DNA from: Catillopecten margaritatus gill symbiont
Lineage (GTDB): Bacteria > Pseudomonadota > Gammaproteobacteria > PS1 > Pseudothioglobaceae
Assembly (NCBI GenBank): GCA_037956075.1
Contig: CP138327.1
Span: 124,001 to 188,000 of the forward strand
DNA length: 64,000 bases
Direction: 5' to 3'
Shown here one piece after another: positions 1 to 64,000 of the stretch; position 1 is the stretch's first letter; each line of letters opens with the position of its first letter. A model generated the notes under the pieces. It was not told where the DNA came from and searched no databases. It worked only from the letters and a program-made list of their open reading frames with translations. A program made the position numbers and the translations under genes.

Positions 1-615
1 AAAACCTGCTGGGGCAGTTTCAACGCCCATTTTTCCTTCAAATTCAAGCGTGCCATCGGCTTGGCAAAAACGCAATCGCATACAGGCGTTAATGGTATAT
101 CGGCAGGCATCCATTTCGCTTAAATTTTTCGACCAAGTGTGTGGATTATCGCCATACATGCTAATGATAAAGGCACCTGCTTGATTGCTTTTTAGGTATT
201 TTTCAACTTTGGCGGCTTGTGAGAGCAAGGTGGATTTGTCCCAAATTGGGGGGGTGCCTGCGTGTACTAATAGGGTGTTTTGGTGTTCAATTACCAGTGG
301 TTGTTGCAATAAAAAATCTATCAATTCAGTTGAATCTTTAGCATTTAAAATATCGGTAAAAGTGTCTTTTTTGCTTGGGGTTTTGTCGCCTAATGCACAT
401 GCCAATAAGTGAAAATCATGATTACCTAAGACCATTTGAGCATTGTCGCCTAAATCTTTGATAAAGCGTAGGGTTTCAAGCGATTTGTCCCCACGATTAA
501 CCACATCGCCTAAGAAAAATAATTGGTCTTTGTCGATAGAGAATTTTGCTTTTTTAAGGAGCAACTGCAAAGCATCAAAACACCCTTGAATATCACCGAT
601 AAAATAACTGCTCAT
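1..615 (-). CDS. apaH: Diadenosine tetraphosphatase ApaH, 3' end cut by window edge
   Basis: Symmetrical bis(5'-nucleosyl)-tetraphosphatase, which splits Ap4A into two ADP. The reverse strand is open from the ATG at 613-615 to base 1, giving 205 residues without a stop, so the C-terminus lies outside the window. Metallophosphatase motifs are visible: GDIQG at residues 7-11, GDVVNRG at 36-42 and GNHD at 64-67; LVHAG follows later. The ATG abuts the apaG stop with no gap, so it is the last visible gene of the pdxA-rsmA-apaG-apaH operon, the same order as in E. coli. Cytoplasmic stress and nucleotide-salvage role is known for the family. Confidence 0.93.
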   Translation of the reverse strand, partial: MSSYFIGDIQGCFDALQLLLKKAKFSIDKDQLFFLGDVVNRGDKSLETLRFIKDLGDNAQMVLGNHDFHLLACALGDKTPSKKDTFTDILNAKDSTELIDFLLQQPLVIEHQNTLLVHAGTPPIWDKSTLLSQAAKVEKYLKSNQAGAFIISMYGDNPHTWSKNLSEMDACRYTINACMRLRFCQADGTLEFEGKMGVETAPAGF

Positions 616-987
616 TTATTGTAGCGTGTAAGGCTCGCTGAGCACAAATTCAGGAATAATTGCATCGAAATGTTCGCCGTTGTCGTTAATCATTCCGTAT
701 TCGCCTTTCATTGTACCTGTTTGGGTTTTGATTATGCTCCCTGAAGTGTATTCAAATGCTTCGTTTGGGGATAAATGAGGTTGTTTGCCGACGACGCCTA
801 GACCCTCAACTTCATCGATGTGTCCATTTTCATCTTGGATGATCCAGTGTCTGTCAAGCAGTTGTACGCCGATTTGTCCTTTGTTGGTAATAGTGATGGT
901 GTAGGCGAAGGCGAATTTGCTTTCAAAAGGGATGGTATGCTGTGGTAATGGCACAACTTTGACGATAATTTCAATATTATTCTTCAT
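616..987 (-). CDS. apaG: ApaG-domain protein
   Basis: Small conserved protein of 123 residues, the usual ApaG length of about 125. It is a single fibronectin-III-like beta domain; the family is known as CorD/ApaG and its biochemical role is not firmly settled. Conserved stretches include RHWIIQDENG and the glycine-rich GVVGKQPHL segment, followed by FEYTSG, all typical of ApaG. Its ATG overlaps the rsmA stop as ATGA and its own stop touches the apaH start, indicating translational coupling in one operon. Nothing unusual is visible. Confidence 0.93.
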   Translation of the reverse strand: MKNNIEIIVKVVPLPQHTIPFESKFAFAYTITITNKGQIGVQLLDRHWIIQDENGHIDEVEGLGVVGKQPHLSPNEAFEYTSGSIIKTQTGTMKGEYGMINDNGEHFDAIIPEFVLSEPYTLQ

Positions 988-1745
988 AAAACACGCTCGT
1001 AGTCATTGGATAAGGTAATAAAATCGGACACCGCAAGCATTTCAGCGCGTTGCGATAAATCGATGGTGGTTTGTTCTTGTGTCAGTAGCGATTTTAAACA
1101 ATTTCTTAAGGTTTTTCTGCGTTGTGCAAAAGATGCTTTAACTATTTTTTGAAAAATGGACATATTTTTAACGGCTGTTTTCGGCAGGGGCTTTAAATAA
1201 ACAATAGCAGAATCCACTTTCGGTGCAGGGTTAAACGATTCTGGTGGCACAATAAAAATCAACTCCGCCTCAAAAAATGCCTGAATCATCACGCTCAATC
1301 GTCCATAAATTTTTGAGCCATTATCCGCTACCATTCTTTCCACCACTTCTTTTTGCAGCATAAAAGTCATATCCACTACTTTATCACGATTTTCTAACAA
1401 ATGAAATAAAATTGGCGATGAAATGTTATAAGGTAGATTACCCACCACACGAATAGGGGTGGGTAAAGTGTTTAAATCAAATTTTAACGCATCGCCTTCG
1501 TGAATAATGAGATTGTCCTTGCCAAAACTCTCCAGCAAGGTAATTAAATCTCTGTCAATCTCAATCACATTCAATGCTTTAACCGCTTCTAACAAGGGCA
1601 GTGTCATCGCTCCTTGCCCAGGGCCAATTTCCAATAAATTGTCGTCAAATTTCGGTGCAATCACGGCGACAATGCGCCCAATAATCGTATTGTCAATCAA
1701 AAAATTCTGCCCAAAGCGTTTGCGTGCTGTGTGTTTACTTTGCAT
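984..1745 (-). CDS. rsmA: 16S rRNA dimethyladenosine transferase RsmA (KsgA)
   Basis: SAM-dependent enzyme that dimethylates the two adjacent adenosines in the 3'-terminal hairpin of 16S rRNA (A1518 and A1519 in E. coli numbering), a late step in small-subunit assembly. It has 253 residues, slightly shorter than the E. coli protein. Motifs: RKRFGQNFL near residue 8, SAM-binding LEIGPGQG at 38-45, and catalytic NLPYNI near residue 103. A C-terminal helical domain with FAQRRKTLRN follows. The start overlaps the pdxA stop end by 11 bp, and the stop forms an ATGA with apaG. Confidence 0.95.
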   Translation of the reverse strand: MQSKHTARKRFGQNFLIDNTIIGRIVAVIAPKFDDNLLEIGPGQGAMTLPLLEAVKALNVIEIDRDLITLLESFGKDNLIIHEGDALKFDLNTLPTPIRVVGNLPYNISSPILFHLLENRDKVVDMTFMLQKEVVERMVADNGSKIYGRLSVMIQAFFEAELIFIVPPESFNPAPKVDSAIVYLKPLPKTAVKNMSIFQKIVKASFAQRRKTLRNCLKSLLTQEQTTIDLSQRAEMLAVSDFITLSNDYERVL

Positions 1746-2709
1746 AATTAATCACCTCCTGTGCGTAGCGAATGGCTGCGTGCAAACTGCCCATACTAAT
1801 ATTACCCGTGCCAGCAAGCTCAAGTGCCGTGCCGTGATCCACCGAAGTGCGAATAAATGGCAGGCCCAAAGTCACATTAACGGCTTTTTTAAAACCCAAA
1901 GTTTTTAAAACAGGAAGCCCTTGGTCGTGATACATCGCCAACACACAATCCACACCCTGCAACGCATCAGGCGTAAAAGCCGTATCCGCAGGCACACTAC
2001 CCACCAAGTTAAAACCCTGCGCATTGAGTTTTTTAATTAATGGATTGATAATTTCAATTTCCTCATTACCTAAATACCCATCCTCCCCTGCATGTGGATT
2101 CAGTCCACAGACCACAATTTTTGGATTTTTCAACCCATAACCTTGTAAAGAATGATGAATAATGTTTAAAGTTTTCTCCAAAGAATCCGTCTGAATGTAT
2201 TGTGGCACTTGAGAAAGTGGAATATGTGTGGTTGCCAAAGTTACTCGCAAACCTTCAGTAGCCAACATCATTACGGTTTTATCAGTGTTTGAAATTTCTG
2301 CCAAATATTCAGTATGACCACTAAAGCCTTTGTCATTTTTATCTTGATAAATCCCCGCTTGATTGATAATTCCTTTATGTAAAGGTCCTGTTACTAATGC
2401 CTGCGTTTTACCATCAAGACAGTATTGTGTCGCCAAATTCAAAGTATCCAACACATATTGAGCATTATTTTCATTTAACACACCCGCCGTTACTTTGTCC
2501 GCTACTTTAACAGGATAAATATGCAGCGTATGAGCATTAGTGGTGGGATTCTCACTAATTTTTAATGGCAACCCCATTGTTTTAGCGCGGGCTAACAACA
2601 CATCTGGGTCGGCAAAAGCCAGTAAATCTTGTGTGCCTTTTTCTTGAGCAATCATCACTGCTAGGTCAGGGCCAATTCCAGCGGGTTCTCCAGGGGTAAA
2701 TGCAAGCAT
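1735..2709 (-). CDS. pdxA: 4-hydroxythreonine-4-phosphate dehydrogenase PdxA
   Basis: NAD-dependent oxidation of 4-phosphohydroxy-L-threonine in the DXP-dependent pathway to pyridoxal 5'-phosphate. It has 324 residues, normal for the family. The N-terminal FTPGEPAGIGPDL and the metal-ligand histidine motifs HTEYLAE, LNPHAGEDGYLG and AMYHDQGLP are all present. It is the first gene of the leftward operon; in E. coli surA precedes pdxA, but here the next upstream gene is the divergent cytochrome gene instead. The start ATG at 2707-2709 opens directly into the conserved N-terminus, so it is secure. Confidence 0.95.
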   Translation of the reverse strand: MLAFTPGEPAGIGPDLAVMIAQEKGTQDLLAFADPDVLLARAKTMGLPLKISENPTTNAHTLHIYPVKVADKVTAGVLNENNAQYVLDTLNLATQYCLDGKTQALVTGPLHKGIINQAGIYQDKNDKGFSGHTEYLAEISNTDKTVMMLATEGLRVTLATTHIPLSQVPQYIQTDSLEKTLNIIHHSLQGYGLKNPKIVVCGLNPHAGEDGYLGNEEIEIINPLIKKLNAQGFNLVGSVPADTAFTPDALQGVDCVLAMYHDQGLPVLKTLGFKKAVNVTLGLPFIRTSVDHGTALELAGTGNISMGSLHAAIRYAQEVINYAK

Positions 2710-2830
2710 TGTGTTTTTTAATTAATAAGGTTGGCTTATTATAAAGAAGGCGTAAGTTAAATAAATTTATTTTACAAAAACAACATAGATTGTTTTTATT
2801 TTCTTTTGTTGATAGTAAATTGTTCTTCAG

Positions 2831-2847
2831 TTACTTAATTTAAGTAA
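2831..2847. promoter_or_regulatory. 17-nt perfect palindrome upstream of the cytochrome gene
   Basis: The sequence TTACTTAATTTAAGTAA has eight-base arms around a single central base. It lies about 30 bp before the cytochrome start, in the 169-bp divergent spacer between pdxA and fccA, where a promoter is expected. It could be an operator for a dimeric regulator. It does not match the FNR consensus. Function is inferred from position and symmetry only. Confidence 0.35.
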
Positions 2848-2878
2848 TTATTTTTATAAACAATAAAAGGGAGATTGT

Positions 2879-3481
2879 ATGATGAAAAAAACATTAATTA
2901 AACCTATATTAACCGCCAGTGGATTGGTGTTGCTAATGTCCATAGGTCAAGTTCAAGCGTCGGCACCTAATGCGGAAGCGTTGAGTTACACTTGTGCAGG
3001 TTGTCATGGGACAAATGGTGCTAGCAATGGCCCATCCATTCCATCTTTAGCAGGTTTGTCTAAAGACTATTTGGTAGAAGCGATGGAGGCTTATAAGGAA
3101 GATGAAAGAAACCCAACCATTATGAATCGTATTGCTAAGGGTTACAGTACTAAGCAATTTGAGCAAATGGGTGATTTCTTCTCAGCACAGCCAGTGCATA
3201 TGATTAAAGGTCAAAAATTTGATAGTGCAAAAGCAAAAGCGGGCAAAAAATTACATAAGAAGTATTGCTCAAGTTGTCATTCAGAAGGGGGCACAGTAAC
3301 AGATGATGAAGCTGGACAATTAGCGGGGAATGCAGCAAATTTCTTAAGATTTGCCTTGGATGATTTCCACGCAGGTAGACGCGATATGCCAAAAAAGATG
3401 AAAAAGAAAATCAAAAAAATGTTGAAAAAAGACAAAGATGCATTTGAGAAATTAGTTCATTATTACAGTAAAGGAGAATAA
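2879..3481 (+). CDS. fccA: Di-haem cytochrome c, flavocytochrome c sulfide dehydrogenase cytochrome subunit type
   Basis: Periplasmic c-type cytochrome of 200 residues. It has a signal peptide ending near VQASA, then two haem sites: CAGCH near residue 40 and CSSCH near 130. The two-domain layout is that of cytochrome c4 and of the FccA subunit, which takes electrons from the FccB flavoprotein that oxidises sulfide. FccA is preferred because the next gene, 2 bp downstream, begins like FccB. The C-terminus is very lysine-rich. Two in-frame ATGs (2879 and 2882) follow the AGGGAG ribosome site at 2868-2873; the second has the better spacing. Because fccB is truncated, this cytochrome may have lost its partner or serve as a c4-type carrier. 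Confidence 0.8.
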   Translation: MMKKTLIKPILTASGLVLLMSIGQVQASAPNAEALSYTCAGCHGTNGASNGPSIPSLAGLSKDYLVEAMEAYKEDERNPTIMNRIAKGYSTKQFEQMGDFFSAQPVHMIKGQKFDSAKAKAGKKLHKKYCSSCHSEGGTVTDDEAGQLAGNAANFLRFALDDFHAGRRDMPKKMKKKIKKMLKKDKDAFEKLVHYYSKGE

Positions 3482-3483
3482 TT

Positions 3484-3720
3484 ATGAGTAATCAACACAA
3501 TAGAAGAGATTTTTTAAAAATAGCAGGTGCAAGTGGTCTTGCCGCAACGGCGGCTTTATACACGCCATTTGCGATTGGCGGCTCGGGCAAAAATGTTGTT
3601 ATTATCGGCGGCGGTATGGGTGGTGTGCCAAATATTGAATTGGAGACGGACAGATGCAATGGTTGTGGCGCTTGCGTTGGTATATGTCCCAAAAGTGCTA
3701 TTGCCCTAATCCAAAAATAG
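3484..3720 (+). pseudogene. Truncated fccB 5' end fused to a 4Fe-4S ferredoxin-like tail
   Basis: A 78-codon open frame with two unrelated parts. Residues 1-47 look like the start of FccB: a twin-arginine signal (RRDFLKIAG), then a dinucleotide-binding strand ending VVIIGGGMGG. Normal FccB continues for about 380 more residues, but here it switches directly to ELETDRCNGCGACVGICPK, a CxxCxxCxxxCP 4Fe-4S motif that is not part of FccB. The last codons and stop lie in a repeat element that starts at 3704. A deletion joining two genes is the simplest reading. The alternative is a genuine small Tat-exported ferredoxin, but the half Rossmann motif argues against that. Confidence 0.6.
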
Positions 3721-3908
3721 AAAGTGTGAATATGGCGTTAAGCCTTGCTATCACAGTGTTTTAAAAAAATATTAGTGCCACCCAGTGGTTCCACGGTGAT
3801 TTTTTTTGAAATACCCCAGGGTAGCCTCTCTTGGCTAAAGCCAATTCACCTTCTACTGTGGTAGTGAGGATTGGTATCAGATTTGCATTTTCTATTTTTG
3901 GATTAGGG
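3704..3908. repeat. 205-bp element bounded by 20-bp inverted repeats
   Basis: The left end CCCTAATCCAAAAATAGAAA (3704-3723) is repeated exactly in inverted orientation at 3889-3908. The interior has no convincing gene but has small palindromes such as TTGGCTAAAGCCAA near 3829. The first 32 bp (3704-3735) recur between hsdR and radC, where a second element has inserted into them. Together this suggests a non-autonomous mobile element or miniature transposon. The remaining bases to 4008 hold only the leader of the efflux gene; a 73-codon reverse reading frame across the element is not believed to be a gene. Confidence 0.55.
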
Positions 3909-4008
3909 TATTGATATGAAGGCAATAGGGGGCTCAATATAGGGTAAAATGGCGAAGTTACGATAAACTTATTATTCTCCATATTTCATATTCTTAACAA
4001 GGTAAGCC

Positions 4009-5154
4009 ATGAATTTATTAACAACCATTTCAACAGTATTGATTTTATTGCCCTTATCGCTTTCCAGTGCGGCACAACTTAATCAAGCTTCAAAAGATTT
4101 TAATTCCACCTATAACATTCAGCAAGTAGAAGGGTTGTCGCTTGACAAAAGAGCGTTGCTGGGTGGTAAAGTCATCTCTTCTTCGCAGGTGAGTTTGTCA
4201 GCGCAAGTGCCAGGTGATGTTTTAAGTATCAAAGGGCGAGAAGGTGATGTTTTTCAGCAGGGTGCAACTCTAGTGACACTTGAACAAGGCTCTATTCAAG
4301 CGCAAAGAGATGCAGTTTATGCAGAGATAGAGTCTGCTAATGAAGCACTTAAAAATGCAGGTGTGCAGTACTCACAGGCCATCGTTTCACCAAATTCAAG
4401 TGGTATGTTTGGCGGTGCAGGTAGTATGTTTTCGGTATTTACTGACCCAATGGTGAGAATGAGCGGACAGGGTAATCCCGATTTTGACAAATATGCCCGT
4501 CGTACTTCGCGTTACACTACTTATCAGCAGGCGAAACATAAACTCACACAAGCACAACTTAAACTTAAACAAGTTGAAGAGCGTTTAAAAGATGCAAATG
4601 TTGTCGCACCTTTTGATGGTGTTATTACTGTTAAAAATGTTAATCAAGGCGATGTTGTGCAACAAGGACAAGTATTGTTAAAGTTTGCCAATATTAAAAA
4701 ATTACAGGTTGAGTTGAATGTGCCTTCACGCTTAGTCACCAGTCTTAAAATCAATAAAAGATACCGCATTAGATTGGATATTAGTAATGCAATTGTAAAT
4801 GCAAGACTGGCACAAATTTACCCTATTGCTGACAACAATAAACACAGTGTTAAAGTAAAATTTGACTTACCTGAGAATACACCAGTATTAGCAGGCGCGT
4901 ATGCAGAAGTAGAAATTTTTGAAACGGATTCAGGTGTTTTAACGCCAGTGATTCCAGAAAGTGCAATTATGTGGCGCTCAAGCTTACCGAGTGTTTTTAT
5001 TGTCAATCCACGCACCAATAAAACTGAGCTTAGGTTTGTGCGCTTAGGAGAAGCAGTTGGCAATAGTAAGAAAAGCGTTTTGTCAGGTATTAGTGTTGGT
5101 GAAAAAATCATTACTACACCTAATATCTTAATAGTTTCAGGAATGGGTATCTAA
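4009..5154 (+). CDS. RND efflux periplasmic adaptor (membrane fusion protein)
   Basis: Periplasmic adaptor of 381 residues that would link the inner-membrane RND pump encoded 1 bp downstream to an outer-membrane channel. The signal peptide spans about residues 1-22 (ending SSAAQ). A biotinyl-lipoyl-like domain is split around a helical hairpin: the first half is near residues 55-85, the hairpin about 95-195, and the second half contains VVAPFDGVITVKNVNQGDVV. A beta-barrel and membrane-proximal domain follow. The hairpin carries a glycine- and methionine-rich insertion (GMFGGAGSMF) around residue 130, which is unusual. No TolC-like gene is in the window. Confidence 0.85.
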   Translation: MNLLTTISTVLILLPLSLSSAAQLNQASKDFNSTYNIQQVEGLSLDKRALLGGKVISSSQVSLSAQVPGDVLSIKGREGDVFQQGATLVTLEQGSIQAQRDAVYAEIESANEALKNAGVQYSQAIVSPNSSGMFGGAGSMFSVFTDPMVRMSGQGNPDFDKYARRTSRYTTYQQAKHKLTQAQLKLKQVEERLKDANVVAPFDGVITVKNVNQGDVVQQGQVLLKFANIKKLQVELNVPSRLVTSLKINKRYRIRLDISNAIVNARLAQIYPIADNNKHSVKVKFDLPENTPVLAGAYAEVEIFETDSGVLTPVIPESAIMWRSSLPSVFIVNPRTNKTELRFVRLGEAVGNSKKSVLSGISVGEKIITTPNILIVSGMGI

Positions 5155-5155
5155 T

Positions 5156-8100
5156 ATGTCAAAGCACGAGCATGTCGATATTTCGAAAGACGAGAATATC
5201 GATAAAAAACTAATTCTTGATGATGTTCGCGATTATGAGCTAGGCATTGCAGGCAAGCTAACAAAAGCCTTTATTACTTCGCCGCTTTCTATTATTTTGT
5301 TTTTTGCGATGCTCGGTGCCGGTATTATCGGCTTGATTTCAACGCCACGACAAGAGGACCCACAAATTTCTGTGCCGTTGATTGATATATTTGTTGAATA
5401 TCCAGGCGCTTCTTCAGAAGAGGTGGCAAATATCATGGTTAAGCCATTAGAGCGAATGATGTCTAATATTTTGGGTGTTAAGCATGTGTATTCAGCCAGT
5501 GACAAAGGCAAAGGTGTGGTTACAGTTGAATTTGATGTAGGGCAAGAGATGACAGCTTCCGTGCTAAAAGTGCGTGACAAAATGTTAGCAAACCTTGAAT
5601 TTATGCCACCTGGCGCTCGACAGCCTCTGGTTAAGCCTAAAGAAATTGACGATGTTTCTATTATTAATTTAACTTTATGGTCAAAATCGGTCGATGATGG
5701 GCAATTACGCGCACTTGGTTTGGAGTTGCTACAACAGCTTGAAAAAGTTCAAGATACTAATACAGGTTTTGTTGTTGGTGGGCGCAAAGAGATTTTCCAT
5801 GTTGACCTATATCCAGGTCGTTTAGCGGGTTACGGTATTTCTGTTCAGCAAATTTCTAACACCATTGGTAGTGCAAATGTTAGCGCACATACGGGCAATA
5901 TTGAACTCAATGGACTGCAAATGGAAGTTTATTCGGGTGACTTTTTTAAGAAAGTAGAAGATATTGAAAACTTGGTGGTTGCGGTAAAAGACGGTAAACC
6001 TGTGTATGTGCGTGATGTTGCTGATGTATATTATGCACCAGAAGAAGCGCACCATATGGTTAATCATTATAGTGGTGCTGCCAGCAAAGATAAAGCAAAG
6101 GCAACGGGTGAGCAGGCAGTAACGATTGCCATTGCAAAGAAATTCGGTACCAATGGCGTCAAAGTAGCGGATGATATTTTAAAGAAAGTTGAGGAACTTA
6201 AGGGACGCCTCATTCCAGATAATGTAGAAGTGAGTGTAAGTAGAAATTACGGCAAATCTGCTGAAGACAAAGTCAATGCATTAATTACAAAGCTCTTTAT
6301 TGCGACTGGCGCTGTCACTATTTTGGTTTGGCTAGCGCTCGGTATTCGTCCTGCAATTGTGGTAACACTCGTTATTCCAGTGGTGTTATTAATGACGATT
6401 TTTTCGGCTTGGTTGCTAGGTATGACCATTGACAGAGTTAGCTTATTTGCTTTAATTTTCTCCATTGGTATTTTGGTCGATGATGCTATTGTCGTTACCG
6501 AAAACATTTATCGCCGTTGGCTAATTGACAATAAAATTACCATCGGCACTGCCATTGATGCAGTGCGTGAAGTGGGCAACCCAACCATTTTAGCAACCTT
6601 TACCGTGGTTGCTGCTTTAGTACCGATGGCAGCTGTGAGCGGTATGATGGGGCCATATATGGCACCAATTCCTGTTTTAGGCTCGGTGGCAATGATGTTT
6701 TCTCTATTTGCTGCTTTCGTCTTTACCCCTTATTTCATTATGAAATTTGTGCCACCACTCAATGTATTGCACAAAATGCATGCAAAAGAAGAGAAAGAAG
6801 GCAAAATATTGCACACCTTTTTTCACTTTACTATTACCAAATTATTCAATGTAAAAGCTTACGGTGTAGGTTTTATGATTGCTTTAGTGGTGGCATTTTT
6901 CTTCTCAATGTCAATGTTTTATACCACATCCGTACCAGTGAAAATGTTGCCACTTGATAACAAATCAGAGTTTGGTGTGTCGCTTGATATGCCCGATGGC
7001 ACAGCGCTGTCAGAAACGGCTTCCACTTTGCATAAGATGGCACAAATCTTGCGCAAAGTACCAGAAGTGGTTTCCATTCAATCTTATTCAGGCACCGCTA
7101 AGCCCTTTGATTTTAACGGCTTAGTGCGACACTCTTATTTACGCCAAAATTCATCAGAAGGCGAATTGCAAATCCAACTGGCAGAGAAGCATGAACGCGA
7201 TCGCTCCAGTCACGAAGTTGCACTCGAAGCACGCCAATTGATTCGCCAAGTTGCTTTAGATGCGGGTGCCAACTATGCCGTAGTTGAAATGCCACCAGGT
7301 CCACCAGTCTTGCGTCCTGTGGTAGCAGAAGTGTATGGACCTGATAGAGAAACACGCCGTAGGTTGGCTCATGACTTGACCAAAATGTTTAAAGAATCAG
7401 GCACAATGACTGATATTGACAATCTGATGCGTGATGAATACCCAGTGATTAATTTCCAAGTGGATACTGCTAAGGCATCGCATTTTGGTGTCAGTATGCA
7501 AACCATTAAAGAGACTTTAGCAATGAGCATGAGTAGTTTTAATGTTACAACTATTCGCCTTAAAAATGCATTGGAACCTTCTCGTGTCAATTTAAAAGTG
7601 CCCTTGGCAAGACGCTCACAACTTTCTTATTTGACTCAATTGCCAGTGCCTTCACAACATGGTGGAATAATTCCAATTTCTGAGTTAGGTTCTTTTGTGT
7701 ATAAAAAACAAGATGATTTAATCTTCCACAAAGACCTTGCCGATGTTGAATATGTCCTAGGTGAACCAATCGGTCGTCTGAGCGCCCCAATTTATGCAAT
7801 GTTTGGGGTGGATGAATTACTCTTGGACTACCAAACTATTGACGGTAAACAACTACAGGGTGAGTATCTGGGGCCGCCAAAAAACCAAACTGTACCAGGC
7901 TTTGAGTGGGGTGGTGAGTGGACCGTTACTTATGAGACTTTCCGTGATATGGGTACCGCTTTTGCCGTTGCACTTGTGGTTATATATATGTTGGTAGTTT
8001 GGCAATTTGGTAATTTCATTATTCCAGCTGTCATTATGGCACCCATTCCCTTAACCTTATTAGGCATCGTACCAGGACATTGGTTATTGGGCGCAGAATT

Positions 8101-8689
8101 CACCGCAACCTCAATGATTGGCTGGATTGCCTTGGCAGGTATTATCGTGCGTAATTCAATCTTATTGGTGGACTTTACCGTGCAAGAATACGCCAAAGGT
8201 ATGCCATTCTTTGATGCCGTCGTCTATTCTTGTGCATCAAGAACCCGACCAATTATGATTACCGCTTTCGCTTTAGTTGGCGGTTCAAGTGTCATCTTAT
8301 CTGACCCAATCTTCCAAGGAATGGCAATTTCATTATTGTTTGGCGTCTTGGTTTCGACTGTGTTAACTCTTATCGTCATCCCACTTGGTACACTATCCGC
8401 AGGCGAAGATTCATGTCGCGACATCGCCATTAATATGGGTTTATTGCCAGGCAATGCCGATGCTGATGCAAAATACAATGTTGAAAAAATACCTACCTCT
8501 AATGATAACGAGAAAAAAGTTAACGCTAAAGAATGGGTGCAAGATATCCTGGATAAAGGCGACACCAATAAGAAAATTACCAACCCTGTAAGCGACACTA
8601 CCGAAGGTGGAGCAACAGAATCTAAATCTGAACCAAAAAAGATTGATACTAACGGTTTTTTAAAAAAAGAAGATAAAGATGATGTTTAA
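5156..8689 (+). CDS. RND-family efflux permease
   Basis: Inner-membrane proton-driven pump of 1177 residues, longer than the usual 1020-1050. After about 35 hydrophilic residues comes TM1 (SIILFFAMLGAG), the first porter domain beginning FVEYPGASSEEVAN, a TM block with the proton-relay motif GILVDDAIVV near residue 440, the second porter domain, and the final TM block ending VLTLIVIPLG. The last 100 or so residues are a charged, lysine- and serine-rich cytoplasmic tail that accounts for the extra length. Overall type resembles the HAE1-like pumps of environmental proteobacteria; the substrate cannot be told. It is cotranscribed with the adaptor. Confidence 0.88.
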   Translation: MSKHEHVDISKDENIDKKLILDDVRDYELGIAGKLTKAFITSPLSIILFFAMLGAGIIGLISTPRQEDPQISVPLIDIFVEYPGASSEEVANIMVKPLERMMSNILGVKHVYSASDKGKGVVTVEFDVGQEMTASVLKVRDKMLANLEFMPPGARQPLVKPKEIDDVSIINLTLWSKSVDDGQLRALGLELLQQLEKVQDTNTGFVVGGRKEIFHVDLYPGRLAGYGISVQQISNTIGSANVSAHTGNIELNGLQMEVYSGDFFKKVEDIENLVVAVKDGKPVYVRDVADVYYAPEEAHHMVNHYSGAASKDKAKATGEQAVTIAIAKKFGTNGVKVADDILKKVEELKGRLIPDNVEVSVSRNYGKSAEDKVNALITKLFIATGAVTILVWLALGIRPAIVVTLVIPVVLLMTIFSAWLLGMTIDRVSLFALIFSIGILVDDAIVVTENIYRRWLIDNKITIGTAIDAVREVGNPTILATFTVVAALVPMAAVSGMMGPYMAPIPVLGSVAMMFSLFAAFVFTPYFIMKFVPPLNVLHKMHAKEEKEGKILHTFFHFTITKLFNVKAYGVGFMIALVVAFFFSMSMFYTTSVPVKMLPLDNKSEFGVSLDMPDGTALSETASTLHKMAQILRKVPEVVSIQSYSGTAKPFDFNGLVRHSYLRQNSSEGELQIQLAEKHERDRSSHEVALEARQLIRQVALDAGANYAVVEMPPGPPVLRPVVAEVYGPDRETRRRLAHDLTKMFKESGTMTDIDNLMRDEYPVINFQVDTAKASHFGVSMQTIKETLAMSMSSFNVTTIRLKNALEPSRVNLKVPLARRSQLSYLTQLPVPSQHGGIIPISELGSFVYKKQDDLIFHKDLADVEYVLGEPIGRLSAPIYAMFGVDELLLDYQTIDGKQLQGEYLGPPKNQTVPGFEWGGEWTVTYETFRDMGTAFAVALVVIYMLVVWQFGNFIIPAVIMAPIPLTLLGIVPGHWLLGAEFTATSMIGWIALAGIIVRNSILLVDFTVQEYAKGMPFFDAVVYSCASRTRPIMITAFALVGGSSVILSDPIFQGMAISLLFGVLVSTVLTLIVIPLGTLSAGEDSCRDIAINMGLLPGNADADAKYNVEKIPTSNDNEKKVNAKEWVQDILDKGDTNKKITNPVSDTTEGGATESKSEPKKIDTNGFLKKEDKDDV

Positions 8690-8749
8690 ACTTGAGCAGG
8701 TTTTAGCTGCTGAATAATGGGTTAAAAAAATCTGGTTCTTTTGAATTCT

Positions 8750-8880
8750 GAGTAGATGGTCTCCACTTCCTGTCATCCCGAGTAGATAACCTTCTCTACC
8801 TCCTGTCATCCCGAGCGTAGTCGAGGGATCTTTATGGGGGCAAGATCCCTCAGCTGCGCTCGGGATGACAGGGGAGGGCG
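8750..8880. repeat. Dispersed palindromic repeat, copy 1, with flanking direct repeat
   Basis: The core at 8802-8872 is an imperfect inverted repeat: CCTGTCATCCCGAGCG on the left and CGCTCGGGATGACAGG on the right, with GGGATCT and AGATCCC inside, so it can form a long hairpin. To the left, from 8750, two diverged 30-33-bp units each carry the same TGTCATCCCGAG end. The same core family recurs near 18061 and 39010. It occupies the convergent space between the RND pump and the reverse-strand exporter gene and may act as a bidirectional terminator. Confidence 0.75.
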
Positions 8881-8902
8881 GAGAAGAGTTAAAAATCTAT
8901 TG

Positions 8903-12621
<3,719 letters not shown>

Positions 12622-12638
<17 letters not shown>

Positions 12639-14022
12639 TAAACTTCATCAAACGACGCTTCTTAGCAATTTGCCTTGCATTTAATTCGTTCTTTTTGCCT
12701 TTGAATGGGTTTTCACCACTTTTATATTCAATACGCATCGGTGTATTTGTTAAACCCAAAGCCTCGATAAAAAAGTTTTTTAAATAACGGTCATACGCAT
12801 TCGGCACGCTTTGTAAATGGTTACCGTGGAAAGTTAATGTGGGTGGGAATGTGTCGGTTTGATTGACATATTTAATTTTTAAACGCCTGCCTTTGACAGG
12901 GGGTGGCTGGTGTCCTGCGTTGGCTTTTTCTAGGATGATGTTTAATTCTGGTGTGCTAAATTTTCTCCCTGCATTAGTAAAAGCCTTGCTAATTGGTGCG
13001 AATAATTTACCCACACCTGAGCCGTGAAGGGCGGAGATGTAATGCACGGAGGCGTAATTGACGAATGATAATTTCACTTCTAATTTGCGTTTAACTTCTT
13101 GTTTTTGGTATTCGTCTAAGCCGTCCCATTTGTTGATGACAATCAATAAGGCTCTGCCTTTTTCGCCAATCATACCGAGTAAAGTGGCATCTTGTTCGGT
13201 TACGCCTTCGCTTGCGTCAAGCACTAATATCACAACATGTGAGCGGTCTAGGGCTTCTTTGGCTTTGATGATTGAGAAGATTTCAATCTTTTCGTGAGTA
13301 GCGCGTTTACGACGAATGCCTGCGGTGTCAATCAAGGTGTATTCTTGCCCTTCACGCTCGAAAGGGATGTAAATGCTGTCGCGAGTTGTGCCAGGCATAT
13401 CGATGGCTAAGACGCGTTCTTCGCCCAAGATACGATTAATTAAAGTGGATTTTCCTACATTCGGTCTGCCCAAAACTGCCACAGCAATGCCTTCAATATC
13501 TTCTTCTTCGACTTCAATTTCTTCCTCTTTTGGAAAACGGGGTAGGGTGTAGTCAATCAAATCACCAAGCCCCTGACTGTGTTCTGCCGAAATAAGCTGG
13601 GGTTCGCCCATACCCAAGGCATAAAATTCTGCTGCCAAAGAAGGGTCTAAACCTTCGGCTTTGTTGCACACTAAGATAATTTCTTTTTTGAGTTTTCGTA
13701 ATTGTGCAGCAATTTCCCTGTCTAATCCGATAACACCATCGCGTGCACTAACGATGAAATAAATAACATCGGATTCTTCAAGGGCATTTAATACTTGAGT
13801 TTGAATGCCGTTGTCAATCACATTGTCTTGCTGAGTTAAACCACCTGTGTCAATAATGGTCGCTTGAGTTTGTGTTTCTTCGTCAAACAGTATTTCCGCA
13901 TATTGACGGTCGCGTGTCAATCCCTCAAAGTCCGACACGAGTGCCTGACGAGAACTGCTTAAACGATTAAAAATTGTGGACTTACCCACATTTGGGCGTC
14001 CAACGAGTGAGATGACGGGCAT
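12622..14022 (-). CDS. der: Ribosome-assembly GTPase Der (EngA)
   Basis: Double-GTPase of 466 residues needed for 50S subunit maturation. Two tandem G domains each start with GRPNVGKST, near residue 7 and residue 187. The G3 and G4 motifs are DTGG and NKAE in the first domain, DTAG and NKWD in the second. A C-terminal KH-like domain follows, ending in a lysine-rich tail. An acidic linker (EEEIEVEEEDIEG) separates the G domains. It directly follows yfgM with no intergenic base, whereas in E. coli bamB lies between them. Confidence 0.96.
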
Positions 14023-14634
14023 TTAATTTAAATCGTTGAGTTTGATTTGAATTAAATTAACCAGTTGTGAATCGGTTGGTAATTGCTCTAAAGCCGCTTT
14101 ATAATATTTTCTGGCATTCGTAATATCCTGCTTAGCAAAATAAATATCACCTTTGATATGGTCATACATAGCACCAAAGGCGAGATTGGTATTGTCGTCT
14201 AAGAGTGCAAGTGCCTCGTCTAATTTTTGCATTTCTAAATAAACACTGGCAGCTCTGATTTTCGCATTGTGCATTAAAAATTGATTTTTACTTTTGGTCA
14301 ATGGCAATAAATGGGCGATCGCACTCGGATAGTCACCCTTTTCCACTGCTTGTTTTGCTAGTACCAATTCAGCTTGTTGTGCATAAGTGCCTGCATTTTG
14401 TTCCAGTGATTCTAATGCTTTTGTGTCATTCGGATTGGCGACCACAGAAAGGTAGTTGCCACGCGCTTGCAGGGCTTTTTCGTATTGCTCAGTTTCATAA
14501 TAACCGAATCCCCAAATACCCCCCAAACCCAAAGAAATACCGATAATAATATACGGTAGATTTTCTCTCAACCACTTTTTGATTTGCTCTGCCTGTTCGT
14601 CTTCGGTCTTACCCACTTCAATAAAATTTTTCAT
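14023..14634 (-). CDS. yfgM: YfgM-family ancillary SecYEG translocon protein
   Basis: Inner-membrane protein with a periplasmic tetratricopeptide-like domain; E. coli YfgM binds SecYEG and PpiD. I start it at 14634 (MKNFIEVGKTEDEQ), 203 residues against 206 in E. coli; the frame reads 12 codons upstream into hisS without support. After about 22 cytoplasmic residues comes one transmembrane helix (YIIIGISLGLGGIWGFGYY), then helical repeats with EKGDYPSAIAHLLPL and DITNARKYYKAALEQLP. It sits 4 bp after hisS and abuts der. A ppiD gene, the partner, is present elsewhere in the window. Confidence 0.88.
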   Translation of the reverse strand: MKNFIEVGKTEDEQAEQIKKWLRENLPYIIIGISLGLGGIWGFGYYETEQYEKALQARGNYLSVVANPNDTKALESLEQNAGTYAQQAELVLAKQAVEKGDYPSAIAHLLPLTKSKNQFLMHNAKIRAASVYLEMQKLDEALALLDDNTNLAFGAMYDHIKGDIYFAKQDITNARKYYKAALEQLPTDSQLVNLIQIKLNDLN

Positions 14635-14638
14635 TTTT

Positions 14639-15901
14639 TCATCCTCTAAAATAGTGTATTGCATCTTCAAGGCTCATATTTTGCTGCTCGCCTTGACCTT
14701 TGAGTGGCTTGATTGCCACTTGATTGTTGTTAATTTCTTCCTCACCTAAAATAATCGCAAAATCTGCATTTGCTTTATCAGCTTTCTTAAATTGCGATTT
14801 AAAACTTCCCATCGTGATGTCATTATAGAGAGTTACCTCAGGTAATGCTTGATGGATTTGCTCAGCAATTTGCATCGATTTGCGTTGTGCCTTATCGCCG
14901 AGTGCGACCATATAAATCGACTTAACCTCTTTGCCAATAGACAAGCCTTGCTCTTCTAGTAACAAAATCAAACGCTCCAACCCCAAAGCAAAACCAACCG
15001 CAGGGCAAGCCTTACCTCCCATTTGCTCGACCAAGCCATCATAACGACCCCCCGCACAAATCGTGCCTTGTGCCCCTAAATCCGTTGTCGTCCATTCAAA
15101 AACGGTGCGGTTGTAATAATCCAAACCACGCACTAAGCGAGTGTTGATAATATAGGGAATATCCAGACAATCCAAATACCCTTTAAATTCCTCAAAATGT
15201 TGTGCAGATTCTGCATCAAGGTGGTCCATTAATTTCGGTGCCGCTTCAATCAACATTTGCAAGTCTTCATTCTTAGAATCTAAAATTCTAAGTGGATTTG
15301 TTGTTAAACGGCGAGTAGAATCCTCATCCAATTGGTCTTTGTGCACAGTGAAATACGCAACCAATACTTCACGATAATTCGCACGAGCCTCAGCAGACCC
15401 AAGTGTATTAATTTCCAACTGCACATTTTTCAAGCCCAAATTTTGCCAAAGTGAATGCGTCATTGCAATCAATTCTGCATCAATTTTAGCATTATCCGCA
15501 CCAAAAACCTCCGCACCAATTTGGTGAAATTGACGATAACGCCCCTTCTGTGGGCGCTCATGGCGAAACATTGCCCCTTGATAAAATACCTTTTGAATCC
15601 CTTCTCTCGGTAAATTATGCTCAATCATACAACGCACTACGCCCGCCGTATTTTCAGGGCGAAGGCTCAATAAATCGCCATTTGAATCTTCCCAAGTGTA
15701 CATCTCTTTTTCCACAATATCCGTTGCCTTGCCAATCGCACGATGAAAAGTATCCGTTTTTTCCACCACAGGTGTGCGTAGATTTTTAAAACCATAGGAA
15801 ATAAACAATTCAAAGATTGTTTTTTCCAGCGACAACCATAAGGCAGAATCTTTGGGTAACAGGTCGTTCATTCCACGAATAGCATTGATTTTGTTGGACA
15901 T
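14639..15901 (-). CDS. hisS: Histidyl-tRNA synthetase
   Basis: Class II aminoacyl-tRNA synthetase charging tRNA-His, 420 residues from the start chosen at 15901 (MSNKINAIRGMNDLLP, the family N-terminus; E. coli 424). The open frame runs 33 codons further upstream toward the IS30 element but lacks similarity there. Class II motif 2 is seen as MFRHERPQKGRYRQFHQIG, the histidine-binding signature as LVRGLDYYNRTVFEW, and motif 3 as GFALGLERL. A C-terminal anticodon-binding domain follows. The insertion sequence end lies about 60 bp upstream, so the native promoter may have been replaced or shortened. Confidence 0.95.
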   Translation of the reverse strand: MSNKINAIRGMNDLLPKDSALWLSLEKTIFELFISYGFKNLRTPVVEKTDTFHRAIGKATDIVEKEMYTWEDSNGDLLSLRPENTAGVVRCMIEHNLPREGIQKVFYQGAMFRHERPQKGRYRQFHQIGAEVFGADNAKIDAELIAMTHSLWQNLGLKNVQLEINTLGSAEARANYREVLVAYFTVHKDQLDEDSTRRLTTNPLRILDSKNEDLQMLIEAAPKLMDHLDAESAQHFEEFKGYLDCLDIPYIINTRLVRGLDYYNRTVFEWTTTDLGAQGTICAGGRYDGLVEQMGGKACPAVGFALGLERLILLLEEQGLSIGKEVKSIYMVALGDKAQRKSMQIAEQIHQALPEVTLYNDITMGSFKSQFKKADKANADFAIILGEEEINNNQVAIKPLKGQGEQQNMSLEDAIHYFRG

Positions 15902-16002
15902 TAAAATAGGAAAATATAAAATTGCGTTTATTTTACCACTCATCGCCAAAAATAACCTGTAAATTCGCATCATAAGTGCACAACTAAGTTTAATTAGCAT
16001 TA

Positions 16003-16047
16003 GTGTATTTTGCTTGGCCTTTAGGTCAAGCCAAAAGCAAAATACAC
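16003..16047. terminator. Hairpin in the left end of the IS30 element
   Basis: GTGTATTTTGCTTGGC at 16003-16018 pairs with GCCAAAAGCAAAATACAC at 16030-16047 around a short loop, with a two-base bulge. It lies between the left inverted repeat and the transposase start. Such hairpins in insertion sequences often block transcription entering from outside; that role is inferred here. Confidence 0.5.
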
Positions 16048-16117
16048 CAAGCCTTTGAATAAAATCAGAGGTCGGTCAATCTATAATGATTGATTTGCTT
16101 AAACGGAGCTGAACACT

Positions 16118-17101
16118 ATGTACAAGCAACTAACCTCTGAAGAGAGGCATTATATCGCGATTGGAATTAAACAAGGCATGTCTAAGAATAAAATCGCACA
16201 AAACCTTAATCGCAGCCACTCTACCATTATTAGAGAGATTGCCCGTAACACGGGCAAGCGAGGCTATCGATACAATCAGGCTAATGGCTTTGCGCAGCAA
16301 AGACATCAAGCCAAAGATAAGTTTGTTAAATTAACCATTGAGTGTAAACGCTTGATTGACAATTGTCTAAAACTTGATTGGTCGCCTGAACAAGTCTGTG
16401 GTTGGCTTAATGCCAACAATGTCATTCAACTTCACCATGAGAGCATCTATCGTTATTTGCTCAAAGATAAAGCAGATGGTGGCTTGTTATATCAACACCT
16501 CAGACATCAGGGTAAGCCTTATAGAAAGCGTTATGGTTACGCGCATAATCGCACAGGCATTCCCAATCGTATTGATATTGACCAGCGCCCTGAGGCAGTT
16601 AATAATCGCACAGTATTTGGACATTGGGAGGCGGACACTATTATTGGTAAAGCCCACAAAGGTGCCATCGTAACGCTGGATGAGCGCATATCAAAGCTTA
16701 GACTGGCGTATCCGCTTAATAGCAAACACAAAGACGGTGTTAGTGTTGCCATCAATACCTTGCTTCAGCCTATTAAGGGTTTTGTACATTCAATTACCTA
16801 TGACAATGGCAAGGAGTTCGCAGGACATGAGAAAATTAATAAAACAATCCATTGTAAGAGTTACTTTGCTAAGCCTTACCATAGCTGGGAACGTGGACAA
16901 AACGAAAACGCTAACGGCTTATTACGGCAATACTTCCCAAAGACAATATCTTTGGTAAATATTGCTTACAATGAAGTTAAAATAGCAGTGAATAAATTAA
17001 ATTCTAGACCGAGAAAATGTCTAGGATTTAAAACACCTTACCAGGTGTTTTTTGAGATGACGGGTGTTGATGCTCGTCAATTGGGAGTTGTGCACTTATG
17101 A
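16118..17101 (+). CDS. IS30-family transposase
   Basis: DDE transposase of 327 residues. The N-terminal helix-turn-helix is typical of IS30 (GMSKNKIAQNLNRSHSTIIR near residues 20-39). The catalytic core shows the first Asp in FGHWEADTIIG, the second in ITYDNGKEFAGH and the Glu in WERGQNENANGLLRQYFPK, with the spacing of an IS30 DDE triad. The gene is intact from ATG to TGA and has the GGAGC ribosome site just upstream, so it could be active. The stop is formed inside the right inverted repeat. Confidence 0.95.
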   Translation: MYKQLTSEERHYIAIGIKQGMSKNKIAQNLNRSHSTIIREIARNTGKRGYRYNQANGFAQQRHQAKDKFVKLTIECKRLIDNCLKLDWSPEQVCGWLNANNVIQLHHESIYRYLLKDKADGGLLYQHLRHQGKPYRKRYGYAHNRTGIPNRIDIDQRPEAVNNRTVFGHWEADTIIGKAHKGAIVTLDERISKLRLAYPLNSKHKDGVSVAINTLLQPIKGFVHSITYDNGKEFAGHEKINKTIHCKSYFAKPYHSWERGQNENANGLLRQYFPKTISLVNIAYNEVKIAVNKLNSRPRKCLGFKTPYQVFFEMTGVDARQLGVVHL

Positions 17102-17187
17102 GTCGAATCCACCACCTTTTATCTATTCATTGCAAAAATATTTTTAAAACGATAAAATAGACACCTTAAACTTATGATTTTTCACTT

Positions 17188-17919
17188 ATGAGTAGCAGAA
17201 GTATATTAATTATCATTATTGCCACACTGGTCTTTAACACGCTCATCGCTTTATTGTTATCCACCACGATGCAAAGCATTACGCTGGGGATATTAATGTT
17301 TGTGTCGCATAGCATTGGCTTGAGTATTATGTTCAGTAATTTGCTTATTACTCAATATACGCAGTCGATTGGCAAAATCGTGGGCTATAGTTTGATTGGT
17401 TTTTCAGTAGGCACGGTGATTGCCTTTGGTGGCACACCGATATTATTTGGTTTTGAATTGAGTTATTCCTTGATTACCATTGGTTTATTCTTTGGAATAA
17501 TTGGTTTGTTGGTGGCTTGGTTGTATTTCAATCGCTTGGAAAGTCAAGAGGCATTGGATAAAATCAAACAAAAACTGAATGGCAGAAAGACTAAAAAATT
17601 ACTTTGGATTAAAGCATCTGATGCCAAAGGCGTGGTGTTTTTAATTCATGTTAAAGACATTAAATATTTTCAATCACAAGACAAATACACCAATATTTAC
17701 ACCGCAGAAAGTGAGTATTTAATTAACACAAGTATCAAGCAATTATCGGATCAATTAGATGTGGATTATTTTTGGACGATTCATCGTAGCACGATTGTTA
17801 ATCTGCGATTTATCAGTAAAGTATCTAAAAAGGAAGAAGATAAATTGAGGGTATATTTGGATGATGATACCGCTTTATCGGTAAGTCGTAATCATGCCAG
17901 TTTGTTTAAAAAGATGTAA
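17188..17919 (+). CDS. Membrane-anchored LytTR transcriptional regulator
   Basis: 243 residues. The first 115 or so form about four transmembrane helices (IIIIATLVFNTLIALLL and similar). A short charged linker follows, then a C-terminal LytTR DNA-binding domain from about residue 135, with DIKYFQSQDKYTNIYT and the conserved FWTIHRSTIVNL recognition segment. No response-regulator receiver domain or partner kinase is nearby, so it would be a one-component membrane sensor-regulator. Signal and targets are unknown. The gene starts 79 bp after the IS30 end, so its own promoter may lie partly in the insertion sequence flank. Confidence 0.8.
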   Translation: MSSRSILIIIIATLVFNTLIALLLSTTMQSITLGILMFVSHSIGLSIMFSNLLITQYTQSIGKIVGYSLIGFSVGTVIAFGGTPILFGFELSYSLITIGLFFGIIGLLVAWLYFNRLESQEALDKIKQKLNGRKTKKLLWIKASDAKGVVFLIHVKDIKYFQSQDKYTNIYTAESEYLINTSIKQLSDQLDVDYFWTIHRSTIVNLRFISKVSKKEEDKLRVYLDDDTALSVSRNHASLFKKM

Positions 17920-17926
17920 ACACTTT

Positions 17927-18200
17927 ACTATCATCTCCTCTCACTGTCATCTCGACCCTCATCCTACTATTATCTAGACCTTCATCCCACTGTCATCTCG
18001 ATCCCCCTCATCCTACCGTCATCTCGACCTCCATCCCACTGTCATCTCGACCTCCATCCCACTGTCATCTCGACCATAGTGGAGAGATCTTCTTTTTGCC
18101 ACACGAGATTCCTCGGCTACGCTCGGAATGACAGTGGGGGAGAAATGACAGTGGGGGGGTAACAGTGGGGAGAAATAACAGTGGGGAGAGGTAAGCAGAA
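17927..18200. repeat. Dispersed palindromic repeat, copy 2, with tandem arrays on both sides
   Basis: This fills most of the 357-bp gap between the LytTR gene and the 5'-nucleotidase gene. The core at 18061-18135 pairs ACTGTCATCTCGACC with its diverged complement ending CTCGGAATGACAGT. Left of it, units begin at 17943, 17966, 17989, 18015 and 18038 (23 bp each, one of 26), each beginning ACTGTCATCTCG or a close variant. Right of it, roughly 16-bp units such as AACAGTGGGGAGAAAT repeat to about 18200. No gene is believed to exist in this stretch; low-complexity reading frames on the reverse strand are artefacts. Confidence 0.8.
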
Positions 18201-18276
18201 GTGAGGGCGACAAGAATAATAGGAGATGAAGATAGTAGAAATAGCAAGAATACAAAAAATAATGGAAATAGCCGCT

Positions 18277-19173
18277 TTATTTATTGGTAACACCATTCGG
18301 TACATGCCCTGTTGATACATATTGAGCAGCGGATTCACAATGTTTATGTTGATCGTCAAAGAAAATATCGGCACCAAATTCTTTAAGGAATTTCCCTTTA
18401 TTAAGCCCTCCTAAAAAGAAAGATTCATCAATACGAATATCCCAGGCACGCATGGTGTGGATGACGCGTTTGTGTGAGGGGGCGCCTCTGGCGGTAACGA
18501 GTGCGGTTCTGATTGGGTTGTTTTCTTCGGGAAAAGAGGATTGGATGTCGTGCAATGATTTTAAGAAAGATTTGAATGGCCCTGATTTGAGTTCAACATT
18601 GGCAAATTTTTCTTCATTTTCTGAGAAAGCGGTAATGCCACTTTTTTGATACACTTTTTCCGCTTCATCAGAAAATAAAACTGCATCGCCATCAAAGGCA
18701 ATTCTTAGCTGAGTTTCGTGTGCATTTTTAGAGCTGGTGCCAATAATAGAGGCGGCAGCAAAGCCAGATTTTAAGGCTTTTTGTACATCTTCATAATGGC
18801 TGGATAAAAATAAATCCGCTTCAAAAGCATCCAGCAAAGCGTGTGTTGGTTCGCCACGAGTAAAAGCGGCACGCTCAATGGTTAAACCGTAATGTTCAAT
18901 AGAATTAAAAATACGCAAGCCCGTGTCTGCACTATTACGAGAAAGCAAAATCACATCAATCGGCGTTTTTGGACTGTTGAGTGCAAGTAGTTTTTTTACC
19001 AAAGTAAATCCAACGCCAGGTTTTAATACGACCGACTCGTTTTCCTGTTGATGTTTGGCATACGCCTCCACACCTTGCTCTTTAAATATTTTATGCGACT
19101 TATCTAAATCAAATAATGCTCTTGATGAAATCGCAACCACTAATTTCGCATTCGCATTTACACTATCTTCCAT
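18277..19173 (-). CDS. 5'-nucleotidase (cytosolic type I-like family)
   Basis: 298-residue member of the bacterial 5'-nucleotidase family related to eukaryotic cytosolic 5'-nucleotidase I, which dephosphorylates nucleoside 5'-monophosphates. Recognisable segments: the N-terminal VVAISSRALFDLDKSHKIF with the aspartates expected for a haloacid-dehalogenase-type active site, LLSRNSADTGLRIFNSI, RAAFTRGEP, the central FDGDAVLFSDEAE, and FFDDQHKHCESA near the end. The start overlaps the yqiB stop region by 16 bp, so it is probably in the same leftward operon as alr, cpdA and yqiB. Confidence 0.85.
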   Translation of the reverse strand: MEDSVNANAKLVVAISSRALFDLDKSHKIFKEQGVEAYAKHQQENESVVLKPGVGFTLVKKLLALNSPKTPIDVILLSRNSADTGLRIFNSIEHYGLTIERAAFTRGEPTHALLDAFEADLFLSSHYEDVQKALKSGFAAASIIGTSSKNAHETQLRIAFDGDAVLFSDEAEKVYQKSGITAFSENEEKFANVELKSGPFKSFLKSLHDIQSSFPEENNPIRTALVTARGAPSHKRVIHTMRAWDIRIDESFFLGGLNKGKFLKEFGADIFFDDQHKHCESAAQYVSTGHVPNGVTNK

Positions 19174-19601
19174 AACATTCCTTGGTATTTACTTAAACAA
19201 TAATCCAACCACTTTTCAATAAAAGTATTGAGTTCCCATTGTATATTCATATCGTTGCATTGTGCAAGGTATGGGTGAGAATTATTCAGCGTGGTTTCGT
19301 TGCATACCGATAATACTTCTAGTAATTTTGCATCAAAAAACACCTTGAATTTAATATCGGGTCGCTTGATTGAGTCTAATTTGTGGGTTAGAATAAAAGT
19401 GCCTGTATAAGGGGTTCTTTCTTCGACAAATAAATATAAATCTTGCTCATTTTTATGCGTTATTACGCTGTTATGTGTGGTTTCTTTGAGTGTGGGAATC
19501 AGTTCAAAAATCTTTTGATAATTCAGTTCAAATAACGCCGAAACCTCTGAATAAGTTTTTGGGTTATTTTGTGTGTAGAGTGATTTTAAGAAGTTATCCA
19601 T
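19158..19601 (-). CDS. yqiB: YqiB-family protein (DUF1249)
   Basis: 147 residues of the conserved uncharacterised family found next to cpdA in many gammaproteobacteria, as in E. coli. Family-like segments include YSEVSALFELNYQKIFELIP near the N-terminus and the closing WELNTFIEKWLDYCL. No signal peptide or membrane segment. It overlaps cpdA by 16 bp and the 5'-nucleotidase gene by 16 bp, so translation is probably coupled. The biochemical role is not known. Confidence 0.8.
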   Translation of the reverse strand: MDNFLKSLYTQNNPKTYSEVSALFELNYQKIFELIPTLKETTHNSVITHKNEQDLYLFVEERTPYTGTFILTHKLDSIKRPDIKFKVFFDAKLLEVLSVCNETTLNNSHPYLAQCNDMNIQWELNTFIEKWLDYCLSKYQGMLWKIV

Positions 19602-20287
19602 CGTGTTTCATAGTGTAAGTGTCCATCGTCATTGAGTGTGTAATAATTAAATCCAATGCGTTTTTCATCGGTAAATTGCACAGCTGTTGACGGGCAAGCA
19701 ATGATTTTTAAACCGTCTTTTTCAAACTCTGCCGATTCGTGTGCGTGTCCAAATAATACGGCTTGTATTTTATCGTGTTTGGCTAATATTGTAAATAAAT
19801 CTTCTGGGTTTTCTAAAGATAAGGTGTCGTCCCAAGTGCTTTTCATTGGCACAATGGGGTGGTGCAGGACGATTAAGATGTGTTTAGCACTTGAGTTGTT
19901 GAGCTGCGTGTCTAATTTAATTAGTGTGTTTTTAGGTAAGAAACCGCTAGTTTTATTAGCTTGCACCGAGTTCACGCTGATAATATCCCAGGTGCCTAAT
20001 GAGATTTTTTTAAACAAGCAATCGTCAAATATGGCAGTTATATTATCCGAATCGTGATTGCCACCAATGACAAAAATATCGCTTTGCACGGGGCTTAATA
20101 GTTGTTTTAATATTTTATAAGAAGTGAGTGTGCCATTATGCGTCAAGTCGCCACTAATCAATAAAGCATCGCTTTCCAGCAATGCAATTTCGTCAATCAC
20201 ACGGGTTAAATTTTGCTGACTATTAACCCCCATACATTGCTCAATATCATCAATATGACAATCGCTGATTTGAATAAATTGATTCAT
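19586..20287 (-). CDS. cpdA: CpdA-like 3',5'-cyclic-AMP phosphodiesterase
   Basis: Calcineurin-like metallophosphoesterase of 233 residues, predicted to hydrolyse cAMP to AMP. Metal-ligand motifs occur in order: DCHID at 9-13, SGDLTHNG near 45, GGNHD near 75, LHHPIVP near 140 and FGHAHESAEF near 180. Its ATG overlaps the alr stop (ATGA), and yqiB follows with an overlap. The family also includes enzymes acting on other phosphodiesters, so the exact substrate rests on the yqiB neighbourhood. Confidence 0.85.
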   Translation of the reverse strand: MNQFIQISDCHIDDIEQCMGVNSQQNLTRVIDEIALLESDALLISGDLTHNGTLTSYKILKQLLSPVQSDIFVIGGNHDSDNITAIFDDCLFKKISLGTWDIISVNSVQANKTSGFLPKNTLIKLDTQLNNSSAKHILIVLHHPIVPMKSTWDDTLSLENPEDLFTILAKHDKIQAVLFGHAHESAEFEKDGLKIIACPSTAVQFTDEKRIGFNYYTLNDDGHLHYETRWITS

Positions 20288-21333
20288 TTTCCTTGGCTGA
20301 ATTTAACGCGATTACTAATGCCTGTGAGTAATTCATAACTGAGGGTGTCGCTGTATTTTGCCACGGTTTCAACCCGCAATTTTTCATCCCCCCATAAAAT
20401 TGCACTGTCACCAACAGATGCCTTAGCAGCACTGATATTGACCACAATCATATCCATAGAAACACGCCCCACTAGCGGACATAGTGTGCCGTTGATTAAA
20501 ATTGGTGTGCCATTTTTGGCATGACGGGGGTAGCCATCGCCATAGCCAATGCCAATCACGGCGAGGGTAGTTGGCTTGTCAGCCATCCAAGTTGCACCAT
20601 AGCCAACCACTTCGCCCGCTTGAATAGTTTTAATTGACAACACGGGTGCGGATAATTGCATTACTGGCTGTAAGTCGCAATCATCGTTGGTAAAAGGCGA
20701 TGCGCCGTAAAGCATAATGCCAGGGCGAATAAACTCAAAATGTGAATTGGGGTTGGATAAAATCCCTGCGGAGTTTGCCATGGAGCGGTTATATTCGTCA
20801 TTTGTAGATTGTTCAAAGGTGTTAAGCTGTACTTGATTCAATGGATTGTCCAATTCATCTGCACAGGCAAAATGACTCATCACGCACTCAATCGTAATGC
20901 GTGGGTTGTTATTAAAATCAGTCAAACAATGTTGATATTCATCGGTTGATAAACCCAATCTGTGCATTCCTGTATCAATTTTTACCCAAACGCTGACCGC
21001 TTTATCGCTGTTATTAATCAATGCAATGTGTGAAGAATGATGTGCAACAACTTGGCAATTTAAATCAATCGCTTGCTGTAATTCTTCAGGGGAGGAAACC
21101 CCTGATAATAATAAAATAGGGCGGTTGGTTGTTTGGCGTAATGCCTGCACTTCTGTTAGTGAGCTTATCGCTAAAACATCTGCATTTTTAATCAAAGGCG
21201 TAACCATATCCAAATGATGTCCATAGGCGTTGGCTTTTACCATTGCTACGATTTTTGCTGAGGATTTTTGTTTAACGATTGATAGGTTGTGTATCAATGC
21301 AGATTGAGAAATAACCGCAACCGCACTCATCAT
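20284..21333 (-). CDS. alr: Alanine racemase
   Basis: PLP enzyme interconverting L- and D-alanine for peptidoglycan. It has 349 residues, a usual size. The PLP lysine is K33 in VAMVKANAYGHH; the catalytic tyrosine lies in GIGYGDGYPRH near residue 254; the substrate segment KIDTGMHRLG is present. The start at 21333 touches the dnaB stop; a second ATG at 21330 is equally possible. dnaB-alr is a common gammaproteobacterial gene pair. Confidence 0.94.
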   Translation of the reverse strand: MMSAVAVISQSALIHNLSIVKQKSSAKIVAMVKANAYGHHLDMVTPLIKNADVLAISSLTEVQALRQTTNRPILLLSGVSSPEELQQAIDLNCQVVAHHSSHIALINNSDKAVSVWVKIDTGMHRLGLSTDEYQHCLTDFNNNPRITIECVMSHFACADELDNPLNQVQLNTFEQSTNDEYNRSMANSAGILSNPNSHFEFIRPGIMLYGASPFTNDDCDLQPVMQLSAPVLSIKTIQAGEVVGYGATWMADKPTTLAVIGIGYGDGYPRHAKNGTPILINGTLCPLVGRVSMDMIVVNISAAKASVGDSAILWGDEKLRVETVAKYSDTLSYELLTGISNRVKFSQGK

Positions 21334-22806
21334 TTAAAATGCTTCAGTTTCAAAATTAGGTACTTCACCCTGGTCAAAATTAGGCATATTGTGTGCATCA
21401 GCAACTTCCGTTTGCCACTCATCAGGTGCGTATTCCATTTGAGAGTCATTTGCCAAATTTTCAAAGCGAGTATATTGCCCAATCCACGCCAGTTTGATAT
21501 TCCCCGTTTCGCCATTACGATGCTTGGAAATCATCAAATCTGCCTTGCCCACTTCCTCAGGGTTGGAGTAACTCTCATCATGATATTGTTCATCACGATA
21601 GACGAAAGCAATAATGTCCGCATCCTGCTCAATCGAGCCTGATTCACGCAAATCAGACATTTGTGGCATACGCCCCTTACCCGCTTTAGGGCGAGATTCA
21701 ACGCCACGATTGAGCTGCGACAAGGCAATTACAGGCACATCAATTTCTTTGGCAAGGGCTTTGAGTGAACGGGAAATTTCAGAAATTTCTTGCACACGAT
21801 TTTCACTTTTTCCGTGCACTGTCATTAGTTGCAAGTAGTCCACCATAATCAAGGATAATTCGGGATATTGTCGCTTGACTCGGCGTGCTTTTGCGCGAAT
21901 TTCTGTCGGGGTAATAGAAGGGGTTTCGTCAATCAAAATATTGTTTTTATCGAGTGCTGTAATCGCATGGCTAAAACTGTTCCAGTCTGTTTCCGTCATC
22001 TCACCCTTGCGAATTTTCTTGCTATCAATATGCCCGAATGAAGAAATCATTCTCAGTGTTAACGCCTCAGTCGGCATCTCTAACGAGAAAACCAAAACAG
22101 GCTTACTTTGTTCAATCGCAACATTGCCGACCACATTCATCGCAAACGCCGTTTTACCCATTGAAGGACGACCAGCGACAATGATTAAATCGCCATTTTG
22201 TAAGCCCGAAGTTTTTTCATCCAAATCGGCAAAACCCGTTTCTAACCCCGTGATAGAGCCTTTGCTCTCTGCCCATTCCTGTGCTTTGTTTGCCACATTT
22301 TTAGTGATGTCTTTGACATTCACCACATCCTGTTTACCACGGGTAATTTGCTCGGCAATCTGAAAAATCTTTCTTTCAGACAAATCAATCAATTCCTGCA
22401 CTTCAATATCTTTTGGATGATAAGCCGCATCTGCAATCTGTTGGCTGACCATAATCAACTGGCGGTAAACAGATAACTCACGCACATGTTGCGCATAGGT
22501 TTTGACATTCGCAATACTTGGTGTACTTTCAGCGATTTGTGCTAAATACTCAAAGCCCCCCACAGTCTCTTCATCACCGGTTTTTTTCAATCGCTCTTTA
22601 ACCGTTAAAATATCCGCAGGTTCACCGTGTTCCAGTAGTATATGAATGGCATCAAAAATAATACGATGTGAAGGTCGGTAAAAATCATCCGCTGTTAGCA
22701 CATCCGCTACCTCGTCCCACGCTTCATTATGCATTAATAAACCACCGAGTACAGATTGCTCTGACTCAAGGGAATTTGGCGGTATTTTAGCGTTTTCGAT
22801 GTCCAT
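21334..22806 (-). CDS. dnaB: Replicative DNA helicase DnaB
   Basis: Hexameric helicase of the replication fork, 490 residues (E. coli 471). The N-terminal DnaB domain begins after PPNSLESEQSVLGGLL. The C-terminal RecA-like ATPase carries Walker A AGRPSMGKTAFA near residue 208, Walker B LIMVDYLQLM near 310 and DLRESGSIEQDADII. No intein is visible. It lies between the rplI terminator and alr, as in many relatives. Confidence 0.96.
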   Translation of the reverse strand: MDIENAKIPPNSLESEQSVLGGLLMHNEAWDEVADVLTADDFYRPSHRIIFDAIHILLEHGEPADILTVKERLKKTGDEETVGGFEYLAQIAESTPSIANVKTYAQHVRELSVYRQLIMVSQQIADAAYHPKDIEVQELIDLSERKIFQIAEQITRGKQDVVNVKDITKNVANKAQEWAESKGSITGLETGFADLDEKTSGLQNGDLIIVAGRPSMGKTAFAMNVVGNVAIEQSKPVLVFSLEMPTEALTLRMISSFGHIDSKKIRKGEMTETDWNSFSHAITALDKNNILIDETPSITPTEIRAKARRVKRQYPELSLIMVDYLQLMTVHGKSENRVQEISEISRSLKALAKEIDVPVIALSQLNRGVESRPKAGKGRMPQMSDLRESGSIEQDADIIAFVYRDEQYHDESYSNPEEVGKADLMISKHRNGETGNIKLAWIGQYTRFENLANDSQMEYAPDEWQTEVADAHNMPNFDQGEVPNFETEAF

Positions 22807-22826
22807 AATGTTTGCTTGAAATAAAA

Positions 22827-22850
22827 AAAACCCTCAGAGAGAGGGTTTTT
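22827..22850. terminator. Intrinsic terminator after rplI
   Basis: ACCCTC and GAGGGT arms around AGAGA, flanked by an A-run on one side and a T-run on the other, so it can work in either direction. It lies in the gap between rplI and dnaB on the reverse strand and would end the rpsF-rpsR-rplI transcript. Confidence 0.8.
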
Positions 22851-22874
22851 ATTTTAACTTATTTTTGTGGGTTT

Positions 22875-23330
22875 TTACTGCTCTTCGTCAGAAGCCTCAA
22901 CTACCACTTTAACCGCAACTTCAATGTCGGTGTATAGCGTAACACTAATGTCATATTCACCAATATGATGAATAGCCTCAGACATATTAATGTCGCGTTT
23001 TTCAACTTCATGACCCGATGCTGCCAAGCTAGTAACGATATCTGCTGTGGTAATAGAACCGAACAACTTACCTTCCTCACTGGCATTCACTTTCAGTGTG
23101 CACACCACGCCTTCCATTGCTGCTGCTTTTTCTGTTGCCGCGTTGATAGTCGCTGTTTCTTTCGCTTGTAAATCCGCTTTAATTGCTTCAAACTCAGCCA
23201 TATTAGCCGCTGTCGCTGGCTTGGCTTTACCTTGTGGAATTAGGAAATTACGCGCATAGCCCGCTTTCACATTCGCCGTATCGCCTAGACTACCTAACTT
23301 ACCAATTGTTTCTAATAAAATTACTTGCAT
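22875..23330 (-). CDS. rplI: Large-subunit ribosomal protein L9
   Basis: Ribosomal protein bL9, 151 residues (E. coli 149). The N-terminal domain begins MQVILLETIGKLGSLGD with GYARNFLIPQGKA, which binds 23S rRNA at the base of the L1 stalk; a long helix with alternating alanine and lysine/glutamate leads to the C-terminal domain. It is the third gene of the rpsF-rpsR-rplI operon, with a terminator just after. A priB gene, present here in E. coli, is absent. Confidence 0.97.
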   Translation of the reverse strand: MQVILLETIGKLGSLGDTANVKAGYARNFLIPQGKAKPATAANMAEFEAIKADLQAKETATINAATEKAAAMEGVVCTLKVNASEEGKLFGSITTADIVTSLAASGHEVEKRDINMSEAIHHIGEYDISVTLYTDIEVAVKVVVEASDEEQ

Positions 23331-23338
23331 AATAACTC

Positions 23339-23593
23339 CTATTTTTTGTGTTTGTCAGTGTAAGGAATTAATGCTAGGAATCTAGCGCGTTTAATCGCAG
23401 TCGTCAATTGACGCTGAAATCTTGCACTGGTGCTAGTCATTCTTGATGGGGTAATCTTACCACTTTCATCAATATTCTTTAACAAGACATCAACATCTTT
23501 GTAGTCAATCTCTTTAACACCTGCTGCCGTAAAACGGCAATAAGTGTTGATTTTAATTTGAGGTCTGCGTTTTCTCTTCTGTTGCTTAGCCAT
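23339..23593 (-). CDS. rpsR: Small-subunit ribosomal protein S18
   Basis: Ribosomal protein bS18, 84 residues (E. coli 75); the extra residues are mainly a basic C-terminal tail. The conserved segments [33 protein letters not shown] and [13 protein letters not shown] are clear. It binds the platform of the small subunit as a dimer with S6, whose gene lies 9 bp upstream in the same operon. Confidence 0.97.
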
Positions 23594-23602
23594 AATAATC
23601 TC

Positions 23603-23956
23603 CTATTTCCTTCTCTCTTTTCTTTCTTTATCAGCATCTTTAGCCGTCATCATAATTGAAGTGCCAGTAATCGCCTCTTTTTTAGAAATGATTAAATTTC
23701 TAAGAATAGCATCATTAAAACGGAAATTATAATTCAACTTATCAAGCGTTTCTTGACCACATTCGATGTTCAACATCACATAGTGCGCTTTGTAAATTTT
23801 ATTGATTGGATAAGCCAGGTGCTTACGCCCCCAGTCTTCTTCACGATGAATATTACCGCCGTCAGCCGTAATCATTTCTTTGTACTTGTCCATCATCGGA
23901 CCAACCTGCGTGGATTGGTCAGGATGCACAATCAGTGTAATCTCATAGTGTCTCAT
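23603..23956 (-). CDS. rpsF: Small-subunit ribosomal protein S6
   Basis: Ribosomal protein bS6, 117 residues from the start at 23956 ([15 protein letters not shown]). The open frame continues 23 codons upstream, but an AAGGAG ribosome site sits at the right distance before this ATG and the family starts here. Conserved [19 protein letters not shown] and a charged C-terminal tail are present. It leads the rpsF-rpsR-rplI operon. Confidence 0.96.
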
Positions 23957-24039
23957 GAGTGTTTTCTCCTTATGGTTATTATAAAAAAAAGCTTGCCAGG
24001 TAGTATTCAAGTAGCACCCAGTCAAGCAAGGGAACGCAC

Positions 24040-24045
24040 ATTATA
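24040..24045 (-). promoter_or_regulatory. Possible -10 box for the rpsF operon
   Basis: The reverse strand reads TATAAT here, about 85 bp before the rpsF start. No convincing -35 box is seen in the AT-rich DNA before it. Confidence 0.4.
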
Positions 24046-24107
24046 CACTGTTTTATTATTTTTAAATTTAAAGTGTTCTGTTTTTATGTTTATTGATTGT
24101 TTATTGA

Positions 24108-24113
24108 TATAAT
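24108..24113 (+). promoter_or_regulatory. Possible -10 box for the hsdM operon
   Basis: TATAAT lies 34 bp before the hsdM start chosen here. The 191-bp divergent spacer between rpsF and hsdM has no other gene. A matching -35 hexamer at 17 bp is not evident, so this is tentative. Confidence 0.4.
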
Positions 24114-24147
24114 GCGTATTTATTTTCAATATCATCATAGCAACATT

Positions 24148-25596
24148 ATGTTTGAACAAACCTTTAAAAACATAGACGATATACTCCATAAAGATGCAGG
24201 TTGTGGCAGTGAATTAGACTATGTAGAACAAACTTCTTGGGTGTTGTTTTTAAAATATTTAGACGATTTAGAGCAAGACAAACAAACCGCCGCTGAACTC
24301 ACTGGGGAGGCTTATCAAGCCATTGTTTCTGCACCATTTCGATGGGCAACTTGGGCAGTGCCAAAACTTGATAATGGTAATATTGACCATAATGCTTTAA
24401 CAGGCGATGACTTGCTGGATTTTGTCAATAATCAACTGTTTCCTTATCTAAAAAAATTCAAAACCCAAGCCACAAGTGCCAATACCATTGAATACAAAAT
24501 CGGCGAAATTTTCAGCGAATTAAAAAATCGCATTCAAAGTGGCTATAACTTGCGAGAAGTGATAACCCTTGTTAATGAGTTGCATTTTAGAACGCACCAA
24601 GAAAAGCATGAAATGAGCCATCTGTATGAAAGCAAAATTAAAAATATGGGTAATGCAGGACGAAACGGCGGCGAATATTACACCCCTCGTTCGCTTATTA
24701 AAACCATTGTTAAAGTGGTTTCGCCAAAAATAGGCGATACTATTTATGACGGTGCGGTGGGTAGCGCAGGATTTTTGGTTGAGGCTTTTGAATATTTGAA
24801 TAAAAAAGGTTTATCTACTAGCGACACAGAAACTTTGCAAAAGAATACTTTTTATGGCAAGGAGAAAAAATCCCTCGCTTATATCATTGGCATTATGAAT
24901 ATGGTTTTGCATGGGATAGAAGCCCCCAATATTATTCACGCCAATACACTGGCTGAAAATTTAAGCGACATTCAAGAGAAAGACCGTTTTGATGTTATTT
25001 TAGCCAACCCACCTTTTGGCGGCAAAGAGCGAGCCGAAGTGCAACAAAATTTCCCGATTAAAACCGGTGAAACTGCCAGTTTATTTTTACAACACTTTAT
25101 CAAAATCTTAAAAGCAGGTGGCAAGGCAGGCGTGGTGATTAAAAATACTTTTTTAAGCAACACCGACAACGCCTCAATCGCCTTACGCAAAGAATTATTA
25201 AGCAGTTGCAATTTACACACCGTGCTAGATTTACCGGGCGGAACCTTCACAGGGGCAGGGGTGAAAACCGTCGTCTTGTTTTTTAACAAAGGCGAATCCA
25301 CGCAAAAAACTTGGTTCTATCAACTTAATTTAGACAGAAACCTCGGCAAAACCAACCCACTCAATGAGCGAGATTTGGCAGAATTTATTGAATTTCAAAA
25401 AACCCAAAAATCCAGCGAAAACGCTTGGACGGTAGATATTACCAAGCTTGAGAAAAACACAGTTGATTTATCCGCCAAAAATCCAAATACGCCTGAAGAA
25501 GCCCCTTTGCGTGAGCCAAAAGAAATATTAGAAAATATGGCAGAACTGGATAAAGAAAGTGAAGAAATTTTAAGCAAAATAGAAGAATTACTATGA
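24148..25596 (+). CDS. hsdM: Type I restriction-modification methyltransferase subunit HsdM
   Basis: N6-adenine methyltransferase subunit, 482 residues from the start at 24148 (MFEQTFKNIDDILHK, a typical HsdM N-terminus; the frame reads 17 codons further upstream without similarity). After the helical N-terminal domain comes SAM motif I, DGAVGSAGFLVEAF near residue 201, and catalytic motif IV NPPFGG near 286. It should work with HsdS for DNA recognition and modification. The stop forms an ATGA with the rhuM gene that is inserted between hsdM and hsdS. It appears intact, but hsdS is frameshifted, so specificity may be lost. Confidence 0.94.
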   Translation: MFEQTFKNIDDILHKDAGCGSELDYVEQTSWVLFLKYLDDLEQDKQTAAELTGEAYQAIVSAPFRWATWAVPKLDNGNIDHNALTGDDLLDFVNNQLFPYLKKFKTQATSANTIEYKIGEIFSELKNRIQSGYNLREVITLVNELHFRTHQEKHEMSHLYESKIKNMGNAGRNGGEYYTPRSLIKTIVKVVSPKIGDTIYDGAVGSAGFLVEAFEYLNKKGLSTSDTETLQKNTFYGKEKKSLAYIIGIMNMVLHGIEAPNIIHANTLAENLSDIQEKDRFDVILANPPFGGKERAEVQQNFPIKTGETASLFLQHFIKILKAGGKAGVVIKNTFLSNTDNASIALRKELLSSCNLHTVLDLPGGTFTGAGVKTVVLFFNKGESTQKTWFYQLNLDRNLGKTNPLNERDLAEFIEFQKTQKSSENAWTVDITKLEKNTVDLSAKNPNTPEEAPLREPKEILENMAELDKESEEILSKIEELL

Positions 25597-26585
25597 ATGA
25601 CAAGCAAAATATAGTCATTTATAATACAACTGATGGCAAAATTTCTGTTTCTCTTTATGCAAAAGACGGCATAGTATGGATGAACCAAAATCAATTAGCA
25701 GAACTTTTTGACACCTCCAAACAAAACATCAGTACTCATATTGATAATATATTAAAAAACAATGAGTTGAAAGAAAATTCAGTTGTCAAAGATTACTTGA
25801 CAACTGCCAATGATGGCAAAAATTACAAGGTTGCTTTTTACGCCTTAGAAATGATTTTAGCCATTGGTTATAGAGCCAGAAGCAAAAGAGGTGTCCAGTT
25901 TAGAACTTGGGCGACCAGCAACCTAAAAGAATATATGGTTAAAGGTTTTTTGATGGATGATGAAAGGCTCAAAAACCCTGATGGAAGACCTGATTATTTT
26001 GATGAATTGCTTAAGAGAATTCGTGATGTTCGTGCTTCTGAAAAACGCTTTTATCAAAAAATAAGAGATTTACTTAGCCTTAGTAGTGATTATGACAAAA
26101 CTGATAAAGCCACGCAAATGTTTTTTGCCGAAATTCAAAATAAATTACTATATGCCGTTACAGACAAAACAGCAGCAGAACTTATAATCAACAGAGCTAA
26201 TAAAGACCAACCCAATATGGCACTGACCGCTTGGAAAGGTTCTATTGTCCGCAAACAAGATATTTTTATTGCCAAAAACTATCTATTTGAGGATGAAATT
26301 GACACACTTAATCGCTTAGTCGTCATCTTTTTAGAAACGGCAGAATTAAGAGTTAAAAACAGACAAGATATTACCTTAGAGTTCTGGCGAGACAATGTGG
26401 ATAAGATGCTTGATTTTAATGACAAAAAAATCCTCACAACCAAAGGCGCAATCAGTAAAGAACAAATGCAACAAAAAATAACAGAAATATACACCTTGTT
26501 CGATAAAAAAAGAAAAACCACAGAAGCAAAAGAAACAGACTTAAAAGAACTGGAAGAGTTGCATAACTCAATTAAAAGAAAATGA
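25593..26585 (+). CDS. RhuM-family protein, copy 1
   Basis: 330 residues of the virulence RhuM family, named after a gene of Salmonella pathogenicity island 3 and frequent inside restriction-modification loci; its function is not established. The N-terminal part looks like a winged-helix or ORF6N-type DNA-binding region (VWMNQNQLAELFDTSKQNIS near residues 28-47). A conserved core follows with MVKGFLMDDERLKNP and RDVRASEKRFYQKIRDL, then a charged coiled C-terminus. It is joined by ATGA overlaps to hsdM upstream and hsdS downstream. A diverged paralogue lies at 30602. It could regulate the locus or be an independent toxin or defence factor. Confidence 0.85.
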   Translation: MNDKQNIVIYNTTDGKISVSLYAKDGIVWMNQNQLAELFDTSKQNISTHIDNILKNNELKENSVVKDYLTTANDGKNYKVAFYALEMILAIGYRARSKRGVQFRTWATSNLKEYMVKGFLMDDERLKNPDGRPDYFDELLKRIRDVRASEKRFYQKIRDLLSLSSDYDKTDKATQMFFAEIQNKLLYAVTDKTAAELIINRANKDQPNMALTAWKGSIVRKQDIFIAKNYLFEDEIDTLNRLVVIFLETAELRVKNRQDITLEFWRDNVDKMLDFNDKKILTTKGAISKEQMQQKITEIYTLFDKKRKTTEAKETDLKELEELHNSIKRK

Positions 26586-27716
26586 TGAGTAAAGTTAAAG
26601 CATTTACAAAAGGGTGGAAATATGGATTTTTAGAGGATGCAGTACATAAAGGCTCTTCAAATATTTCTTTAAATAAAGTTAAAAATGATGAAGGAGAATA
26701 TCCTCTTTTTAGTGCAAAAGGATTTAATAAAAATATTTCTTTTTTTCAGCAAGAGAAAGAATATTTAGCAATAATTAAAGATGGGGCAGGGATTGGAAGA
26801 GTTTCAAAACACCCTGCTAAATCATCTATTGTTGCAACAATGCAATACTTAATTCCCAAAAAAGGGTTTGATATTAACTTTGTGGAATATTTTTTAAATG
26901 GAATAGATTTTGAAAAACATAGAAATGGAAGTACAATACCACATATTTATTTTAAAGATTATAAATCAGAACAGTTTCCAATATTAAAACTCCCCGAACA
27001 AAAACGCATCGTTTCTATTTTAGATAAAGCCTTTATTGAAATAGCCAAAGCAAAAACCAACGCCGAACAAAATCTTAAAAACGCCAAACAACTTTTTGAG
27101 AGTTATTTACAAAATATTTTTGAAAATAAAGGGGATGATTGGGAGGAGAAAAACTTGATGAAGTTTGCGAGATTACCTCTAAACTAATTGACCCAAAAGA
27201 AGCACAATATCAAGGCTTAATTCATATTGGTGCAGGAAATATAATATCTGAAAAAGGAACATTAATTGATTTGAAAACAGCGAAAGAAGAAAACCTTATT
27301 TCTGGAAAATTCTTATTTGATGAATCAATGGTGCTTTATAGTAAAATACGACCATATTTAATGAAAATTGTAAAATGCGAATTCAAAGGGCTATGTAGTG
27401 CAGATATTTATCCTTTAGTTCCATACAAAAATGAATTAACACAATCATTTTTGTATCACTTATTATCTTCACATCATTTCACAGAATATGCAATTGAAGG
27501 TTCTCAAAGGGCAGGAATGCCAAAGGTAAATAGAAAACACCTTTTTGAGTATTCATTTTTTTACCAGCAATAAAAGAACAACAAAAAATAGTCCAAAAAT
27601 TAAACGCTCTACAAACTGAAACCAAAAAACTAGAAACCATTTACCAGCAAAAAATAGATAATTTAGAAGAACTAAAAAAATCCATTCTACAAAAAGCATT
27701 TAATGGGGAGTTATGA
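26582..27716 (+). pseudogene. hsdS: Type I specificity subunit HsdS, broken by two single-base frameshifts
   Basis: Reading in three frames reconstructs one HsdS of about 378 residues. Frame one (26582 to about 27150) holds target-recognition domain 1 and a conserved coiled spacer (LPEQKRIVSILDKAF). A base is missing in the A-run at 27149-27153; the second frame (to about 27560) holds recognition domain 2 (GSQRAGMPKVNRKHLF). Another base is missing in the T-run at 27556-27562, after which LPAIKEQQKIVQKLNAL and the final coil ending AFNGEL follow. The end forms an ATGA with the next gene, so overall length and coupling are otherwise intact. It may be a recent pseudogene, a phase-variable gene or a sequencing error. 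Confidence 0.85.
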
Positions 27717-28540
27717 AAAATAAACTGGCAGTATTTCAAGATAAAAACATTCGTAGAGTTTGGCGTAATGATGAGTGGTTTTATTCTTTGGTGGATATTG
27801 TTGCTGTTTTGTCAGAAAGTAAAAACCCAACTGACTACCTTAAAAAAATAAGAAAGCGAGATGATGAATTAAAAACCTACCTAGGGACAAATTGTCCCCA
27901 TGTAGAAATGCACACTATATCGGGCAAAAATAGAAAAACACTTGCAGGAAATACAAAAGATATTTTCCGCTTAATCCAATCTATCCCCTCTAAAAAAGCA
28001 GAACCCTTTAAACAGTGGTTGGCACAAGTGGGCAAAGAGCGATTAGACGAAATAGAAAACCCAGAACTTGCACAAGAGCGAATGAAAGCGATTTATGAAC
28101 AAAAAGGCTATCCTAAAGATTGGATTGATAAACGCTTACGAGGTATTGCTATCCGTCAAAATTTAACCGATGAATGGCAAAAACGAGGCATCAAAGAACA
28201 CAGCGATTATGCCATTCTAACCGCTGAAATTTCCAAAGCCACTTTTGGGATGACCCCTGCTGAATATAAAAACTTTAAAAATCTACCTGAAAAATCTAAA
28301 ATAAACCTTCGGGATAATATGGATGATTTAGAATTGATTTTTACAATGTTAGGCGAACGAGTAACAACTGAAATTTCCAAAGAGGAAAAACCAGCAACCT
28401 TTAATGAAAATAAGAAAGTTGCCAACCGAGGTGGCAAAGTAGCAGGCAACGCGAGAAAAGAAACTGAAAAAGAACTGGGCAGAAGTGTTGTGAGTGAGGA
28501 TAATTTTTTGGGTTTGAATAAAACACTGGGACAGAAGTGA
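27713..28540 (+). CDS. Bro-N domain protein (phage antirepressor / DinD-like)
   Basis: 275 residues. The N-terminal Bro-N domain (VFQDKNIRRVWRNDEWFYSL, then VDIVAVLSESKNPTDYLKKI) is known from baculovirus BRO and phage antirepressor proteins. The middle resembles DNA-damage-inducible protein D: RLIQSIPSKKAEPFKQWLAQ, VGKERLDEIENPELA and DYAILTAEISKATFGM. It is coupled to the hsdS end by ATGA. DinD-type proteins are LexA-regulated in E. coli, but no LexA box was identified here. Family assignment is good; its job within a restriction locus is unknown. Its 3' end is duplicated in decayed form just downstream. Confidence 0.8.
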   Translation: MKNKLAVFQDKNIRRVWRNDEWFYSLVDIVAVLSESKNPTDYLKKIRKRDDELKTYLGTNCPHVEMHTISGKNRKTLAGNTKDIFRLIQSIPSKKAEPFKQWLAQVGKERLDEIENPELAQERMKAIYEQKGYPKDWIDKRLRGIAIRQNLTDEWQKRGIKEHSDYAILTAEISKATFGMTPAEYKNFKNLPEKSKINLRDNMDDLELIFTMLGERVTTEISKEEKPATFNENKKVANRGGKVAGNARKETEKELGRSVVSEDNFLGLNKTLGQK

Positions 28541-28748
28541 TGGATAAGTTTAAAATTTATACTATTCTGGTAAGATTAAAAATCAATCTTACAAAACCCA
28601 ATGGGGAGTATCAACCAATATAAACAGGCAAAACAAAAAAGAGAACCGAAAAAGAACTGGGTTATTGTTTGATGGATATTTTTGGGTTTGAATAAAACAC
28701 CATTATCAAAAGTGATGGATAAGTTTAAAATTTATACTATTCTGGTAA
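28504..28748. repeat. 175-bp-spaced tandem duplication of the Bro gene 3' end
   Basis: A 22-bp stretch at 28504 and a 39-bp stretch at 28535-28573 recur exactly at 28679 and 28710-28748, both offset by 175 bp, with diverged sequence between. The first copy contains the end of the Bro-N gene and its stop; the second no longer codes. A hairpin with arms GTAAGATT and AATCTTAC at 28570-28592 may end transcription. Confidence 0.75.
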
Positions 28749-28789
28749 AATTAAAAAAATCTTACAAATAAAAATGAGAAAAGAAAATG

Positions 28790-29220
28790 AATTTAAAAAT
28801 ATTTGCAAAAATTATTATTGGGAAATTAATTATCGTAGAAAAATGAAAAGAAAAGACATCCAAAAGATATTGAACAAGAGTCTATAGGAAGATGCATGAA
28901 TCCATCCTGTAATAAAGATATTAAATTCCACAAATATTGGAGATATAGCAGAAAAGGCACATATTGTTTCTCATAACGATACTGACCGATAATTCTTTAG
29001 AAAATTTAATAATTTTTATGCCCAAACTGCTGCATCTTTTGATAAAAATTTCTTTTAAAGAAGATTTAAGGTCAAAATTGGAAGGTGAAAAATGAAATTA
29101 GGAAGAAGATAATAAAACTTGCAGAAAATTCATTTGATACTTTTGAAAAACTTGAAGAGATAGTTAAACCGATAACTGAAGAATTTAAAAACTATATAAT
29201 AAAATTATTTTTTAAAAGAT
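28790..29220 (+). pseudogene. Decayed HNH endonuclease gene
   Basis: There is no long open frame, but pieces in different frames line up as one protein: IGRCMNPSCNKDIKF from about 28869, then NIGDIAEKAHIVSHNDTD, then NSLENLII, a CPNC motif near 29020, and DLRSKLEGEK. A CxxxxC pair, an AHI-histidine segment and a CPNC pair in this order are the layout of HNH nucleases with zinc knuckles. A helical continuation, LAENSFDTFEKLEEIVKPI, follows to about 29220. Several frameshifts and stops show it is dead. HNH nucleases are common in defence islands. Confidence 0.55.
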
Positions 29221-30259
29221 AACCAAAAATTATATTAAAAAATTTGAATGTGAAATAATCAATATTAATAAATGACATTTTAATATTGAAAATAAAAAAT
29301 TAATTCAAAGCAATGATAATAAAGATTGTTCAAATTTAAAAACAGAAGTATTTAATATTAATGAATTTAATGAAACTAGGGAGGCAAAGAAAAATTAGGT
29401 CAGTTTTAAAGAAGAAAAATATTAACTTCAATATTTGGTGTTTCAAATAGATGTAAGATCTTTACTTCCTTCTGTCTTATCATTAGAATGCTTAATACAA
29501 AAATGACTATTCTAGTTATAAAATGATCTGTTTACTTGATGAAGAATTACCCTATTGAATTTAAACAAAGATAACAAAATGTGAAAAATTGTATTAAAAA
29601 TAAAGATTAAGAAACTATATTCTATACATAAATGCTTTAGAAAGACAGAAATAATGCTAGAAAGTTTATGTTTTATTCTAAAATTTTAAAAAACAATAAT
29701 ATAGTTAAAAAATTTCATGATTTCCCACTTTAAATCAATAACTATTAATCTTGTAAAAGTTTTCTATTTGTTAAATGAATACTGTTTAATTGTCAAAATT
29801 TAGAGCGCATAGCGCCTATGTTCAGGGCTTAAATTATAAATTACATAGTTTGATAAAAAAGCTGCATTTCAAAAAATGCATAGAATTTAGCAGAAAATAT
29901 GCAAATTAAACTTTACAAGTGACTTCTATAAAATGATTTAAGGAATGAATGAAAAATTTTTATTTTAAAATTTCGCAAAATCAAATAAAAATTTTTAGAT
30001 GAGGTTATTTGTTTTAAGAAACCATATCTTTCAAATGATGTAAATTTAAAAAGCTGATAAATTTTATTTCCAAAAGAAGAAAAAGAAGAATTAATTTATT
30101 TTAATACAGAAACTACTTAATAAAGAAATAGATTTAATTAATTAAAAATGAAAAGAGCAAACAGAATTTCAAAAATACAGTTTCTTATGGAAAACTGACA
30201 TGACATCAAGCATGAAGTGATAACTACAACAAAACATTTTATTTTACTAAAAACAAATA
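29221..30259. other. AT-rich decayed DNA with no intact gene
   Basis: About 1 kb of very AT-rich sequence with stops in all frames. Short protein-like runs survive, such as ISKEEKEELIYFNTET near 30060, suggesting eroded genes, but I cannot name a family. No RNA gene, promoter or CRISPR array was recognised. Confidence 0.6.
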
Positions 30260-30350
30260 AGTTGGCAAAAATGAGTGGCTTTATACTTTAAGTAAACATT
30301 GTTGTTGCTTTATAAAGTCAAACTTTACTGACTAAATTAAAAATAATATC
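30260..30350 (+). pseudogene. Relic of a second Bro-N gene start
   Basis: Roughly 90 bp align by eye with the Bro-N gene at about 27757-27851: shared landmarks are TTGGC, ATGAGTGG, TTTAT, ATTGTTG, and ACTGACTA in the same order and spacing. The reading frame is destroyed by small indels. It ends directly before the truncated hsdR copy. Confidence 0.5.
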
Positions 30351-30558
30351 ATGAACGAAGCCGAAACCAGAGCCGAATTAATTGACCCGAAACTCTTAGC
30401 CAATGGCTGGGGTGTAATGGAGGGTTCTAAAATTTTGCGTGAGCGAGATGTTTGTAAAATTACCGATGGCAGAATACAGGTGGGTGGCGGTAGGGCAAAG
30501 CCGTTGATTGCGGATTATATTTTGGTTTATAAGGGGGTTAAATTAGCGGTTGTTGAGG
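30348..30558 (+). repeat. Direct repeat, left copy (hsdR 5' end)
   Basis: This 211-bp stretch matches 31627-31837 with only three mismatches seen by eye and no gaps. It contains the start codon and first 69 or so codons of hsdR. The two copies bracket the second rhuM gene. Confidence 0.95.
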
Positions 30559-30605
30559 TAAATAAGAAAAGAGAGAGGAAATATGCAATTGGAGGTTTAG
30601 TATGA
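30351..30605 (+). pseudogene. Truncated hsdR 5' copy
   Basis: 84 codons. The first 69 residues (MNEAETRAELIDPKLLANGW and onward) are nearly identical to the start of the intact hsdR at 31630. After KLAVVEV the sequence switches to an unrelated lysine-rich tail and stops. The TGA overlaps the ATG of the second rhuM gene (ATGA). It encodes only part of the N-terminal nuclease region, so it is a remnant or a translational leader rather than a working subunit. Confidence 0.85.
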
Positions 30606-31633
30606 CCCCTTCATCTAACAATTCCGAAATCATCCTCTACACCACTCCTGATGGCACAGTCAAAATCGATACCATTTTTCAGGATGAAACCGTTTGGCTG
30701 ACTCAGAAAAAAATGGCAGAACTCTTTGCCGTTAATGTACCTGCTATTTCAAAACATTTAAGCAATATATTTAATGAAGGGGAGTTACAGAAGGAAGCAA
30801 CACTTTCCAAAATGGAAACAGTTCAAAAAGAGGGTAGTCGTTCTATTACTCGAAGTAAGGATTTTTACAACCTTGATGCTATTATTGCCGTTGGATACAG
30901 AGTTAACTCCAAACAAGCGACTCAGTTTAGAATGTGGGCGACTAATATCCTAAAAGAGTACATCATTAAGGGTTTTTCTATGGATGATGAGCGTTTAAAA
31001 CAGGTTGATAATTGGAATTACTTTGATGAGTGGTTAGAACGCATCCGAGATATTCGAGCTTCGGAAAAACGGTTTTATCAAAAAATTAAGGATATTTACA
31101 CCACGGCTATTGATTATGACAAAAATTCTGAACAGGCACAAATATTCTTTAAAAAAATACAGAATAAAATGCTTTGGGCAATTATAGGGCAAACGGCTGC
31201 TGAACTGATCAAAGCCAGAAGCAACCCCGATAAAACCAATATGGGGCTTACTTCATGGCGAGGTTCAATTATAAGAAAGCAAGATGTTGCCATCGCAAAA
31301 AATTACCTGAAAGAGGATGAAATAAAAGACCTGAATGAAATTGTTACCATGTATCTGGATTATGCAGAAAGACAGGCACGCAAAAGACAAACCGTTACAA
31401 TGGAGCAGTGGGCGGATAAACTGGATGGTTTTTTAGCATTTAATGAGCAGGAAATTTTGACTCACGCTGGAAAAGTAAAAGCAGAAGTGGCAAAAAAAAT
31501 TGCTGAAGCCCGTTATATGGAATTTGACGATAAACGCAAAAAAGCTGAAGCATTAGCAGCGGACGAAGAAGATATAAAGCAGCTTGAGGAAATAGAAAAG
31601 ATATTGTTTGAAGGTTGGGGAAAACAATCATGA
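30602..31633 (+). CDS. RhuM-family protein, copy 2
   Basis: 343 residues, clearly paralogous to the protein at 25593 but diverged. Shared blocks include GFSMDDERLK, RASEKRFYQKIKDI, QTAAELI and GSIIRKQD. It has the same layout: N-terminal DNA-binding-like region (VWLTQKKMAELFAVNVPAIS), conserved core, and a charged helical C-terminus (KRKKAEALAADEEDIKQLEE). It is coupled by ATGA to the truncated hsdR copy upstream and to the intact hsdR downstream, so it sits exactly at an hsdR start codon. Function is unknown for the family. Confidence 0.85.
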   Translation: MTPSSNNSEIILYTTPDGTVKIDTIFQDETVWLTQKKMAELFAVNVPAISKHLSNIFNEGELQKEATLSKMETVQKEGSRSITRSKDFYNLDAIIAVGYRVNSKQATQFRMWATNILKEYIIKGFSMDDERLKQVDNWNYFDEWLERIRDIRASEKRFYQKIKDIYTTAIDYDKNSEQAQIFFKKIQNKMLWAIIGQTAAELIKARSNPDKTNMGLTSWRGSIIRKQDVAIAKNYLKEDEIKDLNEIVTMYLDYAERQARKRQTVTMEQWADKLDGFLAFNEQEILTHAGKVKAEVAKKIAEARYMEFDDKRKKAEALAADEEDIKQLEEIEKILFEGWGKQS

Positions 31634-31837
31634 ACGAAGCCGAAACCAGAGCCGAATTAATTGACCCGAAACTCTTAGCCAATGGCTGGGGTGTGATAGA
31701 GGGTTCTAAAATTTTGCGTGAGCGAGATGTTTGTAAAATTACCGATGGCAGAATACAGGTGGGTGGCGGTAGGGCAAAGCCGTTGATTGCGGATTATATT
31801 TTGGTTTGTAAGGGGGTTAAATTAGCGGTTGTTGAGG
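31627..31837 (+). repeat. Direct repeat, right copy (hsdR 5' end)
   Basis: The second copy of the 211-bp repeat, here in its original setting at the start of the intact hsdR. See the left copy at 30348. Confidence 0.95.
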
Positions 31838-34017
31838 CAAAGAGTGATGAATTAGAGGTTAGTGAGGGTGTGGCACAAGCCAAACTTTATGCGCAAAAAT
31901 TGGGACTGGATTACACTTATTCTACTAATGGTAAAGTCATTTATCAGGTTTGTTTGAAAACTGGGGAAGAAAAAACAGTGGCTGATTTTTTAACGCCAAA
32001 TGAGCTTTGGGATGCGGTTTATAGCGATCAAAACCAGTGGCGTGAAAGGTTTGCATCAATACCGTTTGAGGATAAATCAGGCACTTGGCAGTTAAGATAT
32101 TATCAAGAAATCGCCATAAAAAACACGCTAGAGGCGATTGCACAAAATAAACAGCGTATTTTGCTAACCCTTGCCACAGGTACAGGAAAAACGGCAATTG
32201 CTTTTCAAATTGCTTGGAAATTGTTTTACAGTCGTTGGACGCTAAGCCGTGATGGGGCGAGGCAACCTCGTATTTTATTTTTGGCAGATAGAAACATACT
32301 GGCGAATCAGGCATTTAATAGTTTTTCTGCTTTTGCTGAGGATGCAATGGTGAGAATTACCCCAAAAGAGATTAAAAAAACAGGTAAAGTGCCGACTAAT
32401 GGCAGTCTGTTTTTTACCATTTTTCAATCCCTAACTGCCAATAACAACACGGTAGAAGAAGCAGAAATTGAAAAAAATGATTATAAAGGTTATGATAAAA
32501 CAACGGCTTATTATAATAAATACCCAAAAGATTTTTTTGATTTAATTATTGTTGACGAGTGCCATAGAGGCGGGGCAAATGATGAGAGCAGTTGGCGAGG
32601 TATTTTGGCATATTTTTCTCCTGCGGTGCACTTGGGTTTAACCGCAACCCCAAAGCGAAATAAGAATATTGATACTTATCAATATTTTGGCGAACCTGTT
32701 TATGTTTATCCTCTAAAAGAAGGCATTAACGATGGTTTTTTAACACCTTTTAAAGTCAAACGCATTAGCACAACGATGGACGATTATACTTATACGACTG
32801 ATGATGAGGTCGTTGAGGGGGTTGCTGAACCTGGGAAGTTGTATGGAGAGTCAGAATTTAATAAAACCATTGAAATTAAAGAACGAGAGTTGAAACGGGT
32901 TAGGGTTTTGATGGGTGAAATCAATCAAAGTGAAAAAACCATTATTTTTTGTGCCACACAAAGCCACGCAGGATTGGTTAGAGATTTAATTAACCAAGTG
33001 AGCGACTCTAAAAATGTTGATTATTGTGTGCGAGTAACGGCAAATGATGGGGTAATTGGCGATAATTTTTTAAGCCAATTTCAAGATAATGAAAAAACCA
33101 TTCCGACCGTTCTCACCACTTCGCAAAAACTCTCAACGGGGGTTGATGCCAGAAATATTCGCAATATTGTGTTAATGCGGCCCGTTAATCAAATGATTGA
33201 ATTTAAACAAATTATTGGACGCGGCACACGACTTTTTGAAGGTAAAGAGTTTTTTACTGTTTATGATTTTGTTGATGCTTATCAACAGTTTTTTGACCTA
33301 GAGTGGGACGGAGAGCCTATAGAACCTATAAAACCTGAGGAACAAAACCTAAGAGACACAGAAGATTGCCGTCAATGCGGGGGTAATCCTTGTGTTTGCA
33401 CTAAAGAGCCAAAAGATCAAAGACCTCAAAAAATTAAAATTAAATTGAGTGACGGCAAAGAGAGAGAAATACAACATATGGTTGCCACTTCTTTTTGGGA
33501 TATTAGTGGCAAGCCAATTTCAACAACAGAATTTTTAAACAATCTGTTTGAAGAATTGCCTAATTTCTTTAAAGATGAAGAGGAGTTGAGGGTTTTATGG
33601 AGCAAGCCTAAAACTAGAAAAGCACTACTAGAAAAATTAAGCGAGGCAGGATTTGGTGGCGATGAATTAAACACTTTGAAAAAAATAATAAATGCTGAAA
33701 AAAGTGATTTATTTGATGTTTTAAACTATGTTTTTAATAGTGACATTAAACCCATCAGTAGGAAGGAAAGAGTGGTACGGGCAAGAGCTGAGATATTGAC
33801 ACCTTTGGATAAAAAGCAACAAGATTTTATAGAATTTGTATTAAATAAATACATTGAAATAGGCGTTGGGGAGCTTGGTCAAGAGAAGCTACCTCTTTTA
33901 CTAATAAACAAGTACCAGTCATTGGAAGATGCTAAAACTGTGTTAGGTGATGTGGAAAATATCATTCCTTTGTTTGTTGATTTTCAAAAATATTTATATC
34001 AGTCAAAGGTTGCATAA
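31630..34017 (+). CDS. hsdR: Type I restriction endonuclease subunit HsdR
   Basis: Motor and nuclease subunit, 795 residues from the ATG at 31630 (the ATG of the rhuM ATGA overlap; a slightly earlier in-frame ATG at 31615 lies inside rhuM). The N-terminal nuclease domain has DYILVCKGVKLAVVEAKS, fitting the D...ExK core. The SF2 helicase core follows: LATGTGKTAIAF near residue 180, IIVDECHRGG near 307, GLTATPKRN, and motif VI IGRGTRLF near 529. A cysteine cluster CRQCGGNPCVC near 587 precedes the C-terminal helical part. Size and motifs resemble the EcoEI-like branch. It looks intact, but without a working hsdS the complex may be inactive. Confidence 0.93.
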   Translation: MNEAETRAELIDPKLLANGWGVIEGSKILRERDVCKITDGRIQVGGGRAKPLIADYILVCKGVKLAVVEAKSDELEVSEGVAQAKLYAQKLGLDYTYSTNGKVIYQVCLKTGEEKTVADFLTPNELWDAVYSDQNQWRERFASIPFEDKSGTWQLRYYQEIAIKNTLEAIAQNKQRILLTLATGTGKTAIAFQIAWKLFYSRWTLSRDGARQPRILFLADRNILANQAFNSFSAFAEDAMVRITPKEIKKTGKVPTNGSLFFTIFQSLTANNNTVEEAEIEKNDYKGYDKTTAYYNKYPKDFFDLIIVDECHRGGANDESSWRGILAYFSPAVHLGLTATPKRNKNIDTYQYFGEPVYVYPLKEGINDGFLTPFKVKRISTTMDDYTYTTDDEVVEGVAEPGKLYGESEFNKTIEIKERELKRVRVLMGEINQSEKTIIFCATQSHAGLVRDLINQVSDSKNVDYCVRVTANDGVIGDNFLSQFQDNEKTIPTVLTTSQKLSTGVDARNIRNIVLMRPVNQMIEFKQIIGRGTRLFEGKEFFTVYDFVDAYQQFFDLEWDGEPIEPIKPEEQNLRDTEDCRQCGGNPCVCTKEPKDQRPQKIKIKLSDGKEREIQHMVATSFWDISGKPISTTEFLNNLFEELPNFFKDEEELRVLWSKPKTRKALLEKLSEAGFGGDELNTLKKIINAEKSDLFDVLNYVFNSDIKPISRKERVVRARAEILTPLDKKQQDFIEFVLNKYIEIGVGELGQEKLPLLLINKYQSLEDAKTVLGDVENIIPLFVDFQKYLYQSKVA

Positions 34018-34056
34018 AATGTGCTTTCAATGTCCAACAGTCCCAAAACACAATAA

Positions 34057-34085
34057 CCCTAATCCAAAAATAGAAAGTGTGAATA
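34057..34085 (+). repeat. Left part of the 32-bp repeat shared with 3704-3735, split by the MITE
   Basis: These 29 bases, plus TGG at 34254-34256 on the far side of the inserted element and its target duplication, rebuild exactly the 32-bp sequence found at 3704-3735. No inverted partner was seen here, so only one end of that element may be present. Confidence 0.8.
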
Positions 34086-34248
34086 GAGACCCCTGCATTG
34101 GGTATGAATACCGCCTAAAAGCCAACTTTCATCCATTTGATAACTTTTACAAAACCTGTATTAACCCTGCTAGGACTGGCTTTGTAAAAATTACCAACTG
34201 AATAAAATTTAACTTTTATCCGGTATTCATACCCAATGCAGGGGTCTC
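34086..34248. mobile_element. 163-bp MITE-like hairpin element with 5-bp target duplication
   Basis: The ends are 28-bp exact inverted repeats (34086-34113 and 34221-34248) beginning GAGACCCCTGCATTGGG. The directly repeated GAATA at 34081-34085 and 34249-34253 is the expected target duplication. The interior also pairs with itself almost to the centre, mostly with changes compatible with G-U pairing, so the whole element folds as one long hairpin. Both strands therefore read similar short peptides (CIGYEYR), which are not genes. No transposase is encoded. Confidence 0.85.
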
Positions 34249-34274
34249 GAATATGGAATAATGGCAAATAAATT

Positions 34275-34952
34275 ATGGCAATAACAGACTGGCACGAAAA
34301 CGATAAACCAAGAGAAAAGCTTCTAAAATTTGGGGCAGGGAGTTTGACGGATGCAGAATTGCTAGCAATTTTTTTACGCACGGGAATCAAAGGCAAGAGT
34401 GCAGTGGGGTTGGCACAGGATTTGATAGAGCAGTTTGGGTCGTTGCATAAATTATTAACAGCGAGTGAGAATGAATTTTGTAAAGGCAAAGGCTTGGGGG
34501 CGGCGAAGTACGCCGCACTTCAAGGAGTGATGGAGATGGCAAAACGGCATTTTGAATCAGGGGCAAAAATGGGTGAGGTGTTTAATCAACCTAAGCAGAT
34601 TGCGCGTTATTTGCATTTGCATATTGGCAATTCGAGTCGGGAGATTTTTGCGGTGATGTTGTTGGATCAGAAACACCATTTGATTGAATTGGTGCCATTA
34701 TTTACGGGGACGCTGAATCAGGCAAGTGTGCATCCACGGGAGATTTTGAAACTGGTTTTGTTGAAAGATGCATCGGCGGTGGTATTGGCACATAACCACC
34801 CATCGGGCGACCCAACGCCGTCGCAAGCGGATATCAATATTACCTATACAATTAAAGAAGCGTTAGCGTTGATTAATGTTCGGGTGTTGGATCATATTGT
34901 GATTGGCGACGGTGGGCGATTTGAGAGTTTGGCACAAAGAGAGGACTTATGA
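34275..34952 (+). CDS. radC: RadC-family JAB-domain protein
   Basis: 225 residues, standard RadC/YicR length. An N-terminal helix-hairpin-helix-like region ([20 protein letters not shown]) precedes the JAB/MPN metalloprotease-like domain with metal motif [15 protein letters not shown] near residue 172. The old DNA-repair assignment of RadC in E. coli was withdrawn, so its function is unsettled. It starts 27 bp after the MITE, which may have replaced its native upstream region. Its stop forms an ATGA with mtgA. Confidence 0.92.
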
Positions 34953-35593
34953 TGAAGTGGTTGAAACGGTTAACCTTGATTGGTACAGTAGTTTTTGCGA
35001 CTTATTTGTATCAACTGAATGGTTTGGTGAATGATAAGTTTTCTAAGCCGTTGAGTGTTAAGGATTCTAGTTTGTCTTATGAGGCACATCCTAAGGCGCT
35101 TGTTAATATGTTGTTAGTGGTGGAGGATCAATTATTTTTTCAGCATTATGGAGTGGACTTTGTGGAGGTTGTAAGGGTGGTTCGGGATTATTATTTGCAC
35201 GATAAACCGATACGAGGAGCAAGTACGATTACGCAACAGTTGATTAAAAATACATTATTGACGCGTGAGAAAACGGTGAGTAGAAAGGTTAAAGAGGCGT
35301 TAATGGCGTTGTTGCTGGAAATTTCTTTTGACAAAAAAATGATTCTTAATCGTTATATGAATAGCGTGTATTTAGGGCAATATGGTAATTATGAAGTGCG
35401 TGGATTTCAGCAGGCAGCACGGTTTTATTTTGATAAAAATCTGAGTGAATTATCACTTGAAGGCTTGGCAACTTTGGTGGCATTATTAAAGGGACCGAGT
35501 TATTACCATCCTGCCAAACATCCCGAGCGTTTGGTTAAGCGTAGAAATTTGGTGTTACACCTGTATCACAAGTATCAAAAAGTTATAAAATAG
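34949..35593 (+). CDS. mtgA: Monofunctional peptidoglycan glycosyltransferase
   Basis: Family 51 glycosyltransferase of 214 residues that polymerises lipid II. One N-terminal membrane anchor ([18 protein letters not shown]), then the catalytic Glu in [14 protein letters not shown] near residue 59 and the motif [16 protein letters not shown] near 90. It lacks a transpeptidase domain, as expected for MtgA. Coupled to radC by ATGA; tsaB starts 4 bp after its stop. Confidence 0.92.
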
Positions 35594-35597
35594 CGTT

Positions 35598-36248
35598 ATG
35601 CAAAATATACTCGCCATTGATACTTGCACCGAAGTGTGCTCCGTTAGTCTTTATACTCAAGGCGAAATCATTTCGCGTTTTGTCAAAGATGTGGCAAAAA
35701 GTTCGAGTTTGGTGCTGCCTTTGTGTGATGAGATATTTGAACAGACGGGAATGTCGGCGGCAGATTTGGATACGATTGTTTATACTAAGGGCCCAGGGGC
35801 ATTCACAGGGGTACGGATGTGTGTCAGTGTGGTGCAGGGGATGTCTTTGGCGCACGATATTCCGACGCTGGGTTTTTCAACGCTGGAAGTGGTGGGCTTT
35901 GGTGCGTCGCAAAAATACAAAACTGATAAAATTGCTATCGCACTGGATGCACGGATGAGTGAGGTATATTGGGGGGTGTATGAAGGCGGTGTTTTAACGA
36001 CTGAGCGCATTGCAAAACCTGATGAAACGGATATTTTGGGCGTTGATTTTATCGGTGTAGGGACGGGCTGGGGTGCGTATGAAAACGATTTGATTAGACG
36101 AACTGGGGTGACTAATTTTGATGCAGATTTTTATCCAAAGTCGGAAAATTTGATTGCATTATATATAGGTAAGCAATTGGTAGGCAATGACGAATTACCA
36201 CTTCCAACTTATTTGCGTAACAATGTCGCACAAAAGTCATTAAAATAA
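35598..36248 (+). CDS. tsaB: tRNA t6A biosynthesis protein TsaB
   Basis: 216 residues (E. coli 231). A degenerate ASKHA-fold partner of TsaD in making N6-threonylcarbamoyl-adenosine at position 37 of ANN-decoding tRNAs. Recognised from MQNILAIDTCTEVCSVSLY at the start, VYTKGPGAFTGVRM near residue 63 and GFSTLEVVG. No metal-binding HxxxH of the TsaD type, as expected. It lies in a run of same-strand genes mtgA-tsaB-ccmC. Confidence 0.93.
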   Translation: MQNILAIDTCTEVCSVSLYTQGEIISRFVKDVAKSSSLVLPLCDEIFEQTGMSAADLDTIVYTKGPGAFTGVRMCVSVVQGMSLAHDIPTLGFSTLEVVGFGASQKYKTDKIAIALDARMSEVYWGVYEGGVLTTERIAKPDETDILGVDFIGVGTGWGAYENDLIRRTGVTNFDADFYPKSENLIALYIGKQLVGNDELPLPTYLRNNVAQKSLK

Positions 36249-36275
36249 TCTAACTTTAAGTAGATATATAATATT

Positions 36276-37007
36276 ATGTGGAAATGGATACAGGCGTTCG
36301 CATCGCCACACAATTTTTACCAAAGGAGTGAGAAAATCATTCCTTGGTTAATGGTGCCGTTTGTGGTTTTGTCGTTAGCAGGGCTGTATTGGGGCTTAGT
36401 GGTTTCTCCAGCGGATTATCAACAAGGCGATAGCGTGCGGATTATGTATGTGCATGTGCCAGCGGCGTGGATGAGTTTATTTATTTATGTGGTAATGGCA
36501 ATTGCAGGGGCGATTGGGTTGATTTGGCAGATTAAATTGGCACATGTGGTGGCAAAAGTATCGGCGCCGATTGGTGCGGCGTTTACGATGTTGGCGTTAA
36601 TTACGGGCAGTATTTGGGGTAAGCCGATGTGGGGGACTTGGTGGGTGTGGGATGCACGATTGACTTCTGAATTGATTTTATTGTTCTTGTATTGGGCATA
36701 TATGTCGCTGAATAATGCCTTTGATAATCCAAAAACTGCATCAAAAGCATCGGCGATTTTGGCCATTGTGGGTTTGGTGAATATTCCGATTATTTATTAT
36801 TCCGTTGAATGGTGGAACAGCCTGCATCAAGGCTCATCAATTAGTGTCAATAAGGTTTCGATGCAAATTGATATGTTTATTGCACTGATGTTGATTAGTT
36901 TTGCGTATAAGTTTTTGTACGGTGCGTTGGTGTTGATGCGTGCACGCAATGAAGTGTTGGTGCAAGAGCAAAACTCTCGTTGGGTTAAAGAAGAGGTAGG
37001 ACAATAA
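36276..37007 (+). CDS. ccmC: Haem exporter subunit CcmC
   Basis: Inner-membrane protein of 243 residues with six predicted helices (E. coli 245). The tryptophan-rich haem-handling motif GTWWVWDARLTSELI lies near residue 114, flanked by the histidines VHVPAAWM and WWNSLHQGSS. It loads haem onto CcmE for attachment to c-type cytochromes such as the one encoded at 2879. ccmD starts 1 bp after its stop. ccmA and ccmB are not upstream. Confidence 0.94.
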   Translation: MWKWIQAFASPHNFYQRSEKIIPWLMVPFVVLSLAGLYWGLVVSPADYQQGDSVRIMYVHVPAAWMSLFIYVVMAIAGAIGLIWQIKLAHVVAKVSAPIGAAFTMLALITGSIWGKPMWGTWWVWDARLTSELILLFLYWAYMSLNNAFDNPKTASKASAILAIVGLVNIPIIYYSVEWWNSLHQGSSISVNKVSMQIDMFIALMLISFAYKFLYGALVLMRARNEVLVQEQNSRWVKEEVGQ

Positions 37008-37008
37008 T

Positions 37009-37161
37009 ATGGAATTTTTAATATTTGATAAATATGCGGTTTATATATGGGCGTCCTACGGGCTGACTTTTGCAACGATTGCCTTTTTATTTTTCAGTAC
37101 TAAAGCAAATCGTAAGCGCGTGGTAACGCAACTCAAAATTAAATATGCAAGAGGTAAATAA
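37009..37161 (+). CDS. ccmD: Haem exporter small membrane subunit CcmD
   Basis: A 50-residue protein between ccmC and ccmE. A short N-terminal tail with DKYAVYIWASYG, the usual CcmD signature region, leads into one membrane helix (LTFATIAFLFF) and a basic C-terminus (KANRKRVV). CcmD stabilises the CcmABC-CcmE complex. Its TAA shares one base with the ccmE ATG. Position, size and topology all support the call. Confidence 0.9.
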   Translation: MEFLIFDKYAVYIWASYGLTFATIAFLFFSTKANRKRVVTQLKIKYARGK

Positions 37162-37577
37162 TGACTAAAAGACAAAACAGAATGGTGTTAGTAGCCGTGT
37201 TAATAGCTGGTGCGATACTGGCAGTAACGCTGTTATTTCAAGCACTTGGTAGTAACACTAATTACTTTTATTCGCCGACAGAAGTGGCAGAAGGTAAAGC
37301 GCCAACGGGTAAGAGTTTCCGCTTAGGTGGCTTGGTGGCTGTTGGCAGTTTTAAGCGTGAGGATTTAAAATCCACTTTTGATGTAACCGATAATAAAAAT
37401 AAATTCACTATTCAATACACAGGTATCTTGCCCGATTTGTTCAGAGAAGGGCAAGGTATTATTACCACAGGTTCTTTGAAGGATGAGATTTTTGTGGCAA
37501 CCGAAGTATTGGCAAAACACGATGAAAATTATATGCCACCAGAAGTAGCAGATGCCTTGGAAAAGGCTAAGAAATAA
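37161..37577 (+). CDS. ccmE: Haem chaperone CcmE
   Basis: 138-residue periplasmic haem chaperone anchored by one N-terminal helix (MVLVAVLIAGAILAVTLLF). The OB-fold domain begins around residue 30 with NYFYSPTEV and contains FRLGGLV. The covalent haem-binding histidine is H120 in the HDENY motif, with Y124 as the usual haem ligand. Its stop and the ccmG start share a base. Confidence 0.95.
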   Translation: MTKRQNRMVLVAVLIAGAILAVTLLFQALGSNTNYFYSPTEVAEGKAPTGKSFRLGGLVAVGSFKREDLKSTFDVTDNKNKFTIQYTGILPDLFREGQGIITTGSLKDEIFVATEVLAKHDENYMPPEVADALEKAKK

Positions 37578-38101
37578 TGGGTAAATTTCTACCTTTAGTT
37601 GTCTTCGTTGTTTTGGCGTGGTTTTTATACAACGGTCTAGGGCGCGACACCCGAAAACTACCCTCCCCTTTAATTGGTAAGAGTTTTCCAAGTCTTGAAG
37701 TTGAGGATTTTCAAACAGGTGAAAAATTTCCATTACAAAGTCGCTTAAAAAACAAAGTATCAATGGTTAATATATGGGCATCTTGGTGTGTAACTTGTAG
37801 AGTTGAGCACAAAATGTTGAATAATATTGCGAAGTGGAGTGATGTGCAGATGGTGGGTGTTAACTACAAAGACACCAAGAAAGAGGGCGAGCGTTTTTTA
37901 GAAATACTCGGCAATCCTTTTGATTTTATCGTGTTTGATGATAAGGGAAAACTGGGCTTAGAGTTGGGTGTATATGCCACGCCTGAGACTTTTATTATTG
38001 ATAAAAATGGCGTTATTCAGTTTAAACGAATTGGTGAAATTACTTTAAATATTTGGCAACAACAGATGTTGCCACTTATTAAGCAGTTACAAAAACAATA
38101 G
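37577..38101 (+). CDS. ccmG: Thiol:disulfide interchange protein CcmG (DsbE)
   Basis: 174-residue membrane-anchored periplasmic thioredoxin that reduces apocytochrome cysteines before haem attachment. One N-terminal helix, then a thioredoxin fold with active site WASWCVTC (Cys71 and Cys74) and the cis-proline loop YATPETF. In most gammaproteobacteria ccmF, the haem lyase, lies between ccmE and ccmG; here the two are directly adjacent. Confidence 0.93.
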   Translation: MGKFLPLVVFVVLAWFLYNGLGRDTRKLPSPLIGKSFPSLEVEDFQTGEKFPLQSRLKNKVSMVNIWASWCVTCRVEHKMLNNIAKWSDVQMVGVNYKDTKKEGERFLEILGNPFDFIVFDDKGKLGLELGVYATPETFIIDKNGVIQFKRIGEITLNIWQQQMLPLIKQLQKQ

Positions 38102-38119
38102 TTTTTTTCTAAAAATTGC

Positions 38120-38147
38120 TTGACACTAAGGTTTTTTACGGGATAAT
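38120..38147 (+). promoter_or_regulatory. Promoter of the HU gene
   Basis: TTGACA at 38120-38125 and GATAAT at 38142-38147, with a 16-bp spacer, 58 bp before the hup start. A clear AGGAG ribosome site follows at 38193-38197. Strong sigma-70-like match. Confidence 0.8.
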
Positions 38148-38205
38148 TCCCAAACTTATTTACACCAAAGATAAAAAACTTTTAATTTAATCAGGAGAAA
38201 CAAGT

Positions 38206-38478
38206 ATGAACAAGTCAGACTTAATTGATGCAATTGCATCAGCAACAGAGCTTTCTAAGGCAGACGCAGGTCGTGCATTAAATGCAACAACAGATGCAAT
38301 CACAGGTGCTTTATCAGCAGGTGATAATGTTGCAATTACTGGTTTTGGTAGTTTTCTAGTGAGAGATCGTGCAGCGCGTACAGGTCGTAATCCACAGACA
38401 GGTGCAGCGATTCAAATTAAAGCTTCTAAGTCACCAGCATTCAAAGCAGGAAAAGCATTAAAAGAAGCGGTAAACTAA
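38206..38478 (+). CDS. hup: DNA-binding protein HU (beta-type)
   Basis: 90-residue nucleoid protein, exactly the usual size. It begins [20 protein letters not shown] and has the DNA-bending arm motif [16 protein letters not shown] with the intercalating proline. It binds as a dimer without strong sequence preference. hupB followed by ppiD is the E. coli order; here two tRNA genes and a repeat cluster lie between them. Confidence 0.95.
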
Positions 38479-38498
38479 TTTTTATTAGGTATAATACG

Positions 38499-38520
38499 TC
38501 GGTGCTTAATTAAGCACCGA
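38499..38520. terminator. 22-bp perfect palindrome between hup and tRNA-Val
   Basis: TCGGTGCTTAATTAAGCACCGA is fully self-complementary. It lies about 20 bp after the hup stop and 12 bp before tRNA-Val, with a T-run (ATTTTTT) starting a few bases later. It may end hup transcription; TATAAT at 38490-38495 just before it may be the tRNA -10 box, so an operator or start-site role is also possible. Confidence 0.5.
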
Positions 38521-38532
38521 GTAACATTTTTT

Positions 38533-38608
38533 GGGCGCTTAGCTCAGTTGGTAGAGCATCGCCCTTACAAGGCGAGGGTCACAAGTTCAAGTCTTGTAGC
38601 GCCCACCA
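38533..38608 (+). tRNA. tRNA-Val (anticodon TAC)
   Basis: 76 nt with encoded CCA. Acceptor arms GGGCGCT and AGCGCCC pair fully; the D-arm is TAGCTCAGTTGGTAGAGC; the anticodon loop is CTTACAA between TCGCC and GGCGA; the T-arm is AAGTTCAAGTCTT. TAC reads valine GTA-type codons. Confidence 0.95.
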
Positions 38609-38614
38609 AAAAAT

Positions 38615-38691
<77 letters not shown>

Positions 38692-38698
38692 TTTTTTA

Positions 38699-38723
38699 AG
38701 GCCCCTTTATTGGGGTCTTTTTT
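38699..38723 (+). terminator. Intrinsic terminator after tRNA-Asp
   Basis: GCCCC, a short AT loop and GGGGT, followed by a run of six or seven T, just after the tRNA pair. Confidence 0.8.
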
Positions 38724-38745
38724 CGTCTATTCAAATAACATTTTA

Positions 38746-38812
38746 GTTAGAGTGCCTGCTATTGTCTTGGTTACGCAGGACGTCGCGGGTTCGAATCCCG
38801 TCCGCTCCGCCA
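38746..38812 (+). pseudogene. Partial tRNA-Asp remnant with expanded anticodon loop
   Basis: GTTAGAGTGCCTGC (38746-38759) and the 39 bases 38774-38812 are identical to the matching parts of the intact tRNA-Asp, including the full T-arm, 3' acceptor strand and CCA. Between them the six bases CTGTCA are replaced by the 14 bases TATTGTCTTGGTTA. The 5' acceptor strand and most of the D-arm are missing, so it cannot fold as a tRNA. Confidence 0.85.
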
Positions 38813-38818
38813 TTTTTG

Positions 38819-38845
38819 AACCCACCTTTTTGGTGGGTTTTTTTT
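38819..38845 (+). terminator. Intrinsic terminator after the tRNA remnant
   Basis: CCCACC and GGTGGG arms around a T-loop, followed by eight T. Confidence 0.85.
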
Positions 38846-38877
38846 GCTCATGTAAAAGTGTTAGACATAATATCACC

Positions 38878-39146
38878 CAAGGTGCCCATTGTCATCCAAG
38901 GCACTCACTGTCATCTAAAGTACTTACTACCATCCAAAGTATTTACTATCATCTAAAGTACTCGCTACCACCCAAGGCATCCACTATCATCCTGCCACCT
39001 GAAGCGCCCACTGTCATTCCGAGCGTAGTCGAGGAATCTTATAGGAGAATGAGGCCCTTCGGCTACGCTCAGGGTGACATGGGATATTACACAAAGGCAG
39101 CATAGTGATATTACACACAGACAACATAGTAATATTACACATTAGG
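38878..39146. repeat. Dispersed palindromic repeat, copy 3, with tandem arrays on both sides
   Basis: This fills most of the gap between the tRNA cluster and ppiD. Six 19-bp units run from 38878 to 38991 (for example CAAGGCACTCACTGTCATC), with a seventh at 39000-39018 after an 8-bp break. The palindromic core is at 39010-39080, with TGTCATTCCGAGCGTAG on the left and CTACGCTCAGGGTGACA on the right. Right of it, two 24-bp units starting ATATTACACA begin at 39084 and 39108, with a partial third at 39132. No gene is seen; TATAAT at 39255-39260 may belong to the ppiD promoter. Confidence 0.85.
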
Positions 39147-39290
39147 CGGTGCCATATTTAGAATAGCAAAGCAACCAACACTCAAAGCAACCATTGTTCA
39201 TAAATGACAGACAATTGCTAGTCATTAACCACTAACCGTCCACCATTAATGAGGTATAATTTAGCACTTTAAATTTATTAAAATTAAACT

Positions 39291-41132
39291 ATGCTAAGTT
39301 CCATTAAAGACAAAATCAAAGGTTGGGTTGCTTATGTTATTATTGCTTTAATCATTGTCCCATTTGCTTTATTTGGTGTTAGTGAATATTTCACGGGCGC
39401 CTCAAATGTTGTAGTCGCATCAATTGATGGAGAGGAGGTCTCTAAAGAGGTGTTTTTATCAGAGTTTAATACTCAGAAAAGGCGTTTGCAGCAAGAGCTA
39501 GGTAAGGAATATACACCTGAAATTGATCGGGCAGTAAAAATGCAAGTTATTAATTCAATGATTAATAGGCGCTTGTTGGGGCAATTGGCAGACAAGTTAG
39601 GTCATACGACGACACAACGCGAATTACAAGTGTTTATTCAAGCGAGCAATGCGTTTAATGTTGAAGGTAAATTTTCTGTAGATAGATATAGGCAATTACT
39701 CAGATTAAATGGTTTTTCAGATGTGGAATATGAAGCTTTGCGAGCTAGAGAGTTGGCGCAGAATCAGATTAAGTACAATTTTTTAGATTCTGCTTTTATG
39801 GTGCCATCGGCTTTGAAGCGTGTGCAGTTATTAAACGATCAGGAGCGACAGTTTGATTACATTTCATTAAATGTTAAAGACCACTCTAAAGAGATAGAGG
39901 TGGATGCCAAAAATGTCAAAGAGTTTTATGAAATACAAAAACAAACATTTACCGAACCCCAAAAAGTAAAAGTTGACTTTGTTGAATTGTCATTTAAGCA
40001 AGTGGCTAAAAATATCAAGGTGACTGACGATGCATTGTTTAATTTTTATGAGGATGAGAAAATGCGTTTTACGGATGAAGAAGAACGCAGAGTTCAGCAT
40101 ATTTTGGTTGAGTCTGAGAAATTAGCAAACACCCTTGTTACAGATCTTAAAAAAGGAGGCGATTTTTCTAAGTTAGCCGTCAAATACTCAATGGACACAG
40201 GGTCAAAAGATAAGGGCGGTGATTTAGGATTTTTTACTTTAGGAGTAATGGTGCCTGAATTTGAAGCCAAAGCATTCAGTATGAAAGCAGGTGAAGTGAG
40301 TGCACCAGTTAAGACGGATTTTGGTTATCATGTTATTAAATTGATTGAAATTAAAGCGGGTGCTGTTAAATCATTTGAGAAGGCGCGTGCTGAGTTAACT
40401 GAACTTTATACTGAGCGTGAGGTGCAGAAGTCAATTTACAAGCTGACCGATGATCTTAGTGGTTTGGCATATGAAACAAGCTTGGAGGAAATCGCTTCAC
40501 AGATGAATTTGAAACTTAAAACTTCTGTATTCTTCCCACAAAACAGTAAAGATTACAATGCCAAGTTTGTGGCAGCAGCTTATAGTGATGCAGTCTTAAA
40601 TAAAAATGAGAATTCCACACCGATTGAGACAAGCAAAGACAAACTTGTCGTATTAAGAATTAACAGTAAAATTGCACAAAGGCAAAAATCTTTTGAAGAG
40701 GTAAAGGCTGGAATTGTTAAGCATTTAACAGGTTTATGGGCAAAAGTTTTTATTGACTATATTGCTAATAAAATTGCAGTTGCTTTAAATAAGGGAGACT
40801 TAAAAACTGCGAAAAAATTAATTAAAGATAATAAGCTTGAGTGGAAAAAAATTGGTTGGGTTTCAAGAGACTCAAAACGGGCGGATATTGGCATTATTAA
40901 CAGTGTATTTTCCTTGTCAAAACCAAGTAAAAATGCAATCTATGCAGCAAAAAAAATGAGCTCAGAGCAGTCCATTGTATTAAAATTATCAGCAGTTAAA
41001 TCGCCTGAGAATGCAATAAATACTGCATTGGCAAATGCATTGCTTAATTCAGAAGTTGATGAAGTGTTTAAGAGTATTTTGACAACATTGCGTAAAGATA
41101 CAGATATAGAAATCTTTGCAGATAATTTATAA
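39291..41132 (+). CDS. ppiD: Periplasmic folding chaperone PpiD
   Basis: 613 residues (E. coli 623). One N-terminal membrane anchor (YVIIALIIVPFALFGV), then a SurA-like N-terminal chaperone region. A parvulin domain lies at about residues 262-355 (EERRVQHILVESEKLANTL through FGYHVIKLIEI), followed by a long C-terminal helical region. PpiD is a SecYEG-associated chaperone and partner of YfgM, whose gene is also in this window. A terminator follows. Confidence 0.92.
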   Translation: MLSSIKDKIKGWVAYVIIALIIVPFALFGVSEYFTGASNVVVASIDGEEVSKEVFLSEFNTQKRRLQQELGKEYTPEIDRAVKMQVINSMINRRLLGQLADKLGHTTTQRELQVFIQASNAFNVEGKFSVDRYRQLLRLNGFSDVEYEALRARELAQNQIKYNFLDSAFMVPSALKRVQLLNDQERQFDYISLNVKDHSKEIEVDAKNVKEFYEIQKQTFTEPQKVKVDFVELSFKQVAKNIKVTDDALFNFYEDEKMRFTDEEERRVQHILVESEKLANTLVTDLKKGGDFSKLAVKYSMDTGSKDKGGDLGFFTLGVMVPEFEAKAFSMKAGEVSAPVKTDFGYHVIKLIEIKAGAVKSFEKARAELTELYTEREVQKSIYKLTDDLSGLAYETSLEEIASQMNLKLKTSVFFPQNSKDYNAKFVAAAYSDAVLNKNENSTPIETSKDKLVVLRINSKIAQRQKSFEEVKAGIVKHLTGLWAKVFIDYIANKIAVALNKGDLKTAKKLIKDNKLEWKKIGWVSRDSKRADIGIINSVFSLSKPSKNAIYAAKKMSSEQSIVLKLSAVKSPENAINTALANALLNSEVDEVFKSILTTLRKDTDIEIFADNL

Positions 41133-41148
41133 AGGGTATGACAGACAA

Positions 41149-41179
41149 TAAAAAACCCTGTTTTTACAGGGTTTTTTTT
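41149..41179. terminator. Bidirectional terminator between ppiD and fabI
   Basis: AAAAAACCCTG and CAGGGTTTTTT arms around a six-base loop. A-runs and T-runs on either side allow use by both convergent genes. Confidence 0.9.
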
Positions 41180-41197
41180 GGTTTATTGTTCTTTGTC

Positions 41198-41980
41198 TTA
41201 TTCAGGACCTTTGTCGTAAAAATTGTAACCTGAGTCGATATAAGTAATTTCACCTGTAATACCCGATGCCAAATCAGAACATAAGAATGCAGCAGCATTA
41301 CCAACTTCCTCGGTAGTCACATTGCGTTTTAGGGCGGATGAATCGGCGGCGTAGTCTAATAATTTACCAAAATCTTTAATACCTGAGGCTGCCAAAGTTT
41401 TGATTGGACCTGCGGATACGGCGTTGACACGAATGCCTTTTTCGGGCCCCATTGCTGCTGCCATATAGCGCACATTGGCTTCAAGTGAGGCTTTGGCAAC
41501 GCCCATCACATTGTAGTTAGGAATGGCACGAATTGCACCCAAATAACTCACGGTTAATAAGGCACCATTTTCATTTAACATTGGGTTGGCAGCCTTGGCT
41601 AAGGCGGTGAAACTGTAAGAGCTGATGTCGTGGGCGGTGGCAAAATTTTCACGGGTAGTGGCTTCAACATAGTTGCCATCCAGTGCTTCACGAGGGGCAA
41701 AGGCAACAGAATGAACCAAAATATCAAAATTGTCCCAATGTTTTTTAAGTTCGCTGAAAGTTTCCTCAATACCTGCATCAGTGCCGACATCACAAGGGAT
41801 GACGATATTAGAGTTGCAAACAACGGCACATTTATCCACGCGTTTTTGTAGTTTTTCATTCTGATAAGTCAGTGCAATTTCACACCCCTGTTTTGCCATT
41901 GCTTCGGCAATGCCCCATGCAATTGAACGGTTAGAGGCAACGCCTACAATTAATGCTTTTTTTCCTGTTAAAAATCCCAT
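41198..41980 (-). CDS. fabI: Enoyl-ACP reductase FabI
   Basis: NADH-dependent last step of the fatty-acid elongation cycle. I start it at 41980 ([20 protein letters not shown]), giving 260 residues (E. coli 262); an AGGGATT ribosome site precedes it, and nine further upstream codons lack similarity. Short-chain dehydrogenase fold with the FabI-type cofactor motif [13 protein letters not shown], and the Tyr-x6-Lys pair in [10 protein letters not shown]. The target residues of triclosan-like inhibitors appear normal. Divergent from the BT1 transporter gene. Confidence 0.95.
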
Positions 41981-42013
41981 AATAATCCCTGTTTGATAAA
42001 GTAACAAATTATA

Positions 42014-43501
42014 ATGGATAATTTTTTACCGAATAACCTTATGTTAGATATTTTACTAACCCCGATTAAGGCAATGCGTTTGCGCTATGTCCCCCTGCTT
42101 TTAATTTATTTTGCCTATGGTAGTAGCGTTTTTACGGCAATTGCTGAGAATTTTTGGGTAAAAGATACCTTGGATATGAGTGCGGCAGACTTAGCAGAGT
42201 TAGGAATTTGGATAATGGTGCCGTGGACAATTAAGATGATTTTTGGCTCGCTGGTGGACAGTGTGTTGATTTTTGGCTCTAATCGAAAATCTTATGTTTA
42301 CATTGGTGCTTTACTGATTACCATTAGTTCTTTGCTAATGATTGCGGTGGTGGGCGATTATCCGATTGTGGCAGAATTTTCTAAAAAAAGCGTGTATATT
42401 CTTGCCAGTGTGATTGCCGTTTTTGGCTTTGTGATACAAGATGTGGTGGCAGATACGATGAGTACCGAGGTGGTGGATAAAAATCAAACCGAGGAAGAAA
42501 TTAATCAAGAATTAGCCACCATCCAAGTATTGGCACGCTTATCACTAGGCTTTGCGATTTTTATCACTGGTTGGATTGGCGGTGAATTAGCAGCCGTCTT
42601 TAAAGATAATCGGGAAATGGTATTCATCATCGCTTTATTTACGCCGATATTATCCATCATCGGCGTAACCTTGGTGAAATTGAATGCTGTGCCCGTTTCC
42701 CCGATTAACAAACAGGTGCTATTTGGTGGCTTGATTTTTGCATTATTTGTGGTAGCAATGGGCTACTCTGAGGTGCCGTATTCACAAGAAATTGTATTTG
42801 TGATTTCCATCAGCATCGTTTTGTATTTACTCAATGATTTGATTGGTGATTTGAGCGAAGATGCCATTCGCCATATTAAAATGGCAATGATTATTATTTT
42901 TGTCTATCGAGCAATGCCATCGGTGGGTGCGTCTTTGCAATGGTGGCAGATTGATGTATTGGGTTTTGATGAGTCATTTTTTGCCAAATTATCAGCCATT
43001 GGTGGCGGTATCGCCTTGGCAGGGATGTGGTTCAGTGCCAAATTCATTGTTAAACGCGACATTGCCGAAGTGCTGATTTTCTTAACCATTATCGGCACGC
43101 TTTTGTCATTACCAATTGTAGCAATGTATTACGACATACACACAATGCTTGGAATTGATGCCCGCACAGTAGCATTGGTGGATACCGCACTGGCATCGCC
43201 TTTTGATTATATTGCACAAGTATTAATGCTGACTTTAGTCGCCATTTACGCACCCGAAGGCAAAAAAGGCACCTGGTTTGCCTTAATGGCATCACTGATG
43301 AACATTGCACTCTCAGCAGGCGGTTTGCTCACCAAATACTTAAATAAAATCTTTATTGTCAGCCGTGAAGTAACCACCGATGGCGTCATAACCACCGCAC
43401 AAGATTATTCCCAACTCGGCGATTTATTGTGGGTTGTAGTTTTGGCAAGTTTCATCATTCCAATCGTCGTTATTATCAAATACAACCCGAGCAAAGCATG
43501 A
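42014..43501 (+). CDS. Membrane transporter of the folate-biopterin (BT1) / MFS type
   Basis: 495 residues with about 12 hydrophobic segments. The segment [20 protein letters not shown] and the motif [14 protein letters not shown] resemble the BT1 family of folate/biopterin transporters, in which VADAL follows an aspartate; AmpG-like members of the major facilitator superfamily are the alternative. The start is uncertain: 42014 has no clear ribosome site, and an in-frame ATG at 42041 opens directly into [15 protein letters not shown]. The stop overlaps the lspA start (ATGA). Substrate unknown. Confidence 0.7.
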
Positions 43502-43956
43502 CACTCAGTAAATATTACAGCATCGCCATCATCTTAATTGCACTTGACCAATTGAGCAAAATTTTCGTCGCAAACACAATGGAATACCAAAGCATCATTG
43601 TCGTGACCGAATTTCTCAGTTGGCATCATGTGCGTAATTACGGCGCCGCTTTTAGTTTCTTAGCCAACCAAGACGGCTGGCAAACCTATTTTTTCTCCAC
43701 CCTGTCTTTTGTCGTTAGCATCGTGTTGATTATTTGGATAAAAAGAACCCCCCTCACCGAAAAATACGAACTGTTCGCATTAAGTTTCATCTTGTCAGGT
43801 GCCGTCGGTAATCTGATTGACAGAGTCGCTTACGGCTTCGTCATTGATTTTATCGATGTCCATTATCAAGATTTTTATTGGCCGGTGTTTAATGTGGCGG
43901 ATATTGCCATTAGTATCGGCGTGGCATTATTGTTATTATCGGGATTTAAAAAATAA
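43498..43956 (+). CDS. lspA: Lipoprotein signal peptidase
   Basis: 152 residues from the ATG at 43498, which overlaps the previous stop; the frame reads 23 codons further upstream inside the transporter gene and is not used. Four membrane helices. Conserved motifs: LDQLSKIFV, VRNYGAAFSFL, and the catalytic aspartates in GNLIDRVAYGFVIDFIDVH and FNVADIAI near residue 134. It cleaves prolipoprotein signal peptides in the inner membrane. Confidence 0.95.
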   Translation: MTLSKYYSIAIILIALDQLSKIFVANTMEYQSIIVVTEFLSWHHVRNYGAAFSFLANQDGWQTYFFSTLSFVVSIVLIIWIKRTPLTEKYELFALSFILSGAVGNLIDRVAYGFVIDFIDVHYQDFYWPVFNVADIAISIGVALLLLSGFKK

Positions 43957-43986
43957 ATATGAATACACAAGTAGATATAGTGATTA

Positions 43987-46680
43987 ATGAAGTTGTTGAT
44001 GAACTTATCAGACTTTGGCAAACACAGCGTCAAAGACATTAAAAAAAGTCTAATCACAGAAGCCTACAAAGAGTTCGGAGTGCCAAAAGTTATTACTCGT
44101 ATTAGTATAAATTTATTAGATGCCACTCTCAAATCTAATTTAGAAAACAACAAGCAAAAACTCATTCAAAAGGCGAAAAAATATAAATCTATTGAGCGTT
44201 TATTGCGTTGGCTTTTAGAAAAGATACAAGGAAAAAAACCCAAAGACACATTAAAAGATTTAAACACCGAAACACTTTTTGAGGGGTTAAAAGTGTTAGA
44301 AGAAAGTATTATTCAAGGGGTTTCTTGGAATCCAACCTTAACACTCGGCGAATCATCCGGAGATATTGAAGGTGATGTCATTCGGCAATTAAATGCCCAC
44401 AACCGATATCATACTTATATTGGCAGAGAGAAAGACAAACAAATATTACAAACATTTTTAGAACAAGACAGTGCATTTTCGTGGATGGGTATTACTGGTG
44501 GTGCGGGAAGTGGCAAGACCCGCTTTGCCTACGAAGTGGGTCATATTGCCCAGAAAAACTGTTGGCGTGTTGGATTTTTGGAAAAAAAGAGTCTAAAAAA
44601 CTTGGAGCAGTTGCAAAATTGGCAACCCATTGTCCCAACCTTAATTTTTATTGATTACGCCAAAGACCATGCAGATGAAGTGCAGGAATTATTGAGTGCT
44701 TTATCTGCTCAACAGTGGAATGATGGCGTGTTAGTGCGTTTGGTGTTGATTGATAGATATGGTTTTGAGATAACTGCGGGTGTGCAAAAGAAAGAGGAAA
44801 TAGGGGGGAAGCGTTTTACTCAGTTTGAGAATGAAATACAATCGGATAATTTAATATTATCACCTTTATCAGATTCAGAGATTAAGGCATTAATTAGGGT
44901 ATTTCCAAATATTGATGTTGAGCAAATTGTTACTTATATTAAGGAAAAGAACTATCACATACGCCCATTATATATTTTGTTGTCCTGTTTACAGTTGGAT
45001 GGAAATAAACAGAAAAGCATAGAGGATATTTTAGGGCGTTTGATTGAACGACAAGGGAAAAAGCCTTGGGATACGCATAACGATGAAAATGCGGTTGAGA
45101 CTGCACAAGCCATTCAAATTGCTACTTTATTTGGTGAATTCACATTCCAAGATTTTACAGCCATCAGTGTTAAGATTAATAATCATAGCAAGAAGCAAAA
45201 AATTACAACAGCTGCCGCTAAAATTACGAGGTATGAAGATGATATATTAAGACCTTTGGAGCCTGATTTACTGGGTGAGTATTTTGTGCTGGCATTGATG
45301 GGTTTTTTAAACAAGCGAGAGTTACCACTTCATTCAACTTTATTCGAAAAAGATTTAATTTATTATGTGGCGTGCATTAAGCGTTGCTATGATGATTTTC
45401 CAGAAAAATTAGAAGAACTATCTAAGTCTTTAATTGACCCATTGCCCAATGATTTAAAACAAAACATTAGCGAATATATAAAACCCAATGCTCAAAAATT
45501 ATTTGAAGACCATTTATCTGCCATATTAACAAATGACATCAAAACAGCGAGAGAATTTTTTAATAAACTAACAGCCTTAGCCAAAACTAACCCTAACAAT
45601 AGCGAAATTCAATTAACACTTGCCAAGGGTACAGTTAATTGGCTCAATGGCTTGAATAAAAACCCAGCCAACTTTGAAGAGGCACGCACCGTGTTCACAC
45701 AATTACAAACTTTAGCCGAAACCAACCCTAACAATAGCGAAATTCAATTAAGACTTACCAAGGGTGCAGTTAATTGGCTCAGTGGCTTGAATAAAAACCC
45801 AGCCAACTTTGAAGAGGCGCGCACCGTGTTCACACAATTACAAACCTTAGCCAAAGCTAATCCTAACAATAGCGAAATTCAATTAGAACTTGCCAAGGGT
45901 GCATTTAATTGGCTCAATGGCTTGAATAAAAACCCAGCCGACTTTGAAGAGGCACGCACTGTGTTCACACAATTACAAACCTTAGCCGAAACTAACACTA
46001 ACAATAGCGAAATTCAATTAACACTTGCCAAGGCTACAGTTAATTGGCTCAATGGCTTGAATAAAAACCCAGCCAACTTTGAAGAGGCACGCACCGTGTT
46101 CACACAATTACAAACCTTAGCCAAAACTAACCCTAACAATAGCGAAATTCAATTAGAACTTGCCAAGGGTGCATTTAATTGGCTCAGTGGCTTGAATAAA
46201 AACCCAGCCGACTTTGAAGAGGCACGCACCGTGTTCACACAATTACAAACCTTAGCCGAAACTAACACTAACAATAGCGAAATTCAATTAGAACTTGCCA
46301 AGGGTGCATTTAATTGGCTCAATGGCTTGAATAAAAACCCAGCCGACTTTGAAGAGGCACGCACTGTGTTCACACAATTACAAACCTTAGCCAAAACTAA
46401 CCCTAACAATAGCGAAATTCAATTAGAACTTGCCAAGGGTGCAGTTAATTGGCTCAGTGGCTTGAATAAAAACTCAAATACAATACCTAACAATGAAATT
46501 AAACAAGTAGAAAAGGTTTTATTGGGTGCTCTATCGGACTTAGTGCAACAAGTTGAATCTTTTAAACCTGAGTTTGCACAAGAGTTGTGGCAGGTGCTTA
46601 CAGCTTTTAAACAAATACAAGCATTAAAAGAAGTTGCACAAGATTTACAACAAGCCATCCAAACACATTTTTCATCATGA
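43987..46680 (+). CDS. Predicted STAND-type NTPase with C-terminal 45-residue tandem repeats
   Basis: Up to 897 residues. Residues 1 to about 125 are a charged helical region without a family I recognise. A P-loop NTPase follows: Walker A GITGGAGSGKT near 171-178, Walker B-like PTLIFIDYAKD near 220, and LRPLEPDLLGEYFVLAL near 425, typical of NACHT/NB-ARC-like signalling ATPases. From about residue 528 come six full and one partial 45-residue repeats, TPR-like in pattern. This three-part design (effector, switch ATPase, repeat sensor) is that of STAND proteins, some of which are phage-defence sensors. The start is uncertain: an ATG at 43959 gives MNTQVDIVINEVVDELIR in another frame that would join at FGKHSVKDIKK if a base were removed. 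Coupled to thiO by ATGA. Confidence 0.7.
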   Translation: MKLLMNLSDFGKHSVKDIKKSLITEAYKEFGVPKVITRISINLLDATLKSNLENNKQKLIQKAKKYKSIERLLRWLLEKIQGKKPKDTLKDLNTETLFEGLKVLEESIIQGVSWNPTLTLGESSGDIEGDVIRQLNAHNRYHTYIGREKDKQILQTFLEQDSAFSWMGITGGAGSGKTRFAYEVGHIAQKNCWRVGFLEKKSLKNLEQLQNWQPIVPTLIFIDYAKDHADEVQELLSALSAQQWNDGVLVRLVLIDRYGFEITAGVQKKEEIGGKRFTQFENEIQSDNLILSPLSDSEIKALIRVFPNIDVEQIVTYIKEKNYHIRPLYILLSCLQLDGNKQKSIEDILGRLIERQGKKPWDTHNDENAVETAQAIQIATLFGEFTFQDFTAISVKINNHSKKQKITTAAAKITRYEDDILRPLEPDLLGEYFVLALMGFLNKRELPLHSTLFEKDLIYYVACIKRCYDDFPEKLEELSKSLIDPLPNDLKQNISEYIKPNAQKLFEDHLSAILTNDIKTAREFFNKLTALAKTNPNNSEIQLTLAKGTVNWLNGLNKNPANFEEARTVFTQLQTLAETNPNNSEIQLRLTKGAVNWLSGLNKNPANFEEARTVFTQLQTLAKANPNNSEIQLELAKGAFNWLNGLNKNPADFEEARTVFTQLQTLAETNTNNSEIQLTLAKATVNWLNGLNKNPANFEEARTVFTQLQTLAKTNPNNSEIQLELAKGAFNWLSGLNKNPADFEEARTVFTQLQTLAETNTNNSEIQLELAKGAFNWLNGLNKNPADFEEARTVFTQLQTLAKTNPNNSEIQLELAKGAVNWLSGLNKNSNTIPNNEIKQVEKVLLGALSDLVQQVESFKPEFAQELWQVLTAFKQIQALKEVAQDLQQAIQTHFSS
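45568..46474 (+). repeat. 135-bp tandem coding repeat, six full units and one partial
   Basis: Units start at 45568, 45703, 45838, 45973, 46108 and 46243, with a partial unit from 46378. Each encodes about LQTLAETNPNNSEIQL, then GAVNWLSGLNKNP and FEEARTVFTQ. Units 3-4 and 5-6 are more alike as pairs (AK.NPNN then AETNTNN), pointing to a 270-bp duplication step. Differences are few, so expansion is recent. Confidence 0.95.
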
Positions 46681-47669
46681 GTGATTGCATTATCATCGGC
46701 GGTGGTGTGATTGGGATGATGAGTGCCCGCACTTTGGCAATGTCAGGGGCGAGTGTCACTTTGATTGACCAACGAGCCTGTGGCAAAGAGTCTTCGTGGG
46801 CGGGTGGGGGTATTATCAGCCCGCTGTATCCGTGGATGTATAGCGATGTGGTGAATGAGTTGAGTAGGGCGTCTCAGGGGGTTTATGAGGAACTTTGTGC
46901 GACTTTGTTTGCAGATACGGGGATTGATACTGAATATGTGCGCTCTGGGTTGTTGATGATGGATGAATATGACAGGTATGAGGCGATTGATTGGATGGAT
47001 GTGCATCAAGTCAGTGCGGAAAAACACCCTAAAGGGGCGTTGTTTTCAAGGGTTGCGCAAGTGCGTAATCCTCGGTTGTTGAAAGCGCTTAAGGCTGATA
47101 TTTTAAGGCGGGGTGTGGAGATTGTTGAATGGACCAAAGTGGACGAATTAATGATTGAAAATGACAAAGTGCTTGGGGTTCAAACTGAAAACAAAAAATA
47201 TTATGGCGACAATACCCTTATCTGTGGCGGCGCGTGGAGTTCTGCTTTGTTGGATGAACAAAACGAGGTTTATCCCGTTAAAGGGCAGATGATTGTGGTT
47301 CAATCCAAGCCCGATACGCTGAAACATATTGTGCTTGATAAGGGCAGGTATTTGATTCCTAGAAAAGACGGACGCATTTTGATTGGGTCCACCACTGAAA
47401 ATGTCGGCTTTGATAGGAGTTTGAGCGAGCAGGTGGGTGCTGAATTGCTTAAATTTGCTACCGATAGGTTTCCAGCGTTGCAAGGGGCGAGTATTGAGCA
47501 TCATTGGTCGGGTTTTAGGCCAGCGAGTAAATCGGGGGTGGTGATTAAAAAATATGAGAAATTAGATAGCCTATATATTAATACGGGGCATCTGCGTAAT
47601 GGGCTGAATATGGCGCCTGAAAGTGCGAATAGAATTACGGCGTTGATTAAAGGGTGCCCTAAATGCTAA
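46677..47669 (+). CDS. thiO: FAD-dependent glycine oxidase ThiO
   Basis: 330-residue DAO-family flavoenzyme. It starts with the FAD-binding motif CIIIGGGVIGMMSARTLA and continues with ESSWAGGGIISPLYPW. Later motifs include GAWSSALL, YLIPRKDGRILIGSTTE and, near the end, HWSGFRPASKSG and NTGHLRNGLNMAP. ThiO oxidises glycine to iminoacetate for thiazole synthesis in thiamine biosynthesis. Other DAO-type amino-acid oxidases are possible, since no thiG or thiS lies nearby. Confidence 0.87.
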   Translation: MSDCIIIGGGVIGMMSARTLAMSGASVTLIDQRACGKESSWAGGGIISPLYPWMYSDVVNELSRASQGVYEELCATLFADTGIDTEYVRSGLLMMDEYDRYEAIDWMDVHQVSAEKHPKGALFSRVAQVRNPRLLKALKADILRRGVEIVEWTKVDELMIENDKVLGVQTENKKYYGDNTLICGGAWSSALLDEQNEVYPVKGQMIVVQSKPDTLKHIVLDKGRYLIPRKDGRILIGSTTENVGFDRSLSEQVGAELLKFATDRFPALQGASIEHHWSGFRPASKSGVVIKKYEKLDSLYINTGHLRNGLNMAPESANRITALIKGCPKC

Positions 47670-49350
47670 CGAGAAAAATAGATGAAACTTTGTTGGCGTC
47701 CTATTCCGATGATATTCCAAGTTTTTTAAAGAAAATTTACGCAGCCCGCAGCGTAACAGAATCGCAATTAGCCTTAGGATTGCCAAAATTGTTAACCCCT
47801 AATTTTGAGCAGTTAACGATTGCACATACTTTGCTAACGCAGGCATTAAATGAGCAAAAACGCATTTTAATCGTTGGCGATTTTGATTGTGATGGAGCAA
47901 CTGCATCGGTAGTTGCGGTTAAATCATTGCGATTAATGGGGGCAAAATATGCTGATTTTTTAGTGCCAAATCGCACCAAACACGGCTACGGACTCAGCCC
48001 CGAAATTGTTGAATTAGCGATTAAAGAAAAACAACCCGATTTAATTATCACTGTGGACAATGGCATTTCAAGTTTTGATGGTGTGACATTAGCCAAAGCA
48101 TCGGGTATTGATGTCATTATTACTGATCATCACCTGCCGAGTAAATCCGTGCCTAAGGCAGATGCGATTATCAATCCTAATCTTAATGACTGCGATTTTC
48201 CAAGCAAAAATTTAGCAGGGGTTGGTGTTTGTTTTTATCTATTTTCATCACTAAAAACCCACTTGCAAAAGCACGATTATTTTGCTAATAACAATATTCC
48301 ACTACCCGATTTACGCACTGTTTTAGATTTAGTCGCACTCGGCACAGTCGCCGATGTTGTTAAGTTAGACCAAAATAATCGCATCCTAATTGCAGAGGGA
48401 TTAAGCGCATCCGCACCAAATTATGTTCACCCGGTATTTTGGCATTATTAGAAGTCGCAAATCGCAAACCCGAAACTCTGCAAGCATCTGATTTAGGTTT
48501 TTCAGTCGGACCAAGACTCAACGCAGCAGGGCGTCTCAGCGATATTTCTCGTGGCATCAAATGTTTATTAACCGAAGATATGAACGATGCCCGCCGTTAT
48601 GCCAACGAATTAGAAGAATTCAACCAAACCCGCCGAGCAAAACAAGCCGATATGCAAGAAGAAGCCCAAGCCATCATCGATGCACAAGCTGAGCAAGCAG
48701 GGAAATTTGCCATCTGCCTATTTGACAAAGCTTGGCACGAAGGCATCGTTGGTATTGTTGCGGGAAAACTTAAAGAAGACTACCACTGCCCAGTCGCCAT
48801 CTTTGCTCAATCAGGCAATGATTTAAAAGGATCCATCCGCTCCATCCCCAGCGTCCACATCAAAGACCTATTAGACTTAGTCGATAGAAAACACCCTGAT
48901 TTAATCCTAAAATTCGGCGGCCACGCCATGGCAGCAGGCATGAGCATCAAGCCTAAAAACTTTGACAAATTCCAACAAGCATTCTCAGACGCCATCCAAT
49001 CCCACCTTAATAATAAAATTCCCAAAGTTGAATTGTTAACCGACGGCAAACTTGAAGCCTTTGATATTTCACTCAACAACGCCCAATTAATCGCCGACTC
49101 TGGACCCTGGGGACAAGGCTTTGAAGAGCCCATCTTTTATGGCGATTTTGAAATCGTAGAACAAAGAATCGTCGGCGAAAAACACCTAAAACTCCGTCTA
49201 AAACTCGCAGGCAGTAGCACCGTGATTGATGCTATCGCCTTCTTCCAATCCCCAATTAACGCTAAACAGGCAACCGTTGCCTACAAATTATCCATTAATG
49301 AATGGCGTGGCAGTATTTCCTTGCAATTAATGGTTGAACAAATTCAATAA
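47663..49350 (+). pseudogene. recJ: Single-strand DNA exonuclease RecJ, one frameshift
   Basis: Two overlapping reading frames together give a RecJ of about 562 residues (E. coli 577). The first (47663 to about 48403) carries the DHH phosphoesterase motifs VGDFDCDGATA, TVDNGISS and ITDHHLP. Near 48403 the frame must shift: GGA TTA AGC should read GGA TTA AAG CGC to give GLKRIR, so one A is missing. The second frame then reads RIRTKLCSPGILALLEVANR, LGFSVGPRLNAAGRLSD, and the DHHA1 motif KFGGHAMAAGMS. As written the protein would stop early, after 262 residues. It could be a pseudogene or a base error. Overlaps thiO by 7 bp. Confidence 0.88.
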
Positions 49351-49366
49351 AATTAATAATATAATG

Positions 49367-50332
49367 TTAAATAATTTTTGCCTGCATCAAGGTATGTGTA
49401 TTAATCGCACCGACCACTTGATTGTTTTCATCAACCACAGGTAATGAATTGAGATTGAACTTGTCCATCATTGCCACTGCTGCCATGGCAGGTTTATCGG
49501 CTAAGATGGATTTACAATTTTTGGTCATCACTTCACCGATAGTAACATCTTGGATATTAGAGTGTGATTCTAAAACACGACGCAAATCACCGTCTGTGAA
49601 AATGCCTTTTAAGGTGTTATTTTCAGTAATTAACACTGTTCCGAGTGCCTTTTGACTCATGACTAAAAGCGCACCTAATAATTTGGTATCAGCACTAACG
49701 ATTGGAATATCATCACCGGTTTTCATAATGCTACTCACGAAAGTCAATAAACGCCTGCCAAGTGCACCAGAAGGGTGAGAACGGGCAAAATCATCAGGAC
49801 TAAAACCTTTGTCATTCAATAAGCTGACCGCTAAAGCATCACCCATCGCCAGTGCCACAGTGGTAGAGGAAGTTGGGGCTAAATTGTGTGGACAGGCTTC
49901 TTTTTCCACGCTAACATCAAGATGCACATCACTGATTTTACCGATAGAAGAGTTTTTATTTCCTGTCATGCCAATAATTGGCACGCCTTGGTGTTTAATC
50001 ACTGGAATCAGCATCATAATCTCATCAGACTCGCCTGAATATGAAATACAAATGGCAACATCATTCGCTTCAATCATTCCCAAATCCCCATGCCCCGCTT
50101 CCGCAGGATGCACTGCAAAAGCAGGGGTGCCAGTGGAGGCAAAAGTTGCGGCAATTTTATTACCAATATGCCCTGATTTCCCCATTCCAATTAAAATTAC
50201 CTTGCCCGTACAGTTTTGAATTAACACGCATGCCTGCACAAAACTTTGATCAAGTTTATCGGCTAATTGCGACACCGCCTGCGCTTCGGTGAGAATAACT
50301 TGTTTGGCAGATTGTAATAATGAGTCAGACAT
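49367..50332 (-). CDS. kdsD: Arabinose-5-phosphate isomerase KdsD (KpsF family)
   Basis: Isomerises ribulose 5-phosphate to arabinose 5-phosphate, the first step to Kdo of lipopolysaccharide. 321 residues from the start at 50332 (MSDSLLQSAKQVILTEAQAV); the frame runs 38 codons further without similarity. The SIS domain occupies about residues 40-170 (LIGMGKSGHIGNKIAATFAS, SYSGESDEIMML), followed by two CBS domains (DIPIVSADTKLLGAL; SILADKPAMAAVAMM). Divergent from the phosphatase gene. Confidence 0.93.
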   Translation of the reverse strand: MSDSLLQSAKQVILTEAQAVSQLADKLDQSFVQACVLIQNCTGKVILIGMGKSGHIGNKIAATFASTGTPAFAVHPAEAGHGDLGMIEANDVAICISYSGESDEIMMLIPVIKHQGVPIIGMTGNKNSSIGKISDVHLDVSVEKEACPHNLAPTSSTTVALAMGDALAVSLLNDKGFSPDDFARSHPSGALGRRLLTFVSSIMKTGDDIPIVSADTKLLGALLVMSQKALGTVLITENNTLKGIFTDGDLRRVLESHSNIQDVTIGEVMTKNCKSILADKPAMAAVAMMDKFNLNSLPVVDENNQVVGAINTHTLMQAKII

Positions 50333-50384
50333 AAAGACACTCTTTAAATAGATATAATGGTGAATTTTATCTAATGTTAAGACA

Positions 50385-50861
50385 ATGAGTAACGAAAAAA
50401 TCAAAATTTTATTTGTATGTATGGGTAATATCTGTCGTTCACCCACTGCAGAAGGTACTTTTCGTGCCCAAATTCAACAACGAGGTGTTGAACACCGATT
50501 CGAAATTGACTCCGCTGGCACTCACGCCTATCACATCAGCGAACAGCCCGACGCTCGCTCCCAACAATCCGCCAACAAACACAAAGTCGATTTATCCACT
50601 CAACGCGCCCGCCAAGTCCACGAATCTGATTTCTACCATTACGATTACCTCTTCGCCATGGACGCCAACAACCTCGCAGAAATGCAAGCTATCTGCCCAA
50701 AAGAACACCAGCATAAACTCTCCCTAATGCTCGACAACATTCCAAATAACAACAGCAAAGGCGTTCCTGACCCGTATTTTGAAGGGCGTTTTGATGAAGT
50801 TTTTGAGATGTTAGACAGGGCAAGTGGGTTTTTATTGAATAAGTTAGTAAAAAAGCAATAA
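50385..50861 (+). CDS. Low-molecular-weight protein-tyrosine phosphatase
   Basis: 158 residues. The P-loop CMGNICRS (Cys12, Arg18) sits at the N-terminus in VCMGNICRSPTAEG, and the catalytic aspartate is in VPDPYFEG near residue 128. This is the normal size and layout of the family, which dephosphorylates phosphotyrosine on proteins such as exopolysaccharide kinases. No kinase partner is nearby. Confidence 0.92.
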   Translation: MSNEKIKILFVCMGNICRSPTAEGTFRAQIQQRGVEHRFEIDSAGTHAYHISEQPDARSQQSANKHKVDLSTQRARQVHESDFYHYDYLFAMDANNLAEMQAICPKEHQHKLSLMLDNIPNNNSKGVPDPYFEGRFDEVFEMLDRASGFLLNKLVKKQ

Positions 50862-50867
50862 AACCTG

Positions 50868-50896
50868 TTGACGAAAATATTTCAGCACAGTATAAT
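50868..50896 (+). promoter_or_regulatory. Promoter of the str operon
   Basis: TTGACG at 50868-50873 and TATAAT at 50891-50896 with a 17-bp spacer, 68 bp before rpsL. This near-consensus sigma-70 promoter fits a highly expressed ribosomal operon. Confidence 0.88.
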
Positions 50897-50964
50897 GCGA
50901 CCCTTTATTGCCCTTGGAATCAAGAGTAATTAATTTGTAAACAATTATTTGGAGTTCAAAATTT

Positions 50965-51339
50965 ATGTCAACAGTTAATCAATTAGTGCGTAATCCACGC
51001 AAAAAGAAGGTAACGAAAAGTGGTGTTCCAGCGTTAGACAGTTGTCCACAAAAGCGTGGCGTATGTACTCGTGTCTATACAACAACCCCCAAGAAACCTA
51101 ACTCAGCATTGCGTAAAGTTGCTCGTGTTAGATTGACAAATGCGGCCGAGGTAACAACTTATATCGGTGGTGAAGGTCATAACTTACAAGAGCACTCGGT
51201 TATCCTTATCCGTGGTGGTCGTGTTAAAGATTTACCAGGTGTTCGCTACCATACAGTTCGTGGCGCTTTAGATACTGTGGGCGTTGACGGTAGAATGCAA
51301 GGGCGTTCGAAGTATGGTACTAAGAAGCCAAAGAAATAA
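50965..51339 (+). CDS. rpsL: Small-subunit ribosomal protein S12
   Basis: Ribosomal protein uS12, 124 residues as in E. coli. Decoding-centre protein with the conserved [17 protein letters not shown] and [13 protein letters not shown] segments, which hold the residues that can mutate to streptomycin resistance; these look wild-type, with lysine in KKPNS. First gene of the str operon, preceded by a GGAG ribosome site. Confidence 0.98.
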
Positions 51340-51349
51340 ACTAATTTAA

Positions 51350-51832
<483 letters not shown>

Positions 51833-51853
51833 TATAAATAAGGACTTAGAATA

Positions 51854-53956
51854 ATGGCAAGAAATCATCCACTTGAGAACTACCGCAATGTCGGTGTTAT
51901 GGCGCATATTGATGCGGGTAAAACCACGACTACTGAACGCGTGCTTTTATATACAGGTCGTACTCACAAAATTGGTGAAGTACACGATGGTGGTGCAACC
52001 ATGGATTGGATGGAACAAGAGCAAGAACGCGGTATCACCATTACTTCTGCGGCAACCACCTGCATGTGGAAAGGGATGGATGAGCAGTTTGACGAGCACC
52101 GTATTAACATTATTGACACCCCAGGACACGTTGACTTCACGATTGAAGTTGAGCGTTCGCTTAAAGTATTAGACGGTGCATTGGCTTTATTTTGTGCAGT
52201 CGGTGGTGTAGAGCCTCAATCAGAAACGGTATGGCGTCAAGCGAATAAATACAATGTACCAAGAATTGGTTTTGTTAACAAGATGGACCGTGCAGGTGCA
52301 GATTTTTTGCGTGTTTGTGAGCAAATTAAAACTCGTCTAGGTGCAAACCCAGTGCCTATGCAAATTGCAATTGGCGCAGAAGAAGATTTCGAAGGTATTG
52401 TTGATTTGATTACAATGAAGGCGATCTACTGGAATGAAGCTGACCAAGGTGCGACTTACGAAACTAAAGATATTCCAGCAGAGCTGCAAGATTTAGCAGA
52501 TGAAAAGCGTGAGTTTATGATTGAAGCTGCTGCGGAAGCCAATGATGAGTTGATGGAAAAATATCTTGAAGAAGGTGAATTAACCAGTGACGAAATTAAA
52601 CAAGGGATCCGTAGCCGATGTATTGGTAATGAAATTATCCCGATGTTTTGTGGTTCAGCTTTTAAAAATAAAGGCGTTCAGGCGGCATTAGATGCAATTA
52701 TTATGTATATGCCATCACCACTTGAAGTGGATGCAATTGAAGGTATCTTGGATGACAAGGACGAAACCAGAGCACCAAGACCTGCTAGTGATGATGAGCC
52801 ATTTTCAGCGTTGGCATTTAAGATTGCAACTGACCCATTTGTGGGTACCTTGACTTTCTTCCGTGTTTATTCAGGTGTTTTGAAAGCGGGTGATTTTGTT
52901 TACAATTCATCAAAAGGTAAAAAAGAGCGTATTGGTCGTATGGTGCAAATGCATTCAAATGAACGAGACGAAATTAGAGAAGTGCGTGCTGGTGATATTG
53001 CTGCAGCTATTGGGCTTAAAGATGTAACAACAGGCGATACTTTGTGCGATATGAAAGAGAAAATCGTCCTAGAAAGAATGGAATTTCCTGAGCCAGTAAT
53101 CGCTTTAGCTGTAGAGCCAAAAACTAAAGCAGACCAAGAGAAGATGGGTATTGCCTTAAGTAAATTGGCAGGTGAAGATCCTTCATTCCGTGTCTCAAGT
53201 GACGAAGAGTCTGGACAAACGATTATCGCAGGTATGGGCGAATTACACTTAGATATTATTGTTGACCGTATGATGCGTGAGTTTGATGTCGAGTGTAATG
53301 TTGGTGCACCACAAGTTGCTTATCGTGAAGCGATTACAACTTTGGTCGAGCATCAACATAAATTTGCTAAGCAATCAGGTGGTCGTGGTCAATATGGACA
53401 TGTATTCTTGCGTATTGAACCTCAAGAGCCTGGTGTTGGTTATGAGTTCGTTGATGAAATTAAAGGTGGCGTTATTCCAAAGGAATATATCCCTGCAGTA
53501 AACAAAGGTATTCAAGAGCAAATGGAAAATGGTGTGTTAGCAGGTTTCCCATTAGTTGATATGAAAGTGACTGTTTATGATGGCTCTTATCATGATGTTG
53601 ACTCAAATGAAATGGCGTTTAAGATTGCCGCTTCTAAGTGTTTAGCGGAAGGCGTTAGACTGGCCAACCCACAACTACTTGAGCCGATGATGGCAGTAGA
53701 AATTGTTACTCCCGAAGAATATATGGGTGATGTAATGGGCGATTTAAATAGACGCCGTGGACTCGTAGGTGCGATGGAAGATTTACCAAATGGTAAGCAA
53801 CTCAAAGCAGATGTTCCATTAGCAGAAATGTTTGGTTATGCAAATGACCTTCGTTCTGCGACCCAAGGTCGTGCAAGTTATTCAATGGAATTTTCAAAAT
53901 ATACAGCAGCACCTAAAAATGTTGCCGATGATGTCATCGAAAAATTAAACAAATAA
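51854..53956 (+). CDS. fusA: Elongation factor G
   Basis: 700-residue translational GTPase driving ribosomal translocation. P-loop [10 protein letters not shown] near residue 17, DTPGHVDFT and [10 protein letters not shown] follow in the G domain; domains II to V are complete, including the domain IV segment [15 protein letters not shown]. Third gene of the str operon, 21 bp after rpsG. Confidence 0.98.
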
Positions 53957-53980
53957 ATTTAAAGTAAGCAGGAGCATAAA

Positions 53981-55171
53981 ATGTCAAAAGAAAAATTCGA
54001 AAGAACCAAACCCCATGTCAATGTAGGCACAATCGGCCATGTTGACCACGGCAAAACCACCCTAACAGCCGCCATGACAAAAGTAATGGCAGAAGCCAAC
54101 GGCGGTGAATTCAACGACTACGCAGATATTGACAACGCCCCTGAAGAGCGTGAAAGAGGGATCACTATTTCAACAGCACATGTTGAATACGAAAGTGAAA
54201 CTCGTCACTACGCCCATGTTGACTGCCCAGGACACGCCGACTATGTTAAAAATATGATTACAGGTGCCGCTCAAATGGACGGCGCAATCATCGTAATTGC
54301 TGCAACAGACGGACCAATGGCACAAACTCGTGAGCATATCCTTTTATCTAAGCAAGTAGGCGTTCCTTATATTCTTGTTTATATGAACAAAGCCGATATG
54401 GTTGACGACGAAGAATTAGTAGAATTAGTAGAAATGGAAATCCGTGAATTATTGACTGAATACGATTTCCCAGGTGACGACACGCCAGTAATTTTCGGCT
54501 CAGCCCTTAAAGCACTAGAAGGCGATACCTCAGACATCGGTGTACCATCAATCATTAAATTGGTTGAAGCATTAGATACCTATATCCCAACTCCTAAGCG
54601 TGATACAGACAAAGACTTTATTATGCCAATTGAAGATGTGTTCTCAATCTCTGGTCGTGGCACGGTTGTTACAGGTCGTATCGAAGCAGGCATCGTTAAT
54701 GTGAACGACGAAATTGAAATCGTTGGTATTAAAGACACCCAAACAACAACCTGTACTGGTGTTGAAATGTTCCGTAAGTTATTAGACTCTGGTGAGGCTG
54801 GCGACAATGTTGGTGTTCTTCTTCGTGGTACAAAGCGAGAAGAAGTAGAAAGAGGTCAAGTATTAGCCAAGCCTGGTTCAATCAAACCACACGCAAAGTT
54901 TGAAGCAGAAATCTATGTGCTAAGCAAAGATGAAGGCGGACGACACACTCCATTCTTCAACAACTACCGTCCACAGTTCTATTTCAGAACAACTGATGTA
55001 ACAGGTGCTTGTCAATTGCCTGAGGGTGTTGAGATGGTTATGCCGGGTGATAATGTTAAGATGCAAGTTGAATTACTATCACCAATTGCAATGGAAGATG
55101 GTTTAAGATTTGCGATTAGAGAAGGCGGTCGTACGGTTGGTGCGGGTGTTGTTGCTAAGGTGACAGATTAA
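53981..55171 (+). CDS. tuf: Elongation factor Tu
   Basis: 396-residue GTPase delivering aminoacyl-tRNA. G motifs [10 protein letters not shown] at 18-27, DCPGHADY and NKADMVDD are followed by the two beta-barrel domains. The guanine-specificity motif reads NKAD rather than the more usual NKCD. The first 600 bp use noticeably more C-ending codons than the neighbouring genes, which may reflect conversion with a second tuf copy or strong codon selection. A terminator follows. Confidence 0.98.
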
Positions 55172-55191
55172 AATAATTAGTTAAATAAAGG

Positions 55192-55222
55192 GCGAATGTT
55201 ATTGTATAATGTTCGCTTTTTC
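55192..55222 (+). terminator. Intrinsic terminator after tuf
   Basis: GCGAATGTTAT and ATAATGTTCGC pair over 11 positions (two G-U) around TGT, followed by a run of T. It separates the str operon from the S10 operon. Confidence 0.8.
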
Positions 55223-55249
55223 ATTGAAAGATAAATAGGATTTAAAGAC

Positions 55250-55561
55250 ATGAGCAATCAAAATATTAGAATCAAATTAAAGGCATTTGACCATCGTTTA
55301 ATCGACAAGTCAGCTGTTGAGATTGTTGCAACTGCTAAAAGCACAGGTGCCAGTGTTAGAGGTCCAATTCCTTTACCAACTAAGAAAGAGCGCTTTACTG
55401 TATTGACTTCTCCCCATGTAAATAAGAAGGCGAGAGATCAATACGAATTAAGAACCTATGTTAGATTAATGGATGTTATCAGCCCAACGGATAAAACAGT
55501 GGATGCTTTAATGAAGTTAGATTTAGCAGCAGGTGTTGATGTAGCAATTAAGCTCAATTAA
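55250..55561 (+). CDS. rpsJ: Small-subunit ribosomal protein S10 (NusE)
   Basis: Ribosomal protein uS10, 103 residues as in E. coli. Recognised by [28 protein letters not shown] and [13 protein letters not shown]. Also acts as NusE in transcription antitermination. First gene of the S10 operon; the leader after the tuf terminator is only about 30 bp, too short for an E. coli-type L4-regulated leader. Confidence 0.98.
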
Positions 55562-55590
55562 TAAACGAATAAGTAATAGGAAGAATTATC

Positions 55591-56328
55591 ATGGCAATTG
55601 GTTTAGTAGGACAAAAATTAGGAATGACGCGCATCTTGGCGGACGATGGTTCAGCGACTGCGGTAACGGTTATTCAAGTTGAGTCTAATCGTGTTGTTCA
55701 AACAAGAACAGTGGAAGTAGATGGCTATAGTGCTGTGCAAGTAACAACAGGTGCTAAAGTGAACAAGAAAGGCGAAGCAAAATTGCGTCGTGTTTCTTCA
55801 GCTACTAAAGGTCATTACGCAAAAGCATCGCAAGACATTGGCTTAGGTCTTTGGGAGTTCAGAGCAAATGCTGATGAAATCGCTGATGCAACCAGTTTTG
55901 ATTTATCAATTTTCGGTGCTGGTCATTTCGTAGATGTGACTGGCCAATCAAAAGGTAAGGGTTTTCAAGGTGGCGTTAAGCGACATAATTTCCAAATGCA
56001 AGATGCCACACACGGTAACTCAATTTCTCACAGAGCAATTGGTTCTACTGGACAGTGTCAAGAGCCAGGCCGTGTATTTAAAGGCAAAAAGATGGCTGGT
56101 CACATGGGTGACGAGCAAGTAACAGAAGAATGTTTAGAAGTTGTTCGTGTTGATAACGAAAGAAACCTAATTTTAGTTAAGGGTGCAATCCCAGGTGCTA
56201 CTAAAGGTTTCGTTAAAGTGAACTTATCTGCTAAAAAAGATAAAGTAAATAGTGGTATCAGCAAGCAACTTCAAGAACAACAAGATGCGCCAGTCGTTGA
56301 AGAAGCGCCAGCCGAAACAGAAGAATAA
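55591..56328 (+). CDS. rplC: Large-subunit ribosomal protein L3
   Basis: Ribosomal protein uL3, 245 residues against about 209 in E. coli. The core with [19 protein letters not shown] and [11 protein letters not shown] is standard. The excess is a C-terminal tail after [13 protein letters not shown] that is glutamine- and glutamate-rich and ends APAETEE; such acidic tails are uncommon on L3 and probably dangle from the ribosome. Confidence 0.97.
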
Positions 56329-56337
56329 GGTTTTAAG

Positions 56338-56952
56338 ATGAAATTAAAAGTATTAGACATAAGCGCCAACAAGTCAACTTCTACCGAAGTTGCTGACAGC
56401 GTGTTTGCAAGAGATTATAACCAGTCGTTGGTTCATCAAGTAACAACGGCTTATATGGCAACGGGTCGTCAAGGTTCTAAAGCACAGAAAAATCGTGCGG
56501 CAGTGAGTGGTGGCGGTAAAAAACCTTGGGCACAAAAAGGTACAGGTCGTGCCCGTGCAGGTACTTCTCGTGGCCCTATTTGGCGCTCAGGTGGCGTTAC
56601 ATTTGCTGCACAACCTAAGAGTTTTGCGCAGAAAGTCAACAAGAAAATGTACAAAGGTGCAATTTCTGTTATCTTTTCTGAGTTAGCACGCACTGAACGA
56701 CTAAAAGTGGTTAAAGAATTTGGTATTACCGAAGCAAAAACAAAGAGCGTTACTGCATTATTAAAGACATTAGAAGTAACAGATGCTTTATTAATGACAG
56801 ATGAGATTGATGAGAATTTGTATCTTTCTTCACGCAACTTATATCATGTTGGCGTTTGTGATACACAAAGTATTGACCCAGTTAGTTTGATTGGTTATAA
56901 AAATGTGGTGATTACAGAAGCGGCTTTAAAGAAAATTGAGGCACAATTATGA
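56338..56952 (+). CDS. rplD: Large-subunit ribosomal protein L4
   Basis: Ribosomal protein uL4, 204 residues. The exit-tunnel loop is present as [19 protein letters not shown] and SPIWRSGG-like [12 protein letters not shown]. In E. coli L4 also represses the S10 operon. Its stop overlaps the rplW start (ATGA). Confidence 0.98.
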
Positions 56953-57239
56953 ATCAAGAAAAAGTATTAAAAACCTTATTGGCGCCCGTTGTTTCTGAGA
57001 AGACATCAATGTTGTCGGCGCAAAATCAATATGCCTTTAAAGTGCGTGTTGATAGCAATAAGAAAGAAATTAAATCCGCAGTTGAAACCTTGTTTGGTGT
57101 CACTGTAGAAAATGTTACTACCTCTATTGTTAAAGGTAAAGTAAAAGTTTATAAAGGCAAAAAAGGTCGTCGCGTCAATTGGAAGAAGGCAATGGTAAAA
57201 GTGTCTGAAGGTCAAATGATCGATGTAAGCGCATCTTAA
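56949..57239 (+). CDS. rplW: Large-subunit ribosomal protein L23
   Basis: Ribosomal protein uL23, 96 residues. It lines the tunnel exit and docks trigger factor and SRP. Conserved [30 protein letters not shown] and [16 protein letters not shown]. Coupled to rplD by ATGA. Confidence 0.98.
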
Positions 57240-57249
57240 GAGAAGGATT

Positions 57250-58077
57250 ATGGCACAAGTAATTAAAAGAAAACCTACTTCACCTGGCAGACGATTTGTT
57301 GTCAATGTTGTTGATAAAGACTTACATAAAGGCGCACCTTATGCCCCTTTAACGGAAAGTAAAAATAGAATTAGCGGTCGTAATAACCGTGGAAAGATTA
57401 CAGTTCGCCACAAAGGTGGTGGTCACAAACGACGCTATCGTGCGATTGATTTCAAACGCAATAAGGATGACATTGTTGCAAAAGTTGAGCGTTTAGAATA
57501 CGATCCAAATCGTAGCGCTAACATTGCTTTGGTTTTATATGCAGATGGTGAGCGTAAATATATTGTTGCACCAAATGGTTTGAATGCAGGTGATGAAGTG
57601 GTTTCGGGTACGAGTGTTGCAATTAAAGTCGGTAATGTTATGCCTTGTGCAAATATTCCACTCGGTAGTGTTATTCACTGTATCGAGTTGAAGCCTGGTA
57701 AAGGTGCACAAATGGCACGCAGTGCAGGTACTTCAGCACAGTTAATTGCAAAAGAAGGTACTTATGTAACACTAAGATTGCGTTCTGGTGAAGTGCGTAA
57801 AATATTGGCAGAATGTCGTGCAACCATTGGCGAAGTTTCTAAGAAAGAACACAGTTTAAGAAAATTAGGTAAAGCTGGTGCAACCCGTTGGAGAGGTGTT
57901 AGACCTACCGTTCGTGGTGTTGTGATGAATCCAGTTGATCACCCACATGGTGGTGGTGAAGGTAAAACCAGTGGTGGTCGCCATCCAGTTTCACCTTGGG
58001 GTACACCAACTAAGGGTTATAAAACGCGTAGTAATAAGCGCACCGACAAACTTATCGTTCGTCGTAGGAATAAATAG
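57250..58077 (+). CDS. rplB: Large-subunit ribosomal protein L2
   Basis: Ribosomal protein uL2, 275 residues (E. coli 273). It sits near the peptidyl-transferase centre and carries the essential histidine in the motif [32 protein letters not shown] near the N-terminus is typical. 10 bp after rplW. Confidence 0.98.
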
Positions 58078-58085
58078 GAATAATC

Positions 58086-58355
58086 ATGGCTAGATCATTA
58101 AGAAAAGGACCTTTTGTTGACGAGCATTTAATCAAGAAAGTGTTGACTGCTCAAGAAAATAAAGACAGAAAACCAATTAAAACTTGGTCGCGTCGCTCAG
58201 TTATTGTGCCTGAAATGATTGGTTTAACAATCGCAGTGCACAACGGCAAAGCGCATGTACCTGTCTCAATTAATGAACAAATGATTGGTCATAAATTAGG
58301 TGAATTTGCAACAACCAGAACCTTCCATGGACACACTGGCGACCGCAAGGCATAA
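58086..58355 (+). CDS. rpsS: Small-subunit ribosomal protein S19
   Basis: Ribosomal protein uS19, 89 residues. Head protein of the small subunit with [31 protein letters not shown] and [12 protein letters not shown]. Confidence 0.98.
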
Positions 58356-58370
58356 ATAAAGGATTGAAAA

Positions 58371-58706
58371 ATGAAAGAAGTTAAAGCAAGTCATAAATAT
58401 GCAAAGACCTCGGCTTTTAAAGCACGATTGGTAGCGGATCAAATTCGTTCTAAACCCGTCGAAGAGGCACTTAATATTTTATCGTTTAGCAATAAGAAAG
58501 CGTCAGTGTTAGTTAAAAAGGTATTGAATTCAGCGATTTCAAATGCCGAAAACAATGATGGTTTAGACATTGATGATTTAAAAGTGAGCAGCGTTTATAT
58601 TGACGAAGGCTCAACAATGAAAAGAATTCGCCCGAGAGCAAAAGGTCGTGCGAATCGTATTTTAAAAAGAACAAGCCACATTACAGTTGGCGTAAGTGCG
58701 GAATAG
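58371..58706 (+). CDS. rplV: Large-subunit ribosomal protein L22
   Basis: Ribosomal protein uL22, 111 residues. Its long beta-hairpin reaches into the exit tunnel; [17 protein letters not shown] is the hairpin, the known site of macrolide-resistance changes, and is unaltered in outline here. Confidence 0.98.
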
Positions 58707-58716
58707 GGTATAAATT

Positions 58717-59409
58717 ATGGGTCAAAAAGTAAATCCAAAAGGTATTAGATTAGGCATCGTTAAAGATTGGGATTCTAAGTGGTATGCGAATTCACAAGAT
58801 TATTCTAAATTCTTGTTGTCTGATATTGAAGTGAGAGATTTTTTATTTGAAAAATTGAAAGACGCTTCTGTTAGTCGCATTCAAATTGAACGCCTAGCAA
58901 ACAATGCTAAAGTAACTATCCATACGGCTCGCCCAGGTATTGTTATTGGTAAAAAAGGTGCAGACATTGAAACACTGAAAAACACCGTGACTAAAATGAT
59001 GGGTATTCCTTCACATATTAGTATTGAAGAAATTAAGAAGCCAGAGTTAGACGCGCGTCTAGTGGCAGAAAATATCGCACAACAGTTAGAAAAACGAGTG
59101 ATGTATCGTCGTGCAGTTAAACGCGTATTGGGTAATGCCACTCGCTTAGGCGCTCAAGGTATTAAAGTCATGGTAAGTGGTCGTTTGAACGGTGCAGAAA
59201 TTGCGCGTTCTGAGTGGTATCGTGAAGGCCGTGTGCCCTTGCATACCTTTAGAGCGGATGTTGATTATGCACATTATGGTGCGAACACACAGTATGGTGT
59301 GATTGGTATTAAGGTTTGGATTTTTAAAGGCGAAATCTTAGACCATAAGAAAGGTACATTAGATGAGGTTGCTCGTCGTGGTGCTACAAATCAAATTGGC
59401 AAGAAATAA
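58717..59409 (+). CDS. rpsC: Small-subunit ribosomal protein S3
   Basis: Ribosomal protein uS3, 230 residues. N-terminal [20 protein letters not shown], a KH domain with [14 protein letters not shown], and the C-terminal [16 protein letters not shown]-type region. It helps form the mRNA entry channel. Confidence 0.98.
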
Positions 59410-59420
59410 AGGATTGAAAA

Positions 59421-59831
59421 ATGTTACAACCTAAACGCACAAAATTTAGAAAAATGATGAAAGGTCGCAACCGCGGCTTGGCAACAGGACATAAGGTTAG
59501 TTTCGGTGAAATTGGCTTGCAAGCTGTTGGCAGATGTCGTATGACCGCAAGACAAATCGAATCTGCTCGTAGAGCAATGACGCGTCATGTGAAACGACAG
59601 GGTAAGATTTGGATTCGTGTCTTCCCAGACAAGCCGATTACTAAAAAGCCATTAGAAGTTCGAATGGGTAAAGGTAAAGGTAGTGTTGAATATTGGGTTG
59701 CGCAGATTAAGCCAGGTCAAATGTTATTTGAAATGCAAGGCGTTGATGAAACGGTTGCTATTGAAGCATTTGCATTGGCATCGGCAAAATTACCTGTGAA
59801 GACGAAAGTAATTAAAAGGATGGCAATGTAA
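59421..59831 (+). CDS. rplP: Large-subunit ribosomal protein L16
   Basis: Ribosomal protein uL16, 136 residues as in E. coli. Conserved [29 protein letters not shown]-like [13 protein letters not shown] and [14 protein letters not shown]. The last base of its stop is the first base of rpmC. Confidence 0.98.
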
Positions 59832-60019
59832 TGGACGCAAAAGAATTAAGAAGTCAAGATACTCAAGCACTTAACGAAACTTTAATGGGGCTTTTAAAAG
59901 AGCACTTTGAAATGCGTATGCAACATAAAAGTGCGCAGTTAGAGGATGCGTCTAAGTTGAAGAAGATTAAAAAGTCGATTGCACGAGTTAAAACTATTAT
60001 TAAAGAGAAGCAAGTATGA
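59831..60019 (+). CDS. rpmC: Large-subunit ribosomal protein L29
   Basis: Ribosomal protein uL29, 62 residues (E. coli 63). Two-helix protein at the tunnel exit with [20 protein letters not shown] and [10 protein letters not shown]. Overlaps rplP by one base and rpsQ by four (ATGA). Confidence 0.97.
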
Positions 60020-60282
60020 GCGAAAATAAAGTAGAACGCGTATTAACAGGTAAGGTTGTTAGCAACAGTCGCGACAAAACAATTGCAGTGAAAATCGAGC
60101 GTAAAGTAAGACACCCGATTTACAAAAAATATATTATGCGTAGCACAAAGGTGCATGCTCATGATGCAAATAACGAATGCGGTTTAGGCGATACAGTAAG
60201 AGTAGTAGAAGCCAAACCATTTTCTAAAACCAAATGTTGGGCGTTGTTAGAAGTCCTTGAAAAATCAGTTGCGATTGATTGA
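60016..60282 (+). CDS. rpsQ: Small-subunit ribosomal protein S17
   Basis: Ribosomal protein uS17, 88 residues. OB-fold with [31 protein letters not shown] and [16 protein letters not shown]. Last gene of the S10 operon in the E. coli arrangement. Confidence 0.98.
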
Positions 60283-60313
60283 TTATTAGCCTATTTAAAG
60301 AAGAGAATATAAC

Positions 60314-60682
60314 ATGATTCAAATGCAAACAAAACTTCATATTGCAGACAACAGTGGTGGTGTCAAAGCAATGTGTATTAAAGTATTAGGTGGCTCTAAG
60401 CGTCGCTATGCAAATATTGGCGATGTAGTTAAAGTCAGTATCAAAGAAGCCGCACCGCGTGCCAAAGTGAAAAAAGGCGATGTTTACGACGCTGTGGTTG
60501 TTCGCACAGCACAAGGTGTTCGTCGCTCTGATGGTTCACGCATTCGTTTTGATAATAACGCAGTTGTGTTATTAAATACAAAACTTGAGCCAGTTGGCAC
60601 TCGTATCTTTGGCCCCGTAACGCGTGAGTTGCGTAGCGCTAAGTTTATGAAGATTGTGTCATTAGCGCCAGAGGTACTATAA
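60314..60682 (+). CDS. rplN: Large-subunit ribosomal protein L14
   Basis: Ribosomal protein uL14, 122 residues, with [20 protein letters not shown] and [11 protein letters not shown]. First gene of the spc operon order. It starts 31 bp after rpsQ, and no separate terminator is seen, so the S10 and spc genes may be one transcript. Shares a base with rplX. Confidence 0.98.
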
Positions 60683-60990
60683 TGCAAAAGATTAAATTAA
60701 ATGATGAAGTTATTGTCCTTACAGGTAAAGACAAAGGTTCAAAAGGAACGATAACAAAAGTAACCAACGACAAAGTTGTGGTTGAGGGTTTAAACATCGC
60801 TAAAAAGCATGTTAAGCCAAACCCAAATGCGGGCGTTACTGGTGGTATCGTTGATACTGAAATGCCAATGGCTATTTCAAATGTTGCGCTTTTTAATGCG
60901 GAGACTAAAAAAGCAGGTAAAGTTGGTATTCGTACTAATAAAGACGGCAACAAAGAAAGATTTTTTAAATCAAACGGCGAAACCGTTTGA
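60682..60990 (+). CDS. rplX: Large-subunit ribosomal protein L24
   Basis: Ribosomal protein uL24, 102 residues. KOW motif [17 protein letters not shown] at the N-terminus and [20 protein letters not shown] in the middle. An early 50S assembly initiator. Confidence 0.98.
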
Positions 60991-61017
60991 GACAGTTAAA
61001 GGATAAAGGAAACTATC

Positions 61018-61569
61018 GTGTCTAGATTACAAGAACAATATAAAAAAGAAATTCTACCCGCTCTACAAAAAGAGTTAGGTCAGAAAAATCCAATGGCAAT
61101 CCCTAGGATTGAAAAGATTACTATCAATATGGGTTTAGGTAGTGCATTGGGCGATAAGAAAATTTTGCAAAGCGCATTAGAAGAAATGAGCTTAATTGCA
61201 GGTCAAAAACCAATGACTTGTATTGCACGCAAATCAGTAGCAAGTTTTAAGTTAAGAGAAGGTAATGCTATTGGTTGTAAAGTTACTTTACGCAAAGAAA
61301 AGATGTATGAATTTTTGGATCGCTTGGTTAATATTGCGATTCCGCGTATTCGTGACTTCCGTGGCTTGAATGAGAAATCATTCGATGGTCGTGGTAACTA
61401 CAACATGGGGTTAACGGAGCAAATCGTATTCCCAGAAATTGATTTCGAAAAAGTAACAAGAGTACGTGGTATGGATATTGCTATTACTACCAGTGCGCAA
61501 AATAATGAAGACGCTAAGAAACTATTGGCAATGTTTAATTTCCCATTTAAGGATAAAGATAATGGCTAA
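61018..61569 (+). CDS. rplE: Large-subunit ribosomal protein L5
   Basis: Ribosomal protein uL5, 183 residues (E. coli 179), starting from GTG after an AAAGGA ribosome site. Binds 5S rRNA. Conserved [30 protein letters not shown] and [11 protein letters not shown]. The 3' end overlaps the rpsN start by 8 bp. Confidence 0.97.
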
Positions 61570-61867
61570 AAAGTCTATGATAAATAGAGACCTTAAGCGC
61601 ACTAAGTTGGTTGCAAAATACCAGACTAAGCGCCTTGAGCTCAAGAAAATAATTAAGAGTGTAAACTCTTCTGATGAAGAACGCTTCCATGCAACCATTA
61701 AGTTGCAGGCATTACCGCGTGATGCCTCCCCGACAAGACAACGCAGTCGTTGTGGTTTGACGGGTCGTCCACACGGTTTTTACCGTAAATTTGGTCTTTC
61801 AAGAATTAAATTGAGAGAGCGCACCATGAACGGCGAAGTTCCTGGTTTATCTAAAGCAAGTTGGTAG
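61562..61867 (+). CDS. rpsN: Small-subunit ribosomal protein S14
   Basis: Ribosomal protein uS14, 101 residues, zinc-free long form as in E. coli. The start at 61562 ([17 protein letters not shown]) is inside the end of rplE; the frame reads upstream without similarity. [20 protein letters not shown] is conserved; the zinc-binding cysteine set of the short form is absent. Confidence 0.97.
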
Positions 61868-61878
61868 GAGAATAGATT

Positions 61879-62274
61879 ATGAGTATGTCTGACCCAGTCG
61901 CTGATATGTTAACCCGTATGCGTAATGCATATATGGTTGAGAAAAAAGAAGTTAACATTCCAGCATCAAATTTAAAATCTGCAATTGCGAGTGTAATGCA
62001 GCAAGAAGGCTATATTGAGTCATTTAGTGTTGTGGGTGAAAAAGCAGCCAAAACTTTAACGGTTAAGTTAAAGTATTATGATGAAAAGCCTGTTATTGAT
62101 ACCTTAAAAAGAATTTCAAAGCCAAGTTTGCGTGTTTATGTGAAAAGCACCGAAATGCCAAGCGTTATGAATGGTTTAGGTATTGTTATCGTTTCAACGC
62201 CTAAGGGTGTAATGACTGGACAAAATGCAGCCGCCCAAAATGTGGGTGGTGAAGTTTTGTGTAGCGTTTCTTAA
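61879..62274 (+). CDS. rpsH: Small-subunit ribosomal protein S8
   Basis: Ribosomal protein uS8, 131 residues, with MSDPVADMLTRMRNAYM, KRISKPSLRVYVK and the final GLGIVIVSTPKGVMTGQNA. In E. coli it autoregulates the spc operon by binding mRNA near rplE. Confidence 0.98.
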   Translation: MSMSDPVADMLTRMRNAYMVEKKEVNIPASNLKSAIASVMQQEGYIESFSVVGEKAAKTLTVKLKYYDEKPVIDTLKRISKPSLRVYVKSTEMPSVMNGLGIVIVSTPKGVMTGQNAAAQNVGGEVLCSVS

Positions 62275-62286
62275 AGGAGTTATAAG

Positions 62287-62832
62287 ATGTCTAGAGTAGC
62301 AAAATCACCAATTACCATTCCAGCCGGTACCGAAGTAAACATAAGTGGCACTTCAATGACAGTTAAAGGTAAATTAGGGCAAATGCAGATGGAAGTACAT
62401 CCTGCGGTAACGATTACGAATGCGGAGAATGTTTTAACCTTTGCGATTACCAAACTTGAAAAGAAAGAAGAAAAGAAAGCGTGGGCACAAGCAGGTACTG
62501 CAAGAGCCAACACTGCTAATTTAATTCAAGGTGTTTCCGAAGGTTGGTCAAAAACATTAACACTTATCGGTGTTGGTTACCGTGCAAAAGCAGCGGGTAA
62601 AGCTATAGATTTAACTTTGGGTTTTTCACACCCTGTTAAGTATGAATTGCCAGAAGGCATTACTGCTGAGACCCCTTCTCAAACTGAGATTGTGGTTAAG
62701 GGTATGGACAAGCAAAAAGTAGGTCAAGTGGCTGCTGAGATTCGTGCTTTCCGTCCGCCAGAGCCTTACAAAGGTAAAGGTGTTCGTTATACCGATGAGT
62801 ATGTGGTTCGTAAAGAAGCGAAGAAAAAATAA
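62287..62832 (+). CDS. rplF: Large-subunit ribosomal protein L6
   Basis: Ribosomal protein uL6, 181 residues (E. coli 177). Duplicated alpha-beta fold with MSRVAKSPITIPAGTEVNI at the start and EIRAFRPPEPYKGKGVRY near the end. It sits near the sarcin-ricin loop. Confidence 0.98.
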   Translation: MSRVAKSPITIPAGTEVNISGTSMTVKGKLGQMQMEVHPAVTITNAENVLTFAITKLEKKEEKKAWAQAGTARANTANLIQGVSEGWSKTLTLIGVGYRAKAAGKAIDLTLGFSHPVKYELPEGITAETPSQTEIVVKGMDKQKVGQVAAEIRAFRPPEPYKGKGVRYTDEYVVRKEAKKK

Positions 62833-62849
62833 TTAATTAAGGTATTGAT

Positions 62850-63191
62850 ATGAAACTTTCTAAAAAACAAGCTCGTTTAAGAAGAGCAACCAAATTTAGA
62901 GCTAAACATGCCGAGAAGGGCGTTGAGCGTTTATGTGTTTATAAAAGCTCACAGCATATTTATGCGCAAATTATTAGTGCTTGTGGTACTAAGACTTTGG
63001 CTCAAGCATCTAGCTTAAAAGAAAAAAACGGCGGCAATGTCGCAGCGGCAACTAAGATTGGTGCTGAAATTGCAGCAGCAGCGAAAAAAGCAAAAATCAC
63101 TAAGATTGCTTTTGACCGCTCTGGCTTTAAATACCACGGTCGCGTTCAAGCATTAGCTGACGCAGCCAGAGAAGGCGGCTTAGACTTCTAA
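62850..63191 (+). CDS. rplR: Large-subunit ribosomal protein L18
   Basis: Ribosomal protein uL18, 113 residues. 5S rRNA-binding protein with [31 protein letters not shown] and [20 protein letters not shown]. Confidence 0.98.
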
Positions 63192-63234
63192 TAGTTTAAG
63201 CTTTAAAGGGAATTATAAAATAGGCGTATAAAGA

Positions 63235-63753
63235 ATGGCTGAATATAGAAAAAAGAATAATGACGATGATAATGACTACATTGAAAAATTGGTTAATATC
63301 CGTCGTGTTGTAAAAGTAGTTAAAGGAGGTCGAATCTTTGGTTTCTCAGCATTGGTTGTTGTTGGTGATGGCAATGGTAAAGTAGGTTACGGCACAGGTA
63401 AAGCCCGTGAAGTGCCTATCGCCATTCAAAAGGCAATGGACAAAGCGAAGAAAGCAATGAAGACAGTTCCCCTTAAAGACGGCACACTTTATTACCCTAT
63501 CACTTCAAATGTTGGCGCTGCAAAAGTTTATATGCAGCCTGCATCAGAAGGTACTGGTGTTATTGCAGGTGGACCAATGCGTAGTGTTTTGGAAGCGGTT
63601 GGTGTTCACAATATCTTAGCCAAATGTAACGGTACTCGCAACCCAATTAGTGTTGTTCGTGCAACGATTGAAGGTTTAACCTCAATGTCATCGCCACAAG
63701 CTGTTGCAGCTAAACGCGGCAAGACGGTTGAAGAAATCACTGGAGAAGCATAA
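63235..63753 (+). CDS. rpsE: Small-subunit ribosomal protein S5
   Basis: Ribosomal protein uS5, 172 residues (E. coli 167). [20 protein letters not shown] and [20 protein letters not shown] are the conserved RNA-binding stretches. It contributes to decoding accuracy. Its last stop base is the first base of rpmD. Confidence 0.98.
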
Positions 63754-63989
63754 TGGCTGAAGAGAAAAAAGTAGCAGCAAAAAAAGCACCTGCAAAAAAA
63801 GCAGCATCTAAAAAGAACACAGTGAGCGTAACTTTGGTTAAGAGTTTTTTCGGTCGCCTGCCATCGCATCGTGCAACAATAACAGGTCTTGGGCTTAAGC
63901 GTATTAATCACACAGTAGAATTGATTGACACACCTGAAGTCAGAGGGATGATTAACAAAGTAGCTTACCTATTAAAGGTAGAAGGTTAA
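63753..63989 (+). CDS. rpmD: Large-subunit ribosomal protein L30 with N-terminal Ala/Lys extension
   Basis: Ribosomal protein uL30, 78 residues against 59 in E. coli. The core from about residue 22 ([20 protein letters not shown] through [13 protein letters not shown]) is standard. The first 21 residues are a lysine- and alanine-rich extension ([14 protein letters not shown]) like a histone H1 tail. The ATG overlaps the rpsE stop by one base, and no better internal ATG is seen, so the extension is probably real. Confidence 0.95.
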
Positions 63990-63993
63990 AATT

Positions 63994-64000
63994 ATGGATA
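63994..64000 (+). CDS. rplO: Probable start of rplO (L15), cut by window edge
   Basis: An ATG four bases after the rpmD stop, with two codons visible. rplO is expected here from the canonical spc operon order; the sequence itself is too short to identify it. Confidence 0.5.

What the first reader, a model, noticed from the sequence alone, without database searches (positions are those of the whole stretch)
34057..34256. Nested mobile elements: a MITE with a GAATA target duplication inside a 32-bp repeat shared with the fcc locus
The 163-bp element 34086-34248 has 28-bp exact inverted ends and is flanked by GAATA on both sides. Removing the element and one GAATA restores, base for base, the 32-bp sequence found at 3704-3735. 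The second locus is thus an empty-site control within the same window. The interior also folds to near the centre with changes compatible with G-U pairs, suggesting selection on an RNA hairpin.
Basis: seen in the sequence. Interest (0 to 1): 0.6.

Follow-up and report, generated by a model that had tools for sequence, protein, structure and literature searches.

The report
MITE nested inside another MITE
A 163-base "jumping" DNA element with no genes of its own landed inside the remains of a second, unrelated small jumping element; both kinds are common in these bacteria, and the first belongs to a family that has spread through related genomes and keeps an unusually well-preserved one-strand hairpin.

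Summary
Window 34086-34248 is a 163-bp palindromic MITE ("MITE1") with exact 28-bp inverted ends and a GAATA duplication. The genome holds 17 near-full copies; 10 have an exact 5-bp duplication at the same ends. The "32-bp repeat shared with the fcc locus" is the end of a second MITE ("MITE2", about 205 bp, intact at 3704-3908 with TATTG duplications). At 34057 MITE2 is an internally deleted remnant with its own AATAA duplication; a sister genome shows the empty site. The order was MITE2, deletion, MITE1.

Autonomous elements with matching ends were found in relatives: IS5-family for MITE1, IS1380-like for MITE2. No cognate IS5 transposase was found in the window's genome. A 161-bp sister MITE occurs in 31 of 83 genomes of the family; one genome carries at least 108 identical copies.

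The hairpin claim is partly upheld. One strand (window minus) folds much better (-101 vs -72 kcal/mol), its G-U bias arose at different pairs in different lineages, and there are about 20 compensatory pairs. But that strand is preferentially antisense to flanking genes, so a role in host mRNA is unlikely. This is a new member of a known kind.

The parts
34086..34248 (-). MITE1, 163-bp palindromic non-autonomous element; strand given is the one that folds better
34086..34113 (+). MITE1 left terminal inverted repeat, 28 bp exact (GAGACCCCTGCATTGGGTATGAATACCG reads inward)
34221..34248 (-). MITE1 right terminal inverted repeat, 28 bp exact
34081..34085 (.). GAATA target-site duplication of MITE1, left copy
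34249..34253 (.). GAATA target-site duplication of MITE1, right copy
34057..34085 (+). remnant of MITE2 (left TIR and adjacent bases; with 34254-34256 = 32 bp), split by MITE1
34254..34256 (+). last 3 bp (TGG) of the MITE2 remnant
34052..34056 (.). AATAA target-site duplication of MITE2, left copy; the sister genome G001 has a single AATAA (ACAATAATGGC)
34257..34261 (.). AATAA target-site duplication of MITE2, right copy
3704..3908 (+). intact MITE2 copy, 205 bp, TIR CCCTAATCCAAAAATAG, imperfect palindrome
3699..3703 (.). TATTG target-site duplication of the fcc-locus MITE2, left copy
3909..3913 (.). TATTG target-site duplication of the fcc-locus MITE2, right copy
31615..34017 (+). upstream gene: restriction-enzyme R (HsdR-like) subunit, context only
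34275..34952 (+). downstream gene: radC, starts 27 bp after MITE1, context only

Best explanation
MITE1 is a non-autonomous element of the IS5 kind that was moved in trans by an IS5-family DDE transposase recognising (G/A)AGACCCCTGCATT ends and making 5-bp A/T-rich target duplications. It inserted into the remnant of MITE2, itself a non-autonomous element of the IS1380 kind that had inserted between the hsdR-like gene and radC with an AATAA duplication and then lost about 173 bp internally (breakpoints share GG). Shown: both elements, both duplications, the order of events, the multi-copy families, the 5-bp rule, and autonomous elements with the same TIR type in congeners. Inferred: that those transposases moved these copies, and that the cognate gene has since been lost from this genome. 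The element's long hairpin is a conserved property of the whole superfamily on one strand; what it is for is not shown.
For: 17 copies; 10 exact 5-bp duplications with the same ends. A second MITE1 insertion in a MITE2 end gives an independent nested case, L002, duplication TCTTT. MITE2 copies with exact 5-bp duplications. AATAA is single in the orthologous G001 site and duplicated here. IS of 1303 bp in G004 with ends AAGACCCCTGCATTA, 28 copies with open frames of at least 341 aa, 5-bp duplications, NCBIfam IS5 (178.9 bits against a cut-off of 140); 15-bp shared terminus with MITE1 subtype b. IS1380-like element of 1718 bp with MITE2-type ends, transposase in two frames. 161-bp sister MITE with 102 of 154 exact 5-bp duplications in half of G001, sharing a 17-bp terminus with a second IS5-family IS.
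Against: No IS5-family transposase with these ends was found in the window's genome, so mobilisation is inferred from a congener. MITE1 subtype a matches the G004 IS end at only 13 of 20 bases. Seven of 17 copies lack an exact 5-bp duplication. The IS1380 match is split over two frames and each piece is below the curated cut-off, and that copy shows no 5-bp duplication.
Confidence: 0.92

Rival explanations
1. The element is kept mainly as a functional RNA: its minus strand is transcribed into a long hairpin, for example an RNase III substrate or a stable antisense RNA, and selection on that RNA explains the pairing.
For: Minus strand folds to -101.1 against -71.9 kcal/mol; swapping arm letters at random never reached that difference in 300 trials. 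The same strand is stronger in 20 of 21 copies sampled across the family. About 20 double compensatory pairs between MITE1 and the G001 master. G-U to A-C states 16:1 for MITE1 plus G001 masters, at nearly disjoint pairs. New mutations show no strand bias (7 G>A, 6 C>T), which argues against a mutational cause.
Against: The strong strand lies antisense to flanking genes in 49 of 75 tandem settings, p=0.01. No Rfam family, no promoter or transcript evidence. Copies decay freely. Arms of a palindrome can also be homogenised by template switching.
Confidence: 0.2
2. The strand bias records selection against strong hairpins in host mRNA: elements whose sense-strand hairpin is weakened by A-C mismatches, and which sit in that orientation, survive better. 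The pairing itself comes from the palindromic origin.
For: Orientation bias (49 antisense to 26 sense) combined with weaker folding of that strand in nearly all copies.
Against: Does not by itself explain compensatory double changes in the interior; 26 of 75 copies still lie in the other orientation.
Confidence: 0.4
3. MITE1 and the 32-bp repeat are one composite repeat unit, or regulatory repeats such as REP/ERIC-type sequences, not two insertions.
For: 6 of 17 MITE1 copies lie in MITE2 sequence, more than expected.
Against: Most copies of each occur alone. Insertion points in MITE2 differ: in the TIR for L001 and L002, at the centre of a longer MITE2 variant for L011 and L015. Each layer has its own duplication.
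Confidence: 0.02

Closest known systems
Type II MITEs derived from IS5-family elements: ATR of Neisseria (proposed parent ISNme1) and BrickBuilt/MITEPgRS of Porphyromonas gingivalis (ISPg1/ISPg9) (PMC4596501)
   Same: Ends of the GAGACCTTTGCA type; similarity to the IS confined to the ends; no transposase gene; intergenic; about 20 copies per genome.
   Different: Interiors not reported as related; here the whole element is a near-complete palindrome with a regular 5-bp duplication, and MITE1 carries the altered GAGACCCCTGCATT end.
Correia/NEMIS, ERIC, RUP, QMITE palindromic MITEs of bacteria (reviews PMC2229807, PMC10969869)
   Same: 100-200 bp, long stem-loop in any transcript, TIRs with target duplications, insertion between genes.
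   Different: NEMIS RNA has been reported to be cut by RNase III; nothing comparable is shown here. Terminal sequence and duplication rule differ.
IS1380 family insertion sequences
   Same: MITE2 ends CCC(T/A)AATCC are those of a 1718-bp element whose two reading frames match the IS1380 model.
   Different: MITE2 keeps only the ends; the interior is its own imperfect palindrome.

Membership tests
MITE (non-autonomous DNA transposon) | short, with terminal inverted repeats and no transposase gene | tested here: met
   163 bp, 28-bp exact TIR; too short for a transposase gene
MITE (non-autonomous DNA transposon) | target-site duplication of constant length | tested here: met
   10 of 17 copies with exact 5 bp; sister element 102 of 154
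MITE (non-autonomous DNA transposon) | multiple dispersed copies and empty sites | tested here: met
   17 copies; empty MITE2 ends; orthologous radC loci without MITE1
IS5-family derived MITE | TIR shared with an autonomous IS5-family element | tested here: met
   subtype b shares 15 bp with the G004 IS, NCBIfam NF033581 over cut-off; subtype a weaker, 13 of 20
IS5-family derived MITE | autonomous partner in the same genome (usual, not strictly required) | tested here: not met
   only one DDE_Tnp_1 gene in G000, IS1182-like and without these ends
IS5-family derived MITE | moved in trans by that transposase | not testable with these tools
   needs a transposition assay
IS1380-derived MITE (MITE2) | TIR shared with an IS1380-family element | tested here: inconclusive
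   ends match; the two frames match NF033539 at E 2e-43 and 9e-32 but each is below the curated cut-off
NEMIS-like RNase III-processed repeat | transcribed hairpin cut by RNase III | not testable with these tools
   no RNA data

The most novel reading that the evidence does not exclude
A palindromic MITE superfamily whose interior hairpin is kept under strand-specific selection across several genera while its ends have diverged to match two different IS5-family transposases (about 34% identical), so that the cargo of the element is a conserved RNA (or single-stranded DNA) hairpin that changes mobilising partner.
Probability: 0.2. Interest if true: 0.6.

Novelty: new member of a known kind. Interest (0 to 1): 0.36.

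Why it matters
It gives an ordered nested-insertion history with two different duplications and a sister-genome empty site, and it points to a MITE family that has amplified to over a hundred identical copies in a related genome. The strand-biased, covarying hairpin gives a testable case for whether bacterial MITE hairpins are selected as nucleic-acid structures or are only by-products of palindromic origin.

Tried and rejected
Rfam search of the window: only two tRNAs. The TIR pattern in the public genome collection gave two Pelagibacteraceae hits in which the matched stretch does not continue as the element and has no second end; judged chance matches. The search for a cognate IS in the same genome found none at up to 3 mismatches in the TIR and none by protein. 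The single IS1182-like gene at G000:1362214 was considered as a partner for either MITE and rejected because no matching ends lie in the 3.7-kb stretch around it. RNAalifold on a MAFFT alignment of all types was uninformative because gaps broke the pairing register; an ungapped alignment with one symmetric pair removed was used instead.

Full report
Check of the observation. The element at 34086-34248, its 28-bp exact inverted ends, the GAATA duplications and the base-for-base match of the reconstructed site to 3704-3735 are all correct. The window lies at 124001-188000 of a single 1,542,691-bp contig.

The element family. The genome holds 17 near-full copies (83-100% identical) and fragments. 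Exact 5-bp duplications flank 10 of them: GAATA, TCTTT, AAAAT, AATTT, ATTAA, TGTTT, TAATA, TAAAA, CAAGG and CAATA; one more has 4 bp and one has 4 of 5 bases. Five copies lack a clear duplication, and four of these sit in rearranged MITE2 sequence. Two subtypes exist, GAGACCCCTGCATTGGG (a) and AAGACCCCTGCATTAGG (b). All 17 lie between predicted genes.

What the 32-bp repeat is. The copy at 3704 is the left end of a 205-bp imperfect palindrome, 3704-3908, with ends CCCTAATCCAAAAATAG and TATTG duplications. About 15 full or near-full relatives and many shorter ones occur in the genome; eight in the set examined have exact 5-bp duplications, counting the fcc copy. At 34057 only 32 bp of this element remain. 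The orthologous locus in G001 reads ACAATAATGGC with one AATAA, whereas here AATAA stands on both sides of the 32-bp remnant. So MITE2 inserted with a 5-bp duplication, lost its interior and right end (the breakpoints share GG), and MITE1 then inserted into the remnant. That MITE1 came after the deletion rather than before it is the simplest order, because the deletion breakpoint lies 3 bp outside MITE1's right duplication; the reverse order is not strictly excluded. G001 has its own, independent 161-bp sister MITE in the same intergenic region, with a TCCAA duplication, and G006 has what looks like a remnant of one; G004, G008 and G010 have short uninterrupted spacers there.

Nesting is recurrent. 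Six of 17 MITE1 copies lie in MITE2 sequence: L001 and L002 in the TIR, L011, L015 and L017 at or next to the centre of a longer MITE2 variant, L016 45 bp inside. MITE2 covers about 5 kb, roughly 3% of intergenic DNA if 10% of the genome is intergenic (an assumption). Six hits have a binomial probability near 1e-5, and four near 2e-3 if the central cases are not all independent. Safe-haven survival and target preference are not separated by this test.

Partner elements. No IS5-family transposase with matching ends was found in the window's genome. In congener G004 a 1303-bp IS with ends AAGACCCCTGCATTA, 28 copies with open frames of at least 341 aa, and 5-bp duplications matches NCBIfam IS5. 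A second IS5-family element in G003 and G008 (about 34% identical protein) has GAGACCTTTGCATAAAT ends, matching the 161-bp sister MITE over 17 bp. Ends of this type are known from ISNme1, ISPg1 and their MITEs (PMC4596501). A 1718-bp IS1380-like element in G006 carries MITE2-type ends.

Distribution. The sister MITE matches in 31 of 83 genomes of the family, 7 of 11 genera. In 1.2 Mb of G001 there are 154 full copies, 108 of them identical, and 102 with exact 5-bp duplications. The window's genome has at least ten sister copies as well.

The hairpin. The minus strand of the window folds at -101.1 kcal/mol and the plus strand at -71.9; randomly swapping arm letters at mismatched pairs never gave so large a difference in 300 trials. 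The same strand is stronger in 25 of 27 representatives from this genus and in 20 of 21 further copies, most of them from other genera of the family. Between MITE1 and the G001 master 20 pairs changed on both sides and kept pairing, 8 changed on one side and kept it, and 6 were broken. G-U against A-C states number 16 to 1 in those two masters, at positions that overlap in one pair only. Over all 8 masters compared the ratio is 26 to 9. Fresh mutations in G001 copies show no strand asymmetry. This points to past selection on one strand. However, in tandem gene settings that strand is antisense to the flanking genes in 49 of 75 cases (p=0.01), as it is in the window, where both neighbours are on the plus strand. 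Host mRNAs therefore tend to carry the weaker hairpin. I treat the RNA function as unproven, and selection against strong sense-strand hairpins as at least as likely.

Limits. Relatedness of copies inflates pair counts. Open reading frames stood in for annotation in the orientation test. Coverage of G001 was half a genome. An open-access literature search found no description of these elements in this group, but most subscription papers were not searched.

Noticed in passing
window 3484-3720: A 78-aa open frame with a TAT signal and one 4Fe-4S motif looks like a fused remnant beside a cytochrome c gene (2879-3481). Its last codons and stop are supplied by the MITE2 end, so the insertion closes the reading frame.
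   Followed up: partly
L196-L255 (1.2 Mb of congener G001): 154 full copies of the 161-bp sister MITE, 108 identical, a very recent burst; some stand close together and share the duplicated target sequence.
   Followed up: partly
L148, L149, L050: MITE1 insertions cluster within a few bases at the centre of the longer MITE2 palindrome (CCGAACCTATGGG), perhaps a hairpin-tip target; duplications there are irregular.
   Followed up: partly
G001 and G006 radC loci (L185, L190): The radC upstream spacer was hit by a MITE of the sister family independently in G001 and apparently also in G006.
   Followed up: partly
L088 (G000:1362214): The only DDE_Tnp_1 gene found in the window's genome, an IS1182-like fragment of 369 aa without recognisable ends.
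   Followed up: no
L063, L102 (G002): Two sister MITE copies carry an insertion of about 30 bp, CCAGCGA(T/C)ACCCAGCAGTCCTCTAGGAGG, at the same interior position; origin not examined.
   Followed up: no
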